Of a stretch of DNA of 64,000 bases, positions 1 through 64,000 are shown piece after piece. The translations under genes and the position numbers were made by a program. The notes under the pieces were generated by a model. The model made no database searches and was not told where the DNA came from. It worked only from the letters and a program-made list of their open reading frames with translations. The stretch comes from Marinobacter qingdaonensis (GTDB lineage: Bacteria > Pseudomonadota > Gammaproteobacteria > Pseudomonadales > Oleiphilaceae): contig NZ_JAYDCJ010000003.1 in the NCBI RefSeq assembly GCF_034555935.1, positions 2,294,001 through 2,358,000 on the forward strand, given 5' to 3'. Numbering within the stretch: position 1 is the first letter of the stretch; each line of letters starts with the position of its first letter.

Positions 1-918
1 CAGTCGCCCGCCGGGAGCCACCAGGTCGTTGATGGACTGGTAGCCCCCCAGTGCCGTCTGGATTGCCAGCTGGGCCGGCACGTTGGCGCACAGGCGCATG
101 TTCGACAGCATCTCGATGCCTTCGATCAGGTCGGTGGCCCGGTGCTTGGCACCGCTGATGATCATCCACCCGGACCGGTAGCCGGCGGCCCGGTAGTTCT
201 TGGACAGGCCGTTGTAGGTGAAGAACAGTACGTCGTCGGCCAGGGCGGCGGTGGAGACGTGCTCGGTGCCGTCGTACAGGATCTTGTCGTAGATTTCGTC
301 CGACAGCACGATCAGGTTGTGCTGGCGTGCCAGCTCAATCACCTGTTCCAGCAGCTCCCGGGAGTAGACGGCGCCGGTCGGGTTGTTGGGGTTGATCAGG
401 ACAATGGCCCGGGTCCGGCGGGTGATCTTCTTGCGGATGTCGTCAATGTCCGGGAACCAGTTCTGGGCCTCGTCGCACCGGTAGTGCACCGGCTTGCCGC
501 TGGACAGGGTAACCGCGGCGGTCCAGAGCGGGTAGTCCGGCGCCGGGATCAGCACCTCGTCGCCGGTGTTGAGCATGGCCTGCATGGACATGACGATCAG
601 TTCGCTGACGCCGTTGCCCAGGAAGATGTCGTCGATGTCGACCTTGTCGATGCCACGCTGCTGGCAGTAATGCATCACCGCCTTGCGGGCCGAGAACAGC
701 CCCTTGGATTCCACGTAGCCCTGGGCCTGGTGCATGTTGTAGATGACGTCCTGCTGGATTTCTTCCGGAACGTCCAGTTCAAAGGCGGCCGGGTTGCCGA
801 TGTTGAGCTTCAGCACCCGGTGACCTTCTTCCTCCAGTCGACGCGCCTCCCGCAGAACCACGCCACGTATTTCATAACACACGTTATCCAGCTTGGCGGA
901 TTTGAAGTAGTTCTGCAT
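1..918 (-). CDS. alaA: Glutamate-pyruvate aminotransferase AlaA, partial (C-terminus off window)
   Basis: PLP-dependent aminotransferase that makes alanine from pyruvate and glutamate in the cytosol. The visible 306 residues begin MQNYFKSAKLDNVCYEIRG and contain the stretches NIGNPAAF, LINPNNPTGAVYS and SDEIYDKI, and the PLP-lysine region FFTYNGLSKNYRAAGYRSGW. These follow E. coli AlaA (YfbQ) almost residue for residue, including LCANVPAQ and the final TALGGYQS. The family is about 405 residues, so roughly 100 C-terminal residues lie beyond base 1. The ATG at 916-918 matches the family start. A good sigma70-like promoter sits at 977-1004 on the same strand. It is transcribed divergently from the peroxidase gene. 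Confidence 0.9.
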   Translation of the reverse strand, partial: MQNYFKSAKLDNVCYEIRGVVLREARRLEEEGHRVLKLNIGNPAAFELDVPEEIQQDVIYNMHQAQGYVESKGLFSARKAVMHYCQQRGIDKVDIDDIFLGNGVSELIVMSMQAMLNTGDEVLIPAPDYPLWTAAVTLSSGKPVHYRCDEAQNWFPDIDDIRKKITRRTRAIVLINPNNPTGAVYSRELLEQVIELARQHNLIVLSDEIYDKILYDGTEHVSTAALADDVLFFTYNGLSKNYRAAGYRSGWMIISGAKHRATDLIEGIEMLSNMRLCANVPAQLAIQTALGGYQSINDLVAPGGRL

Positions 919-976
919 AAGGCCCGAATTTCCTTGGTCTGCTGTCGAATCGAAGGTGTCTGCTCAATGGCTTTTT

Positions 977-1004
977 ATTCTAGCGGAGCAAAGGCCGGCG
1001 ACAA
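977..1004 (-). promoter_or_regulatory. Candidate sigma70 promoter of alaA
   Basis: On the minus strand TTGTCG (999-1004) is followed after 16 bases by TAGAAT (977-982), about 60 bases ahead of the alaA start. Both hexamers are close to consensus. Identified by eye only. Confidence 0.55.
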
Positions 1005-1117
1005 CAGGGGAATTATGATGAATTGTGGCGTGATGAGGCAGATTTAGCGGGCAAACCTGAAGTTTATTGGAGAAAGTCCGGGTTTCTTTCCCACTGATCT
1101 TGGTTTTTGAAAAAAGG

Positions 1118-1127
1118 TTGTGCACAA
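1118..1127. promoter_or_regulatory. Palindrome upstream of gpx, candidate operator
   Basis: TTGTGCACAA is a perfect 10-bp palindrome about 45 bases ahead of the glutathione peroxidase start, just downstream of a TTGAAA hexamer (1107-1112). Its position would suit a repressor such as the OhrR-type protein encoded two bases after gpx. No known operator consensus was matched; this is inference from symmetry and position. Confidence 0.3.
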
Positions 1128-1172
1128 TCCAATTTCCAGCAATTCAATATCGATCAAAACAAGGAGAGTCCC

Positions 1173-1658
1173 ATGGCCGAGGCCAACGTTTACGATTTCA
1201 CCGTTCGCGACATACAGGGCAATGAGAAGAGCCTGGAGGAATACCGTGGCAAGGCACTTCTGATCGTGAACACCGCCAGCAAGTGTGGTTTCACCCCCCA
1301 GTTCGAGGGCCTGCAGACGCTGCACAAGGAGTTGGGCGGGCGCGGGTTCGAGGTCCTGGGCTTTCCCTGCAACCAGTTCCTGAATCAGGACCCGGGCAAC
1401 GACGAGGCCATCAGCCAGTTCTGCAGCCTGAACTACGGCGTCGATTTCCCGATGTTTTCCAAGGTTGAAGTGAACGGTGCCGGGGCCCACCCGCTGTTCC
1501 AGTTTCTCAAGCGCGAGGCGAAAGGGTTGATGGGCTCGGAGAAAGTGAAGTGGAACTTCACCAAGTTCCTGGTCGGCCCGGATGGGCAGGTGATCCGCCG
1601 GTATCCGCCGACCGCCAAGCCCGAGGACATCCGGGCCGACATTGAGAAACTGCTGTAA
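1173..1658 (+). CDS. Glutathione peroxidase (thioredoxin-fold, BtuE/GPx family)
   Basis: A 161-residue thiol peroxidase that reduces hydrogen peroxide and organic or lipid hydroperoxides. The peroxidatic Cys38 sits in NTASKCGFTP. The family Gln is Q72 in FLNQDPG, and the Trp-Asn pair is W127-N128 in WNFTKF. Cys84 is placed where the resolving cysteine of thioredoxin-dependent GPx enzymes lies, so thioredoxin is a likelier reductant than glutathione. The reading frame is open further upstream, but the ATG at 1173 has AAGGAG eight bases ahead and matches the family N-terminus. The MarR/OhrR gene begins two bases after the stop, which implies a two-gene operon for peroxide defence. Confidence 0.93.
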   Translation: MAEANVYDFTVRDIQGNEKSLEEYRGKALLIVNTASKCGFTPQFEGLQTLHKELGGRGFEVLGFPCNQFLNQDPGNDEAISQFCSLNYGVDFPMFSKVEVNGAGAHPLFQFLKREAKGLMGSEKVKWNFTKFLVGPDGQVIRRYPPTAKPEDIRADIEKLL

Positions 1659-1660
1659 TC

Positions 1661-2125
1661 ATGGCCGACGCCGACGACCTGCTGTCACTGGACAACCAGG
1701 TCTGTTTCGCCCTGTACGCCGCCAACCGGGCGGTCACCGCCCGTTACCGGCCGTTGCTGGCCGAACTGGAGCTGACCTACCCGCAATACCTGGTGATGCT
1801 GGTGCTCTGGGAGCAGGCCCGGGCCGGGCGCAAGACCCGGGTGTCGGACCTGGGGCGGCGTTTGCGGCTGGATTCGGGCACGCTCACGCCACTGCTCAAG
1901 CGTCTGGCCGAGCGTGGTCTGCTGCTGCGCCAGCGCAGCGCTGAGGACGAGCGGGTGGTGACCCTGACCCTGACCGCCGAGGGCGAGGCTCTGAGGGCGC
2001 GCGCGCAATCGGTGCCGGAGCGCCTGCTGTGTGGGGTTGGGGTTGCGCCCGAACGGCTGCAGGCCCTCCGCCAGGAACTCAGGGCGATGCTCAGTGCTCT
2101 GGAAGGGGAGGCGCCCAGCGGGTGA
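1661..2125 (+). CDS. ohrR: OhrR-type MarR-family organic peroxide sensor
   Basis: A 154-residue winged-helix repressor. The N-terminus DNQVCFALYAANRAV and the stretch LTYPQYLVMLVLWE are typical of OhrR, where oxidation of the conserved cysteine (here Cys15) releases DNA. A second cysteine, Cys124 in RLLCGVG, lies where two-cysteine OhrR proteins (Xanthomonas type) have their disulphide partner. The recognition-helix region is LDSGTLTPLLKRL. Known OhrR proteins usually control ohr; no ohr gene is visible here and the partner is a glutathione peroxidase two bases upstream. The last 35 bases overlap the 3' end of the convergent kinase gene. Confidence 0.85.
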   Translation: MADADDLLSLDNQVCFALYAANRAVTARYRPLLAELELTYPQYLVMLVLWEQARAGRKTRVSDLGRRLRLDSGTLTPLLKRLAERGLLLRQRSAEDERVVTLTLTAEGEALRARAQSVPERLLCGVGVAPERLQALRQELRAMLSALEGEAPSG

Positions 2126-4424
2126 TGGCCGCCCGCAACTCGTCCCGGTTGTAGGGCTTGGTCACGTAATCGTTCATGCCGGCGGCGATGCAGTCCTCGC
2201 GGTCGCCCTGCATGACATTGGCGGTCACCGCGATGATGGGCAGGTCACGCCAGTTCGGGTTCTTGCGGATTCGGCGAGTGGCCTCGTAACCGTCCATGAT
2301 CGGCATCTGGCAGTCCATCAACACCAGATCATAGCGGTCGGCTTCAAGCGCCTCCAGCGCGCGCTGGCCATTCTCCGCATGATCGACCTGATGGCCCAGT
2401 TTTTTCAGCAGGCTGCTGGCCACCATCTGATTGACCTGATTGTCCTCGACCAGCAGGATTTTCAGGGTGGCCTGTGTGGTCGCCGGGGTCAGGGTTGGAA
2501 TCGGCTGGACCTCGGTGTCCTCCCGCAGGATGCCGACCACCCGGCACAGGCATCGATACAGTTCATCCCGCCGCAGCGGCAGGGACAGGAACTGGTGGCT
2601 GGCGCCACTCCGGTTCGAGGTTCCGGTGGCATTGGCCAGAATAACCCCTTCACCTTGCCAGCCTTGCGCCAGGTCGGGCGCCGGATTGTCGCCGTTCTCC
2701 GCCATGGCTATCAAAACGCCGCCCTGGTCGTCCTCGGGTTCCCACACCGGGATACGCCAGGCCCTCAGTTGCCGTTCGATGGGGGAGCGATGGGCATTGC
2801 CGGGGCCGATCACCAGGGTTACCCCGATATTTCGAAGCCGCGCCGCGACCTTGGGCAACTCGTCCCGACTGCTGTCCTCGTGCATGGGCAAAGGCAGGGT
2901 CACCGTAAAGTGGGTGCCACGGCCCTGACGGGAATCCACCAGAATCTGACCGTGCATGCGTTCCACCAGCTGCCGACACAGGGTCAGGCCCAGACCGGTA
3001 CCGCCGTAGAGGCGCGTGGTCTCGGCATCGGCCTGGGAGAAGGGTGAGAAGATCTTGTGCAGGGCCTCGGACGACATGCCGATACCCGTGTCGATGACAT
3101 CCAGGCGCAGGCTGCCGTCGGCGTAGCTGGCCTTGATGAAGACCGAACCCTCGTCGGTAAACTTGATGGCGTTGCTGAGCAGGTTGTTGAGGATCTGGCG
3201 GGTGCGGGTCGGGTCGCCCAAGAAGCTTTCGGGCAGGGCCGGATCGATCTCGTTCACCAGTTCGATGTTTTTGCGCCGGGCCTGCTGGGCGTGCAGGGTT
3301 GCCGATTCCTCGATCAGGTTGCGCATGCTGAAGGGAATGTTTTCCAGACTCAGCTTGCCGGCCTCGACCTTGGAGATGTCGAGGATGTCGTTGAGCAGCC
3401 CCAGCAGGCTTTCACCGGCGTTGAAGGCGACCTCCAGCCGGTCGCGCAGGGTCGGGTCCAGATTGCCCTCCAGGGCCAGGCCCAGCATCCCGAGCACGCC
3501 GTTCAGGGGCGTGCGGATCTCGTGACTCATGCTGGCGAGGAAGTTGGCCCGGGCCCGAGCCCGGCGCATGGCGTCTTCCTTGGCCTTGATCAGGGCGCGG
3601 TTGCTCCGTTGCAGGGCCTCGTTCTTCTCGGAGATCTCCCGGGTCCGGTCGTCGACTTCCTGTTCCAGCTGGGACGAGTAATTTTTCATGGCCGTCTCGG
3701 CCGTGCGCAGCTGGGCCAGGCTGGAATCGATGGTTTCCAGGTGCTGGTTGATGATGCCGACCATGGTGCCGATTTCATCTTCCTGGTGGTTCGCCGGCAC
3801 CGGCAGGCGCACCTTTTCCGGAGAGCTGGCCTTGACCTGGCCCAGGGCGCTGATCACGTTCAGCATCGGCCGGGTCAGCACCAGGTAGAAAATACCGAGC
3901 AGGGCCGCGGTCAGGATCAGGCTTTTCAGCAGGCCGCTGACCAGGGTGTAACTGGCCCGTTCCAGGAACTGCAGGCCGTAATGGTAGGTGTCGATGGTGA
4001 CGATGAGCTGGCCCAGGGGCAGATCTTCCAGCTGCGGCACCCGAAGCTCCTGGCTGAACACCCGGCTGGCCTCGAACAGCAGGTCGCTGATCCGTCGGTA
4101 GGGGGAATCGGGGCTGCTCTGACTCGCCGCGGCCATGGTCTGGCCGTCGTTGTCGATGATTCGCGCGTCGATGGTGGCAGGGTGGCGGAGCAGACCGTCG
4201 AGCAGCTCCTCGGCGAGCCGGACATCGATGTTGTAGGCAATCTGGGACGCCGGGCTCACGCTGATGTCGATCAGGGCGTGAATTTCCTCTTCCATGGACT
4301 GCCGGGCGTTGAAATAGTCCAGGGTAATCTGGATGACGTTGAGCACCAGCCCCAGGGCCATGGCGACCAGAACGGTGTCACGGGTCAGGCGAAAAGAGAG
4401 GCGTTTCCGGAAACCTTTGATCAC
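2091..4424 (-). CDS. Hybrid sensor histidine kinase with pseudo-receiver and receiver domains
   Basis: A 777-residue inner-membrane kinase. It has a TM segment at about 15-37, a periplasmic sensor region (38-160), a second TM (about 161-183), a HAMP/coiled-coil linker, and the HisKA phospho-acceptor His301 in SMSHEIRTPLN. The ATPase domain has an N box near 413-422, DTGIGM (445-450) and GGTGLGL (474-480). A C-terminal receiver starts at ILLVEDN (656), with Asp704 in LMDCQMP and Lys756. Between them, residues 528-630 look like a receiver that has lost its acidic pocket. There is no HPt domain, so a separate phosphotransfer protein is needed. The unknown membrane protein lies 53 bases upstream on the same strand. 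The ligand cannot be inferred. Confidence 0.9.
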   Translation of the reverse strand: MIKGFRKRLSFRLTRDTVLVAMALGLVLNVIQITLDYFNARQSMEEEIHALIDISVSPASQIAYNIDVRLAEELLDGLLRHPATIDARIIDNDGQTMAAASQSSPDSPYRRISDLLFEASRVFSQELRVPQLEDLPLGQLIVTIDTYHYGLQFLERASYTLVSGLLKSLILTAALLGIFYLVLTRPMLNVISALGQVKASSPEKVRLPVPANHQEDEIGTMVGIINQHLETIDSSLAQLRTAETAMKNYSSQLEQEVDDRTREISEKNEALQRSNRALIKAKEDAMRRARARANFLASMSHEIRTPLNGVLGMLGLALEGNLDPTLRDRLEVAFNAGESLLGLLNDILDISKVEAGKLSLENIPFSMRNLIEESATLHAQQARRKNIELVNEIDPALPESFLGDPTRTRQILNNLLSNAIKFTDEGSVFIKASYADGSLRLDVIDTGIGMSSEALHKIFSPFSQADAETTRLYGGTGLGLTLCRQLVERMHGQILVDSRQGRGTHFTVTLPLPMHEDSSRDELPKVAARLRNIGVTLVIGPGNAHRSPIERQLRAWRIPVWEPEDDQGGVLIAMAENGDNPAPDLAQGWQGEGVILANATGTSNRSGASHQFLSLPLRRDELYRCLCRVVGILREDTEVQPIPTLTPATTQATLKILLVEDNQVNQMVASSLLKKLGHQVDHAENGQRALEALEADRYDLVLMDCQMPIMDGYEATRRIRKNPNWRDLPIIAVTANVMQGDREDCIAAGMNDYVTKPYNRDELRAAITRWAPPLPEH

Positions 4425-4477
4425 GAGTACCTACTGTCCCTGGCTCGGATAATGCGGACCTGCTCGGCGGTCCGGCG

Positions 4478-5254
4478 TTAATCGTCGTAGTCGGCCTTTT
4501 TCTTCTTGAACTCTTCGTCGTGCAGGAAGGTATCCCACTCGCGGTCCAGCTTGGCCTGGGATTCGGTACTGGCGGTATCCTTGCCCTCGGCGTCCATGGC
4601 TTCCAGTTCCTTGATGCGGGTCCGGAAGCTCTTGACCGCCTTCATGGCCAGGGGGTTGTCCCGGGACTTGCCCATTTCGGTGCTGGCCAGGTGGTACGCG
4701 TGAATGGCCTTGCGGAGCTGGTTTTGACGCACGTAATCCCGGGCCTGGAACACATGCAGGTCGGCGTGGGTCTTGTGCACCAGAAACAGCACGTACTTGA
4801 GGTTCTTCTTGGCGGTCGCGGCGTCGATCTTGCCGCTCTTGTGCATGCCCTCGATCATCTTGAACAGATTCTGCAGCAGTTCCTTGACGTAATTGGACTT
4901 TTCCGCGGAATCGATCTTGACCGGGGAGCGGGTATCCTGCTTTTCCAGTACCTGGGTCTTGAGCTGCTGGCTGGCTTCCTGCCACTGTTTGATCGGAAGG
5001 TCGGCTTTCAGGCTGGCCAGCTGCGCGCAAGCGTCTTCCTGGCGCTTGATCAGCAGCAGCTTGAGATCGGTGGTCAGATACTGGCCGGGAATCTCGCTCA
5101 GCAGGCGGTCGGCGCGGTTGTAGGCGTCCTGCTGTGCGGTGATCTTCCGACCGCGCTCAATGCGGGCGCGCTCGCGCATCTGGCTCAGGACAATGATGAC
5201 GATGGATACCGTCACGACGGCGGCCAGGATGATTACGATGGTGATGGCGTCCAT
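4478..5254 (-). CDS. Unknown membrane-anchored helical protein upstream of the hybrid kinase
   Basis: A 258-residue protein that I do not recognise. It has one N-terminal TM segment (about residues 3-25, AITIVIILAAVVTVSIVIIV). A long, highly charged, helix-rich cytoplasmic part follows, containing KELLQNLFKMIEGM and ARDYVRQNQLRKAIHAYHLA, the latter suggestive of a TPR-like helical hairpin. The C-terminus, DEEFKKKKADYDD, is strongly charged. I chose the ATG at 5254; the frame is open to a TTG at 5290 but neither start has a good Shine-Dalgarno. It precedes the kinase by 53 bases on the same strand, so cotranscription is likely. A role in that signalling pathway would be a guess. Confidence 0.7.
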   Translation of the reverse strand: MDAITIVIILAAVVTVSIVIIVLSQMRERARIERGRKITAQQDAYNRADRLLSEIPGQYLTTDLKLLLIKRQEDACAQLASLKADLPIKQWQEASQQLKTQVLEKQDTRSPVKIDSAEKSNYVKELLQNLFKMIEGMHKSGKIDAATAKKNLKYVLFLVHKTHADLHVFQARDYVRQNQLRKAIHAYHLASTEMGKSRDNPLAMKAVKSFRTRIKELEAMDAEGKDTASTESQAKLDREWDTFLHDEEFKKKKADYDD

Positions 5255-5504
5255 TGTGTCTGCTACAGCTCCGGCTACTGGATCCAACAACGTCGGGCAG
5301 ATTCTTGCCCCAAGATCCCGATAATATTCAGCAAGTCGGTGAAAGCCTAGCAGAAATACCGTGCTGAATCCGTTCCGAAATGTGAATGTTGCAAATATCT
5401 ATTTATTTCGTGAATGCGCGTGCTTCTGTATATTGGTCTGATGAATAAAAGTCTGGGGCAGGTTGCTGCAACCGGCCCGCGATGACGTGCAAAAGGAGCG
5501 ACCC

Positions 5505-6515
5505 ATGGATGTATCCCGCGTTGATCTGAACCTGCTGGTGTACCTCGACGTCCTGCTGCGGGAGCGCAATGTAACCAAGGCCGCCAACCATCTGGGCATC
5601 ACCCAGCCGGCCATGAGCAATGGCCTGCGGCGGTTGCGGGACCTGTTCAACGATCCGCTGCTGGTCCGGACCAGCGAGGGGATGACCGCCACCGAGCGGG
5701 GCCGGGAGCTGCAGCCGCTGGTGCGTGGCATCCTCTCGGACATCGAGCAGGCGGTGCAGGAGAAGACGCCGTTTTCGGCGCTGGAAAGCCACCGGGTGTT
5801 TCGGATCATGGCCAGTGACTATGCCGAATCCTGCCTGATGCCCCGGGTGCTGCGCCGCATTCGCCAGGAGGCGCCCCACGTCACCCTGGACGTGCTCACC
5901 CCCAGTGACGTCAGTTTCCTGGACGTCGAGCAGGGCCGATTGGACATGGCCATCAACCGGTTCGATAAAATCCCCCAGTCGTTTCATCAGAAAACCCTCT
6001 GGACCGAGTATTTCGCCTGCCTGATGAACGCCCGCAACCCGATTCTCAAGGAACCGTTCACCCTGGATACCTACCTGGACGCCAGCCATATCTGGGTCAG
6101 CAAGACCGGGTTCGGGGTTGGGGTCGGGGTAAATCCGAAGGATGTCCAGCGACTGGGTTGGGTGGATGAGGCGCTGTCGCGGATGGGCCGCAAGCGCCAG
6201 ATCTCGGTATTCACCCGGCACTACCAGGTGGCCATGCTGCTGGCCGAGCAGCACGATCTGATTGCGACCCTGCCGTCCCGGGCCGCCTGGCTGCAAAAGG
6301 ACAACGGCAATCTGGTGGTTAAGGTGCCGCCGTTCGAAATTCCACCGTTTGAATTGAAGATGGCCTGGAGCCCGCTGTTGCAGCACAACACCGATCACCA
6401 GTGGCTACGCAAGCTGATCGCCGAGGTGGCCAGCGAGGTGGACGACGAGTTTGCCCCGTTCGGTGCCCGGTTCGAGGGTGCCGAGGCACCCCAGGCCCAT
6501 CACTCAGAGCGGTAG
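5505..6515 (+). CDS. LysR-family transcriptional regulator
   Basis: A 336-residue LysR-type regulator. The N-terminal winged helix covers about residues 5-65, with the recognition segment VTKAANHLGITQPAMSNGLRRLR. The substrate-binding domain of the periplasmic-binding-protein fold follows (about 90-300). The effector is not evident. The ATG at 5505 has AAGGAG nine bases ahead and gives the usual MDVSRVDLNLLVYLD start. There is no divergent gene with an obvious shared operator, since the gene upstream is transcribed away after a 250-bp gap, so its target may lie elsewhere. The 3' end overlaps the convergent GNAT gene by 12 bases. The tail after about residue 305 (acidic, then APFGARFEG...) is longer than usual. 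Confidence 0.88.
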   Translation: MDVSRVDLNLLVYLDVLLRERNVTKAANHLGITQPAMSNGLRRLRDLFNDPLLVRTSEGMTATERGRELQPLVRGILSDIEQAVQEKTPFSALESHRVFRIMASDYAESCLMPRVLRRIRQEAPHVTLDVLTPSDVSFLDVEQGRLDMAINRFDKIPQSFHQKTLWTEYFACLMNARNPILKEPFTLDTYLDASHIWVSKTGFGVGVGVNPKDVQRLGWVDEALSRMGRKRQISVFTRHYQVAMLLAEQHDLIATLPSRAAWLQKDNGNLVVKVPPFEIPPFELKMAWSPLLQHNTDHQWLRKLIAEVASEVDDEFAPFGARFEGAEAPQAHHSER

Positions 6516-7469
6516 TTCGCGCAGTTCCAGGGAGCTGCGGCCGGCGTCCCACATGCGCTGGAAGGACTCCGCCAGCAGCTTGACCCGGCCCGGGTCGGAA
6601 AACTTGGCGAAGCCGGCGGGTTTGAAGAAATCGTGGCGGTACACCAGGCCCTCGCGGTCGGCCAGCAGGAAGGGCTGATCATCCACCGGGGAGTCGGTGT
6701 TGACCAGTCGCAATTCGATGCGGCTGGGCAGCCGTCGCATCAGTTCCACCAATTGATGCCGCCGCTTGACCAGGGGCGTGTCGTCGTGAATCAGCAACCG
6801 CACCTCGCTCAGCCGGTGGCGTCGGGCCAGGGCGGAGATCAGTTCCCGGAACCGGTGCCGGTCATACAGGTCGTGGTCGAGCAACCGGTCGTACAGCCAC
6901 AGCCGCTGGCTGGCCTGGCCCGTCACCGAGTCGATCAGCTTGAGCTGGCGCTGCTCGTCGGTGAACAGCCAGGATTCGGTGTCCTCGCCCAGGACCATGG
7001 CTTTGGGGTGCTGGCCGATGGTCTCGGCCAGCAGGCTGGGCGCCAGACTGCGCATATCCACGTGGGGGATGCCGGCGTCGTCGTAGACCTCGGAGCAGAC
7101 GTGAAAGCCGGAGCGCTGGTAGAACTCGATGGCGTGCACCTGGGCCGACAACTTGAGCTCGTCGAACTGGCCATCCGCCTCGGCGACCAGGTGTTGCAGC
7201 AGGGCCTCGCCAACACCGCGGCCGCGAAACCCCGGAAGAATGGCCATGCGGCCAATGTGACCGGTTTCACCCAGGGCTGAAAACATCCGGGCGGTGCCGA
7301 CCGGGGTATTGTCCGGCAAGACTGCCAGGTAATGGTCGGCGATCTCGTCAGTGTCGTCCCACTCCAGTTCCGGCGGCACCTTCTGTTCGTCAATGAACAC
7401 CCGTTGGCGGATGTCACGGATGTGCCCCGGCGCCAGTTGCCAGCTGTACTTCCTGAATTTCAGTCTCAT
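6504..7469 (-). CDS. GNAT acetyltransferase fused to a conserved C-terminal domain
   Basis: A 321-residue two-part protein. Residues 1-145 form a GNAT N-acetyltransferase, with the acetyl-CoA loop in ILPGFRGRGVGEALLQHLV and the family ending YQRSGFHVCSEVY. After a linker, residues 175-321 form a separate alpha/beta domain (SEVRLLIHDDTPLVKRR, then IELRLVNTD, then FLLADREGLVYR) that reminds me of phospholipase-D-like folds but lacks a clear HxKxxxxD motif. The substrate is unknown. It lies 9 bases downstream of roxA on the same strand, so the two are probably cotranscribed. The start ATG at 7469 fits the GNAT family. Confidence 0.82.
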   Translation of the reverse strand: MRLKFRKYSWQLAPGHIRDIRQRVFIDEQKVPPELEWDDTDEIADHYLAVLPDNTPVGTARMFSALGETGHIGRMAILPGFRGRGVGEALLQHLVAEADGQFDELKLSAQVHAIEFYQRSGFHVCSEVYDDAGIPHVDMRSLAPSLLAETIGQHPKAMVLGEDTESWLFTDEQRQLKLIDSVTGQASQRLWLYDRLLDHDLYDRHRFRELISALARRHRLSEVRLLIHDDTPLVKRRHQLVELMRRLPSRIELRLVNTDSPVDDQPFLLADREGLVYRHDFFKPAGFAKFSDPGRVKLLAESFQRMWDAGRSSLELRELPL

Positions 7470-7478
7470 CGCGAACGG

Positions 7479-8630
7479 TTATTCGAAGTAGATCGAACCC
7501 TGATTATACAACGTGCACAGCAATCCCAGCAGTGCCTCGTCGTCGGCGAAGGTCGCCAGTTCGGCCATGTCGATGCGGGCACCCTGGCACATCAGGGGCG
7601 CCAGCGGGCGGGCGTCGCCGCGCAGCAGGTATTGCTCACCGTCGACAAAGAGCGCGGTTTCCTCGCCCAGTTCGTGATAGGCAAAGCGGGAGCCCTCGTT
7701 CCAGCGCAGCTGTTCTCCGGCCCGGATGGCCTCGGCCAGGTCAGCCACAGTGGCGGGCTCCTCGGTGGGCACCACGATATCGAGGTTCTTGGGGGCGGTG
7801 GTGTACTGCCCGAACCACAGCGCCAACTGGCGCTTGTCGGCCAACTTTTCCCGCAGCACGGCGGCGAGTTTCTCGATCACCTCGGGCTGGATGGTGCCGG
7901 GATTATCCTGAACCTGAAGGTCGGGGTCGGGCAGATGGTCGCTGGCGTCGGCCTGGCTGCACAAGAAATCGCTGAAGCCAGTGAGCAGGTCGTCGATGGT
8001 GGGCGCCCGGAACCCGATGGACAGGGTGATGCAATCGTCCTCGGCAACCCCGTGGTGGCCGACGCCCGGCGGCAGGTAAAGCATGTCGCCCGGGGCCAGG
8101 GTCACGGTTTCCTCACCGTCCCAGCTGCTCAGGATGCGCAGGGGGGTGCCTTCGACCCGGGGGGAGGTATGGTCGCAGTGACCACCAAAGGTCCAGCGCC
8201 GATGGCCCTGGGCCTGCAGCAGGAAGACGTCGTACTGGTCGTAATGGGGGCCGACGCTGCCACCTTTGGGCGCGTAGCTGGCCATGATGTCATCCAGGCG
8301 CCAGTTCGGAATGAAACGAAAAGGCTCCAGCAGGTCGGCGACGTCCGGCACCCAGTGGTCCAGGCCCTGTACCAGCAGGGTCCAGTCCTGCTCGGGCAGC
8401 TGGCTGAAGCGTTCGGCCGGGAAGGGGCCGTTGTGCAACTGCCAGGGTTTGCCGTCGTCATTCTCGATGACGATCCGTGACTCGACGCCTTCCTCGCACG
8501 CCAGCCCGGCCAGTTCGTCCGGGCTGACCGGCGATTGCAGCCCGGGAAACGCCTGGCGAATGACCAGCGGTTTTTTCTGCCAGTAATCGCGCAGAAATTC
8601 TGAGGCTGTCAGTCCGCCCAGCAATTCCAT
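7479..8630 (-). CDS. roxA: Ribosomal protein uL16 arginine 3-hydroxylase (cupin/JmjC oxygenase)
   Basis: A 383-residue Fe(II)/2-oxoglutarate-dependent oxygenase of the YcfD/RoxA family, which hydroxylates an arginine of 50S protein L16. The iron ligands are visible as H129-x-D131 in GPHYDQYDVFL and the distal histidine in PPGVGHHGVAEDD (H192/H193). These match the spacing of E. coli YcfD (H125, D127, H187). Residues 270-383 form the C-terminal dimerisation and winged-helix part typical of the family. It stands 16 bases after purB and 9 before the GNAT gene, all minus strand, as in Pseudomonas where the homologue is also next to purB. Confidence 0.9.
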   Translation of the reverse strand: MELLGGLTASEFLRDYWQKKPLVIRQAFPGLQSPVSPDELAGLACEEGVESRIVIENDDGKPWQLHNGPFPAERFSQLPEQDWTLLVQGLDHWVPDVADLLEPFRFIPNWRLDDIMASYAPKGGSVGPHYDQYDVFLLQAQGHRRWTFGGHCDHTSPRVEGTPLRILSSWDGEETVTLAPGDMLYLPPGVGHHGVAEDDCITLSIGFRAPTIDDLLTGFSDFLCSQADASDHLPDPDLQVQDNPGTIQPEVIEKLAAVLREKLADKRQLALWFGQYTTAPKNLDIVVPTEEPATVADLAEAIRAGEQLRWNEGSRFAYHELGEETALFVDGEQYLLRGDARPLAPLMCQGARIDMAELATFADDEALLGLLCTLYNQGSIYFE

Positions 8631-8646
8631 GAGTCCACTCCTGCCG

Positions 8647-10029
<1,383 letters not shown>

Positions 10030-10108
10030 TCATCAAAGAATCGGGTCAAAAGAAATTGGGGCCGACTATGATACACCAGCACCGGCCCTGAATCAGTTCT
10101 CTCGGGGG

Positions 10109-10747
10109 TCAGAGTGGGCGTTGGCCCTGTTCGGCGAGCTGGCGGGCCCGCTCGATGACTTTCCGGCGGGAAAAGATAAGCTGCCAGCGCCGGCCCCCGG
10201 TCTGACGCCAGAGCACCGTCGACCGGATACCGGCGAGCAGCAGGGCGCGCACCTTGGCAGCGTTCTCATCGCGCTGCAGCACGCTGGGGTTGCCGCTGAC
10301 CTGGATCCGCAGACGGAAGGTGCTGATGGTGTCGGTGTACACCGAGGCCAGGTTGCTGATCAGATTGCTGTGGGTAAAGCCGAAATGACTGGCGGTGTGG
10401 CGAGCCTGATCGATGCGGCTGCCGATCACCTCGAGCATGTCGGAGCGCCGGTTGAGCTTGGACTCCAGGTGGATCAGGTTGAGCACGTAGCGCAGCACCT
10501 CGATGTCCTGCTGTTTGCTCTGCTGGCCCAGCACCGAGGCGAGGGTGACCAGACCCTCGCGGATATCGGTCAACTCGCCGCCATAGACATCCAGGGTCGA
10601 GGCCGGATTGGTGGCGAACAGGGAGCGAATGCAGGTTTCCAGACTGGTTTCCGAACACTGGCCATTGTGGGCAATCTGTTGCACCAGGTTGGCGGCCTGG
10701 AAGACGCCCGCCAGGGCCAGGGTCTGATCGTCGAGGGAGCGGCTCAT
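10109..10747 (-). CDS. hflD: High frequency lysogenization protein HflD homologue
   Basis: A 212-residue all-helical, membrane-associated protein of the HflD (YcfC) family. In E. coli it affects lambda CII stability and lysogeny; its normal cellular role is unclear. Family landmarks include [19 protein letters not shown] near the start, ASTLDVYGG (about 49-57), [13 protein letters not shown] and the basic C-terminus [10 protein letters not shown]. Its ATG overlaps the stop of mnmA by four bases (ATGA), which implies translational coupling. The mnmA-hflD-purB order is found across gammaproteobacteria. Confidence 0.92.
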
Positions 10748-11922
10748 ACGCCCGCTTCCTGTTGCGTCGCGGCGGTGGCACGGGCCGGCACGGCCTCGCC
10801 ATCCCGCCAGGTTTCCTCGATCACTCCGCCGCCGAGGCAGACGTCACCGTCGTAGAACACCACCGACTGGCCGGGTGTGACCGCCCGCTGGGCGTCATCG
10901 AACACCACTTTGACGTTGCCGTTCAGGACCTGGACCTCGCACTCCTGGTCCGGCTGACGGTAGCGGGTCTTGGCCTTGCAGCGGAACTGGCCAGCGGGCG
11001 GCGCGCCGGCCACCCAGTCGATCGGCCCGGACACCAGGCCACGGGCGTACAGCAGCGGGTGCTGTTTGCCCTGCACCGCGATCAGGACATTGCGGGTGAG
11101 GTCCTTCTCCGCCACGTACCAGGGCTCGTCGCCAAACTCACTCAGACCGCCGATGCCCAGACCCTGGCGCTGGCCAATGGTGTGGTACATCAGGCCCTGG
11201 TGGCGACCAATGACCTGGCCGTCGGGCGTTTCGATGTCGCCGGGCTGGGCCGGCAGGTACTGCTTGAGGAAGTCGGTGAACTTGCGCTCGCCGATGAAGC
11301 AGATGCCGGTAGAGTCCTTTTTGTCGTGGGTGACAAAGCCCTGGGTCTCGGCAATGCGCCGGACCTCGGGTTTTTCCAGTTCGCCCACCGGGAACAGCGT
11401 CCGGGCGATGCGCTCACCGGAGACCGCGTGCAGGAAGTAGCTCTGGTCCTTGTTCGGATCCAGGCCCTTGAGCAGCTGGGCCCGGCCCGAGCCGTCCTGG
11501 AGCGGGCGCTGGCGGGTGTAGTGGCCGGTGGCGATGAAATCGGCACCCAGGGTCACGGCGTAATCCAGGAAGGCGCGGAATTTCACTTCCTTGTTGCAGA
11601 GGATGTCGGGATTGGGGGTCCGGCCTGCGGAATACTCCGACAGAAAATGCTCGAACACCCGGTCCCAGTACTCGGCGGCGAAACTGGCGGTGTGCAGGGG
11701 GATGCCGATCGCATCCGCCACCGCCTGGGCGTCGGCCAGATCGGTCATGGCCGTGCAGTATTCGGTGCCATCGTCCTCGTCCCAGTTCTTCATGAACAGG
11801 CCCTCGACCTGATAACCCTGCTGCTTGAGCAGCCAGGCCGCGACGGAGGAGTCGACACCGCCGGACATGCCGACGATGACACGGGTGTTTGCATTGGCGC
11901 TGTGGTCGGCGGAGTTGGTCAT
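10744..11922 (-). CDS. mnmA: tRNA-specific 2-thiouridylase MnmA
   Basis: A 392-residue ATP-dependent enzyme that thiolates U34 of the tRNAs for Lys, Glu and Gln, receiving sulphur through the Tus relay. The PP-loop SGGVDSS is at residues 20-26. The catalytic cysteine pair is Cys109 ([11 protein letters not shown]) and Cys208 ([13 protein letters not shown]). The open frame extends to a GTG at 11949, but the ATG at 11922 has AAAGGG close upstream and leaves a normal N-terminus. Tandem tRNA-Lys(UUU) genes, substrates of this enzyme, lie later in the window at 61652-61866. Its stop overlaps the hflD start by four bases. Confidence 0.96.
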
Positions 11923-11972
11923 AGCCCTTTCATTCCGGGTGAAAAACACGGGATTCTATCACTGGAGCGGGG

Positions 11973-12422
11973 TTACGTCTGCGCGTCCACCACCACTTCC
12001 AGCGGATAGCGGCGCCCGTTTCGGTAATCTTCTATGCATTCGAGCACCAGCGGACTGCGCAACTGGTCGCCCAACGCCCGGATGGCATCGAGGGTCAGCC
12101 AATGGGCGGCGATGATGCCGGTATCCAACTGCTCGGAGACCCGGTGCAGGGCACGGGCGGCGTAGCAGAAGCGATAGTAGGTTACGCCGTTGCTTGGAGC
12201 CTTGTAGGTATAGACGCCCAGAAAGTGCTCGGGTTCGACCTCCCAGCCGGTCTCTTCCAGGGTTTCCCGGCGAGCCGCATCCAATACCGCTTCGTCCTCC
12301 TCGACGTGCCCGGCTGGCTGGTTGAACACCACGCGGCCACCGCTGTGTTCCTCCACCATCAGGAAGCGGCCCTGATCGTCTTCAATGATAACGGCTACGG
12401 TGGCGTGGGGAGTCCAGGTCAT
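11973..12422 (-). CDS. nudJ: Nudix phosphatase NudJ-type
   Basis: A 149-residue Nudix hydrolase. The Nudix box is complete: G38, E44, then R52-E53 and E56-E57 to G59 ([20 protein letters not shown]). The N-terminus [10 protein letters not shown] and the end [22 protein letters not shown] resemble E. coli NudJ (YmfB), which hydrolyses nucleoside tri- and diphosphates and the thiamine precursor HMP-PP. The mnmA-nudJ-rluE gene order is the same as in E. coli. Its start overlaps the rluE stop by four bases. Substrate preference is inferred from homology only. Confidence 0.88.
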
Positions 12423-13060
12423 CGTTTCGGTTTGCTCCTCGTGGCGGTACGGGCTTTGCGCTGGCTCGGACGCTTGCGACGGTTGGTCGGCGCCGGGACG
12501 TGGATCTCGGTGCTTCGGTACTGGCCGGGTGCCAGTCCATCCAGGGTCCAGTCGCCTATACGGTAGCGAATCAGTCGCAGGGTTGGGAAGCCGACGGCCG
12601 CGGTCATGCGTCGCACCTGCCGGTTGCGACCCTCGGTGATGGTCAGCTGCAGCCAGCTGGTGGGGATGGCTTCCCGGTGGCGAACCGGCGGGTGCCGTTC
12701 CCAGAGTTCAGCGGGCGCGGGCATGCCTTCGGCAGTGGCCGGGGCAGTCAGGCCGTCTTTCAGAGTGACGCCGTGCCTGAGTTGGGTCAGGGCGGCCTCG
12801 GTGATCTGGCCTTCGACCTGAACCCAGTAGGTCTTGGGCATTTTTTGCGTGGGCGAGGCGATGCGATGTTGCAACGCACCGGTGTCGGTGAGCAGCAGCA
12901 GGCCCTCGGAATCGTAGTCCAGGCGTCCGGCAGGGTAGACGCCGGGTATGTCCAGCCAGTCGGCCAGGGTGGCCCGGACCGGTTTGCTCGGATCCTTGCG
13001 GTCGTCAGTGAACTGGCTGAGGACGCGAAACGGTTTGTTGAAGAGGATCAGCTTGGCCAT
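12419..13060 (-). CDS. rluE: 23S rRNA pseudouridine(2457) synthase RluE
   Basis: A 213-residue pseudouridine synthase of the RsuA/RluE type, catalytic domain only with no S4 domain. The catalytic Asp48 lies in [15 protein letters not shown], and the motifs KTYWVQVEG and [15 protein letters not shown] are typical. The frame is open to 13207, but the family start [17 protein letters not shown] corresponds to the ATG at 13060. The C-terminus is a very basic tail ([21 protein letters not shown] region). It forms a translationally coupled pair with nudJ, as in enterobacteria. The isocitrate dehydrogenase genes that follow rluE in E. coli and Pseudomonas are absent here. Confidence 0.93.
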
Positions 13061-13278
13061 GCCGGTACGGAAATCCTGCGCGGTGCCGTGAATGTGGTCG
13101 GCAAGGTTACTGCAACTGCGTGGGATGGCAAAGCCCCGGCCGGCAAGTGGTTTGGAGCCGGGAACAGGGAGTTGGGCGGGAATTTTACAAAAGTATTGAG
13201 CTGCCACTGGCGAGAGTCAGTGGAGGCCGCGTGCGCCAACCAGTCAGCCGGCGCGCCGCTGGAGCGGGCGGGACAGCG

Positions 13279-13590
13279 TCAGGCGCTGGCAGCACGGGGT
13301 GGGAAATCGCCCTCGCTGGATTCTCCGGCCCCGGATTTCGTTTCGGCTGAGGAGCCTGCGCCCTCCTGGGCTTGTTTCTGGGGCTGCTCGTCCGGAACGA
13401 TGTTGATGGCGTGAACGCCTTTGTCGCTCGGTTTCTTGTCGAAGGTGACGGTTTGGCCGGCTTTCAGCGTTTTATACCCTTCCATCTGAACCGACGAGAA
13501 GTGGGCAAACAGGTCGTCACTGCAGCCATCCTCAATAATAAAGCCGTACCCCTTGGCATTGTTGAACCACTTGACCTTGCCTCTTGGCAT
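13279..13590 (-). CDS. cspD: Cold-shock-domain protein CspD
   Basis: A 103-residue protein with an N-terminal cold-shock domain (about 1-68; RNP1 GKGYGFI-like KGYGFII, RNP2 DLFAHFSSVQ). A disordered, acidic/Ser-rich C-terminal tail follows that is longer than in E. coli CspD (74 residues). CspD binds single-stranded DNA and RNA and inhibits replication in stationary phase or starvation. The start is fixed by GGGGAG seven bases upstream. It is divergent from clpS-clpA, the standard arrangement in gammaproteobacteria. Confidence 0.92.
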   Translation of the reverse strand: MPRGKVKWFNNAKGYGFIIEDGCSDDLFAHFSSVQMEGYKTLKAGQTVTFDKKPSDKGVHAINIVPDEQPQKQAQEGAGSSAETKSGAGESSEGDFPPRAASA

Positions 13591-13900
13591 GATGAACTCC
13601 CCTGTTCATGTGCTGTCACATTTTATTATTGGTGTTGTGAGCCTTCCGCCCGGCACTCCGGCGCGGACCCCTGTTACAGAACTCTCGTACGAATTTACAT
13701 AATTTAACAATACCTCCTAACTTTCGACCAATCGGGGGCGCTAGTCAATAGTTTCCACTGCTGTAATGTGTGGTTTGACCGGGTCCGGAACCGGTATCAT
13801 GTCCGTATTGATAAATAACTCACGCCCGGTTTTCGGCACTGCTTGAAAACACGGGGTCAGACAACCACATTAAGCCAAGGGCACCGATAACCGGTACAGA
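13591..13900. other. cspD/clpS divergent intergenic region (310 bp)
   Basis: No gene is visible. The cspD-proximal half (about 13611-13720) is AT-rich, with several TATAAT-like hexamers on the minus strand (for example near 13621-13630), and is the likely cspD control region. On the plus strand TTGACC near 13774 and TATCAT near 13794 are hexamers too closely spaced (14 bases) for a confident call. The clpS start lacks a strong Shine-Dalgarno. No long hairpin was noticed. Confidence 0.5.
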
Positions 13901-14263
13901 ATGATGCGGACTATCGAAGATTCTCTACTAATATTTAATCAAGGGGAGGACGATCAGCCAGGGCGACAGGACGATCTGAGCGTTGCGCCTGAGAAGCCCG
14001 CCCTGAAGCGGCCCGCGCGATATCGCGTGGTGCTCCTGAACGACGACTACACACCGATGGATTTTGTGGTAGACGTGTTAATGACGTTCTTCGGTATGAA
14101 CGAAGAAAAGGCGACGCAGGTGATGCTGCTCGTCCATACGCAGGGAAAAGCCGTATGTGGGGTGTATACCCGAGACATCGCAGAAACAAAGGCGGCACAG
14201 GTGAACCAGTATTCTTCGGAATGCGAACATCCGCTCCTTTGCGAGATTGAACGTGCGGACTGA
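13901..14263 (+). CDS. clpS: ATP-dependent Clp protease adaptor ClpS
   Basis: A 120-residue adaptor that binds proteins with N-terminal Leu, Phe, Tyr or Trp and hands them to ClpAP. The conserved core runs from [21 protein letters not shown] through [20 protein letters not shown]; the [10 protein letters not shown] loop lines the N-degron pocket. The N-terminal extension (about residues 1-40) is longer than the flexible arm of E. coli ClpS. ATG codons occur at 13901 and 13904. It precedes clpA by 18 bases. In the same region bpt and aat make the Leu/Phe N-degrons that ClpS reads. Confidence 0.97.
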
Positions 14264-14281
14264 CAGACGTTGGGGTGGCCC

Positions 14282-16552
14282 ATGCTGAGCAAAGATCTAG
14301 AAATTACGCTGAATACGGCCTTCAAGAATGCCCGCGACAAGCGTCATGAATTCATGACCGTGGAGCATCTGTTGTTGGCCCTGTTGGACAACGAATCGGC
14401 GGTGGGCGTTCTCAAGGCCTGTGGGGCCGATCTCCAGCGACTCCAGGAAGAGCTGGTTGAATTTGTCGACTCCACCACACCGTTGATCCCAAGCAATGAC
14501 AGCGAACGCGAAACCCAGCCGACCCTTGGCTTCCAGCGGGTCCTGCAGCGGGCCGTGTTTCATGTCCAGTCATCCGGCAAGAAGGAAGTGACCGGAGCCA
14601 ACGTACTGGTTGCGATTTTCAGCGAGCAGGAAAGTCAGGCGGTCTACGTTCTCAAGAAACAGAACATCGCCCGCATTGATGTGGTCAATTTTGTCTCCCA
14701 CGGCATCTCCCGGGTTCAGGGCGCCGAAGATCAGGAAGGCCACGATCAGGCCGCCCCGGACGAAGCGGGCGAAGAGGGCGGTCATGCCAAGCCGCTGGAG
14801 AGCTACTCCACCAACCTCAACGAGCAGGCCCGACAGGGCCGGATCGATCCGCTGATCGGCCGTGAGCACGAGGTGGAGCGCGTGGTGCAGATCCTGGTGC
14901 GCCGGCGCAAGAACAATCCCTTGCTGGTGGGTGAGGCGGGCGTCGGCAAGACCGCCATTGCCGAAGGCCTGGCCAAGCGCATTGTCGACGGCCAGGTACC
15001 GGAAATTATCTCCGACGCGGTGGTCTACTCCCTGGACCTTGGCGCGCTGCTGGCCGGTACCAAGTACCGCGGCGACTTCGAGAAGCGCCTGAAGGGGCTG
15101 CTGGCCGAGCTGAAAAAGGAAAAGCACGCAATCCTGTTCATCGACGAGATCCACACCATCATCGGTGCCGGGTCGGCGTCCGGTGGCGTGATGGACGCCT
15201 CGAACCTGCTCAAGCCGATGCTCAGCTCCGGTGAAATCCGCTGCATTGGTTCCACCACGTTCCAGGAATTCCGCGGCATCTTCGAAAAGGACAGTGCACT
15301 GGCCCGCCGGTTCCAGAAGATCGACGTCAACGAGCCGAGTGTCGAGGACACCTACCAGATCCTCAAGGGTCTCAAGCCCAACTTCGAGAAGCACCACGAT
15401 CTGAAGTACACCGACAAGGCCCTGCGGGTGGCGGCGGAGCTGGCGGATCGCTACATCACCGATCGCCATCTGCCGGACAAGGCCATCGATGTGATCGACG
15501 AAGCCGGGGCGCGGCAGCGCCTGCAGCCGGAAAACAAGCGCAAGAAGGCGATCGATGTCTCCGATATCGAAGACGTGGTGGCCAACATCGCCCGGATTCC
15601 GCCGAAGAACGTTTCCACCAGCGACAAGGACCTGCTGCGCAACCTGGAGCGGGACCTGAAGATGGTGGTGTTCGGCCAAGATCCGGCCATCGAGTCACTC
15701 TCGACCGCGATCAAGCTGGCCCGGGCTGGCCTGAAGGCGCCGGAGAAACCAGAGGGCGCGTTCCTGTTTGCCGGTCCGACCGGGGTCGGTAAGACCGAGG
15801 TCACCAAGCAGTTGGCCAAGGTCCTGGGCATCGAGCTGGTTCGGTTCGACATGTCCGAGTACATGGAACGGCACACGGTGTCTCGTCTGATCGGTGCGCC
15901 TCCGGGCTATGTCGGTTACGACCAGGGTGGTCTGCTGACCGAGGCGGTGAACAAGCATCCGCACTGCGTGCTGCTGCTTGATGAGATCGAGAAGGCGCAT
16001 CCGGAAGTGTTCAACCTGCTGTTGCAGGTCATGGACCACGGCACCCTGACCGACAACAACGGGCGCAAGGCGGACTTCCGTCACGTGATTCTGGTGATGA
16101 CTACCAACGCCGGTGCCGAGACCATGGCCCGTCGCTCGATCGGGTTCAGCGAGCAGGACCACAGCACCGACGGCATGGAGATCATCAGCAAGACCTTCAC
16201 GCCGGAGTTCCGCAACCGTCTGGACGGCATCATTCAGTTTGCCGACCTGCAGAAGGAAACCATCACCCACGTGGTGGACAAGTTCCTCACCGAGCTGCAG
16301 GCGCAACTGGACGAGAAGCACGTGGTTCTGCACGTCGACGAGGACGCCAAGCTCTGGCTGGCGGACAAGGGCTACGACGTCACCATGGGTGCCCGTCCGA
16401 TGTCGCGCCTGATCCAGGACATGATCAAGCGGCCCCTGGCCGAGCAGATCCTGTTCGGACGGCTGTCGGAGAAGGGCGGGGATGTCTACGTCCACCTGCG
16501 CAACGACGAACTGGTCTTCGATTACGAGGACGAGCCGGCCGAAGCGGTCTAG
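14282..16552 (+). CDS. clpA: ATP-dependent Clp protease ATP-binding subunit ClpA
   Basis: A 756-residue double-AAA+ unfoldase that feeds substrates to ClpP. The Clp N domain (about 1-145) docks ClpS. An acidic linker (148-170) follows. AAA1 has Walker A GEAGVGKT (217-224), and AAA2 has Walker A GPTGVGKT (498-505) and [11 protein letters not shown] ClpP-docking IGF-type loop is visible in [14 protein letters not shown]. The frame is open from a TTG at 14270, but the ATG at 14282 follows a GGGGTGG ribosome site and matches [10 protein letters not shown] of the family. A strong hairpin with a T run (16570-16602) follows. Confidence 0.97.
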
Positions 16553-16569
16553 TACCAGCGCCGGGCAAC

Positions 16570-16602
16570 AAAAAACCGCTGCAGCGATGCAGCGGTTTTT
16601 TT
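16570..16602 (+). terminator. Rho-independent terminator after clpA (bidirectional form)
   Basis: The eight-base stem CCGCTGCA/TGCAGCGG (16576-16583 with 16588-16595) has a GCGA tetraloop and a run of seven T. Six A precede it, so it could work in both directions. Confidence 0.9.
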
Positions 16603-16630
16603 GTGTCGGCCAGAAAGGTGGTCTGCCAAC

Positions 16631-16655
16631 AAAAAAGCCCCGAACCGGGGCTTTT
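16631..16655 (-). terminator. Rho-independent terminator after infA
   Basis: AAAAGCCCC (16633-16641) pairs with GGGGCTTTT (16647-16655) around a GAACC loop. On the minus strand, the direction of infA, the stem runs into a T tract. Confidence 0.88.
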
Positions 16656-16671
16656 CAGATGTCAGTCTGGC

Positions 16672-16890
16672 TTAGCGGGCCCGGTACACGATGCGGCCCT
16701 TGCTCAGGTCATACGGGGTCAGCTCGACCTTGACCTTGTCGCCGGTGAGGATGCGGATGTAGTTCTTGCGCATTTTTCCGGAGATGTGAGCAGTCACCAC
16801 GTGGCCGTTGCTGAGCTCAACACGGAACATGGTATTCGGAAGGGTGTCGATAATAACGCCTTCCATTTCAATGACATCTGATTTCGCCAT
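16672..16890 (-). CDS. infA: Translation initiation factor IF-1
   Basis: A 72-residue S1/OB-fold factor that occupies the ribosomal A site during initiation. The whole sequence is canonical ([20 protein letters not shown] through [12 protein letters not shown]), and the length equals that of E. coli IF-1. It lies convergent to clpA, with both terminators between them, and downstream of bpt. Its position beside clpA and the transferases is conserved in gammaproteobacteria. Confidence 0.98.
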
Positions 16891-16971
16891 TCAGTAGAAA
16901 CCTCTGTTGAAAAGTACTTCTGGTGATTTTAAATTGCGCAATTCTGCCTGAAATGTCGGCATTTGGCAAAA

Positions 16972-17685
16972 TCAGTTCAGGTCCATGACGCGCCAGTGGC
17001 CGTCGTGCAGTGCTTCGATGGGCCTGAACCGGGTCTTGTAGTTCATTTTACGGCATTCGCGAATCCAGTAACCCAGGTACAGATGCGGCAACTGGCGCCG
17101 TTTGGCTTCTTCAATCTGCCAGAGAATGGCGAAGGTCCCCAGGCTGCGATGTTCCAGCGTCGGCTTGAACACGGTGTAGATCGCCGAGAGGCCGTCGTCG
17201 AGCAGGTCAATGGCGGCCAGGCCCACCAGTTCCTGATCCAGGCGCATTTCCATGAACCAGGAGTCGGTGGCGCCATCCACCAGAAACGAGGTGAACTGTT
17301 CCCGGGACGGCGGGTACATGTCGCCGTCCTTGTGGCGCTGCTCGATGTAGTGGGCGTAGAGCCGGTAGTAGTGCTCGCTGAACCGGGCCGGCACCATGGT
17401 GCACTCCAGGTCCTGATTCTTGCGCAGCACGCGGCGCTGGTTGCGGTCGGGCTGGAAGTCGGCCACCCGTAGCCGCACCGGCACGCAGGCGTTGCAATTC
17501 TCGCAGTGGGGGCGGTAGTAGTGGGAGCCGCTGCGGCGAAAGCCGAGCGCGGTCAACTGGCTGTACAGTCGCTTGTCGATGTGGGCGCGGGGATCGACAA
17601 ACATGGTGGTGGCTTCGCGGTCCGGGAGATAACTGCAGTCGTGCGGCGGGGTTGCGAAGAACACCAGGGTTCTGAGATTACTCAT
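16972..17685 (-). CDS. bpt: Aspartate/glutamate leucyltransferase (Bpt)
   Basis: A 237-residue tRNA-dependent transferase that adds Leu to proteins with N-terminal Asp or Glu, creating a primary N-degron for ClpS. The cysteine-rich N-terminus (YYRPHCENCNACVPVRLRV) and the conserved GYWIRECRKMNYKTRFRPIE end identify the ATE1-related Bpt family. Its ATG abuts the aat stop (TGA then ATG with no gap), so the two transferases are made from one message, as in Vibrio and Pseudomonas. Confidence 0.95.
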   Translation of the reverse strand: MSNLRTLVFFATPPHDCSYLPDREATTMFVDPRAHIDKRLYSQLTALGFRRSGSHYYRPHCENCNACVPVRLRVADFQPDRNQRRVLRKNQDLECTMVPARFSEHYYRLYAHYIEQRHKDGDMYPPSREQFTSFLVDGATDSWFMEMRLDQELVGLAAIDLLDDGLSAIYTVFKPTLEHRSLGTFAILWQIEEAKRRQLPHLYLGYWIRECRKMNYKTRFRPIEALHDGHWRVMDLN

Positions 17686-18399
17686 TCACGCCTCCGGCCC
17701 GGGCCATTGCCAGCGCATTTCCCAGGTCCGTTGTTTCGGTTTGCGACCAACGCATGCCCTGAGTATAGATAAAAACTCGCCCCGGGGAATGGTGCGGGCC
17801 CCCATGGTCAGCAGGTGCCGGCTTTCCACCTGGCAGTCCATGATCTTGTAGTCCCAGTCCTGGAGCTGGTGCGCCAGGTGCACCATCAGGACTTTCGAGG
17901 CATTGGTCTCGAGGGAAAACATGGATTCGCCGAAAAAGCACTGGCCAATGGCCAGGCCGTACATGCCCCCGGCCAGCTCGCCGGCCCGGTTCCAGACCTC
18001 GATGGAGTGGGCGTAGCCCAACCGATGCAGCTCGGAATAGCTGGCGATCATGTCCTCGGTGATCCAGGTGCCTTCGGCCCGGGTTGTGGCGCAAAGCCGG
18101 ATGATGCGGCCGAACGCCTGGTCGGCGGTGACGCTGAATTTCTTCTGGTTGAGGGTTCGCCGCAGGCTGCGGGACACGTGCACTTCTTCGGGAACGAGCA
18201 CGCAGCGGGGGTTGGGTGACCACCAGAGGATCGGCTGGTCGTCGCTGTACCAGGGGAAGATGCCGTTGGTGTAGGCAAGCAGGAGTCGGTCGGTCGAGAG
18301 GTCGCCACCCAGGGCAAGGAGTCCGTCGGGATCGTCGAGTGCCTCGTCGGCGGGCGGGAACCAGAGTTGGTCCGGGTCTAGCCAGGGTAGTGAGGTCAT
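17686..18399 (-). CDS. aat: Leucyl/phenylalanyl-tRNA-protein transferase (Aat)
   Basis: A 237-residue transferase that attaches Leu or Phe from charged tRNA to proteins with N-terminal Arg or Lys. Family blocks are present: LLALGGDLS, LAYTNGIFPWYSDDQPILWWSPNPRCVL (in part), EGTWITEDMIASYSELHRLGYAHS and GGMYGLAIGQCFFGESMFS. The frame is open back to 18516, but that extra sequence reads into the palindromic element at 18449-18553. The family start MTSLPWLDPD corresponds to the ATG at 18399. With bpt, clpS and clpA it makes a full N-degron pathway within 4.5 kb. Confidence 0.95.
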   Translation of the reverse strand: MTSLPWLDPDQLWFPPADEALDDPDGLLALGGDLSTDRLLLAYTNGIFPWYSDDQPILWWSPNPRCVLVPEEVHVSRSLRRTLNQKKFSVTADQAFGRIIRLCATTRAEGTWITEDMIASYSELHRLGYAHSIEVWNRAGELAGGMYGLAIGQCFFGESMFSLETNASKVLMVHLAHQLQDWDYKIMDCQVESRHLLTMGARTIPRGEFLSILRACVGRKPKQRTWEMRWQWPGPEA

Positions 18400-18448
18400 C
18401 CTGCTCCGGTGTGGGAGTTCGCCTGGGTGATTCTTGCTTTGGAGTTCG

Positions 18449-18553
18449 GCCCCTCGGAAGCCGGCCGCTGAAACACGCTGTGGATACGTCCCTGTATGCT
18501 TGGCTCCGCCATCCATGGCTTCGCACAGTTTCAGCGGCCGACTCCCGAGGGGC
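18449..18553 (-). repeat. 105-bp palindromic element with two inner hairpins, between trxB and aat
   Basis: Arms of 26 bases at 18449-18474 and 18528-18553 are complementary at 24 positions. In the minus-strand transcript, the direction of trxB and aat, both mismatches become G-U pairs, so the RNA stem is complete. Inside, TGTG (18479-18482) can pair with CACA (18524-18527). Two small hairpins follow: 18484-18497 (RNA AUACAGGGACGUAU) and 18508-18519 (RNA GCCAUGGAUGGC). The first is one base off the CsrA/RsmA consensus RUACARGGAUGU over 12 positions, and the second also presents GGA in its loop. There is no T run, so it is not a simple terminator. No second copy was noticed here. Confidence 0.7.
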
Positions 18554-18564
18554 TTGCCGTCCTA

Positions 18565-18580
18565 ACGGGCGTTTGCCCGT
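18565..18580 (-). other. Small hairpin just after trxB
   Basis: ACGGGC (18565-18570) pairs with GCCCGT (18575-18580) around GTTT, eight bases after the trxB stop. No T tract follows on the minus strand, so it may be a weak terminator or an mRNA end stabiliser. Confidence 0.4.
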
Positions 18581-18588
18581 AGTTTAGT

Positions 18589-19551
<963 letters not shown>

Positions 19552-19642
19552 TCACTAATTCGATACGACGCTAACCCCCTACATGGGGCCAGGCTGAAAA
19601 ATAAAAAGCGAAGGCTAACACGAATGTACCGGTCTGCCATTC

Positions 19643-19656
19643 GAATTGGCCAATTC
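19643..19656. promoter_or_regulatory. 14-bp perfect palindrome upstream of trxB
   Basis: GAATTGGCCAATTC reads the same on both strands and lies about 100 bases ahead of the trxB start, in the 134-base moxR-trxB gap. It could be an operator for trxB. No known regulator consensus was matched. Confidence 0.35.
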
Positions 19657-19676
19657 CGCTTATAAAACTTTGCTAT

Positions 19677-20588
<912 letters not shown>

Positions 20589-20596
20589 ACTGTCCT

Positions 20597-21520
20597 TCAG
20601 TCCCGGACCCGTTTGAGGATGTCGCCGTAGGCGTCAATCCGCCGATCTCTCAAATACGGCCAGATGCGGCGAACCGATTCCGAGCGGCTGCGATCGAGGG
20701 TCACGCTCAAGATGCTTTCGCTGCTGTCATCGGCACGGGCCAGGAACTCGCCCTGCGGGCCGCAGATGAAACTGTTGCCCCAGAATCGAATGCCCTCGGA
20801 GTGCCCGGACGGATCGGGTTCGGTGCCAACGCGGTTGGGCGCGACCACCGGCAGGTTGTTGGCCACGGCGTGGCCTCGCTGGACGGTGACCCAGGCGTCG
20901 AGCTGGCGCGCCTGCTCGTCCGGGTCGTCGGTGACGTCCCAGCCGATGGCCGTCGGGTAAATCAGGATCTCGGCCCCGGCCAGGGCCATCAGGCGGGCCG
21001 CCTCCGGGTACCACTGGTCCCAGCACACCAGAACGCCGAGCTTGCCCACGGAGGTTTCGATCGGCGTGAAACCGCTGCGGCCGTCGTTGAACTGGGCATC
21101 GCCAGGGGTGAAGTAGAACTTTTCGTAGAATCCGGGATCGTCCGGAATGTGCATCTTGCGGTACAGGCCGGCCAGCGTGCCATCGCTGTCAAACACCACC
21201 GCGGTGTTGTGGTAGACGCCGTTCATCCGGCGCTCGAAGATCGAGCCGACCAGTACGATGCCCAGTTCCCGCGCCAGCTCCGACAGCCGCTGACTGGTCG
21301 GGCCGGGAATGGGTTCGGCCAGTTCAAACACCTGGGTGTCCTCGGTCTGGCAGAAGTACAGGGTGGCGTGCAGCTCCTGAAGAACCACGAGGTTGGCCCC
21401 GCCGGCGGCAGCTTCGCGCACCAGCCTTTCCGTGGTCGCCAGGCTCACCGCCTTGTCGCTGCTGCAGGTCTGCTGGATGGCCGCCAGGTTCAGGGTCTGT
21501 CCGGGTTGTGTCGGGCTCAT
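20597..21520 (-). CDS. aguB: N-carbamoylputrescine amidase
   Basis: A 307-residue nitrilase-superfamily amidase that converts N-carbamoylputrescine to putrescine, CO2 and ammonia. The catalytic Glu-Lys-Cys triad is visible: E49 in VLQELHATLYF, K122 in YRKMHIPDDPGFYEKFYF and C166 in VLVCWDQWYPEAARLMAL. These blocks are typical of AguB. The frame is open back to 21595, but the ATG at 21520 overlaps the aguA stop by four bases (ATGA) and gives a normal start. It works directly after AguA in agmatine breakdown. Confidence 0.95.
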   Translation of the reverse strand: MSPTQPGQTLNLAAIQQTCSSDKAVSLATTERLVREAAAGGANLVVLQELHATLYFCQTEDTQVFELAEPIPGPTSQRLSELARELGIVLVGSIFERRMNGVYHNTAVVFDSDGTLAGLYRKMHIPDDPGFYEKFYFTPGDAQFNDGRSGFTPIETSVGKLGVLVCWDQWYPEAARLMALAGAEILIYPTAIGWDVTDDPDEQARQLDAWVTVQRGHAVANNLPVVAPNRVGTEPDPSGHSEGIRFWGNSFICGPQGEFLARADDSSESILSVTLDRSRSESVRRIWPYLRDRRIDAYGDILKRVRD

Positions 21521-22569
21521 GGTACGACGACTCCTGCCGGCAGCTGCATGGTGACGCAGTGCAGGCTGCCGTGCTGGCCGATCAGTGGTCGGCAATCAAT
21601 GGGAATCACCTCCCGGTCCGGGAACAGGTCGGCGACGATGGCAATGGCGTCGTCATCCTGGGCTACTCCGTACACCGGCAACAGGACGGCGTTGTTGATG
21701 ATCAGAAAATTGGCGTAGGTGGCGGGCAGCCGCTGGCCGTCGTCATCATAGATCGGATCCGGCCAGGGCAGTGCCGTCAACCGGTAGGGGCTGCCGTCGC
21801 GCTGGCGGAACTGATTGAGTTCCTCCTCCATGGCGGCCAGGGCGGCGTAGTGCTCGTCGTCCGGGTCGGGGCAGGCGACGTAGCAGATATGGTCGGGTGC
21901 GCAGAACCGGGCGAGGGTGTCGATGTGGCTGTCGGTGTCATCCCCGGCCAGGTAGCCGTGGTTGAGCCAGAGCATGCGATCGGCGCCGAGCAATTCCGAC
22001 AACAGCCGTTCGATGGCGGTGCGATCCTGCGACGGGTTGCGGGTGGGCGTTAGCAGGCATTCGCTGGTAGTCAGCAGGGTACCCTCGCCATCGGATTCGA
22101 TGGAGCCGCCTTCCAGCACAAAGTCCACCGGCTGCAGCGGGCAGCGCCCGAAGGCGCCGGCGTTGGCCAGGTGGCGATTCAGCGCGTCGTCCTTTTCCCA
22201 GGGAAACTTGCCGCCCCAGGCGTTGAACCGGAAATCCAGCAGCGTCGGGCCGTCATCGGTGTCCACGGTGATCGGGCCATGGTCCCGGGCCCAGGTGTCG
22301 TTGGCCGGCGCCGGCACCGAAATGACCCGTCCCGGCAGACCCTGCTGCTGGGCGAACTGGTTCAGTTCGTTCTGGAGCTCTTGGGCCCGGATGACGTGCT
22401 CGCAGCTGATCACCAGGTGTTCGAATCGAAGCACGGACCGGGCAATGGCCATGAATACCGGTTCGACCTGGTCGAGAAGTTCGGACCAATCGGTGCCCGG
22501 GTGGGGCCAGGTCAGCATTACGGCGCTCTGCGGGGCCCATTCGGCGGGCAGCATACGTCTGGATGTCAC
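21517..22569 (-). CDS. aguA: Agmatine deiminase
   Basis: A 350-residue guanidine-modifying enzyme (PPAD fold) that converts agmatine to N-carbamoylputrescine and ammonia. Landmarks are MLTWPHPGTDW, the DNDGP-like ARDHGPITV region, FVLEGGSIESDGEGTLLTTSECLL and the catalytic Cys338 in GSLHCVTMQLPAG near the C-terminus. The GTG at 22569 is preferred because AGG lies about ten bases upstream; an internal ATG at 22554 has no ribosome site. No transporter, arginine decarboxylase or aguR regulator is adjacent. Confidence 0.93.
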   Translation of the reverse strand: MTSRRMLPAEWAPQSAVMLTWPHPGTDWSELLDQVEPVFMAIARSVLRFEHLVISCEHVIRAQELQNELNQFAQQQGLPGRVISVPAPANDTWARDHGPITVDTDDGPTLLDFRFNAWGGKFPWEKDDALNRHLANAGAFGRCPLQPVDFVLEGGSIESDGEGTLLTTSECLLTPTRNPSQDRTAIERLLSELLGADRMLWLNHGYLAGDDTDSHIDTLARFCAPDHICYVACPDPDDEHYAALAAMEEELNQFRQRDGSPYRLTALPWPDPIYDDDGQRLPATYANFLIINNAVLLPVYGVAQDDDAIAIVADLFPDREVIPIDCRPLIGQHGSLHCVTMQLPAGVVVP

Positions 22570-22670
22570 TTTACAGCTACCTTAGATCGAGAAAACCGCC
22601 ATTCTATCCAACGGCCGGTGCAACGTCAGTCTCCTGACACAAATTTCAACACGACGCCTTCGTCGTTGCT

Positions 22671-22973
22671 TCAGCGGTTAGGCTTGAGCACCGCGTGCAG
22701 CACCCGATCCCGTTCGAAATAGACCACAAAGTTGCGGTAGTGCCACTGACTGATCGGGGGTTGGCCCACCGGGCCCCGGATCTCCAGCGGATCGCCGTAG
22801 GTGGCGCGCACCGAGGACTGGCTCATGCCGATCTTCGGAGTGCTAACGGCCTCGCGATCGGCCTGGGAGCCGACCGGGATGCTCAACTGTTCCGCGAGCA
22901 CCGAGGGTACCGAGGCCAGGGTCAGGCTGGCGGCCAGGGCCAGTGTGCCGAGCATGGTTTTGTTTGCTTTCAT
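22671..22973 (-). CDS. Small exported protein of unknown function (BamE-like look)
   Basis: A 100-residue protein with a clear signal peptide (about residues 1-27, ending SVPSVLAEQ). A short mature domain contains GMSQSSVRATYGDPLEIRGPVG and ISQWHYRNFVVYFERDRVLHAV. The pattern of a helix ending in a YGDP turn followed by WxYxxFxVYFExDRV resembles SmpA/OmlA (BamE) domains, but the protein is shorter and has no lipobox. The ATG at 22973 has GGGAG nine bases upstream. Function unknown. It stands alone between aguA and the PilZ gene, all on the minus strand. Confidence 0.75.
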   Translation of the reverse strand: MKANKTMLGTLALAASLTLASVPSVLAEQLSIPVGSQADREAVSTPKIGMSQSSVRATYGDPLEIRGPVGQPPISQWHYRNFVVYFERDRVLHAVLKPNR

Positions 22974-23082
22974 CAAATCGTCTCCCTTGAAAAGCCGGGG
23001 CCGTCCGAGACTGGGTCGGCAGCATATGGATAAAGCGTAATATCTTTAAAAGACTGGCAAAAGTCACCTGATTTCACAGAGT

Positions 23083-23670
23083 TTACTGCTTTTGCCGCTG
23101 GCGGATTTGCCACCGCATCACATGCCGGGCGATCTGCTGCCGGTCGGCATCCTGGATCCGGACAAATTCGGCGTGAACCCTCGTGGCGCCGCCGTTTGTG
23201 GGCTGGAGGTCCAACACCTGGGCGATGGCGTGGGGTTGGAACAGTTCGGGGGGCAGGGTCATGGTCAGGGCGAGGTGGTCGCCAATCTGCCAATCGGCCT
23301 GGTCGCTGGAGAAGGCGATGCCACCCTCGCTCAGGGTAACCTCCTGCCAGTCTTCCGGTTGCAACGGATTTTGCTCAAAGGCCATAATGCGCGCGAGCGT
23401 GTCGAGCTTGCCGTTCAAGGACTTGATCAGCCCGGTCAGCAGGCGGTCACGCTCGGCAAGACTGGCGAGTTGCGATCGGACATCCTGATCCAGTCGTCGG
23501 AACTCGGCCTTGAGGCTTTCCAGATGATCACCGTCCATGACCTTGTCCTCGGTGCTGACGGTGGTTGAGAGCTTGCGGACTTCCAGGCCAATTCGATCCT
23601 CGATACGGAAAAAATCCCGGCGTTCGGGACTGTTTTCCTCGGGCTCGTTCGGGGTGTTGGGTGACTGCAT
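23083..23670 (-). CDS. PilZ-domain protein
   Basis: A 195-residue soluble protein. The N-terminal RRDFFRIEDRIGLEV (17-31) and the later TLSEGGIAFSS look like the two conserved parts of a PilZ c-di-GMP receptor (RxxxR and a [DN]xSxxG variant), but they are separated by about 90 residues of coiled-coil helix (LKAEFRRLDQDVRSQLASLAERD). That resembles the atypical Pseudomonas/Xanthomonas PilZ proteins, so c-di-GMP binding is not certain. Several in-frame starts exist (23697, 23685, 23670); the last has GGAG eight bases ahead. It is divergent from the Lol operon. Confidence 0.8.
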   Translation of the reverse strand: MQSPNTPNEPEENSPERRDFFRIEDRIGLEVRKLSTTVSTEDKVMDGDHLESLKAEFRRLDQDVRSQLASLAERDRLLTGLIKSLNGKLDTLARIMAFEQNPLQPEDWQEVTLSEGGIAFSSDQADWQIGDHLALTMTLPPELFQPHAIAQVLDLQPTNGGATRVHAEFVRIQDADRQQIARHVMRWQIRQRQKQ

Positions 23671-23793
23671 CCTGGCTCCGGACATGTGAATTTTCATTGT
23701 TTGTAACAGTTTAGCAGCTTCCCGCGGCGCCGAAAGGCTGACACGGAAAGACCAGACCACGACAGACCCGAAGGAAGCGACAGGCGCCTCTCC

Positions 23794-25035
23794 ATGTTCA
23801 GACCCTTATCCTTCTATATCGGCTTGCGGTACACCGCGGCCAAACGTCGAAATCACTTCATTTCCTTTATCTCACTGACCTCCATGATCGGCCTGATGCT
23901 GGGCGTGGCGGTCCTGATCATTGTGCTCTCGGTCATGAACGGCTTCGACCGCGAGCTCAAGCAGCGAATCCTGGGCATGGTGCCCCATGCCGTGATCGAG
24001 GGATCCGGTCCCCTGCAGGACTGGGCCAGCGTTGATGAGCAGGTTCAGCAGCACCCCCGAGTGCTGGCGGCCGCGCCCTTCATTCAGGGCCAGGGTATGG
24101 TCACCGGCGGTGGCAACGTGCGCGGGGTCATGCTCAATGGCGTGCTGCCGGAACAGGAAAAGACCGTCTCCATCATCGAGAATCACATGATCGACGGCAG
24201 TCTGGACGACCTGGAATCCGGGGAGTTCGGCATCATCATTGGCCGGCTGATGGCCGCCAGTCTGCGCCTGAAGCTCGGGGACAAGGTCACGGTGGTGTTG
24301 CCGGAGGCATCGGTGACCCCAGCCGGTGTGCTGCCGCGCCTGAAGCGGTTTACCGTGAAAGGCATTTTCAGCGTTGGTGCGGAGCTGGATGGCAACTACA
24401 CCCTGATCCACATGGACGATGCCGCCAAGCTGATGCGCACCGGCGGCCGCGCCCAGGGCGTGCGACTGCTGGTGGACGACCTGTTTGCCGCCCCCAAGGT
24501 GGCGGAGCAGGCGGCGCGAACCCTGGAGGGGCGCTATTACATTTCGGACTGGACCCGCACCCACGGCAACCTGTTCCAGGCCATCCGGATGGAAAAGACC
24601 ATGATCGGTCTGCTGTTGATGTTCATTGTCGCAGTGGCGGCGTTCAACATCGTGTCGACCCTGGTCATGGTAGTGACCGACAAGACCGCGGACATCGCCA
24701 TCTTGCGGACCATGGGCGCGACGCCGGGGCGGATCATGCGGATCTTCATCGTTCAGGGCGCGGTCATCGGCGTGTTCGGTACTCTGATCGGCACCGGGCT
24801 CGGCGTCCTGGGTGCGCTCAACATCAGCGCCTTCATATCCTGGCTCGAGGGCGCCCTAGGCCACCAGTTCCTCAGTGCCGACGTGTACTTCATCAGCTAT
24901 CTGCCGTCCCAGTTGCAGTGGCCGGATGTGTTCATCATCAGCGGCTCAGGCCTGGCCATGAGTCTGTTGGCCACCATTTACCCCGCCTGGCGGGCGTCCC
25001 GGGTCGATCCGGCGGAGGCGCTTCGTTATGAATAA
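23794..25035 (+). CDS. lolC: Lipoprotein-releasing ABC transporter permease (LolC/LolE family)
   Basis: A 413-residue inner-membrane permease that extracts outer-membrane lipoproteins for LolA. It has the MacB-like topology: TM1 near residues 24-48 (FISFISLTSMIGLMLGVAVL), a large periplasmic domain (about 50-265), then three TM segments from about 270 (MIGLLLMFIVAVAAFNIVSTL), 316 and 375. The end YPAWRASRVDPAEALRYE is the FtsX-family signature. Only one permease is present; a lolE does not follow lolD. It could therefore be a LolF-type single permease that forms a homodimer. Its stop overlaps lolD by eight bases. Confidence 0.9.
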   Translation: MFRPLSFYIGLRYTAAKRRNHFISFISLTSMIGLMLGVAVLIIVLSVMNGFDRELKQRILGMVPHAVIEGSGPLQDWASVDEQVQQHPRVLAAAPFIQGQGMVTGGGNVRGVMLNGVLPEQEKTVSIIENHMIDGSLDDLESGEFGIIIGRLMAASLRLKLGDKVTVVLPEASVTPAGVLPRLKRFTVKGIFSVGAELDGNYTLIHMDDAAKLMRTGGRAQGVRLLVDDLFAAPKVAEQAARTLEGRYYISDWTRTHGNLFQAIRMEKTMIGLLLMFIVAVAAFNIVSTLVMVVTDKTADIAILRTMGATPGRIMRIFIVQGAVIGVFGTLIGTGLGVLGALNISAFISWLEGALGHQFLSADVYFISYLPSQLQWPDVFIISGSGLAMSLLATIYPAWRASRVDPAEALRYE

Positions 25036-25741
25036 TGAAGGTAACCCAAGCATGCAGCCATCCTCCGCAGTCATTGATTGTCGTCAGGTCACCCGTACCT
25101 ACAGCGAGGGCCCGGAAAAACTGACGATTTTCTCCGACATCTCGCTTCAGGTGGGCGCGGGCGAGACCGTCGCCATCGTCGGCAGCAGCGGGGCCGGCAA
25201 GACCACCCTGCTGAATTTGCTGGGCGGCCTCGACCGGCCGTCCTCCGGCCAGATCGCAATTTGCGGCAGCGACATTCATCGTCTGTCCGAGGCGGCTCGG
25301 GCCCGATTCCGCAACCGCCATCTGGGCTTCGTCTACCAGTTCCATCACTTGCTGCCGGAGTTCCCGGCCCTGGAAAACGTGATGATGCCCTGCGTGCTGG
25401 GCGGTATGAGCGTCAAGGACGCCCGAGCCAGGGCGGAAACGCTGCTGGACCGCGTCGGTCTGGGCCAGCGTCTGGGCCACAAGCCGGGGGAGTTGTCCGG
25501 CGGTGAGCGCCAGCGGGTGGCCATTGCCCGCGCCCTGGTCAACGAGCCGGAGTGCGTGCTGATGGACGAACCCACCGGCAACCTGGATGAGCAGACCGGC
25601 GCCGGGGTGAAGGCGTTGATCGAGTCTCTGCGGGATCAGCTGGGTATTGCCTTTGTCATGGTGACCCATGACATGACCATGGCACGGAGTCTGGGGCGGG
25701 TACTGCGCCTGGAACAGGGACGACTGATTCAGGAGGTCTGA
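25028..25741 (+). CDS. lolD: Lipoprotein-releasing ABC transporter ATP-binding protein LolD
   Basis: A 237-residue ABC ATPase powering lipoprotein release. Walker A is GSSGAGKT (52-59), the Q-loop is FVYQFHHLLPEF, the signature is LSGGERQR (157-164) and Walker B is CVLMDEPTGNLD. The LLPEFPALENV stretch is typical of LolD. The ATG at 25028 has GGAGG about nine bases ahead; ATG 25052 is an alternative. The gene ends 13 bases inside the convergent DUF2062 gene. Confidence 0.95.
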   Translation: MNNEGNPSMQPSSAVIDCRQVTRTYSEGPEKLTIFSDISLQVGAGETVAIVGSSGAGKTTLLNLLGGLDRPSSGQIAICGSDIHRLSEAARARFRNRHLGFVYQFHHLLPEFPALENVMMPCVLGGMSVKDARARAETLLDRVGLGQRLGHKPGELSGGERQRVAIARALVNEPECVLMDEPTGNLDEQTGAGVKALIESLRDQLGIAFVMVTHDMTMARSLGRVLRLEQGRLIQEV

Positions 25742-26274
25742 TCGGCGGGCTGCTTGCGCCGAAGGCGGGCGTGGCGTCGCACCCGCCAGTCGGACCGGAT
25801 CTTTCGGCGCCACAGGAACTGGATGATCAGATAGGCAATGCAGGCGGCCGCCGTACCCACGATCAGGGAGCCCAGATAAAGCGGAATGCCGATGTCCACC
25901 AGGCGTTCGCTGATCCAGGCCCAGGACAGCTGGAACTCGAAATTGAGGACCGGCCGGTCCAGGACCCAGGTGCCCACTTTGTAGCTGAAATAAAAGATCG
26001 GCGGCATGGTGATCGGGTTGCTGATCCAGACCAGGGCCACCGACAGCGGCAGGTTGGCGTTAAACCAGATGGCGAAGAAGGCGGCGCCGATCATCTGGAA
26101 TGGCATGGGGATAAAACAGAACCAGATGCCCACCAGGAAGGCGCGGGCGACGCTGTGCCGATTGATGTGCCACAGATTCGGCTCATGAAGGATATCGCCA
26201 AGAAAATGAAGCGATTTCATCGCTTTCACCTTCTCTGGTGTTGGCAGATAGCGTTTCATGAACTTCTTTGGCAT
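25729..26274 (-). CDS. DUF2062 membrane protein
   Basis: A 181-residue integral membrane protein of the DUF2062 family. It has LWHINRHSVARAFLVGIWFCFIPMPFQMIGA (in part) and ISNPITMPPIFYFSYKVG, with TM segments near residues 45-70, 75-100 and 135-165, and a basic C-terminus RRKIRSDWRVRRHARLRRK. The function is not established; the family is often found near lol or comEC genes. The frame is open to 26379, but MPKKFMKRYLPTPEKV at 26274 is the family start. It is divergent from comEC by about 80 bases. Confidence 0.85.
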   Translation of the reverse strand: MPKKFMKRYLPTPEKVKAMKSLHFLGDILHEPNLWHINRHSVARAFLVGIWFCFIPMPFQMIGAAFFAIWFNANLPLSVALVWISNPITMPPIFYFSYKVGTWVLDRPVLNFEFQLSWAWISERLVDIGIPLYLGSLIVGTAAACIAYLIIQFLWRRKIRSDWRVRRHARLRRKQPADQTS

Positions 26275-26355
26275 TGGAAGCTCTGCCTGTTGATCGCGTG
26301 TCGGGTCCGGTAGCAAGGAGGCTGCCGGCGAGTCGTTAAATCCGGAGGACAAGGA

Positions 26356-28806
26356 TTGTCCGAATTTCCCATCAGTCAAACCCGGCCCGTGCGGGCGCGC
26401 GGTTCAGTGGTCGCGGGCGTTATCGCCTTCTCTTGCGGCGTTATCTTACTGTATCGATTGTCGGTGTTGCCACCACCAGAGTGGTTCCTGGCGGGCTTTA
26501 TTACGGCATTTTGCATTGCAGTTGCGGTTGGCCGCGCTTTCGTCCGTCCGGTCGCCGGTGTGCTGGCGGCCTTGATGCTGGGGCTCGGCTGGTCCGCCTG
26601 GCAGGCCGAGGGCCGGTTGGCCGAAGTCTTGCCTGGCCACCTGGAGGGCCACAAAGTGGCGGTCTCGGGTTACGTCTGCAACATCCCGTCAGTTGGCCAT
26701 TTTCGCAGCCTCAGGTTCAGTCTCTGTGTTACCCGATGGCACCCGCTGGCGGACGAACCTTTCGGGGCAGGGCAACTGCCCGGCAAGCTCCGGCTGGCCT
26801 GGTACGGCAAGCAGCCACCCGTGCTGCCGGCGCACCGCCTGCGGCTGGAGGTGGTGCTGAAACGCCCCCATGGCACCCTCAACGACGCCGGATTCCGGTA
26901 TGAGGACTGGCTGTTTCGCAACGGGTTTCGAGCCACCGGCACGGTGCGGTCAGCCGGTTTCGACCCCGACGTTGGATGTGGGCTCCATTGCCAGTACCGG
27001 CGCACCCACCTGGCGGTGACCCGGTGGGTGACTAGCACCTTCGCAGAAGCCCGGCAGCTGCCGCTCGTCAACTCATTGCTGGTCGGCGATCGGGGCTTGC
27101 TGACCGACAGCCATTGGCAGGTGCTGAAAGCCACCGGTACCGTGCATCTGGTGGCCATTTCCGGCCTGCACCTGAGCCTGGTGGCGTTGGCTGCCGGCCT
27201 GATTGCCCGCCGACTCCTGGCGCTGGCTCCGGTGTCCTGGCTGGGTGAGCGGCGGCAGCGACAACTGCTCTTTGTCGCCATTGCCGTCGCCTGTCTTGTC
27301 TACGCCTTGATGGCGGGATTCACAGTACCGACCCGGCGGGCCCTGCTGATGGTGCTGGTGGGCGGCTGGGCGCTGTTGATGGCGCGCCAGAGTTCACCCT
27401 GGCAGGCCATTGCCGTGGCCATGGCCGGGGTCCTGATGCTGGATCCATTCGCGCCCCTGGACCCGGGGTTCTGGCTGTCCTTTGGCGCCGTGGCGGTGCT
27501 GATCCTGGCGTTTTCGGGCCAGCTTGAGCGCCCCGGCTGGCTAAGGAGCTTGTTGGTCGCGCAATTCGCCATTTTTGCCGGGCTCTGGCCGGTGCTTCAG
27601 TGGTTCGGGCAGGGCCAGCCGCTGGCCGGTATGGTCGCAAACCTGCTTGCCATCCCCTGGGTATCCCTGGTGGTGATGCCGGTCCTGATCGCGGGTGCCC
27701 TGGTCACGATGCTGGTGCCGGCATTGTCCGGGCCGATCGCGACCCTGTTCGATTGGGTGTTGGGCGCGCTCTGGCAGCTGCTGTCGGGTCTGGCTCAGGG
27801 GTCGCTGCCGGGTCTGGCGGCAACGCCGGCGGAGGTGGCGCTGCTGGCGGTGCTGGTGCTGATTCTGGTGCGCGTACCGGCACCGGGTGCGCGATTGCTC
27901 GGCGCCCTTGCCCTCGTGGCCTGGCTGGTGTCGCACCTGGGGTCGGCCGAACCGGCGCGCACCAATGCGTTCATCGAGCAGCCGGAGATCCGGATCTTCG
28001 ACGTGGGCCAGGGGCTGTCGCTGCTGGTGCGTCACCACGATCAGGTGCTGGTGTACGACCTGGGGCCCGCGGTTCCCGGTGTTTTTTCTGCCGTCGAGTC
28101 GACCCTGTTGCCGAACTTTCAGGCCCTGGGCGTCAGCCGCATCCAAACCCTGGTGATCAGTCATGGTGACAGTGACCACGCCGGCGACCTGGCCGCGCTG
28201 GTCCGCTCTGTGGCGGTCGATCGTCTGGTGTCGGGTGAGCTGCCCGAGGTTCGGTCGCAGTTGCCGGAGCCGGCCGGCTTTCCGCTTCAGGCCTGTCGGG
28301 AGTCCGTTGAGCCGCTGGGGGAACTCCGCATCAGCTACTGGCGGTCGGACCGGCCTGAAACCGCCAACGACGCCTCCTGCGTGCTTCGCATCGAACACCC
28401 GCCGACCCGCACCGAATGGATCCTGCCCGGGGACATTACTGCCCGGGTCGAGGCGGAGTACCTGGCGTTTTTGGCTGAAGACCCGCTGCCGGAGGCACCG
28501 CAGACCCTGGTGCTGCTGGCGCCCCACCACGGTAGCCGGACGTCGTCGTCGGCCCGCTGGGTCGCGGCGCTCAAGCCCGATGTGGTGGTGTATTCGGCCG
28601 GGTACCGACACCGGTTCGGGCATCCCCATCCGCTGGTCACCGGCCGCTATCGGGCCGCCAAGGCCCGCGCGTTCAGTACGGCCTGTTCCGGCATGCTGAC
28701 CTTGACGGTCGCGGACGAAGGGCTGGTGGTGGCCGAACAGCGTACAGCTTCACCCTTCTGGATTGGCTCGCCGGGGCAGGGCCGCGAGCGATGTCGGATA
28801 CCGTGA
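26356..28806 (+). CDS. comEC: DNA internalization competence protein ComEC/Rec2
   Basis: An 816-residue polytopic membrane protein forming the inner-membrane channel for single-stranded DNA during natural transformation. It has two N-terminal TM helices, an OB-like DUF4131 region (about 50-200), the Competence TM domain (about 225-500; contains VHLVAISGLHLSL) and a C-terminal metallo-beta-lactamase fold with H603-G-D605-S-D607-H608-A-G-D and LAPHHGSRTSS. The translation starts at a TTG (26356) preceded by GGAGG and AAGGA. No upstream ATG is available. No comEA or pilus genes are adjacent, but the position before exbB-exbD-msbA-lpxK is conserved in Pseudomonas. Confidence 0.93.
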   Translation: MSEFPISQTRPVRARGSVVAGVIAFSCGVILLYRLSVLPPPEWFLAGFITAFCIAVAVGRAFVRPVAGVLAALMLGLGWSAWQAEGRLAEVLPGHLEGHKVAVSGYVCNIPSVGHFRSLRFSLCVTRWHPLADEPFGAGQLPGKLRLAWYGKQPPVLPAHRLRLEVVLKRPHGTLNDAGFRYEDWLFRNGFRATGTVRSAGFDPDVGCGLHCQYRRTHLAVTRWVTSTFAEARQLPLVNSLLVGDRGLLTDSHWQVLKATGTVHLVAISGLHLSLVALAAGLIARRLLALAPVSWLGERRQRQLLFVAIAVACLVYALMAGFTVPTRRALLMVLVGGWALLMARQSSPWQAIAVAMAGVLMLDPFAPLDPGFWLSFGAVAVLILAFSGQLERPGWLRSLLVAQFAIFAGLWPVLQWFGQGQPLAGMVANLLAIPWVSLVVMPVLIAGALVTMLVPALSGPIATLFDWVLGALWQLLSGLAQGSLPGLAATPAEVALLAVLVLILVRVPAPGARLLGALALVAWLVSHLGSAEPARTNAFIEQPEIRIFDVGQGLSLLVRHHDQVLVYDLGPAVPGVFSAVESTLLPNFQALGVSRIQTLVISHGDSDHAGDLAALVRSVAVDRLVSGELPEVRSQLPEPAGFPLQACRESVEPLGELRISYWRSDRPETANDASCVLRIEHPPTRTEWILPGDITARVEAEYLAFLAEDPLPEAPQTLVLLAPHHGSRTSSSARWVAALKPDVVVYSAGYRHRFGHPHPLVTGRYRAAKARAFSTACSGMLTLTVADEGLVVAEQRTASPFWIGSPGQGRERCRIP

Positions 28807-28878
28807 CGCAACGGGTGTGGCCTGCGAGGGCTCCTATGCTAAAGTAGCGCGGCTTGTAAATTATCAGGGAGACCGAGC

Positions 28879-29505
28879 GTGTTCGAGCTGTTGAAAGCCG
28901 GTGGCATTTTGATGGTGCCGATTGTTGCATGTTCCATTCTGGCGCTGGCCATCATCATGGAGCGTTTCTGGACCCTGCGCGCATCCAGGGTGACGCCGTC
29001 CCACACCGTCAACGAGTTGTGGCGCTGGATCAAGAAAAAGGAACTCAACGGTCGCAAGCTCAAGGCCCTGCAGGGTTCCTCGCCCATGGGTCGGATTCTG
29101 GCCGGTGGTCTGCTGAATGCCAAGCACGGCCGGGAGATCATGAAAGAGAGCATCGAACACGAGGCCAGCCAGGTGATCCACGACCTGGAACGGTTCCTGA
29201 ACCCACTGGGCACCGTGGCCACCATCACGCCGCTGCTTGGCCTGCTCGGCACCGTCATCGGCATGATCAAGGTCTTTGCCGAAATCCAGCTGGCCGGAGT
29301 CGGTAACGCCGGTAACCTCGCGGGTGGCATCTCCGAAGCCCTGATCACCACCGCGGCCGGCCTGAGCGTCGCGATTCCAGCGCTGATCGCGCACCGGTAT
29401 TTCATCCGCCGGGTCGATGAATTGGTGGTTGGCATGGAGCAGGAGGCGATCAAGCTGGTCGAAGTGGTGCACGGAGATCGCGAAATCGACGTGGAAGGAG
29501 CCTGA
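28879..29505 (+). CDS. exbB: ExbB/TolQ-family proton channel protein
   Basis: A 208-residue inner-membrane protein with three TM helices (about 10-30, 105-130 and 150-175). The second and third carry VATITPLLGLLGTVIGMIKVF and GISEALITTAAGLSVAIPALI, the channel-lining blocks of ExbB/TolQ/MotA proteins. The GTG start at 28879 follows GGGAGA. It precedes exbD by five bases, then msbA and lpxK. A true TonB partner is not adjacent, so the complex may energise a distant TonB or act in the envelope. A second pair, tolQR, lies at 56.6-57.8 kb. Confidence 0.9.
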   Translation: MFELLKAGGILMVPIVACSILALAIIMERFWTLRASRVTPSHTVNELWRWIKKKELNGRKLKALQGSSPMGRILAGGLLNAKHGREIMKESIEHEASQVIHDLERFLNPLGTVATITPLLGLLGTVIGMIKVFAEIQLAGVGNAGNLAGGISEALITTAAGLSVAIPALIAHRYFIRRVDELVVGMEQEAIKLVEVVHGDREIDVEGA

Positions 29506-29510
29506 ACGCC

Positions 29511-29936
29511 GTGAAGTTCAAGCGCCAGAGAAGTCAGGAAGTCGGGGTAGACCTGACGCCACTGATCGACGTGGTTTTCCTGTTGCTCATTTTCTTTATG
29601 GTTTCGACCACCTTCACCCGGGAGAGTCACCTGGAAGTTGAACTGCCGGAAGCCAGTGGTGAGCCGGCCGCGCCCGCCGAGGTCAAGCAGATCGACGTGG
29701 TGATCAATGCCGAGGGCCAGTACACCCTGAACGACCGGACCCTGGTCAATAACCGCCGCGACACCCTGGAGCGGGGCGTGCGGGAGCTGGCGGAGGGCGA
29801 CACCTCGCTGCCGTTCATCATTACCGCGGATGCCCGCACCGCCCACGAATTCGTGGTTCGGGCCATGGACGTCGCCGGTCGCCTCGGCTTCGCCAAACTC
29901 AGCATTACCACCGAGCGGGAGGCTGAAAGCCCGTGA
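29511..29936 (+). CDS. exbD: ExbD/TolR-family protein
   Basis: A 141-residue protein with a single N-terminal TM segment holding the proton-path aspartate (VDLTPLIDVVFLLLIFFMVS; D near residue 20) and a periplasmic domain. It partners ExbB in a proton-driven complex. The GTG at 29511 is preceded by AAGGAG at 29494-29499. Its 3' end overlaps the msbA start by four bases (GTGA), giving coupled translation of exbD and the lipid A flippase. Confidence 0.9.
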   Translation: MKFKRQRSQEVGVDLTPLIDVVFLLLIFFMVSTTFTRESHLEVELPEASGEPAAPAEVKQIDVVINAEGQYTLNDRTLVNNRRDTLERGVRELAEGDTSLPFIITADARTAHEFVVRAMDVAGRLGFAKLSITTEREAESP

Positions 29937-31711
29937 GCAGTACCGATCCGCTTCCCGCCGAAGGCCGGGTAACGCCCACTGGCAGCTGGGAGACCTACAA
30001 ACGCCTGTTGGCCTATGTCAAACCGTTCTGGCTGGCCTTCCTGCTGGCCGTCATTGGCAACGTGATCTATGCCGCGGCGTCCACCGGGATGGCGGCCGCC
30101 ATGGAGTACGTCATCGCGGCCATCGAGAATCCCACCGATGGCAACCGCATCCTGTTGACGCTGATGATTGTCGGTGTGTTTGCCTTTCGGGGCCTGGGCA
30201 CCTTTATGAGCCAGTACTTCATCGGCTACGTCGGGCGTAACGTGATCAACGCCCTGCGGAACGACGTCTTCGACCGGCTGCTGACCCTGCCGTCGCGTTA
30301 CTTTGACGACAACGCCGCGGGCCGGCTGGTGTCGAAGCTGACCTTCAATGTCGAGCAGGTCGCCGAGGCCACCACCAACGCCGTGACCATCTCCCTGCGG
30401 GAAGGGCTGACCATTGTGGGCCTGCTCGGCTTCATGCTGTACACCAACTGGAAATTGACCCTGATTTTCCTGGCGGTCGGTCCCATCATTGGCGCCGTGG
30501 TCAGTTACGCCAGCAAACGTTTCCGCAAGATCAGCAAGCGCATCCAGGGCTCCATGGGCGATATCACCCATGTCGCCTCGGAATCCATTGCCGGCTACCG
30601 GGTGGTCCGGACCTTCGGGGGCGAAGACTACGAACAGCAGCGATTCCGGGAAGTGAACGACCGGAACCTGAAGCAAAGCCTGAAAATGGCCTCCACCCAG
30701 GCCATCAGCGTGCCGGTCATCCAGGTGTTGGTGGCGGTCGCCATCGCTGCCCTGGTCTGGACTATGCTCGCACCGGAAATCCGGGGCGGGATGAGCACCG
30801 GCGAACTGGTCGCCTTCATCACGGCCGCCACCACCATGGCCAAGCCCATCCGCCAGGTGACCTCGGTTCACGCCAAGATCCAGAAGGGCGTGGCTGCCGC
30901 CTACGACGTGTTCGAAACCATCGATGAGCGGCCGGAGCAGGACCCGGGTACCTACGCGCCGGCGCGGGTCGAAGGCACCATCCGGTTCGATAATGTCTCC
31001 TTCCGGTACCGGGACCAGCTCGACAATGTGCTGGAGGGCATCACCCTCACCATCCCGGCGGGTCAGAGTGTGGCGTTGGTGGGCCGCTCCGGCAGTGGCA
31101 AATCCACCCTGGTCAGTCTGCTGCCGCGCTTCTACGACCATACCGGCGGTGACATCCTGATTGACGAGCATTCCCTGCGGGATTATTCGCTCAAGGCGCT
31201 GCGCTCCCAGATCGCCCTGGTGACCCAGAACGTGGTGCTGTTCAATGACACCATTGCCGCCAACATCGCCTATGGCGCCCTGCGGGACTGCTCCCGGGAG
31301 GAGATCCTCGAGGCGGCGGCCAAGGCCCACGCCCTGGAATTCATCGAGCGGATGCCCGAGGGCCTCGATACCATGATCGGCGACAACGGGGTGATGCTGT
31401 CCGGTGGCCAGCGCCAGCGCCTTGCCATTGCCCGGGCGCTGCTCAAAAATGCCCCCATCCTAATCCTGGACGAAGCCACCTCGGCCCTGGACACCGAATC
31501 CGAACGGCACATCCAGGAGGCCCTGGAAACCGTAATGCAGGGCCGGACCACGCTGGTGATCGCCCATCGGCTGTCCACCATCGAAAAGGCCGACCGGATC
31601 CTGGTCATGGACGGGGGGCGTATTGTCGAATCCGGCCGTCATGACGAGCTGCTGGATGCCGGTGGCGCCTACGCGCAGCTGCATCAGATCCAGTTCAGCG
31701 AACACGCATGA
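29933..31711 (+). CDS. msbA: Lipid A export ATP-binding/permease MsbA
   Basis: A 592-residue half-transporter that flips lipid A-core across the inner membrane as a homodimer. Six TM helices occupy about 25-310. The nucleotide-binding domain has Walker A GRSGSGKST (384-392), a Q-loop in IALVTQNVVLFNDT, signature LSGGQRQRLAIARALL, Walker B ILILDEATSALD and the H-loop IAHRLSTIEKADRI. The start is GTG at 29933, overlapping exbD. It is followed by lpxK with a four-base overlap; the msbA-lpxK pairing is nearly universal in gammaproteobacteria. Confidence 0.95.
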   Translation: MSSTDPLPAEGRVTPTGSWETYKRLLAYVKPFWLAFLLAVIGNVIYAAASTGMAAAMEYVIAAIENPTDGNRILLTLMIVGVFAFRGLGTFMSQYFIGYVGRNVINALRNDVFDRLLTLPSRYFDDNAAGRLVSKLTFNVEQVAEATTNAVTISLREGLTIVGLLGFMLYTNWKLTLIFLAVGPIIGAVVSYASKRFRKISKRIQGSMGDITHVASESIAGYRVVRTFGGEDYEQQRFREVNDRNLKQSLKMASTQAISVPVIQVLVAVAIAALVWTMLAPEIRGGMSTGELVAFITAATTMAKPIRQVTSVHAKIQKGVAAAYDVFETIDERPEQDPGTYAPARVEGTIRFDNVSFRYRDQLDNVLEGITLTIPAGQSVALVGRSGSGKSTLVSLLPRFYDHTGGDILIDEHSLRDYSLKALRSQIALVTQNVVLFNDTIAANIAYGALRDCSREEILEAAAKAHALEFIERMPEGLDTMIGDNGVMLSGGQRQRLAIARALLKNAPILILDEATSALDTESERHIQEALETVMQGRTTLVIAHRLSTIEKADRILVMDGGRIVESGRHDELLDAGGAYAQLHQIQFSEHA

Positions 31712-32736
31712 GCGCACTGATCGACCGGCTCTGGTACGGAAGGGGCCGTCCGCTCGGGTTCCTGGCGCCGTTCAGCTGGTTGTACCGGGCGGTGTCGACC
31801 GCCCGCCGTCGCAAGGCCTGGGACGTCCGGGATGACGCGCTGGCGGCGCCGGTGGTGGTGGTTGGCAATATTACCGCCGGCGGCACCGGCAAATCGCCGC
31901 TGACCGCCTGGCTGGTCAGTGAGCTTCAGTCCGCGGGCTGGCGCCCGGTCATCCTAAGCCGCGGTTACGGCGGCAAATCCCCGACTTACCCGCTGTTAGT
32001 GACCAACGACACCCCGGCTCGCCAGGCCGGTGACGAGCCGGTCATGCTGGCCCAGACCACCGGTGTGCCGGTGGTGGTGGACCCATCCCGTCGGCGCGCC
32101 GCCGACTGGGCGCTGGCCCAGGAACTCGGCAATATTCTGGTCTGTGACGACGGCCTGCAGCATTACCAGTTGCCCAGGGATCTGGAGCTGGCGGTGTTCG
32201 ATGGCGTCCGGGGCACCGGCAACGGGGCGTTGATTCCGGTCGGTCCGCTGCGGGAGCCGGTGAGCCGGCTCTCATCAGTGGATTTCATCGTGGTCAATGG
32301 GGGCGACTTTGAGCCCGAGGTCCAGTTGGAGAGCTTTGACGGGATTGAACACCCGGACATCCATACCATGGCCCTGGAGCCGGCTTCCCTGGTCCATCTG
32401 CAGACCGGCGAAAGCCGGCCGCTGAGCGACCTCCAGGGCCAATCGGTGCGAGCGGTGGCCGGGATCGGCAACCCGGGGCGGTTTTTCGATACACTGAGAG
32501 GCCTGGGAGCCCGGGTGTCCGAGGCGCCGTTTCCCGATCATCACGCCTTCAAGGCCGAGGATCTGGCGGCGGACGCCGGTCAGTGGCTGGTGATGACGGC
32601 GAAAGACGCGGTCAAATGCCGAGAGTTTGCGCCCGAGAACGCCTGGGTGTTTAGCGTCAGGGCCAGCCTTTCCAGACACTTTGCGGAGTCGGTGCTGTCG
32701 AGGATTCAGCACAGTGCCGAGCAGATCATTTCTTAA
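31708..32736 (+). CDS. lpxK: Tetraacyldisaccharide 4'-kinase LpxK
   Basis: A 342-residue membrane-associated kinase that phosphorylates the 4' position of the lipid A disaccharide precursor. The P-loop-like GNITAGGTGKSPLTAWL (about 51-67) and the DDGLQHYQLPRDLELAVFDG block (about 148-167) are diagnostic. The start overlaps msbA by four bases (ATGA). It is followed by the Trm112-like ycaR gene and kdsB, an order shared with E. coli and Pseudomonas. Confidence 0.95.
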   Translation: MSALIDRLWYGRGRPLGFLAPFSWLYRAVSTARRRKAWDVRDDALAAPVVVVGNITAGGTGKSPLTAWLVSELQSAGWRPVILSRGYGGKSPTYPLLVTNDTPARQAGDEPVMLAQTTGVPVVVDPSRRRAADWALAQELGNILVCDDGLQHYQLPRDLELAVFDGVRGTGNGALIPVGPLREPVSRLSSVDFIVVNGGDFEPEVQLESFDGIEHPDIHTMALEPASLVHLQTGESRPLSDLQGQSVRAVAGIGNPGRFFDTLRGLGARVSEAPFPDHHAFKAEDLAADAGQWLVMTAKDAVKCREFAPENAWVFSVRASLSRHFAESVLSRIQHSAEQIIS

Positions 32737-32755
32737 TCGTCGGTGAGAACACATC

Positions 32756-32944
32756 ATGGATAAAAAATTGCTGGCAATGCTGGCGTGCCCGGTTTGTAAA
32801 GGCGACCTCAAGCTGAACGAAGCCCGTACCGAACTGGTTTGCTACCAGGACGCGATGGCGTTCCCCATTCGCGAAGGCATCCCGGTCATGCTCTCCAGTG
32901 AAGCCCGAACCCTGTCGACCGACGAACGCCTCGACAAGCACTAA
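32756..32944 (+). CDS. ycaR: Trm112/YcaR-family small protein
   Basis: A 62-residue zinc-ribbon-like protein ([20 protein letters not shown], then [21 protein letters not shown]). It has the CPVC pair and one further cysteine of the YcaR/Trm112 family, though the full four-cysteine set is incomplete. Its function in bacteria is not established; the eukaryotic relative Trm112 activates methyltransferases. The ATG at 32756 sits 19 bases after lpxK and the gene is 26 bases before kdsB. Confidence 0.92.
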
Positions 32945-32970
32945 CCCATCCCTCCCAGGAGGCATCCGCC

Positions 32971-33759
32971 ATGTCCTTTACGGTCGTCATTCCCGCCCGC
33001 TACGCCTCGACCCGGTTGCCGGGGAAACCCCTGGCCGACCTTGCTGGCAAGCCCATGGTCCAGCACGTTTACGAGCGCGCGTGCGCCAGCCGGGCGGAGC
33101 GGGTTGTGATTGCCACCGACGACGAGCGCATCCGGTCCGCCTGCGCCGGGTTCGGCGCGGAGGTGGTCATGACCTCACCGGATCACGCCAGCGGTACCGA
33201 CCGGCTGGAGGAGGTGGCCCGGACCCTGGGTTTCGACCCGGAGCACCGGGTGGTGAACGTTCAGGGCGACGAGCCCCTGATTCCCGCCGGTTTGATCAAT
33301 CAGGTCGCGGACAACCTGGAGCGTTATCCGGAGGCGGCGATTGCCACCTTGTGCGAGCGCTTGCACGATCCGGAGACGGTGTTTAATCCCAACGTGGTGA
33401 AAGTGGTGTTTGATCATCAGGGCATGGCCCACTACTTCAGCCGGGCGCCAATTCCCTGGGCGCGGGATCGCTGGCAGGAAGGCAGCCCGCTGTCGGGTAA
33501 GGATGCCTCTCTGCCGGATGGCGTCGGGTTCTTCCGCCACATCGGCATCTACGGATACCGGGCCAGTGTCCTCGGCGAGTTTGTGGCCTGGCCTCCGGCC
33601 CCGACCGAGAAGGTGGAATCCCTGGAGCAACTGCGGGCGCTGTACAACGGGGCGCGCATTCACGTGGATGTCGCCGTGGAAAAACCGCCCGCCGGGGTCG
33701 ACACCGAAGCCGATCTTGAGCGCCTGCGCCAATGGTTTTCAACGGGGGGTAGAGCATGA
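32971..33759 (+). CDS. kdsB: CMP-Kdo synthetase (3-deoxy-manno-octulosonate cytidylyltransferase)
   Basis: A 262-residue cytidylyltransferase that activates Kdo for attachment to lipid A. Family blocks are [24 protein letters not shown] (start), [22 protein letters not shown] and the late [17 protein letters not shown] lies 11 bases ahead of the ATG. Its stop overlaps the phosphatase gene by four bases. It completes a lipid A/Kdo set with msbA and lpxK. Confidence 0.96.
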
Positions 33760-34235
33760 CCGAACCAGTGCGAGTCCTGTTTGTGTGTCTTGGCAACATC
33801 TGCCGCTCGCCCAGCGCGGAGGGGGTATTCCGGGATCTGGTGAGCCGCTCCGGGTTGCAGGAGCGCATTGAAATCGACTCCTGCGGGACCGGCGACTGGC
33901 ATTTGGGCAAGGCGCCCGATGCCCGCGCCACCCAGGCGGCCCGCAAACGCGGTATCGATATCAGTGATCTGCGGGCGCGCCAGTTTGCCATCGAGGATCT
34001 GGCCGGCTTCGACTACGTGCTGGTGATGGATCGCCAGAATCTGGCCGATGTCACCGAGGCCTGGCAGCGGACCGGTGGGACCCGGCCGCAGCTGTTTCTC
34101 GACTTTGGCCAGTCCGAGTATCGGGAAGTCCCGGATCCATACTATGGCGGCGACGACGGTTTTGAGCTGGTGCTCGACCTGATCCACGAGGCGGCCGAAG
34201 GCCTGCTGGCCGACATTCGGGGGCGTCTGGCTTGA
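33756..34235 (+). CDS. Low-molecular-weight protein tyrosine phosphatase
   Basis: A 159-residue LMW-PTP. The phosphate loop C11-LGNI-C-R17-S is at the N-terminus ([18 protein letters not shown]), and the general acid aspartate lies in [19 protein letters not shown]. Such enzymes dephosphorylate tyrosine kinases of polysaccharide export in some bacteria; no such kinase is nearby. The kdsB-ptp-murB order is conserved in Pseudomonas. It overlaps both neighbours by four bases, so all three are translationally coupled. Confidence 0.92.
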
Positions 34236-35257
34236 GCGCTCAAGCGGAACCCCGGGAATTCGTCGAGCTCGGCGACTTGAATACCCTGCATGTGCCCGCC
34301 GTGGCGCGCTATTACCAGGAAGTAGCCGACGCCGAGGCGCTCCAGGCCGCGCTCGGCTGGGCCGAGGCCAAGGGGCTCCCCGTCCAGATCCTGGGCGGTG
34401 GCAGCAATCTGGTGTTCGATGGTGATTTCCCCGGCCTGGTCGTGCGGATCGCGGTGCGCGGTCGGTCCTGGGAGCAGGCAGCCCAGCAGGCGGCAACCCT
34501 GGTGCTTGGGGCCGGCGAAAACTGGCACGAAGCGGTGCTGTACGCCGCCGGTGCCGGCTATCGCGGTATCGAAAACCTGGCCCTGATACCGGGCACCGCG
34601 GGCGCGGCACCGGTGCAGAACATCGGTGCCTACGGGGTCGAACTCTGCGACACCCTGGAGTCCCTGACCGCACTGGACCGCCGCTCCGGCGAACTGGTCA
34701 CCCTGACCAATGCCGACTGCCGGTTTGCCTACCGTGACAGTCTGTTCAAGCAGAACCCGGGGCTTTACGTAATCCTGGAAGTCCGGCTCAGGTTGGCTCG
34801 GGACAAGCCGCTGGCCCTGGGTTATGGCGATCTGGAGGCGTACCTCGGGCAGGTGGAGCCTGCGGAGCTAACGGCCATGGCTGTGGCCGAGGCGGTGATG
34901 GCGATTCGCCGGCGTAAACTGCCGGACCCGGAGATGATTCCCAACGCCGGCAGTTTCTTCAAGAACCCGGTGGTTCCGGCGGCCCAGTTCGATGAGTTGC
35001 AGGCGAGTCATCCCGATATCGTTGGCTATCCCCAGTCTGAGGGCGTGAAGCTGGCGGCGGCCTGGTTGATCGATCGCTGCGGCTGGAAGGGCTACCGCAA
35101 TGCCCGGGTGGGCGTGCACAATCGCCAGGCTTTGGTGCTGATTAACCACTCCGGAGGCTCAGGCCGAGATATCCTGGCCTTGGCGGCGACCATTCGGGAT
35201 TCGGTGCGCGATCAGTTTGGGGTGGTGCTGGAAATGGAACCGGGCATCGTTCGATAG
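34232..35257 (+). CDS. murB: UDP-N-acetylenolpyruvoylglucosamine reductase MurB
   Basis: A 341-residue FAD enzyme that reduces enolpyruvyl-UDP-GlcNAc to UDP-MurNAc for peptidoglycan. The FAD site is ILGGGSNLVF, followed by IPGTAGAAPVQNIGAYG. YRDSLFKQNPG, the active-site NAGSFFKNPVV and the final LEMEPGIV are typical, and the length matches E. coli MurB (type I). The start is a TTG at 34232 overlapping the phosphatase stop (TTGA). No ATG is available before the first conserved block. Confidence 0.94.
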   Translation: MSAQAEPREFVELGDLNTLHVPAVARYYQEVADAEALQAALGWAEAKGLPVQILGGGSNLVFDGDFPGLVVRIAVRGRSWEQAAQQAATLVLGAGENWHEAVLYAAGAGYRGIENLALIPGTAGAAPVQNIGAYGVELCDTLESLTALDRRSGELVTLTNADCRFAYRDSLFKQNPGLYVILEVRLRLARDKPLALGYGDLEAYLGQVEPAELTAMAVAEAVMAIRRRKLPDPEMIPNAGSFFKNPVVPAAQFDELQASHPDIVGYPQSEGVKLAAAWLIDRCGWKGYRNARVGVHNRQALVLINHSGGSGRDILALAATIRDSVRDQFGVVLEMEPGIVR

Positions 35258-35267
35258 CCCGGGGAGG

Positions 35268-35292
35268 GCGGGCAAACCGATGGTTTGCCCGC
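35268..35292. other. Perfect 11-bp hairpin between murB and proS
   Basis: GCGGGCAAACC (35268-35278) and GGTTTGCCCGC (35282-35292) are exact complements around a GAT loop, eleven bases after the murB stop and ahead of the convergent proS stop. No T run follows on either strand, so it is at best an atypical terminator for this convergent pair. Confidence 0.6.
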
Positions 35293-35309
35293 GATCACTC
35301 AGGTCGGTG

Positions 35310-37043
35310 TCACAAGCCCTTGCGCGGTGACGCCTTGACCATGAATGGCAGGGCCTGCTCCAGCGGAATGTCCTGCTTGTCGGCGTCGCGACGGCCCTTG
35401 TACTCCAAGGTGCCGGCGGTCAGGCCCCGGTCCGAAACCACGAATCGGTGCGGGATGCCGATCAGCTCCATGTCGGCAAACTTAACCCCCGGACGCTCGT
35501 TGCGGTCGTCCAGCAGCACGTCATAGCCGGCCTGGCGCAGCTGTTCGTACAGCTTCTCGCCGGCTTCGGCCACGGTCGGTGACTTGTGGCCGTTCAGGGT
35601 GACAATGGCAATCTCGAACGGCGCAATGGCGTCTGGCCAGATAATGCCCTTGTCGTCATGGTTCTGCTCGATGGAGGCGGCGACGATGCGGGACACGCCA
35701 ATGCCGTAACAGCCCATTTCCATGACTGCGGTCTTGCCGTTTTCGTCCAGCACCGTGGCGTTCATGGCCTGGCTGTATTTGTTGCCCAGCTTGAAGATGT
35801 GTCCGACCTCGATGCCGCGACGGATTTCCAGGGTGCCCTTGCCATCGGGGCTGGGGTCGCCCTCGACCACGTTGCGGATGTCCTCGACGCGGGCTAGCGG
35901 CACGTCCCGCTCCCAGTTCACACCGGTCAGATGGTAGTCATCCTTGTTGGCGCCACAGACAAAGTCCGCCAGGTGCGCGGCGCTCCGGTCGACAATCACC
36001 GGCACGTTGAGGTTCACCGGGCCGATGGAACCGGGCTGGCAACCTACCGCGGCGAGGATTTCCTCGTCGGTGGCCATGGTCAGGGGCTCGGCGATGCCGG
36101 CCAGGTTCTCCGCCTTGATCTCGTTCAGGCTGTGGTCGCCCCGGAGGATGAGCGCCACCAGGCCGGCGTTGCCGTCTTCGTCCGCTTCGCCTTTCACCAG
36201 CAGGGTCTTGACCGTGCGTTTGACGTCCAGCTCCAGGAACTCGGAGATCGCCGCGATGGTCCGTTGGCCCGGGGTTGCCACCTCGGCCATGGCTTCGCCC
36301 GGGGCCGGGCGCTCGCCGGCCGGGGCGACCGCTTCGGCCTTTTCAATGTTGGCGGCGTAGCTGCTTTCGGTGCTGAACACGATGTCGTCCTCGCCGGAGG
36401 AGGCCAGCACGTGGAATTCGTGGGACGCACTGCCGCCAATGGCGCCGGAGTCGGCCTGTACCGGTCGGTAGTCCAGGCCCAGGCGATCAAAGATCGAGCA
36501 GTAGGTGCGGTGCATGACCTGGTAGGTGTCGTTCAGCGACTCGGCGTTCAGGTGGAACGAGTAGGCGTCTTTCATGACGAATTCCCGCGCCCGCATGACC
36601 CCGAAGCGGGGCCGGCGCTCGTCCCGGAACTTGGTCTGGATCTGGTAGAAGTTGGCCGGCAGTTCCTTGTAGCTCTTCAGCTCGTTGCGGATCAGATCGG
36701 TAATCACTTCCTCGTGGGTCGGGCCGAAGCAGAAGTCACGGCCGTGGCGGTCGTTCATCCGCAGCAGTTCGCCACCGTACTGGGTCCAGCGACCGGATTC
36801 TTCCCAGAGTTCCGCCGGTTGGACCGCCGGCATCAGCACCTCCTGACCGCCACTCTTATCCATTTCCTCCCGAACGATCCGTTCCACCTTGCGCAGGGTC
36901 CGCAACCCCATCGGCAGCCAGGTGTAGAGGCCTGCGGCGAGCTTGCGGATCATGCCGGCGCGCAACATGAGCTGATGGCTGATGATTTCGGCGTCTGCCG
37001 GGGTCTCTTTCTGGGTCGCAATGAGGTAACGGCTTGCTCGCAT
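35310..37043 (-). CDS. proS: Prolyl-tRNA synthetase (bacterial type with editing insertion)
   Basis: A 577-residue class II synthetase. Motif 1 and 2 regions are [37 protein letters not shown] and [26 protein letters not shown]. Residues about 225-400 are the INS domain that clears Ala-tRNA(Pro); motif 3 is [14 protein letters not shown]. The C-terminal anticodon-binding domain ends the protein. The length and INS domain mark the prokaryote-type enzyme (E. coli ProS is 572). It lies 136 bases downstream of the Lrp-type regulator on the same strand. Confidence 0.96.
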
Positions 37044-37179
37044 TGTGTCTTCCGTTCGGTTTACATCAGAGGGTGTTGTTCAGTGGCGGTTATTGTACGG
37101 AGCCTGCCCGACAAGGTACAGACGGCGACGGTCGAATCTGACCGCTCGGTCAGTCCCGGCCAGCCCGGCTCGACCGGGG

Positions 37180-37677
37180 TCAGGACAGGTAGCCCAGGGG
37201 CAGGGCGGTGCTGTCGATCACCCGGCGCAGCACGAAGCTGGAATGGACGCCGCTGACGCCCTGGATGCGGGTGATCCGGTTCAGCAGGAAGTGGTGGTAA
37301 TGGTCCATGTCCGGTACCACCACCTTGAGCATGTAATCCGCGTCCTGGCCGGTGATCAGGTAACACTCCTGGACTTCCGGGTAGCCCGCCACCTGCTCCT
37401 CGAAGGCGGCGAACCGCTCGGGGGTGTGGCGGTCCATGCCGATCAGGATGATGGCGGTGAGCGACAGGCCCAGTTTCTTGTGGTCCAGCACGGTGACCGT
37501 GCGGACGATGACGCCGGCTTCTTCCAGCGCTCGCACCCGGCGCAGGCAGGGCGATGGGGACAGGCCGACCTTGTCGGCCAACTCCTGGTTGGTCAGGGCG
37601 CCATTTTGTTGGACCTGTTCCAGGATGCGACGGTCGGTTTTATCAATTTTCACGAGTTTGCTGGATTTTTCGGGCAT
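37180..37677 (-). CDS. Lrp/AsnC-family transcriptional regulator
   Basis: A 165-residue regulator. The N-terminal helix-turn-helix is DKTDRRILEQVQQNGALTNQELADKVGLSPSPCLRRVRALE (in part, about 12-55). A C-terminal RAM amino-acid-binding domain follows (AIILIGMDRHTPERF, then ECYLITGQDADYMLKVVVPD). The frame begins at a TTG at 37689, but the ATG at 37677 gives the usual short N-terminus. It is closer to the Lrp subgroup than to AsnC. It is divergent from leuA, with a palindrome centred at 37701 between them, so local control of leuA is plausible. Confidence 0.9.
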   Translation of the reverse strand: MPEKSSKLVKIDKTDRRILEQVQQNGALTNQELADKVGLSPSPCLRRVRALEEAGVIVRTVTVLDHKKLGLSLTAIILIGMDRHTPERFAAFEEQVAGYPEVQECYLITGQDADYMLKVVVPDMDHYHHFLLNRITRIQGVSGVHSSFVLRRVIDSTALPLGYLS

Positions 37678-37693
37678 AGGGTTGCTCAAACTG

Positions 37694-37709
37694 TGTATTG
37701 ATCAACACA
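37694..37709. promoter_or_regulatory. Imperfect 16-bp palindrome between the Lrp gene and leuA
   Basis: TGTATTGATCAACACA has a perfect TTGATCAA core and matching TGT/ACA ends with one mismatched pair. It lies 17 bases before the regulator ATG and about 115 before leuA. A self- and leuA-operator for the Lrp-type protein is a reasonable guess. Confidence 0.4.
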
Positions 37710-37824
37710 ATATAGCCGAATTGGTGGCTTGGCTACAAAAAAAGCAATCCTATGCCCGTCCGGAGCCGCTACCATGGTTAACCAGTGCAAGACCAATCAT
37801 CGACAACCGCAAGGACTGACAGAA

Positions 37825-39519
37825 ATGGCGTTTGATCACCGTAAATATGTCGCTTTCAAACCTGTTGGAAAAACCGATCGCCGCTGGCCCGACCGGGTGA
37901 TCGAAGCCGCGCCGACCTGGTGCGCGGTCGACCTGCGGGATGGCAACCAGGCGCTGGTCAAGCCCATGTCCGTGGCCCAGAAGCAGCGGTTGTTCGATTT
38001 GCTCGTGAAGCTCGGTTTCAAGGAGATTGAAATCGGCTTCCCGGCGGCCAGCCAGCCCGACTTCGATTTCTGTCGCAAGCTGATCGAGGAGGATCGCATT
38101 CCCGAGGACGTGAAGATCCAGGTGCTGACCCAGGCCCGCCCGGAGCTCATCGAGCGCACCTACGAGGCGTTGAACGGCGCCAAGCGGGCCATCGTCCACG
38201 TTTACAACTCCACCTCAACGGTGCAGCGGGAGCAGGTCTTTGGTCTGGATCGGGCCGGTATCCGCGACATCGCCGTGAATGGCGCCACGTTGGTGCGGGA
38301 CATTGCCGCCCGTCACCCTGAAACCGAATGGACCTTTCAGTACTCGCCCGAGAGCTTCACCGGTACCGAGCTGGATTTTGCCGCCGAGGTGATCGATGCG
38401 GTCACCGAGGTCTGGCGTCCGGACCAGGGCCAGCCGGTCATCATCAATTTGCCGGCCACGGTCGAAATGGCCACCCCCAACGTGTTTGCGGACCAGATTG
38501 AGTGGATCTGCGACCGCATCCAGCGCCGTGAGCACCTGAGCATCAGCGTGCACACCCACAACGACCGCGGCTGTGCGGTGGCCGCCGCCGAGCTGGCGGT
38601 GATGGCCGGAGCGGACCGGGTCGAGGGAACCCTGATGGGCAACGGCGAACGCACTGGCAACATGGACCTGGTCACCATGGCCATGAACCTGTATTCCCAG
38701 GGCATTGACCCGACTCTGGATCTGTCCGGCATGGCCGAGATCACCGAGGTGGTGGAAGCCTGCACCGAGATCTCCACCCACCCCCGGCACCCCTACGCCG
38801 GCGAACTGGTGTTCACCGCCTTCTCCGGCAGCCATCAGGATGCCATCCGCAAGTGCCTGGCCCGGCGTAAGGCCGACGAGGCCTGGAACGTGGCTTACCT
38901 GCCGATCGATCCGTTTGATGTCGGGCGGCGCTACGAGGAAGTGGTGCGCATCAACAGTCAGTCCGGCAAGGGCGGCGTGGCCTACGTATTGGAGCGGGAT
39001 TACAACATCAGCCTGCCGCGCTGGTTGCAGATCGAGTTCAGCAAGATGGTGCAGCGCGAGGCCGAGACCAACGGTGGCGAGATCGATTCGCTGACTATCC
39101 ATCGTCTGTTCGAGCAGCGCTACCTGAAGGTGCACGACGACTGGGCATTGAACTCCTACGACCTGCACCGGGATTCCGACGGGGTCTGGGCCGAGGTGAC
39201 CGTCGGCACCGGAAACACCCCCATCGTGTTGAAGGGGCGTGGGCTCGGAGCCGTGGAAGCCGTGTCGGATGCGCTGGAGCGTCGGTTCGGTGTGACGATC
39301 GCGGTCGAGGCCTACGACGAATTCGCCTTGGGCGAGGGCACCAATGCCAATGCCCTGGCGTGCATACGCCTGATGGCCAGCGACCAGCATTGCAGTGCTG
39401 CGGCACTGGCGGAGGACACCACGTCCGCGACGCTGCAGGCGCTGTTCTCGGCCGTGGCCCAGGTGGTCGGCACGCAAATGCCGGAACCCGCCTCAGGTCG
39501 GGAGACGGTGGACGCCTGA
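37825..39519 (+). CDS. leuA: 2-isopropylmalate synthase
   Basis: A 564-residue enzyme catalysing the first committed step of leucine synthesis, condensing acetyl-CoA with 2-oxoisovalerate. The catalytic TIM barrel shows WCAVDLRDGNQALVKPMS, the metal-site histidines in SVHTHNDRGCAVAAAELAVMAGADRVEGTLMGNGERTGN (in part), and a C-terminal allosteric leucine-binding domain (about 430-564). The length places it in the longer LeuA subgroup found in Pseudomonas. AAGGA lies nine bases before the ATG at 37825; another in-frame ATG at 37774 also has GGAG ahead, so a form 17 residues longer is possible. A bidirectional terminator follows. Confidence 0.95.
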   Translation: MAFDHRKYVAFKPVGKTDRRWPDRVIEAAPTWCAVDLRDGNQALVKPMSVAQKQRLFDLLVKLGFKEIEIGFPAASQPDFDFCRKLIEEDRIPEDVKIQVLTQARPELIERTYEALNGAKRAIVHVYNSTSTVQREQVFGLDRAGIRDIAVNGATLVRDIAARHPETEWTFQYSPESFTGTELDFAAEVIDAVTEVWRPDQGQPVIINLPATVEMATPNVFADQIEWICDRIQRREHLSISVHTHNDRGCAVAAAELAVMAGADRVEGTLMGNGERTGNMDLVTMAMNLYSQGIDPTLDLSGMAEITEVVEACTEISTHPRHPYAGELVFTAFSGSHQDAIRKCLARRKADEAWNVAYLPIDPFDVGRRYEEVVRINSQSGKGGVAYVLERDYNISLPRWLQIEFSKMVQREAETNGGEIDSLTIHRLFEQRYLKVHDDWALNSYDLHRDSDGVWAEVTVGTGNTPIVLKGRGLGAVEAVSDALERRFGVTIAVEAYDEFALGEGTNANALACIRLMASDQHCSAAALAEDTTSATLQALFSAVAQVVGTQMPEPASGRETVDA

Positions 39520-39532
39520 GGCGTCTGGGCAC

Positions 39533-39562
39533 AAAAAAGCCGGCACGGGTGCCGGCTTTTTT
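39533..39562. terminator. Bidirectional terminator between leuA and the cold-shock gene
   Basis: GCCGGCA (39539-39545) pairs with TGCCGGC (39550-39556) around CGGG. Six A precede it and six T follow, so it can end both leuA (+) and the convergent csp gene (-). Confidence 0.9.
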
Positions 39563-39609
39563 ATTTTCCCATGCCCGTGAGGGGCAAAGGACGGAAAGGG
39601 TAACTCCGA

Positions 39610-39819
39610 TCAGACCGGGGTTACGTTTTCCGCCTGCGGACCTTTCGGCCCCTGAGTAACGGTGAACTGCACCTGCTGGCCTTCGGTCAGGGTGCGGAAA
39701 CCGGAAGCGTTGATGGCGCTGTAGTGAACAAATACGTCACTGCCGCCATCCTGAGCGATGAAGCCAAAGCCTTTGGATTCGTTGAACCACTTAACGTGGC
39801 CGGTTTTAGTATCGGACAT
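39610..39819 (-). CDS. CspA-type cold-shock protein
   Basis: A 69-residue single cold-shock domain with RNP1 KGFGFIA and RNP2 VFVHYSAI and the family ending [13 protein letters not shown]. Proteins of this type melt RNA secondary structure and act as antiterminators or general RNA chaperones. It lacks the tail of CspD. The promoter at 39985-40012 puts the start of transcription about 160 bases upstream of the ATG, the long leader typical of cold-inducible csp genes. Confidence 0.95.
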
Positions 39820-39984
39820 TGATCTTTCCTGTCTTTCTGAAATTTGCCCTCACGGGACCTTCATATTCCTTGTGGAATGAATGCTGAGAAATCCAGAGAG
39901 TACTGAGGAAGGAGCAACGAAGAGCACTTCGGCAGGACGTTGTAGCGCATTCACCAAATACCGCTGTATTTTCACAGCAATTTC
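39820..39984 (-). promoter_or_regulatory. Probable long 5' leader of the cold-shock mRNA
   Basis: About 160 bases separate the predicted transcription start (near 39978) from the csp ATG. Nothing is coded there. Long structured leaders control mRNA stability and translation at low temperature in cspA genes. I infer that role from length and position; no cold-box match was attempted. Confidence 0.5.
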
Positions 39985-40012
39985 AGTATAGACCGAGTTT
40001 GGGGGGCGTCAA
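39985..40012 (-). promoter_or_regulatory. Sigma70 promoter of the cold-shock gene
   Basis: On the minus strand TTGACG (40007-40012) and TATACT (39985-39990) are separated by 16 bases. Both are one or two bases from consensus. Confidence 0.7.
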
Positions 40013-40083
40013 CGCTTTTTTTGGTGCCTGTGCCTCGGTTTTAAACAGTTTAAAAACAACCGGTTGTCTGATTGGGACACACG

Positions 40084-40112
40084 AAAAACCGAGCCTCGAA
40101 TCGAGGCTCGGT
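40084..40112 (-). terminator. Rho-independent terminator after prpE
   Basis: CCGAGCCTCG (40089-40098) and CGAGGCTCGG (40102-40111) are exact complements around AAT; on the minus strand the stem ends in five T. It lies about 20 bases past the prpE stop. Confidence 0.9.
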
Positions 40113-40132
40113 GTCGGGGCCGCGAACTGGGC

Positions 40133-42007
40133 TCAGCGCTGGAAGCGCTGGCTGATTTCCTCCAGGATGGCCGGGTCGTCGATGGTGCTCGGCACCGTGT
40201 AGTCTTCGCCGTCGGCGATCTGCCGGATGACCCGGCGCAAGATCTTGCCCGAACGGGTCTTGGGCAGCCGGTCCACGACCATGGCGCGCCGGAAGCAGGC
40301 GATGGCGCCAATCTTGTCCCGCACCATTTCCACCAGTTCGTCCTCGAGTTCGTCGTGGTCGATGGTGGCGCCGTCCTTCACCAGCACCAGACCGACCGGG
40401 ACCTGCCCCTTCATGTCATCGTGGGCGCCGACCACGCAGCATTCGGCAATCGCCGGGTGGGCGGCCACCACCTCCTCCATTTCCCCGGTCGACAGCCGGT
40501 GGCCTGCCACGTTGATGACGTCGTCGGTGCGCCCCATGATGAACACGTAACCGTCGTCGTCGACATAGCCGCCATCGCCGGAGCTGTAGAAACCGGGGAT
40601 GGGCTCCAGGTAGCTGTGCCTGAAGCGCTCGTCATCGCCCCACACGGTCAGCAGGCAACCCGGCGGCAGCGGCAGTTTCACGGCGATCTGGCCCTGCTCG
40701 CCGGCGGCAAGCTGACGGCCGTTCATGTCGACCACCTGGACATTGAAGCCGGGTGAGGGCACGGTTGCCGAGCCCGGCTTGGTCATCATCATCTCCACCC
40801 CCACCGGGTTGCAGCAGATTGCCCAGCCGGTTTCGGTCTGCCACCAGTGATCCAGCACCGGCAGGCGGGTGTGTTCCCGCAGCCAGTCGTAGGTGGGTGG
40901 GTCCAGCCGTTCGCCGGCCAGGAAGATGCGCTTCAGGGACGACACGTCGTAGCGTGCCAGCTGGTCCGCCTCCGGGTCTTCCTTGCGGACGGCCCGAAAC
41001 GCGGTGGGTGCGGTGAACAACAGGTTGACCCCGTGGTCCTGGACCACCCGCCAGAAGGCCCCGGCGTCCGGGGTTTTGACCGGCTTGCCCTCGTACAGGA
41101 CGGTGGTGCAGCCGGCAAACAGCGGGCCGTAAACAATGTAGCTGTGGCCAACCACCCAGCCCACGTCGGAGGCGGCCCAGTACACATCGCCCGGATTGGC
41201 GTCGTACACCAGCTTCATGCTGTAGTTGAGGGCGACCGCGTGGCCGCCGTTGTCCCGCACCACGCCTTTGGGCTTGCCGGTGGTGCCAGAGGTGTACAGG
41301 ATGTAGAGCGGGTCCGTTGCTTGCACCGGCACCGGGTCGGCCGGGGTGGCCGCGGCAACCAGGGTTTGCCAATCGAGGTCCCGGCCAGCCTGCAGCTGGG
41401 CTTGAGCCTGTGGACGCTGGTAGACGATGCAGCGTTCGGGTTTGTGGCTGGCCTGCTTGATGGCCTGGTCAACCAGTGGCTTGTACTCAATGACCCGGTC
41501 GATTTCGATGCCGCAGGATGCGGTCACGATGGCCTTGGGGGTGGCGTCGTCGATGCGGACCGCCAGTTCGTGGGCGGCAAATCCGCCGAACACAACGGAA
41601 TGCACGGCGCCAATGCGGGCGCAGCCGAGCATGGCAATCACCGCCTCGGGGATCATCGGCATGTAGATGATGACCCGATCCCCCTTGCTGATCCCCTGGT
41701 CGCTCAGGGCACCGGCAAATCGGGCGACGGCATCGGTCAGCTCTTGATAGGTGTAGGAGCGTTGGCTGTTGGTGACCGGAGAGTCGTAGATCAGCGCTTT
41801 CTGGTCTGCCCGTCCGGCCCGAATGTTGGCGTCCAGGGCAACATCGGAGCTGTTCAGTACGCCGTCGGAGAACCAGGTGCCGTGGCCGTTGCTGCTTCGC
41901 TGCCAGATGGTCTTGGGCGCCTTGATCCAGTCGATCTGCCCGGCCTGTTCGCGCCAGAAGTCTTCCCGATGGTCGATCGACCGTCGGAACTCCTCGTGGT
42001 AGTCCAT
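40133..42007 (-). CDS. prpE: Propionyl-CoA synthetase PrpE-type acyl-CoA ligase
   Basis: A 624-residue adenylate-forming ligase that activates propionate (and perhaps other short acids) to the CoA ester. The AMP-binding motif is YTSGTTGKPKG. The stretches VGWVVGHSYIVYGPLFAG and YKPLVDQAI are typical of PrpE rather than Acs. The catalytic Lys588 sits in TRSGKILRR, close to K592 of E. coli PrpE, and could be acetyl-regulated. The frame starts at a GTG at 42016, but the ATG at 42007 follows GAGGTGG six bases ahead. No prpBCD genes are adjacent, so it stands alone. Confidence 0.88.
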   Translation of the reverse strand: MDYHEEFRRSIDHREDFWREQAGQIDWIKAPKTIWQRSSNGHGTWFSDGVLNSSDVALDANIRAGRADQKALIYDSPVTNSQRSYTYQELTDAVARFAGALSDQGISKGDRVIIYMPMIPEAVIAMLGCARIGAVHSVVFGGFAAHELAVRIDDATPKAIVTASCGIEIDRVIEYKPLVDQAIKQASHKPERCIVYQRPQAQAQLQAGRDLDWQTLVAAATPADPVPVQATDPLYILYTSGTTGKPKGVVRDNGGHAVALNYSMKLVYDANPGDVYWAASDVGWVVGHSYIVYGPLFAGCTTVLYEGKPVKTPDAGAFWRVVQDHGVNLLFTAPTAFRAVRKEDPEADQLARYDVSSLKRIFLAGERLDPPTYDWLREHTRLPVLDHWWQTETGWAICCNPVGVEMMMTKPGSATVPSPGFNVQVVDMNGRQLAAGEQGQIAVKLPLPPGCLLTVWGDDERFRHSYLEPIPGFYSSGDGGYVDDDGYVFIMGRTDDVINVAGHRLSTGEMEEVVAAHPAIAECCVVGAHDDMKGQVPVGLVLVKDGATIDHDELEDELVEMVRDKIGAIACFRRAMVVDRLPKTRSGKILRRVIRQIADGEDYTVPSTIDDPAILEEISQRFQR

Positions 42008-42094
42008 GCGTTCCACCTCATTGGGCCTATTGTTGTTGTATTGTATTGCTACAACTCTAGGCCGTTTGAAGACATGGACTAGTAGACCATTGGC

Positions 42095-43495
42095 TTAGTT
42101 CTGGGCTTTTTCCGACGGGTCGTTGATCGGGGTGACCGAGACCACCTCGGCACTGATGTCGGCCCGTGCCACCCGAGCGTTGATGCGATCCCCCGGTTCC
42201 AGGCCGGAGGCGTCGCGAATGATCTGATTTTCCGGGTCCCGAACGATGGCGTAGCCGCGACCCAGGGTCGCGAGCGGGCTGACGACGTGCAGGGTTTGCG
42301 CCGCATGCTCGAGCTGGTCGCGGCGCCGTTTCAGATGCAGCTCAAAGGCGGCGCCCAGGCGCTCGCGGGCGCGGTTCAGGGCCTCCGAGCTGCTCACCAG
42401 TTGCCGTATCGGAGACTGCATGGCCAGCCGTTGTCCGGCGTGGTCACTGCGCACCCGCAGGCGCTCCAGCCGTTGCCCCATGATCTTGTTCAGGCGCAGC
42501 TCCAGCTCGTCCATGCGCTGGGCTTTCTCCTGCAGTTCCCGGCGCGGATCCCGCAATCTGGCGCTCAGATGCTCGACCTGAGTGCCCATCCGCCGGATCA
42601 CCCGCTGGGCGGCCTGGGCCAGTCGCAGCTGCTGCTCGTTGATCCGTCGCAGCCAGTGCTGCTGGTCCGGCGAGATCTTTTCGGCGGCCGCGGAGGGGGT
42701 GGGTGCGCGCAGATCGGCGACAAAGTCGGCAATGGTCACGTCGACTTCGTGACCCACCGCGCTGACCGTCGGGATTTGGCAGTTGGCCAGGGCGCGCGCC
42801 ACTGCCTCCTCGTTGAAGCACCACAGGTCCTCCAGGGAGCCACCGCCACGCCCGACGATCAGGACATCGGCGACGCCGTGCGCCTGGGCCCGTTCGATGG
42901 CCTGGACTATGTCCGCGGTGGCGGCCTTGCCCTGGACCGCGGTCGGGTACAGGGTCACCGGAATGGCCGGGCAGCGACGGGCCAGCACGGTCAGGATGTC
43001 GTGGATGGCGGCACCGGTGGGTGAGGTCACCACGCCAATGTGCCGGGGTGTCGTCGGCAGGGGCTTCTTGCGGGCAGGGTCGAACAGACCTTCGGCCTGC
43101 AGTTTTTGCTTCAGCTGCTCGTACGCCAGCTGCAGCTCGCCCAGGCCGGCCGGCTCGAGGTGTTCGACAATGATCTGGAAGTCGCCCCGGTTCTCGTACA
43201 GGGTGACCTTGCCGCGGATGCGGACCTGGTCGCCTTCCCTGGGCGGTGTGCGAACCCGCTGGTTGGCGCCACGAAACATGGCGCAGCGTACCTGGCATTT
43301 CCGGTCCTTCAGGGAAAAGTACCAGTGCCCGGAGGAGGGGCGCGAGAACCCGGACAATTCCCCCTCGACCCAGACCTGCATGAAGCTGGATTCCAGCAGG
43401 TGGCGGGCCTGATGATTCAATTCGCTGACGCTCAGTGCCCGGGGGCGGGGGTCCTGGAACGCGGGGGCAGTCCGGGCGGTTCGGTACTCATCCAT
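42095..43495 (-). CDS. xseA: Exodeoxyribonuclease VII large subunit
   Basis: A 466-residue subunit of ExoVII, which degrades single-stranded DNA from both ends. An N-terminal OB fold ([28 protein letters not shown], in part; about 20-115) is followed by the catalytic core with [10 protein letters not shown] and [18 protein letters not shown] long coiled coil (about 290-400) follows, then the C-terminal [13 protein letters not shown]. The ATG at 43495 is preferred over a TTG at 43501. It is divergent from guaB, the arrangement found in E. coli and Pseudomonas. Confidence 0.96.
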
Positions 43496-43572
43496 ACGCA
43501 ATAGCCGAAAAGTGGGAGGGCAAAACTAGCCAAAATTCAAAAAGATGCAATCGAACGTTAAAAAAGGCGCGG

Positions 43573-43601
43573 TTTACTGTCCCCGAGCGCCCCTTTATAA
43601 T
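43573..43601 (+). promoter_or_regulatory. Strong sigma70 promoter of guaBA
   Basis: TTTACT (43573-43578), a 17-base spacer and TATAAT (43596-43601) lie about 80 bases before the guaB ATG. This is among the best promoters in the window. Confidence 0.8.
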
Positions 43602-43687
43602 AGATCGATTAAGGATTTTGCTTTGCTGTGCCGCCGCGGGTGCAGCACGGAAACTCCCAATTTAGCACGTTCAAAAGGCGGATCCCA

Positions 43688-45151
<1,464 letters not shown>

Positions 45152-45221
45152 CCTTCGCCCTATCTGATCGCGGTCCGGTGTCCAGCCGGGCCGCGTCGTT
45201 TCTTTCTGACCCGAGGACTCC

Positions 45222-46799
45222 ATGGCCCAGAACATCCACGACCACCGCATCCTGATTCTCGATTTCGGTTCCCAGTACACCCAGCTGATTGCGCGTCGGG
45301 TACGGGAAATCGGCGTCTACTGTGAGATCAGGGCGTTCGACATCACCGACGAAGAACTCGATGACTTCAAGCCCAAGGGCATCATCCTGGCCGGTGGGCC
45401 GGAGTCGGTCACCCAGCTGGGTGGCCCGAGAGCGCCGGCAGGGTTGTTCGAGCGGGGTATCCCGGTGCTGGGGATCTGTTACGGCATGCAAACCATGGCG
45501 GAGCAGCTCGGCGGGCGTGTGGCCAGCTCGGAGAAACGTGAGTTCGGTTACGCCCAGGTCAAGGTGCGCGCCGGCGGACCGCTGTTGCAGGACATCACCG
45601 ATCACCTGACCGCGACCGGCGACTCGTTGCTGGACGTCTGGATGAGCCACGGTGACAAGGTGGTGACCATGCCGGAGGGCTTCGAGCTGCTGGCCTCCAC
45701 CGAGAGCGCGCCGATTGCCGCGATGCAGGACGTGAGTCGTAACCTCTACGGGGTCCAGTTCCACCCGGAAGTAACCCACACCCTGCAGGGCAAGCGCATT
45801 CTTGAGCACTTTGTGCTGAATATCAGCGGTTGTGAGGCGCTCTGGACCCCGGCCAAGATCGTCGACGACGCCGTCCGCCAGATCCGCGAGCAGGTGGGCA
45901 ATGACAAGGTCCTGCTGGGGCTGTCCGGTGGCGTTGACTCGTCGGTGACCGCGGCGCTGCTGCACAAGGCCATCGGTGAGCAACTGACCTGCGTGTTCGT
46001 GGACAACGGCCTGCTGCGCCTGCACGAAGGCGATCAGGTGATGGACATGTTCGCCAGCAACATGGGCGTGAAAGTGATCCGGGTTGACGCCGAGGAGCTG
46101 TTCCTGTCCAAGCTCAAGGGGGTCAGCGATCCGGAACAGAAGCGCAAGATCATCGGCAACACCTTCATCGACGTGTTCGACGAAGAGGCGGCGACCATCA
46201 AGGATGTGAACTGGCTGGCCCAGGGCACCATCTACCCGGACGTGATCGAGTCCGCGGCTTCCAAAACCGGTAAAGCGCATGTCATCAAGTCCCATCACAA
46301 TGTTGGTGGTTTGCCGGAAACCATGAAGCTCAAGCTGGTGGAGCCGCTGCGCGAGCTGTTCAAGGACGAGGTCCGTCGCATCGGCCTGGAGCTGGGCTTG
46401 CCGTACGACATGGTCTATCGGCATCCGTTCCCGGGGCCGGGCCTTGGGGTTCGTATCCTGGGTGAGGTGAAGAAAGAGTACGCCGACATCCTGCGTCGTG
46501 CCGACGCCATCTTCCTGGAGGAGCTGCATCGGGCGGACCTGTACCACAAGACCAGCCAGGCCTTTGCCGTATTCCTGCCGGTGAAGTCCGTGGGCGTAGT
46601 GGGCGATGCGCGCCGCTACGAGTACGTGGTGGCCCTGCGTGCGGTGGAAACCATCGACTTCATGACCGCCCGCTGGGCGCACCTGCCGTACGATCTGCTG
46701 GAGACGGTGTCGAACCGGATCATCAACGAGATCACTGGCGTGTCCCGGGTGACCTACGACGTCTCCTCCAAGCCGCCCGCCACCATTGAGTGGGAGTGA
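45222..46799 (+). CDS. guaA: GMP synthase (glutamine-hydrolysing)
   Basis: A 525-residue two-domain enzyme that aminates XMP to GMP. The N-terminal class I glutaminase has Cys86 in LGICYGMQ and its His-Glu in HPEVTHT. The ATP pyrophosphatase domain has LSGGVDSSV, and the C-terminal dimerisation domain ends [17 protein letters not shown]. The length equals E. coli GuaA. GAGGA lies upstream of the ATG. tadA begins 10 bases downstream. Confidence 0.98.
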
Positions 46800-46809
46800 T
46801 CCGGGTCGA

Positions 46810-47334
46810 ATGACGTCGACCGCTGACGCCGGTGCGACCGATGCCCGCTGGATGGCGCGGGCTCTGGAGCTGGCGGGTCAGGCGGCAGCGCTAGGTGAGG
46901 TGCCGGTCGGGGCGGTCGTGGTTCTGGATGGCCGCGAGGTCGGGGCCGGGTTCAACGCCCCGATCACCGGCTGCGACCCGACGGCCCACGCTGAAGTCCG
47001 GGCGCTCCGGGACGCCGCCGCGCGAATTGGTAATTATCGCCTGTCAGGCGCTACGCTTTATGTAACGCTGGAGCCATGCACCATGTGCGTGGGGGCCATC
47101 GTGCATGGTCGGATCAGCCGCCTGGTCTATGGGGCAACCGAGCCCAAGGCCGGCGCCGTTGAGTCGACGCGCCGCACGCTGGACGAACCGCACCTGAACT
47201 GGCAGGTGGACGCCGTCGCCGGTGTCCTCGGCCAGGAGTGCAGTCGGATCATCACGGACTTCTTCAGTGCCCGGCGCAAGGAGATCCGGCGCCAGCGACA
47301 ACAAGATTCAGGGAAGGGTGGTACACAGCCATGA
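46810..47334 (+). CDS. tadA: tRNA-specific adenosine deaminase TadA
   Basis: A 174-residue deaminase that changes A34 to inosine in tRNA-Arg(ACG). The zinc site is H60-A-E62 in TAHAEVRAL with C90 and C93 in LEPCTMCVGAIVHGRI. The frame is open to a TTG at 46786 inside guaA; I prefer the ATG at 46810, although its ribosome site is weak, because it gives a normal N-terminus. The tail after about residue 150 (FFSARRKEIRRQRQQ) is basic. Its stop overlaps galE by four bases, an unusual coupling. Confidence 0.94.
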   Translation: MTSTADAGATDARWMARALELAGQAAALGEVPVGAVVVLDGREVGAGFNAPITGCDPTAHAEVRALRDAAARIGNYRLSGATLYVTLEPCTMCVGAIVHGRISRLVYGATEPKAGAVESTRRTLDEPHLNWQVDAVAGVLGQECSRIITDFFSARRKEIRRQRQQDSGKGGTQP

Positions 47335-48323
47335 AAGTACTGGTTACCGGCGGAGCCGGCTACATTGGCAGTCATGTAGTGCGCCAGCTGGCGCAAGCGG
47401 GCCACGACATCGTGGTCTTTGACAACCTGTCGACCGGGTATCGCTGGGCGGTGACCGCCGGCGAACTGGTGGTTGGCGATCTGGCCGACGAGAGTGCGGT
47501 CAATGACCTGTTCAGCGAGCACCGATTCGAGGCGGTCCTGCACTTCGCCGCCAACATCGTGGTTCCTGAATCGGTCGCCAATCCCCTCAAGTATTACAGC
47601 AACAACACCCGCAATACCCTGAACCTGCTCAAGGCCATCGAGCGCCACCAGGTCCCCTATGTGGTGTTCTCCTCCACGGCGGCGGTCTACGGCATGCCCG
47701 AGCAGACCGTTCTCACCGAGGACCTGCCACTGGCGCCGATCAATCCCTACGGCGCGTCCAAGACGATGAGTGAGCGCATGATCATGGATCTGGCGGCGGC
47801 GTCGGATCTCAACTACGTCATCTTGCGCTATTTCAACGTGGCCGGCGCCAATCCGGACGGCCTGTTGGGGCAGGCGACACCCGAAGCCACCCACCTGATC
47901 AAGGTGGCCTGCGAGTGCGTCACCGGCCAGCGGGATGGCATGAGCGTGTTTGGTACCGATTACGGCACCCGGGACGGCACCTGTGTCCGGGATTACATCC
48001 ACGTCGAGGATCTGGCCAAGGCCCACGTCATGGCCCTGGACTACATGGCCGGGGGCGGTGAGTCGAAAGTGCTGAATTGCGGCTACGGGCGCGGGTTTAC
48101 CGTTCGGGAAGTGATCGATGTGGTCAAGCAGCAGTCGGGTGTCGACTTTCCCGTGGCGGAAACCGAGCGCCGGGCCGGCGATCCCGAGGCGCTGATGGCG
48201 GATAACTCGCGGATCAAGGCGGTGCTCGGCTGGACCCCGGACTACGACGACCTGCAGACCATCGTCAAAACGGCGCTGGCCTGGGAAGCCATCTGGCAGC
48301 AGCGCAAAGCGTCGACGCAGTAA
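47331..48323 (+). CDS. galE: UDP-glucose 4-epimerase
   Basis: A 330-residue short-chain dehydrogenase-type epimerase interconverting UDP-glucose and UDP-galactose with tightly bound NAD. The Rossmann motif GGAGYIGSH is at 7-15, the catalytic Ser/Thr region is VFSSTAAVYG (112-121), and Y140-x3-K144 lies in NPYGASKTMSE. The ATG at 47331 overlaps the tadA stop (ATGA). It is followed by ugd, so the pair supplies UDP-galactose and UDP-glucuronate for surface polysaccharide. Confidence 0.94.
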   Translation: MKVLVTGGAGYIGSHVVRQLAQAGHDIVVFDNLSTGYRWAVTAGELVVGDLADESAVNDLFSEHRFEAVLHFAANIVVPESVANPLKYYSNNTRNTLNLLKAIERHQVPYVVFSSTAAVYGMPEQTVLTEDLPLAPINPYGASKTMSERMIMDLAAASDLNYVILRYFNVAGANPDGLLGQATPEATHLIKVACECVTGQRDGMSVFGTDYGTRDGTCVRDYIHVEDLAKAHVMALDYMAGGGESKVLNCGYGRGFTVREVIDVVKQQSGVDFPVAETERRAGDPEALMADNSRIKAVLGWTPDYDDLQTIVKTALAWEAIWQQRKASTQ

Positions 48324-48353
48324 GTACCACTCCTCAGTGTCAGGAACGATTTG

Positions 48354-49697
48354 ATGAATATTACGATTTTCGGGACCGGGTATGTTGGTTTGGTGACGGG
48401 CGCCTGTCTGGCGGACGTCGGCCACCACGTGTTGTGCATGGACGTGGATCAGGCAAAGATCGACAAACTGAAAGCCGGCCATATTCCGATCTACGAGCCC
48501 GGGCTTGAGTCCATCGTCAAGCACACGGTGGAGGCCGGGCGCCTGGCGTTCACCACCGACACCGCCGAGGCGGTCAGCCACGGTGTGTTGCAGTTCATCG
48601 CCGTTGGCACGCCACCGGACGAGGACGGCTCGGCGGACCTGCAGTATGTGACCGCAGTGGCCCGCACGATTGGTCAGCACATGGACGAGTACAAGGTGGT
48701 GGTTGATAAGTCCACGGTGCCGGTGGGTACTGCCGATCGGGTTCACGCCGCATTGCGGGCGGAGCTGGACAAGCGCGACCTGGAGCTGGACTTCGACGTG
48801 GTGTCCAACCCCGAATTTCTTAAGGAAGGGGCGGCGGTCAACGACTTCATGAAGCCGGACCGGATCGTGGTGGGCACCAGCAGCGACAGGGCGGTCGACC
48901 TGTTGCGGGAGGTGTACTACCCGTTCAACCGCTCCCGCGACCGGATGATTTTCATGGACGTCCGGTCCGCCGAGCTGACCAAGTACGCCGCCAACGCCAT
49001 GCTGGCGACCAAGATCAGCTTCATGAACGAAGTCGCCAACCTGGCCGAGCGCCTGGGCGCCGACATCGAGGCGGTGCGTCAGGGTATTGGCTCGGATCCG
49101 CGCATCGGCTACCACTTCATTTACCCCGGCTGCGGCTACGGTGGCTCCTGTTTTCCCAAGGACGTTCAGGCCCTGGCCCGGACCGCCGCCGACTGCGATT
49201 ACGAAGCGCGCCTGTTGAATGCCGTTGAGTCGGTGAACCGGGCGCAGAAGCACGTGCTGTTCGACAAGATTTCCCACTATTTCCAGGGCGATCTGAACGG
49301 CAAGGTGGTGGCGCTCTGGGGCCTGGCCTTCAAGCCCAACACCGACGACATGCGCGAAGCCTCGTCCCGGGCCCTGATGGAGGACCTGTGGCGGGCCGGC
49401 GCCAAGGTGCAGGCCTACGACCCCGAGGCCATGCGCGAAACCCAGCGGATCTTTGGCGACCGGGACGGGTTAACCCTGTGCGGGACCAAAGAGCAAGCGC
49501 TGAAGGGCGCGGATGTGCTCGCTATTTGCACCGAATGGAAGGAGTTCCGGTCACCGGATTTCGACGGCATCGTCGCGGCCTTGCGGGAGCCGGCGGTGTT
49601 TGACGGCCGCAACCTCTATGAGCCGGAGATGCTGGAGCGCTATGGTCTGGTGTATTACGCCATTGGCCGTGGCCGCACCCAATTCCACGGAGTGTGA
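48354..49697 (+). CDS. ugd: UDP-glucose 6-dehydrogenase
   Basis: A 447-residue enzyme making UDP-glucuronate from UDP-glucose in two NAD-dependent oxidations. The NAD motif is [20 protein letters not shown] (in part, 5-24). The catalytic Cys266 lies in [15 protein letters not shown], and the C-terminal UDP-binding domain includes [19 protein letters not shown]. The ATG at 48354 is chosen over an adjacent TTG. It follows galE by 30 bases and overlaps the HIT gene region by four bases through a GTGA. Confidence 0.95.
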
Positions 49698-49699
49698 GC

Positions 49700-50125
49700 A
49701 TGACCCAGGCATCGGACTTTCAACTGCACGACCGTCTGGCGCGGGACACCATCAGTCTGGGGCGAAGCCGGTTGTGCGAGATTCGCCTGATGAACGATCG
49801 GACCTGGCCCTGGGTGCTGCTGGTGCCGGCGATTGCCGGCATCCGCGAGATTTACGAGTTGGCCCCGGAGCAGCAGCAGCGTCTGATCGAGGAGTCCTCA
49901 ATGCTCAGCCAGGGCATGATGGACGCGTTTGATGGCGACAAGATGAACGTGGCTGCACTGGGCAACATGGTGCCTCAGCTTCATCTTCACCACATCGTCC
50001 GGTTTGAAGGCGACCCTGCCTGGCCAGGTCCGGTCTGGGGAGTTCAGCCGCCGGAAGGTTACAGCGAACAGGAGCTGGCTGCGGTTCGCGCCCAGTTGGC
50101 GCCATTGCTGGAACGGCTGGCCTGA
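49700..50125 (+). CDS. HIT-domain protein
   Basis: A 141-residue histidine-triad-like protein. The motif region is VPQLHLHHIVRFEGD; the first His of HxHxH is Gln, as in a subgroup of bacterial HIT proteins (QLHxH). Other HIT landmarks are LCEIRLMNDRTWPWVLLVPA and ITAL-like AALGNMV. Such proteins hydrolyse nucleotides of the ApnA or AMP-conjugate type; this one's substrate is unknown. GGAG lies seven bases before the ATG at 49700. A GTG at 49694 overlapping ugd is an alternative. Confidence 0.85.
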   Translation: MTQASDFQLHDRLARDTISLGRSRLCEIRLMNDRTWPWVLLVPAIAGIREIYELAPEQQQRLIEESSMLSQGMMDAFDGDKMNVAALGNMVPQLHLHHIVRFEGDPAWPGPVWGVQPPEGYSEQELAAVRAQLAPLLERLA

Positions 50126-50133
50126 CGCGGGCC

Positions 50134-50163
50134 AAAAAAAAGCCCGCCGATGGCCGGCGGGCT
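50134..50163 (-). terminator. Terminator between the HIT gene and fabR
   Basis: AGCCCGCCG (50141-50149) pairs with CGGCGGGCT (50155-50163) around ATGGC. Eight A precede it on the plus strand, giving a strong T run for fabR on the minus strand. On the plus strand the tail is weak. Confidence 0.85.
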
Positions 50164-50257
50164 TAAAGCTACCTGGAAAGGTAACGACTCAACAATGGAA
50201 GGTGTATCGTCTTCCACTTCTCTCCACGGGGTGGTTCCGGGAAAGGTTCCATCGATT

Positions 50258-50887
50258 TCAGGATTTTTTTCCTCCCGATCGGGTTGCCAGGGTTTGCGAC
50301 CCCACCAGAATCATCCGCAATTCGGTCTTGAGCTTGGTTTTCAGTTCTTCCCGCTCCCTGGTATTCGCATCCAGGGCCTCGGCGCCCTGGTTAAAGACCA
50401 GGGTCACCATGGCCTCGGCCACCAGGCGGGCATCGGCAAGCGGCTTGTTCTGCTCGTCGGCAAACCGGCTGAGATCGTCCGCCAGTTCGGTCACGAAATG
50501 ATCGATTTCGGCCTTGATCGCGGTTCGGAAGGGTTTGGACACCCCAGTGCGTTCGCGCAGCATCAGTCGAAACAGGTTGGCGTTGTTGCCCAGGTACTCC
50601 ATGAAGGTCTCAACCGAGGTGGAGATGGCGCTGCCGTCGCGAGCGATGCGCTTGCGCGCCTGACGCATGAGTTGGCGTAAGGCGACCCCGCCTTCGTCCA
50701 CCAGGGCCAGACCCAGTTCGTCCAGCTCGGCAAAATGCCGGTAAAACGAGGTGGGGGCAATACCCGCCTCCCGGGCCACCTCCCGCAGGCTCAGGCTGCC
50801 AAAGCCCCGGTCGGCGCTCAATTGGGCCAGGGCGGCATCCATCAGGGACCGGCGGGTGCGTAGTTTCTGCTCGGCTCTGGACGACAA
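50258..50887 (-). CDS. fabR: TetR-family repressor FabR of unsaturated fatty acid synthesis
   Basis: A 209-residue regulator. The helix-turn-helix ([22 protein letters not shown]) and the following [45 protein letters not shown] and [17 protein letters not shown] follow E. coli FabR closely. FabR represses fabA/fabB in response to acyl pools. The frame is open to 50947. I place the start at the TTG at 50887, which has GGAG eight bases ahead and aligns with the FabR N-terminus ([15 protein letters not shown]). No fab gene is adjacent. Confidence 0.88.
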
Positions 50888-50999
50888 GTTGACACTCCAT
50901 CTGCTATCAAAACCCCGCATTCTAGCGGCCGGCGGACGGCCCGTCATCCGCGCCCGGGGCGGGCCGAGAATGACGCCTGATTTTCAGTGTCATTGTGTT

Positions 51000-51005
51000 T
51001 ATAAT
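51000..51005 (+). promoter_or_regulatory. Candidate -10 element of aspS
   Basis: A perfect TATAAT lies about 120 bases before the aspS ATG in the fabR/aspS gap. The matching -35 (CTGATT at 50977-50982, 17-base spacing) is weak, so only the -10 is supported. Confidence 0.45.
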
Positions 51006-51126
51006 GGGCGGCTTTTCCAGTATGGTCGCCGCACGATCTGGCGGGCCAGAATTTAGCAGCGCGGCAAGCCCCATGGCGCTTGCCTGCCAAGACATTACGC
51101 ACACATCAGAAAGAACGGGAACCGGT

Positions 51127-52944
51127 ATGCGCAGTCATTATTGCGGTGGGATCAATGAATCCCACATCGATCAGGAAGTTACACTCTGCGGATGGGTACA
51201 CCGCCGCCGCGATCACGGTGGTGTTATCTTCCTCGATCTGCGGGATCGGGATGGCATGTCCCAGGTGGTTGTCGATCCGGATACCCCCGACAGTTTCGCA
51301 TTGGCCGAAAAAGTGCGCAGTGAGTTTGTGGTTAAAGTAACCGGCCGCGTCCGTCGCCGTCCGGCCGGTACCGAGAACAACAACATGCCCACCGGTCAGG
51401 TCGAGCTGCTGGGCAAGCAGCTGACCATCCTGAACGCCGCCGCGACCCCGCCGTTCCCGCTGGATGAGCACGTTGATGTTGGTGAGGACGTGCGTCTGCG
51501 TTACCGCTTTGTCGACCTGCGCCGTCCTGAAATGATCAACCGGCTGCGATTCCGTTCCCGGGTCACCAGCTACATCCGCAACTACCTCGACAGCAACGGC
51601 TTCATGGATGTGGAAACCCCGATCCTGACCCGCGCCACGCCGGAAGGTGCCCGGGACTACCTGGTGCCGAGCCGTACCCACGAGGGCTCGTTCTTCGCGC
51701 TGCCGCAGTCGCCCCAGTTGTTCAAGCAGCTGCTGATGGTGTCGGGCGTCGACCGTTACTACCAGATTGCCAAGTGCTTCCGGGATGAGGATCTGCGTGC
51801 GGATCGGCAGCCGGAATTCACCCAGGTGGACATCGAGGCCTCGTTCGTTGACGAGGAGAGCCTGATGAGCCTGAACGAGGGCATGGTGCGCTCACTGTTC
51901 AAGGACGTGCTCGACGTCGAGTTGCCGTCCTTCCCGCGCATGCCTTACGCAGAGGCCATGCAGCGCTATGGCAGCGACAAGCCGGATCTGCGGATCCCGC
52001 TGGAGCTGATTGACGTGGCCGACCTGGTCGAAAGCGTCGACTTCAAGGTCTTTGCCGGCCCGGCCAAGGATCCGAAAGGTCGCGTTGCCGCCCTGCGGGT
52101 ACCCAAGGGCGCGGAACTCACCCGCAAGCAGATCGACGACTACACCAAGTTTGTCGGCATCTACGGTGCCAAGGGCCTGGCCTACATCAAGGTCAATGAC
52201 CTGTCCAAAGGCGTCGAAGGCCTGCAATCGCCGATCATCAAGTTCCTGGGCGACGACGTGGCCCAGGCGGTCATGGAGCGCGTCGGCGCCGAGGACGGTG
52301 ACATCGTCTTCTTTGGTGCCGACAAAACCACGGTGGTCAACGAGGCCCTGGGCGCTCTGCGGATCAAGATCGGTCACGATCTCGAGATGCTGACCAGCGA
52401 GTGGGCGCCGCTGTGGGTGGTGGACTTCCCGATGTTCGAGGAAACCCCGGATGGCGAGCTTACCGCGATCCACCATCCGTTCACGGCACCGTCCTGCAGC
52501 ACCGAGGAGCTGGCTGCCAACCCGGCGACCGCGCTGTCCCGGGCCTACGACATGGTCCTGAACGGCACCGAGTTGGGCGGTGGCTCGATTCGTATCCACG
52601 ACGAGAAGATGCAGGAAGCGGTGTTCCGTATCCTCGGCATTGGCGAGGAAGAAGCCCGCGCCAAGTTCGGTTTCCTGCTGGACGCCCTGAAGTTCGGTTG
52701 CCCGCCCCATGGCGGCCTGGCCTTCGGTCTGGATCGTCTGGTGATGCTGATGACCGGTGCCAGCTCGATCCGCGACGTGATCGCCTTCCCGAAAACCCAG
52801 AGCGCAACCTGTCTGATGACCCAGGCGCCCGGGGAGGTCGACGACAAGCAGCTGCGTGAGCTGCACATTCGTCGCCGGCGCTCGGCCAAGGCCGTGGAGG
52901 GCAACAAGGCTGAAGGCGAGACCGAGGCAGCAAAGACCGAGTAA
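51127..52944 (+). CDS. aspS: Aspartyl-tRNA synthetase
   Basis: A 605-residue bacterial-type class IIb synthetase. The N-terminal OB anticodon domain (about 1-105) is followed by the catalytic core with [48 protein letters not shown] (motif 2) and a GAD insertion domain at about 290-410. Motif 3 is [15 protein letters not shown]. The ATG at 51127 ([14 protein letters not shown]) matches the family; the frame is open further upstream. The last 20 residues are a charged Lys/Glu tail. It is followed by yebC after 59 bases. Confidence 0.97.
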
Positions 52945-52957
52945 ATTCAGATGGCAA

Positions 52958-52980
52958 GGTGCGCCGCAGGCCGGCGCACC
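52958..52980 (+). other. Hairpin between aspS and yebC
   Basis: GGTGCGCC (52958-52965) pairs exactly with GGCGCACC (52973-52980) around GCAGGCC, fourteen bases after the aspS stop. No T run follows; the strong yebC ribosome site GGAGGAGG begins about ten bases later. It is probably an mRNA processing or attenuation hairpin. Confidence 0.4.
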
Positions 52981-53003
52981 GGCACGATGAATGGAGGAGG
53001 TTT

Positions 53004-53747
53004 ATGGCGGGTCACAGCAAGTGGGCCAACATCAAACACCGTAAGGCGGCTCAGGACGCCAAGCGGGGCAAAATCTTCACCAAGATCATCCGTGAGCTGA
53101 CCGTTGCCGCCCGCCAGGGTGGCGACAACCCGGACGATAACCCGCGCTTGCGTGCGGTGATCGACAAGGCGCTCACCGCCAACATGAAGAAAGACACCAT
53201 CGAGCGCGCTGTGGAGCGCGGTGCCGGTGGTGGTGACGACAGCAATTACGAAGAGCTCACCTACGAGGGTTACGGCCCGGGTGGGGTCGCAGTCCTGATT
53301 GAGGCCATGACCGACAATAAGAATCGGACCGTGGCGGAAATCCGCAATGCCTTCAACAAGCTCGGTGGCAACCTCGGCACCGATGGCTCTGTGGCCTACC
53401 TGTTCAGCAAGCAGGGCATCATCAGCTACGGTCCGGATTTGGACGAAGATCGGCTGATGGAGGCGGCGCTGCAGGCCGGGGCCGAGGATCTGGCGGTCCA
53501 GGACGACGGCTCGTTCGAGATCGTCACGGTGCCGGAGCAGTTCCTGGACGTGAAAGAAGCGCTGGTCGATCTGGGCTTCAGCCCCGACAACGCCGAGGTC
53601 ACCATGGTGCCGTCCACCCGCGTCGAGCTGGATCGGGAGGGGGCGGAAACCATCTTCAAACTGATCGATACGCTGGAAGATCTGGACGATGTCCAGAATG
53701 TGTACCACAACGCCGATGTGTCTGGCGATATCATGGCGTCGCTCTAG
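53004..53747 (+). CDS. yebC: YebC/PmpR-family transcriptional or translational regulator
   Basis: A 247-residue protein beginning [22 protein letters not shown], the signature of the YebC/TACO1 family. Long known as DNA-binding regulators, family members have also been linked to translation of proline-rich stretches. Domains are the usual three: helical 1-75, then two alpha/beta parts. GGAGGAGG precedes the ATG. It stands before ruvC, as in most gammaproteobacteria. Confidence 0.95.
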
Positions 53748-53765
53748 GGCGGCAGGGGAGTTCGA

Positions 53766-54293
53766 TTGCCGATCATCCTGGGCGTAGATCCCGGCTCAAG
53801 AACCACCGGTTTTGGCATTATCCGGGCCGAGGGCCGGCACATTGAGTACCTCGACAGCGGTTGCATCCGGGTTGGCCAGAAGCCCATGGCCGAGCGTCTG
53901 CAAACCATCTTTCACAGTCTCGCCACCCTGATCGGGGAATACCGCCCGGAGGAATTCGCGATTGAGCAGGTGTTCATGGCTCGCAACCCGGATTCGGCCT
54001 TGAAACTCGGCCAGGCTCGGGGCGCGGCCATCGTCAGCGCCGCCAACAGCGGCCTGGCGGTGCACGAGTACTCCGCCCGCCAGGTCAAGCAGGCGGTGGT
54101 GGGCAAGGGCGGGGCCGACAAGGCCCAGGTCCAGCACATGGTTCAGGCGTTACTGGCGCTGTCCCGCAAACCCCAGGAGGATGCCGCCGACGCCCTGGCG
54201 ATTGCCATGTGTCACGCCCACATGAGTCAAAGTGTGTTGCGGGTTGCCGGCGCAGGCGGCAAAGTCCGAAGTGGTCGAGTCCGACACCAATAA
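53766..54293 (+). CDS. ruvC: Holliday junction resolvase RuvC
   Basis: A 175-residue endonuclease that cuts Holliday junctions in the RuvABC resolvasome. The four acidic residues are visible: D8 ([15 protein letters not shown]), E67 ([11 protein letters not shown]), and D139 and D142 ([14 protein letters not shown]). The start is a TTG at 53766 with GGGGAG ahead. It begins 18 bases after yebC and is followed by ruvA. Confidence 0.95.
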
Positions 54294-54323
54294 TCCGCTC
54301 CCATAAGCGTCAGGAGTTAGCCC

Positions 54324-54953
54324 TTGATAGGTCGTATCCGTGGAACACTGATCGAGAAATCCCCAGGCCAGGCGCTGGTTGAGTGCGCCGGGCTGGGTTA
54401 CGAAGTCGACATCCCCTACACCACCTTCTTCCACCTTCCTGAGACCCATCAGGAGGTCACCCTCCACACCCATTTTGCCGTGCGCGAAGATGCCCAAAGC
54501 CTGTACGGGTTCGCCTCGCGGCTCGACCGGGACCTGTTCCGCCTGCTGATCAAGGTGAACGGTGTGGGCCCCAAGCTGGCCGTGGGTATTCTCTCCGGGC
54601 TCGATGCCCAGCAGTTGATTCGTTGCGTCGAGGCGCGCGATGCCAACGCACTGGTCAAGTTGCCCGGTGTGGGCAAGAAGACCGCCGAACGCCTGCTTAT
54701 TGAAATGGCCGACCGGATCGGGCAACTTGAAGGTCAGTTCGTTCCCGGGTCGCCGCAGGCGACACAGCCGGGGCAGGCCGATCCAGCCGTGCCGACCCAA
54801 GGCCCGGACCCGCGGGTGGAAGCCGAGGCCGCCCTGATTGCCCTGGGCTACAAACCCCAGGAAGCCGCCAAGGCCGTTACCAAGGTGGCCGAGGACGGCA
54901 TGTCCAGTGAGGCCCTGATCCGGCTGGCGCTTCGCAACATGATCCCGGCCTGA
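54324..54953 (+). CDS. ruvA: Holliday junction branch migration protein RuvA
   Basis: A 209-residue junction-binding protein. Its OB domain begins MIGRIRGTLIEKSPGQALVE. The helix-hairpin-helix motifs are LIKVNGVGPKLAVGILSG and LVKLPGVGKKTAERLLIEM, and the C-terminal RuvB-contact domain is AEAALIALGYKPQEAAKAV. The start is TTG at 54324 after AGGAG. An Ala/Pro/Gln-rich linker separates domains II and III, as in the family. Confidence 0.95.
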   Translation: MIGRIRGTLIEKSPGQALVECAGLGYEVDIPYTTFFHLPETHQEVTLHTHFAVREDAQSLYGFASRLDRDLFRLLIKVNGVGPKLAVGILSGLDAQQLIRCVEARDANALVKLPGVGKKTAERLLIEMADRIGQLEGQFVPGSPQATQPGQADPAVPTQGPDPRVEAEAALIALGYKPQEAAKAVTKVAEDGMSSEALIRLALRNMIPA

Positions 54954-55105
54954 TGACGCCGGGGTAATGTGTCGCCAATATAGCGCCAAACCTGTAGAGA
55001 GCGTAACGTGACACTCCAAGGCGGGTTTGTACAATTGGTGCATCCCATTAACCCCTGAGGCAAGCGCTAAGGCAGAACGTTGAATCCCAGCAAACGGATG
55101 ATGCC

Positions 55106-56137
55106 ATGATCGAATCCGACCGACTGATCTCAGCCCGGGCCGGTGAATACGAAGAGGTGCAGGATCGGGCCATCCGACCGACCTTGTTGACGGAATACGT
55201 CGGCCAGCCGGCCGTGCGTGAGCAGATGGATATTTTCATCTCGGCCGCGCGCAAACGGGAAGAGGCGCTGGACCATGTGCTCATCTTTGGTCCTCCGGGG
55301 CTGGGTAAAACCACGCTTGCCAACATCATTGCCAACGAGATGGGGGTGTCGATCAAGACCACCTCCGGCCCGGTCCTGGAAAAGGCGGGCGATCTGGCGG
55401 CCATGCTCACCAACCTGGAAGAGGGCGACGTCCTCTTCATCGATGAAATCCACCGTCTGAGTGCCGCAGTCGAGGAAGTCCTGTACCCGGCCATGGAGGA
55501 CTACCAGCTCGACATCATGATCGGTGAGGGGCCGGCCGCCCGCTCGATCAAGCTTGACCTGCCGCCGTTCACTCTGGTGGGTGCCACCACCCGCGCCGGT
55601 TTGCTGACGTCTCCGTTGCGGGACCGTTTCGGTATTGTCCAGCGCCTGGAGTTCTACAACACCGAAGACCTGACCAGCATCATCGTGCGCTCGGCCCGAC
55701 TGTCGTCCGTGGACATCGATCCGGCCGGTGCGTACGAGATTGCCCGCCGGTCCCGGGGTACCCCGCGAATCGCCAACCGGCTGTTGCGGCGGGTCCGGGA
55801 TTTTGCCGAAGTCCGGTCTGACGGCCACATCAGCGCCGACATCGCCGATCAAGCCCTGAATATGCTCAAAGTGGACAGTCAGGGCTTTGACCACATGGAC
55901 CGACGGCTGCTGTTGGCAATGATCGACAAGTTTGATGGCGGTCCGGTGGGCGTTGAGAGTCTGGCGGCGGCCATCAGCGAGGAACGCGGCACCATCGAGG
56001 ATGTGCTGGAGCCGTTTCTGATCCAGCAGGGCTACATGGTGCGCACGCCCCGCGGCCGCATGGTTACCTCCAACGCCTACCAGCACTTCGGTGTGGTGCC
56101 GCCAAAATCGGGTCAGGAGGACGATCTTTTTGGCTGA
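55106..56137 (+). CDS. ruvB: Holliday junction branch migration helicase RuvB
   Basis: A 343-residue AAA+ motor. Walker A is GPPGLGKTT (62-70), Walker B/DEIH is [15 protein letters not shown], sensor 1 is [20 protein letters not shown], and the C-terminal winged helix ends [19 protein letters not shown]. The 152-base gap from ruvA is longer than usual and has no clear promoter. Its 3' end overlaps ybgC by eight bases. Confidence 0.96.
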
Positions 56138-56567
56138 ACCTCTGGCGAGCAATGGCTTCGAGTGGCCAATTCGCGTCTACATTGAAGATACGGACGCCGG
56201 CGGCATCGTGTTTCACGCCAAGTACCTGCACTACATGGAGCGAGCGCGAACCGAGTGGGTGCGCAGCTGCGGGGTAGGGCTGCGGGCCGGCCTGGCGGAC
56301 AATATCAGCTATGTTGTACAGCGTATGGCGCTGCATTATGCGGTGCCGGCCCGGCTGGATGATCAGTTGCTGGTGACCGCCGAACCGGTCGCCTATGGCC
56401 GGGTCTGGATGGATTTCAAACAGCGGGTCTGGCGGGCAGAGGATCGTCAGTTGTTGTGCGAGGCGGACGTCCGGGTTGCGTGTGTGGCCCTGGATAGCGG
56501 GCGTCCCCGGCGATTGCCCGAAAACATGCAGACGCTGCTGACAGACAGCGTTCAGACAACGGAATAA
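56130..56567 (+). CDS. ybgC: Tol-Pal system acyl-CoA thioesterase YbgC
   Basis: A 145-residue hot-dog thioesterase, first gene of the tol-pal cluster. The catalytic region is [27 protein letters not shown] (in part; Asp22). The frame is open to 56091, but a TTG at 56130 has AGGAGG nine bases ahead (inside ruvB) and gives the usual start. Family members act on acyl-CoA or acyl-ACP and touch phospholipid metabolism. It is coupled to ruvB by an eight-base overlap. Confidence 0.92.
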
Positions 56568-56581
56568 GCCAGGAGAATAAG

Positions 56582-57271
56582 GTGGAATCAGAAGTTTCAG
56601 TCTGGTATCTCGTGTCCAACGCCGGTGTGCTGGTGCAGCTGGTTATGCTGCTGCTGGCGCTGGCCTCGATCGTGTCCTGGGCGCTGATCTTTCAGCGGTA
56701 CCAGGTGTTCAAGAAGGCCAAACAGTCGCAGCTGGCGTTCGAGGAGCGGTTCTGGTCCGGCATGGATCTCGGCCAGCTCTACCGGGAAGTCAATGCCGAG
56801 CCCACCCCCTTCTCCGGCATGGAGGCGGTCTTTCGCTCCGGTTTCAAGGAGTTCTCCCGTCTTCGCCAACAGAGTCGCGACGCCGACGCCGTCATGGAAG
56901 GCACCCAGCGGGCGATGCGCGTGGCCTTTTCCCGCGAGCAGGAACGCCTTGAGACCCACCTCCCGTTCCTGGCGACGGTCGGCTCCACCAGTCCCTACAT
57001 CGGCCTGTTCGGTACCGTGTGGGGCATCATGAACTCCTTCCGCGGCCTTGCCCAGGTTCAGCAGGCCACCCTGGCGACGGTGGCACCGGGCATCTCCGAG
57101 GCCCTGATCGCGACGGCCATGGGTCTGTTTGCGGCCATTCCCGCGGTTATCGCCTACAACCGGTTCTCGGCCATGTCCGACGCCTTGCTCAAGAACTACG
57201 AGACCTTTGCCGAGGAGTTCTCGAGCATCCTGCACCGCCGGGTTCACAACAGCGAAAAGAGCGCGGCCTGA
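56582..57271 (+). CDS. tolQ: Tol-Pal system proton channel TolQ
   Basis: A 229-residue inner-membrane protein with three TM helices (about 12-35, 133-158 and 172-195), the latter two with LATVGSTSPYIGLFGTVWGIMNSF and PGISEALIATAMGLFAAIPAVIAYN (in part). It forms the proton channel with TolR that drives outer-membrane constriction at division. The GTG start at 56582 follows AGGAG. It shares the fold of the ExbB at 28.9 kb but is a distinct paralogue. Confidence 0.96.
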   Translation: MESEVSVWYLVSNAGVLVQLVMLLLALASIVSWALIFQRYQVFKKAKQSQLAFEERFWSGMDLGQLYREVNAEPTPFSGMEAVFRSGFKEFSRLRQQSRDADAVMEGTQRAMRVAFSREQERLETHLPFLATVGSTSPYIGLFGTVWGIMNSFRGLAQVQQATLATVAPGISEALIATAMGLFAAIPAVIAYNRFSAMSDALLKNYETFAEEFSSILHRRVHNSEKSAA

Positions 57272-57307
57272 GATGGGTATTCGTGAGACCGGCCGGAGGG
57301 TAGAGCT

Positions 57308-57754
57308 ATGAAAGGCATGGGAATGATGCCCCAGCACCGGCGTAAGCCGATGTCGGAAATCAACGTGGTGCCCTACATCGACGTCATGCTGGTGCTGCTG
57401 GTGATTTTCATGGTGACGGCCCCGATGTTGACCCAGGGCGTGAAGGTTGATTTGCCGGAAACCACTTCGGATCCGATCCAGGCCGACAAGAACGTCGAAT
57501 CCATTGTCGTGTCGGTGGACTCCAATGGCGCCTACTACGTGGAAATTGGTGATAAGGGCAGTGATCCCATGTCCCTGGGCCAGGTCCGGGAGCAGATTGC
57601 CAAGATCCTGTCCCAGCGCGCCAACAGCGAAATTTTGGTGCGTGGCGACGAGCACGTCGAATACGGCACCGTGGTGCGTCTGATGGCCGAGCTCCAGGGC
57701 GCCGGTGCCAGCAGCATCGGGTTGATTACCGAATCTCCTCTGGACGACGAGTGA
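57308..57754 (+). CDS. tolR: Tol-Pal system protein TolR
   Basis: A 148-residue protein with one TM helix holding the key aspartate (INVVPYIDVMLVLLVIFMVTA) and a periplasmic domain that contacts peptidoglycan. It lies 36 bases after tolQ and 22 before tolA. Confidence 0.96.
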   Translation: MKGMGMMPQHRRKPMSEINVVPYIDVMLVLLVIFMVTAPMLTQGVKVDLPETTSDPIQADKNVESIVVSVDSNGAYYVEIGDKGSDPMSLGQVREQIAKILSQRANSEILVRGDEHVEYGTVVRLMAELQGAGASSIGLITESPLDDE

Positions 57755-57776
57755 CGCCGGTGCGGGTGAATTTGTT

Positions 57777-58802
57777 GTGATAGGTCACGAACGCGAAGTA
57801 ACCAACGTCGGCACGCCGCCCTGGAAATCGCCGGTTGCCCTGTCCCTGGCCCTGCACCTGCTCATTGTCGGCGTGGCCCTGGCCGGCTGGACCTGGAGCA
57901 GCCCGGAGCAGGAACCGGCGCCGCGCAGTATTTCGGCGCGGCTGGTCACGCAGCAGCAGCCGGAGCCCAGCCCGGTGGTGGAGCCGGACGATCAGCCTGA
58001 CCGGGACGAGGAGCGTCGGCAGGCAGAGCAGCGGCGCAAGGCGGAGCAGCAACGGGAAGAGGAAGCCCGGAAACTGGCCGAGCAGAAAGCCCGTGAGGAA
58101 GCCGAACGGGAGCGTCAGGAACAGGAGCGTAAGCGCGCCCTGGCGGAGAAGCGTAAGAAGGAAGAGGCGGCTCGGGCCGAAGAGGCCGCGCGCCAGAAAG
58201 CGGAAGCAGAAGCCAAGGAGCGGGAGCGCCGGAAAGCGGAAGAAGAAAAGCGGCGTCAGGAAGAGGCCCGCCGCAAGGCCGAGGAAGAAAAACGTCGACA
58301 AGAGGAGCAGCGCAAACGGGAAGAGGCCGAGCGCAAGAAGCGGGAAGAAGAGGCTCGCAAGGAGGCCGAACGCAAGCGCCTGGAGCGAGAGCGCCGGCTC
58401 AAGGAACAGCAGTTGGAGGCCCTGGCGCAGGAGGCCCAGCAGTCCCGGGAGGCGGAGGCCCAGAAGCAGGCCCAGGCCGCGGCGGCACGTGCGCGCGAGG
58501 CGCAGATGCTGACCGAGAGTGAAAAATATCAGGCCTTGATTCGAGAGCGGCTCAGCCAGGCCTGGTATCCACCGTCGTCGGCCACCGAGGATATGACCGC
58601 CCGGCTGCAGATCACCCTCCTGCCCACCGGGGAATTGGCGGGGGTGAAACTGGTGAGCAGCAGCGGCAATACCGCCTTCGACAATTCGGCGCTCAGTGCC
58701 GTGCGTTCCCTGAGCCGGTATCCGATCCCGGACGAACGGGACACGTTTGAGCGGTATTTCCGCCAGTTTACTATTGAATTCAACCCACAGCGGTTGCGAT
58801 AA
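57777..58802 (+). CDS. tolA: Tol-Pal system protein TolA
   Basis: A 341-residue inner-membrane protein that bridges to Pal and TolB. A TM helix (about 18-38) is followed by a Pro-rich stretch. A very long charged helix (about 75-240) follows, almost entirely Glu, Arg, Lys, Ala and Gln (EEARRKAEEEKRRQEEQRK type). The C-terminal TolA domain III spans about 247-341 (SEKYQALIRERLSQAWYPP). The GTG at 57777 has only a weak ribosome site. The internal DNA repetition is from the heptad-like composition, not from a repeat array. Confidence 0.94.
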   Translation: MIGHEREVTNVGTPPWKSPVALSLALHLLIVGVALAGWTWSSPEQEPAPRSISARLVTQQQPEPSPVVEPDDQPDRDEERRQAEQRRKAEQQREEEARKLAEQKAREEAERERQEQERKRALAEKRKKEEAARAEEAARQKAEAEAKERERRKAEEEKRRQEEARRKAEEEKRRQEEQRKREEAERKKREEEARKEAERKRLERERRLKEQQLEALAQEAQQSREAEAQKQAQAAAARAREAQMLTESEKYQALIRERLSQAWYPPSSATEDMTARLQITLLPTGELAGVKLVSSSGNTAFDNSALSAVRSLSRYPIPDERDTFERYFRQFTIEFNPQRLR

Positions 58803-58817
58803 GGAACGGATGACAGC

Positions 58818-60131
58818 ATGACACAGCGGGATTGGACTAAGTCGTTACGCAAGCTGATGGCCGTGATGGTGCTCGCCACTTTGACTGCCGGCGCGGCACA
58901 GGCTGAGTTGCTGATCAGGATTACCGAGGGCGCCGATTCGGCGATTCCCATTGCGGTGGTGCCCTTTGCCGAAAGCGGTGCGATACCGCCCGGTGACAAG
59001 GTCAGTGGCATCGTTCAGAGCGATCTGGCCATGAGTGGCGAATTCCGTCCGTTGCCGGCGGAAAAGATGCTGAGTCTGCCGTCCAAGCGGGCCGACGTGT
59101 ATTTCCGGGATTGGCGGCTGCTGGGGCAGCGCTACGTCCTGGTCGGTGAACTCACCCGGTCGGCGGACCGGGTGTCCGCCCGCTACGAGCTGTTTGATGT
59201 GAACACCGAAGAACGACTGCTGGGCGAGACGGCCGCGGCCTCGGTGTCCAACGTTCGTTCCCTGGCTCACCACATCAGCGACAAGGTGTACGAAGCCATC
59301 ACCGGCGTCCCGGGTGCGTTTTCCACCAAGCTTGCCTATATCACCCTGGATCAGTACCAGGGCAAGCCCCGCTATCGCCTGCAGGTAAGCGATGTCGATG
59401 GCAAGCGGGCGCGCATTCGGCTGGAGAGTCAGGAGCCGATTCTGTCGCCGGCCTGGTCGCCGGACGGGAAGAAGCTGGCCTACGTGTCCTTTGAGACGGG
59501 CAAGCCGGCGATCTTTGTCCATGAGCTGGCCAGCGGCCAGCGGACCCGGGTCGCGGACTTCCCGGGACTTAACTCGGCGCCGGCCTGGTCCAGCGACGGT
59601 CGTTCCCTGCTGATGACCCTGTCCAAGGACGGCAACGCTGAAATTTACCGGATGAACCTGGCCAACAAGCAGTTGACCAAGATCACCAATCACTGGGCGA
59701 TCGACACCGAGGCGAGCTGGGATCACACCGGCGACGGCCTGTTCTTTACCTCCGACCGGTCCGGTGGTCCGCAGATCTACTACAAGGAAAACGAGCGCGC
59801 GGCTCCTCGCCGGATTACCTTCGGCAGCCGCTACAACGCCCGTCCCCGGCCGGACAATACCGGTCAGTATGTGTATTACGTGCACCAGCGTGACCGGGCG
59901 TTCCACATTGCCCGTACAAACCTCAAGTCCGGTGAGGAAACCATTCTCACCCGAACCGAATCCGACGAATCCCCAAGCGTGTCCCCGAACGGCCGCATGC
60001 TGATCTACGCCACCAAGCAGGGCGCCAACAGCGTGCTTACCGTGATCTCCGCCGATGGCGGCGCGGCTTACAGCCTGCCCGCCTCGGTCGGTGATGTGCG
60101 CGAGCCGGCATGGGGCCCGCTGGTCCGGTAG
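58818..60131 (+). CDS. tolB: Tol-Pal system protein TolB
   Basis: A 437-residue periplasmic protein. A signal peptide of about 29 residues ends TAGAAQAEL. The N-terminal alpha/beta domain (to about 165) is followed by a six-bladed beta-propeller with repeated WSPDGKKLAYVSF, WSSDGRSLLMTLS and VSPNGRMLIYATK strands. It competes with OmpA-like partners for Pal. AAGGA precedes the ATG by about 12 bases. Confidence 0.97.
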   Translation: MTQRDWTKSLRKLMAVMVLATLTAGAAQAELLIRITEGADSAIPIAVVPFAESGAIPPGDKVSGIVQSDLAMSGEFRPLPAEKMLSLPSKRADVYFRDWRLLGQRYVLVGELTRSADRVSARYELFDVNTEERLLGETAAASVSNVRSLAHHISDKVYEAITGVPGAFSTKLAYITLDQYQGKPRYRLQVSDVDGKRARIRLESQEPILSPAWSPDGKKLAYVSFETGKPAIFVHELASGQRTRVADFPGLNSAPAWSSDGRSLLMTLSKDGNAEIYRMNLANKQLTKITNHWAIDTEASWDHTGDGLFFTSDRSGGPQIYYKENERAAPRRITFGSRYNARPRPDNTGQYVYYVHQRDRAFHIARTNLKSGEETILTRTESDESPSVSPNGRMLIYATKQGANSVLTVISADGGAAYSLPASVGDVREPAWGPLVR

Positions 60132-60195
60132 CAGGTCCTTGTCAGGCCTGCCAAGTGATTCAGAAAGCAAGTCAACCAACTGAAAGGAAAGTGTT

Positions 60196-60765
60196 ATGAA
60201 GTTGTCAGTTCAATCCAAGGCTTTTGCAGTTCTGCTGACCGCCGGCCTGTTCGCCGGTTGTAGCTCAACCGGTGAGACCGTCGATGAGGGTGCCTACGAT
60301 TCCGACGTGGCAGCGATCGATCAGGACGGTGGCTCCACGGTCTATGGCGGCGGTGACCAGGACGGCGTGTCGTCTTCGGCCATGACCGAGGAAGAGCGGA
60401 TGGCCGCGGAGCGTCAGGCTGAGCAGGCCGCGCTGCGTGACATCACAACCTTCTACTTCGATTTTGACACCGCGGAAATCAAGCCCGAGGCCCGCGATGT
60501 ACTGGTCGCCCACGCCCAGTTCCTGGCCAACAACCCGGGACAGCAGGTGCGTCTGGAAGGCCACGCCGATGAGCGCGGCACCAAGGAGTACAACCTGGCC
60601 CTGGGTGAGCGCCGTGCCAACGCCATCCAGCGTTTCCTGATCGTCAACGGCGCTTCACGTGGCCAAATGGAAACCGTAAGCTACGGTGAAGAAAAGCCGG
60701 CGGTCATGGGTTCCTCCGAGAGCACCTGGGCCCAGAACCGTCGTGTGGAGCTCGTATTCGAGTAA
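60196..60765 (+). CDS. pal: Peptidoglycan-associated lipoprotein Pal
   Basis: A 189-residue outer-membrane lipoprotein. The lipobox is LFAGC with acylated Cys22; a Ser/Asp-rich linker follows (23-80). The OmpA-C domain has [14 protein letters not shown] and the peptidoglycan-binding [24 protein letters not shown] (in part). AAAGGA precedes the ATG. It is released from the inner membrane by the Lol system encoded at 23.8-25.7 kb. Confidence 0.97.
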
Positions 60766-60789
60766 ACGCAACAGCAGTCAGGAATGACC

Positions 60790-61566
60790 ATGAGAACAAG
60801 ACTCATGGCGACAGTGGCCGTCTCGCTTGTCCTCGGACACGCGGGCGCGGCCCTGGCGCAATCATCTACGCCAGCGTTCCAGAACAGCAGTTCCGAGGCG
60901 CAACGTCGGGCCAGCAGTAACCAGGCCACCGCCGAGCTGTTCTACATGATCCAGCAGCTCCAGGGCGAGGTTCGCCGCCTGCAGGGCGAAGTCGAGGAGC
61001 AAAGGCACCAGATCGATCGTTTGAAAGAGCAGGGTCGGGATCGGTACATCGATCTTGATCAGCGCATCCTCGAGCTGTCCGAGAAGGTGTCGGCCCAGCC
61101 GGAACCGGCCGCGGCGGCCAGTGGCGCTGGAGCCGCGAGCTCTGGCAGCGCCGGCACCCCGACCCGGGAGTACCGGCAGCCGAAGGCGGAGGAGCGCAAG
61201 GCCTATCAGGCCATTCAGGACCTGATCCGCAACCAGAAACAATACGATGAGGCCATCAGCCGCCTGTACGACTTCATCGACACCTACCCGGAAGGCGATC
61301 TGACGGTCAATGCCTACTACTGGTTGGGTGAGGTGTACCTGGTCAAGCCTCAGCTGGAGCAGGCCAAGCAGGCCTTCACCATCGTCGCCACCCGATACCC
61401 TGACCACCGGAAAGCGCCGGACGCGGTCTACAAACTGGGGGTAACCCTGGATCGGATGGGTGACAAGCAGGAGGCTCGGCGTCGGATGGAGACGGTTGTG
61501 AAGGACTATCCGAACAGCAGTGCGGCCGAGTTGGCGAAGAAGTTTCTGGCGGGCGGAAACAGCTGA
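60790..61566 (+). CDS. cpoB: Cell division coordinator CpoB (YbgF)
   Basis: A 258-residue periplasmic protein. A signal peptide (about 1-23, ending GAALAQSS) is followed by a coiled coil (about 45-90, QLQGEVRRLQGEVEEQRHQ), a Ala/Ser/Gly linker and C-terminal TPR repeats (AYQAIQDLIRNQKQYDEAI through KDYPNSSAAELAKKFL). It couples Tol-Pal function to septal peptidoglycan synthesis. The ATG at 60790 is preferred to 60784, whose AGGA would be too close. Confidence 0.93.
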   Translation: MRTRLMATVAVSLVLGHAGAALAQSSTPAFQNSSSEAQRRASSNQATAELFYMIQQLQGEVRRLQGEVEEQRHQIDRLKEQGRDRYIDLDQRILELSEKVSAQPEPAAAASGAGAASSGSAGTPTREYRQPKAEERKAYQAIQDLIRNQKQYDEAISRLYDFIDTYPEGDLTVNAYYWLGEVYLVKPQLEQAKQAFTIVATRYPDHRKAPDAVYKLGVTLDRMGDKQEARRRMETVVKDYPNSSAAELAKKFLAGGNS

Positions 61567-61610
61567 CGGAAGCGGCTGAGAAAAATGTTGAGAAACCTTG
61601 GAAAAAGGGG

Positions 61611-61638
61611 TTGATCAACGGCAAAAAATCATTACTAT
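61611..61638 (+). promoter_or_regulatory. Promoter of the tRNA-Lys pair
   Basis: TTGATC (61611-61616), 16 bases, then TACTAT (61633-61638), followed by a GC-rich stretch GCGCC just before the tRNA. A GC-rich discriminator is typical of promoters under stringent control. Confidence 0.6.
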
Positions 61639-61651
61639 ATGCGCCTCGTTT

Positions 61652-61727
61652 GGGTCGTTAGCTCAGTTGGTAGAGCAGTTGGCTTTTAACCAATTGGTCG
61701 AAGGTTCGAATCCTTCACGACCCACCA
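61652..61727 (+). tRNA. tRNA-Lys (anticodon UUU)
   Basis: A 76-base gene with encoded CCA. The acceptor GGGTCGT pairs with ACGACCC, D stem GCTC/GAGC, anticodon stem GTTGG/CCAAT around CTTTTAA (anticodon TTT), and T stem GAAGG/CCTTC with loop TTCGAAT. MnmA (10.7-11.9 kb) thiolates U34 of this tRNA. Confidence 0.98.
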
Positions 61728-61790
61728 ACTTCCGGCTCCGGAGTGTGCTGAGGCACTTCAGGGCGAACCAGCAAGTCTGGTTGCAGTTAC

Positions 61791-61866
61791 GGGTCGTTAG
61801 CTCAGTTGGTAGAGCAGTTGGCTTTTAACCAATTGGTCGAAGGTTCGAATCCTTCACGACCCACCA
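61791..61866 (+). tRNA. tRNA-Lys (anticodon UUU), second identical copy
   Basis: Base-for-base identical to the copy at 61652-61727, separated by a 63-base spacer that is not itself repeated. Both lie in one transcription unit ending at the terminator 61901-61924. Confidence 0.98.
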
Positions 61867-61900
61867 AATTGCAGAGCCCTCAAGGGTTTTTGCGAAAAAA

Positions 61901-61924
61901 AGAGCCTTCGGGCTCTTTTTTTTT
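61901..61924 (+). terminator. Rho-independent terminator of the tRNA-Lys unit
   Basis: AGAGCC (61901-61906) and GGCTCT (61911-61916) enclose the stable tetraloop TTCG, with A's before and ten T's from 61915. A weaker CCCT/AGGG hairpin with five T lies at 61877-61891. Confidence 0.93.
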
Positions 61925-62014
61925 GCGTATACGTTCCTACCTAGTCAGAAGAGGCGTTTTATCCCCGTTGGATGGTCTGCCACGGTCGTGTGTCAGTATC
62001 ATGAAGGTGGGGGT

Positions 62015-62029
62015 GGAGTGGTATACTCC
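62015..62029 (+). promoter_or_regulatory. Extended -10 promoter of nadA with overlapping inverted repeat
   Basis: TGG-TATACT (62019-62027) is an extended -10 about 32 bases before the nadA ATG. GGAGT (62015-62019) and ACTCC (62025-62029) form an inverted repeat across it, a position suited to a repressor. Confidence 0.5.
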
Positions 62030-62058
62030 CAGACAACAAGCAACACAGAGATGCAGTA

Positions 62059-63120
62059 ATGACACGAGCTGAAGACCGTATCCTTGTCCAGGAGCACCTG
62101 GCCCACGCGGCGGAACCCAAGCCGCTCAGCGCGGACGAGAAGGCCGAATTGGAAGCGCGCATCAAGGCGACCCTGAAGGCTCAGGATGCCGTGCTGGTGG
62201 CTCATTACTACACGGACCCCGACATTCAGCGTCTGGCCGAGGAAACCGGTGGCTGCGTCGCCGATTCCCTGGAGATGGCGCGCTTTGGCAACCAGCACCC
62301 GGCCTCGACCGTGGTGGTGGCTGGCGTCCGCTTCATGGGCGAGACCGCGAAGATCCTGAACCCCGAGAAACGGGTGCTCATGCCCACCCTGGAGGCCACC
62401 TGTTCCCTCGACGTGGGTTGCCCCGAGGATGAATTTGCGGCGTTCTGCGACGAGCATCCCGATCGCACCGTCGTCGTGTATGCCAACACCTCGGCAGCGG
62501 TCAAGGCGAGGGCCGACTGGGTCGTTACCTCCAGTTGCGCGCAGGCCATCGTGGAAGATCTGGACGCGCGGGGCGAAAAGATCCTCTGGGCGCCGGACAA
62601 GCACTTGGGCCACTACGTGCAGAAAACCACCGGTGCCGACATGCTGTTGTGGGATGGCTCCTGCATTGTCCATGAGGAGTTCAAGTACCGTGGCCTGGAG
62701 GATCTGAAGGCGCTGTATCCGGAAGCCGCTGTGCTGGTGCACCCGGAATCACCGGACGCGGTGGTGGCCATGGCAGATGTGGTGGGTTCCACCTCGCAGC
62801 TGATTCACGCGGTCCAGACCCTGCCCAACGAAAAGTTCATCGTTGCCACCGACAACGGCATTTTCTACAAGATGCAGCAGTTGGCACCCAACAAGATCCT
62901 GCTTGAGGCCCCGACTGCGGGTAACGGCGCCACCTGTCGCAGCTGTGCCCACTGCCCGTGGATGGCCATGAATGGCCTGGAGAATCTGCTCCAGGTGCTG
63001 GAGCGGGGCGATCAGGTGGTGGAAGTCGACGACGCACTGCGGGAGCGTGCGCTCCGGCCGCTGCGGCGGATGTTGGACTTTACCGCCAACATGAACCTGA
63101 AGGCGGCCGGCAACGCCTGA
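62059..63120 (+). CDS. nadA: Quinolinate synthase NadA
   Basis: A 353-residue [4Fe-4S] enzyme that condenses iminoaspartate with dihydroxyacetone phosphate to quinolinate in NAD synthesis. Cluster cysteines are in [25 protein letters not shown] and the C293-x2-C296-x2-C299 run [14 protein letters not shown]; as in E. coli, only one of the last three binds the cluster. HYYTDPDIQ and GTRF-like [12 protein letters not shown] are typical. It is expressed from its own promoter after the tRNA terminator and is convergent with bepA (nine-base gap). Confidence 0.96.
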
Positions 63121-63129
63121 GCGGCGGCG

Positions 63130-64000
63130 TCAGCCGTTTCTCCGGGCGTTCAGTCGACCGGTGATTTCCGCCAACCGCTCCGTGACCACCTGGCGCTGGG
63201 GCGAGCCGGCCGGCAATTTTTCCTGGGCCTGGCGCAGTTGCCGCTGGGCCGCTTCCAGATCCCCCATCAAGGCATCGTACTCGGCGCGGGCGCGATGCAC
63301 GCCGACGATGTTCCGCGCCAGGCCTTCCGCCTCGGCCAGGCGTAGCCAGAGGTGTTCCTGACCCGGCATCTGCCGGGTCAGCTGTTTCAGATGCTCCGCG
63401 GCCGCGGCGCCATTGCCGTCGGCGATTTCCGCCTCGGCCAGGGTGTAGGTGATGGGGTAATTGCCGGGGTTGCGCGCCAGGGCCTGTTTGAGAATGTCCT
63501 TGGCTCCCTGGATGCGTTTCTCACCGATCATGGTCTCTGCCAGGGTCACCTGAAAGGTGATGCGGTTGGGATTCCGTTCCAGTAGTTTCTGCAGCAGGGC
63601 GATGGCCTGCGCCGGTTGGTTGTTTTGCTGGTAGGCCACCGCGAGGCCATAGCGAATGGCGTCCGAGGGTCGGGCGTCGTCGCGATTCAGGTAGGCCTCG
63701 AAGGTGTCGACCGCCACGTCCGCGGAGGTGGCATAGCGCACCTGCAGCCGGTTGCGAATCAGGTGATATTCCTGGCCGTCCTCGATCCGCCGATCCGGGT
63801 ACTGTTCCGCCCGGTTTCGGGTGTCGGCCACCCGGCTCTGGGTCAACGGGTGGGTCGACAGGTACTCGGGCACCTGATTTCCCTGCAGCCGGTTCTGTCG
63901 CATCATGATCTCGAACATTTCGGGCATGCCCCGTGGGTCCATTCCGGCGGTGGCGAGAATGTCCAGGCCAACCCGATCCGCTTCCTGTTCATGGGCCCGG
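63130..64000 (-). CDS. bepA: M48-family periplasmic metalloprotease/TPR protein BepA-like, partial
   Basis: The C-terminal 290 or so residues of an outer-membrane assembly quality-control protease. At the window edge AHEQEADRVGLDIL carries the third zinc ligand glutamate of M48 peptidases; the HExxH helix lies beyond base 64000. FLSTHP-like YLSTHPLTQSRVADTRNRAEQ follows, as in BepA (YfgC). Residues from about 110 onward are TPR repeats. BepA trims or assists LptD and BamA. No start codon is visible because the 5' end is outside. An internal ATG at 63942 is not the real start. Confidence 0.88.
   Translation of the reverse strand, partial: RAHEQEADRVGLDILATAGMDPRGMPEMFEIMMRQNRLQGNQVPEYLSTHPLTQSRVADTRNRAEQYPDRRIEDGQEYHLIRNRLQVRYATSADVAVDTFEAYLNRDDARPSDAIRYGLAVAYQQNNQPAQAIALLQKLLERNPNRITFQVTLAETMIGEKRIQGAKDILKQALARNPGNYPITYTLAEAEIADGNGAAAAEHLKQLTRQMPGQEHLWLRLAEAEGLARNIVGVHRARAEYDALMGDLEAAQRQLRQAQEKLPAGSPQRQVVTERLAEITGRLNARRNG

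Follow-up and report, generated by a model that had tools for sequence, protein, structure and literature searches.

A palindromic element lies between two genes, which we take to be trxB and aat following the preliminary description of their open reading frames, in the window, that is, the whole 64-kb stretch of Marinobacter DNA analysed, and it runs in the same direction as both. About sixty elements of this kind, the palindrome among them, are dispersed over the Marinobacter genome. The element, its parts and its neighbours are positioned as follows.

18449-18553, minus strand: whole element, a TwoAYGGAY-like dispersed hairpin, placed by a covariance-model (R1) match and by sequence
18528-18553, minus strand: 5' arm of the long stem, 26 nt, complementary to 18449-18474
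18508-18519, minus strand (read 18519-18508): hairpin 1, GCCAUGGAUGGC, with a loop that fits CANGGANG; consensus in 159 of 160 copies from three genomes
18484-18497, minus strand (read 18497-18484): hairpin 2, AUACAGGGACGUAU, with a loop that fits (A/U)CANGGANG(U/A); consensus, flanking pair included, in 152 of 160 copies
18449-18474, minus strand: 3' arm of the long stem, 26 nt, complementary to 18528-18553
18589-19542, minus strand: trxB-like open reading frame, 317 aa, a neighbour outside the element that ends 35 nt ahead of the 5' arm
17686-18399, minus strand: aat-like open reading frame, a neighbour outside the element with its ATG 49 nt past it

The 26-base arms, described previously as pairing at 24 of 26 positions, do so on direct reading, with 24 Watson-Crick pairs, and the two exceptions are indeed G-U in minus-strand RNA, where the plus strand has A.C. 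They flank a 53-nt core containing both hairpins, the loops of this copy being CAUGGAUG and CAGGGACG. The CsrA SELEX consensus is RUACARGGAUGU, and the reported identity of AUACAGGGACGUAU to it at 11 of 12 positions is correct; the paired GGA loops, given as ~20 bases apart, have GGA starts separated by 23 nt. The folding energy of minus-strand RNA covering 18440-18562 is -72.1 kcal/mol (z -6.8, with 0 of 200 dinucleotide shuffles as good), and the plus strand in the same test gave a z of -5.4, again with 0 shuffles as good. The claim of two small hairpins held for the sequences, which are present, but not for the predicted fold, as the minimum free energy (MFE) structure of the window copy contains neither and forcing both carries a penalty of 2.1 kcal/mol (-65.6 vs -67.7). 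Over 160 copies, hairpin 1 was drawn in 132 and hairpin 2 in only 25 MFE structures, the latter figure counting against the CsrA-binding RNA reading. Folding alone was therefore rejected as proof of the small hairpins, and support for them has to come from comparison because the MFE structure of the window copy omits them; the predicted hairpin 2 rests on covariation, its stem showing C-G/U-A and A-U/C-G exchanges.

The model R1, built from an alignment of 40 own-genome copies, matches the window copy at 18454-18548 (minus) with 94.1 bits (E 4e-18), a score that is not independent, as this copy is among the 40 used for building; over the 64-kb window at E 0.05 the trxB-aat copy is the single match. 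Other RNA matches observed were a cspA thermoregulator (RF01766) at 39531-39992 (minus) of the window, with 83.3 bits vs a cut-off of 78, two tRNA matches of equal score at 61652-61724 and 61791-61863 (plus) of the window, and a 6S RNA match of 87.8 bits at 2533-2714 (minus) of locus L015.

A dispersed family with conserved structure, strand preference and loops

A BLAST search of the element against its own genome returned 45 match rows, two of which are its own arms matching each other, and two of the 42 pattern rows, having no real stem, were left out of the alignment from which R1 was built. R1 in turn detects 60 copies in this genome at E ≤ 1.6e-12, followed by a gap to 3e-4, a count that includes the 40 copies used for building. 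BLAST and R1 together thus reject a single-copy accident, and the palindrome is beyond chance because 60 strong copies are present in the genome. The covariance-model check suggested in the preliminary description was strongly positive: many copies were found in which stem changes compensate one another and the GGA loops are retained. Of the 61 Marinobacter genomes sampled, counting the own genome, 60 gave R1 matches at E 0.01, with copies per genome ranging from 0 (G049) through 3 up to at least 68, the latter in 16 of the 61. In wider samples, R1 matched 111 genomes out of 293 in the order sample (E 1e-5), belonging to 53 of 118 genera, and 60 out of 369 in the class sample, Gammaproteobacteria (E 1e-6), belonging to 54 of 272 genera; both samples contain the own genome, and per-genome counts are lower bounds in which the best 14 (order) or best 11 (class) candidates were scored. 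No plasmid relatives were found at E 1. Along contig C3 of the own genome, 40 of 53 elements fall within 0.76-2.08 Mb and two within 2.08-2.93 Mb; no replication-strand bias was apparent, the element strands looking mixed by eye along this contig.

The stem is retained while its sequence is free. In the 40 own-genome copies, 98.7% of 1200 cells are paired and 24 of 30 pairs have changed on both sides, amounting to 309 cells, where shuffles give 78.6; pairing falls to 33.5-45.2% when the partners are offset by 1-3 columns. Among 33 elements from 29 other Gammaproteobacterial genomes, aligned with prior fitting to the structure, 98.5% of cells are paired, the covariation score is 1.00 vs 0.20 when shuffled, and 388 cells have changed on both sides vs 103.8 in shuffles; two-sided change in 27 of 30 pairs is less telling here, since 12 of 500 shuffles reached it. 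A third set of 25 elements (the window copy plus 24 upstream of aat elsewhere; 24 distinct rows), likewise fitted to the structure beforehand, is 96.8% paired, with 23 of 30 pairs changed on both sides. Arm sequences vary among copies, and among species at one site, with complementarity kept, such that most arm positions are free and the loops fixed. Conservation in the distant set (n=33) extends to the junction and the base of hairpin 2, where A50, G51, G73 and G75 are each present in 33 of 33. To our knowledge this exceeds what CsrA is known to need and counts against the CsrA reading.

In the 160 copies from three genomes (60 own, 47 from G028 and 53 from G055), which are partly orthologous and so not independent, CANGGANG is found 159 times in loop 1 and 152 times in loop 2. 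Copies were located by GGA inside two Watson-Crick pairs at a fixed distance, leaving the pair letters and the A free, and 100 of the 101 element matches listed were used. The first N takes all four letters in both loops and the second N three or four. An outer A-U pair closes hairpin 2 in 142 of the 154 found, whereas hairpin 1 has C-G instead (149 of 159). Both GGAs are present in 33 of 33 distant elements, as are a C and an A before the second GGA and a G after it. The RsmA/RsmE motif given in a passage of PMC6849547 is CANGGANG, extended to A/U CANGGANG U/A. The loop sequences of the family fit this kind of site, and both the CANGGANG loops with variable N positions and the loop GGA conservation in the distant set are counted for the CsrA/RsmA reading.

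Arm mismatches reveal a strand preference. Stems were called by Watson-Crick pairs alone, with equal cost for every mismatch, and G.T nevertheless outnumbers A.C by 189 to 10 in the 160 copies (p 6e-44) and by 42 to 1 in 40 own copies (p 1e-11). A G.T mismatch is G-U on the GGA strand and appears as A.C for the opposite strand; therefore the GGA strand is the strand that folds. The G.T:A.C ratio is 59:2 for elements sense to both neighbouring genes, 47:0 for convergent, 21:0 for divergent, 46:5 for antisense to both and 16:3 for unclear contexts, the antisense class having slightly more A.C than the other clear classes (p 0.02). A weaker bias, 17 G.T vs 4 A.C (p 0.007), was observed in 22 elements at the aat loci of other genomes and is counted against the CsrA-binding RNA reading. 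A strand-tied mutational bias or folding of single-stranded DNA could also give an excess of G.T.

Gene context and dispersal

As determined with a home-made codon-usage gene caller, 39 of 40 own copies and 151 of 160 three-genome copies are clearly intergenic, the remaining 9 of 160 having unclear contexts. The GGA strand is sense to both genes in 46 copies and antisense to both in 39 (p 0.52), and 45 copies lie between convergent vs 21 between divergent genes (p 0.004). A sigma-70-like signal was not enriched upstream of the 5' arm over the 160 copies relative to downstream and shuffled controls, which gives no support to an own promoter of this type at this position. The near-equal numbers of sense and antisense copies, combined with this result, leave the transcription of many copies without explanation, which is counted against a role as RNA. 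The context counts and the sigma-70 result also suggest that a terminator or a leader of the neighbouring gene fits poorly. By eye, no T-run directly follows the stem in 40 flanks, and a terminator was rejected on this basis and on the occurrence of divergent and antisense contexts.

A broader version of this explanation is that the element is an mRNA 3'-end or intergenic structure, acting as a terminator, RNase III site or RNase barrier, with incidental loops. Stems of 20-30 bp would suit such a role, as would the excess of convergent sites and the proximity of gene stops, 30 of 45 such sides being no more than 40 nt away from the stem (a hand count with the rough gene caller). Besides the missing U-tracts, it is opposed by the 21 of 151 clear copies between divergent genes, by a strand bias that holds even for copies whose GGA strand runs antisense to either neighbour, and by conservation in the loops and not in the stem sequence. 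We consider this explanation improbable.

Of 55 aat loci in Marinobacter, 23 have an R1 match immediately upstream of the gene, and in one of these (L060) the trxB flank is absent by eye. One more, interrupted by an insertion, is visible by eye at L041, for a total of about 24 of 55, and L044 retains what by eye is a remnant. Outside the genus, an element lies just upstream of aat in Microbulbifer halophilus (L097, 2834-2927). The earlier proposal of aat-bpt control, taken here as an RsmA site in the aat leader, draws on this recurrence and on the sense-oriented position 49 nt ahead of the aat start. Set against it are the other Marinobacter loci, in which no element was found upstream of aat, and the 59 other own-genome copies, which lie elsewhere in all orientations to their neighbours. 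Local control is therefore weakly supported, the element being present at about 24 of the 55 aat loci, and we regard it as very unlikely to be what the element is for.

Orthologous copies were compared between G028 and G055, which share 44 such sites with flanks roughly 88-97% identical (median about 94%). Outer-arm identity over these 44 pairs ranges from 1.0 to 0.41. Allowing shifts of up to 3 nt, 16 pairs are at or above 0.85, 17 lie between and 11, including the trxB-aat pair, are below 0.5, low identities being inflated by scoring the best of seven shifts; this continuum led to rejection of a strictly two-class turnover of the arms. A weak 72-nt match at G055:3804094, about which an interrupted element lies, was left out of the first arm comparison. 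Sequences that are partly palindromic interrupt the core by eye at L041, L197, L280 and L288. Three of the 44 orthologous pairs are flipped between G028 and G055, and at one orthologous site (L171-L200) the core is on opposite strands across species between arms that look similar by eye. This suggests that the core appears to invert between the arms across species. Close pairs, defined as elements less than 1 kb apart (in the own genome, for example, C3:949650-949925, L028 1452-1727), have 5' ends facing in 8 of 9 cases in the own genome (p 1e-4) and in every case in G028 (3 of 3) and G055 (6 of 6); some of these pairs are orthologous. At L172 and L173, a second repeated hairpin, GGGGTCAGATGAAAGCTTTCATCTGACCCC, adjoins the element site.

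Eleven elements are unmatched between G028 and G055. Two of these do occur in the other genome, where an additional insertion accompanies them; one is represented by a short hairpin remnant, five sites have no recognisable element and three are unplaceable. The readable empty sites resemble deletions by eye, two with short end homologies, and clean insertion sites were rejected, none having been found among the 11. At sites 1930134, 1080112 and 1760061 the own genome seems, by eye, to have the element, making loss likely at those three. The Y1 transposase (PF01797) has 0 matches in the own genome (G000), G028 and G055, all of which are element-rich, while G049 has 0 elements with 3 Y1_Tnp matches and G004 has 7 elements with 22. 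A Y1/RAYT transposase was therefore rejected as the mover, its presence being unassociated with copy number. Outer arms are rarely common within a genome, 13 of 16 letters being shared in 6 of 1770, 0 of 903 and 3 of 1176 pairs, compared with 0 in shuffled controls.

Near-random orientation, apparent core inversion and facing pairs combine to suggest that this is a dispersing element as well. An explanation confined to DNA takes it for a mobile or formerly mobile, REPIN- or MITE-like element, whose single strand would fold and whose CANGGANG loops would be recognised by a transposase or recombinase and not by CsrA. Such an element would accommodate copy numbers of 0, 3 and up to at least 68 per Marinobacter genome, the near-random orientation to genes, the flipped orthologous pairs and opposite-strand core, the facing 5' ends of neighbouring elements (8 of 9 own-genome pairs) and the G.T bias, which suits single-stranded DNA equally. 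It accords less readily with loops that fit CsrA letter by letter, with the distribution of Y1 transposase, with empty sites that look like deletions instead of clean insertions, and with the rarity of common outer arms within a genome, even if the few sharings exceed the control. We judge an exclusively DNA-level function rather unlikely, but it merits serious consideration. The REP/REPIN, ERIC, Correia and YPAL palindromes are known for a conserved stem sequence. They resemble the Marinobacter elements in having many intergenic palindromic copies and paired inverted copies, and differ in that here the outer stem is free and the loops are conserved; REPIN/RAYT differs further, as Y1 transposase does not track element copy number.

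Relation to TwoAYGGAY and to CsrA sponge RNAs

TwoAYGGAY (RF01731) is the nearest named family found, and the Marinobacter elements look like a divergent branch of it. Both have two short GGA-loop hairpins on a long basal stem, with full-length alignments over 1-168, the long outer stem around both hairpins being present in the Marinobacter elements. Many copies have AUGGAU in loop 1 and AUGGAC or AUGGAU in loop 2, within a 160-copy pattern of ANGGAN; in contrast, the second loop of the window copy is AGGGAC and does not conform to AYGGAY. RF01731 gave 27 matches in the own genome at E ≤ 10, the best with 41.7 bits (4e-5), none of which reached the gathering score of 43, and the window copy was not matched at E 5 or E 10. 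None of the 20 distant loci scanned, from a set of 29, reached the cut-off, and a sub-threshold match was also obtained in 1 of 14 control genomes, Methanocaldococcus jannaschii. The Marinobacter family falls below the cut-off and therefore is not filed as a TwoAYGGAY member. It differs also in being many-copied and dispersed, a form unreported in the RF01731 material consulted.

A 2010 screen lists TwoAYGGAY for human gut, gammaproteobacteria and Clostridiales and, in the section concerned, considers it a probable RNA that is probably not cis-regulatory (PMC2864571). In 2014 it was matched to a CsrA-binding motif and CsrA sequestration in Clostridia was proposed, in a passage of PMC4333381, so the CsrA idea for RNA of the TwoAYGGAY type is already in print. 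Within the portions of the literature on TwoAYGGAY, CsrA/RsmA and Marinobacter repeats that were available, no report of the dispersed, high-copy, arm-variable form was found; it may carry another name. Sponge RNAs for CsrA/RsmA are described in PMC4333381 as having GGA in hairpin loops, usually paired, and the Alcanivorax RNAs CsrR1 and CsrR2 are credited with nine and six GGA motifs in PMC9788540, the main text of which does not include TwoAYGGAY. CsrB/C, RsmX/Y/Z and CsrR1/CsrR2 share GGA motifs in hairpin loops with the Marinobacter elements. In those RNAs, however, many sites are gathered on the product of one sRNA gene or of a 5'UTR, whereas the elements are ~100 nt in length with two loop sites each and many copies. 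The RsmZ model (RF00166) produced no own-genome match above its cut-off of 44, the best one, at 21.7 bits, being by eye a coding end plus a hairpin with a T-run.

A single CsrA match, in an open frame of 82 aa, was located in the own genome at C3:3016977-3017132. In the class sample, CsrA was found in 56 of 60 element-bearing genomes vs 257 of 309 others (p 0.049, with kinship and genome size uncontrolled) and, in genomes at least 90% complete, in 50 of 51 vs 230 of 263 (p 0.025, kinship uncontrolled). This co-occurrence counts as weak support because relatedness and genome size are uncontrolled. The CsrA search gave no match in 4 of the 60 element-bearing genomes, G351, G443, G538 and G684 (67-98% complete), and G538, 98% complete, would count against the CsrA reading if confirmed.

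CsrA/RsmA binding is the leading hypothesis for the family. These elements are probably a dispersed family of regulator-binding RNAs, the two tip loops fitting a CsrA/RsmA site, and a sponge role, raised in the preliminary description, is possible given the many copies. The GGA strand would be transcribed, and its RNA would form a stem of 20-30 bp that leads through a junction to two small hairpins, the loop of each presenting CANGGANG. One CsrA dimer may bridge both loops of an element, the arms serving as a sequence-free clamp that positions the loops and may block RNases. Many copies would titrate CsrA together as a distributed sponge, and effects on neighbouring genes would arise only by accident of position. 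That the main function is that of CsrA-binding RNA, the copies jointly forming a distributed CsrA buffer, is a view to which we lean by a small measure. CsrA-binding RNA and mobile element are not mutually exclusive. The fullest form of the model, which we advance tentatively and with well under even confidence, is that a dispersing family of ~100 nt spreads or persists as CsrA/RsmA-binding RNA in a genome-wide sponge, with loops and junction kept and the free self-complementary stem rebuilt on site by template switching or replacement.

The established view, also expressed in PMC4333381, is that a small number of dedicated sponge RNAs largely determine CsrA activity. If the proposed model is true, scores of dispersed two-site elements would mean a copy-number based setting of CsrA activity, and TwoAYGGAY, an RNA class of unassigned function, would become testable in culturable Marinobacter. 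The stems would provide an unusually clean natural experiment, in which structure is kept and sequence turned over at identical sites in close species.
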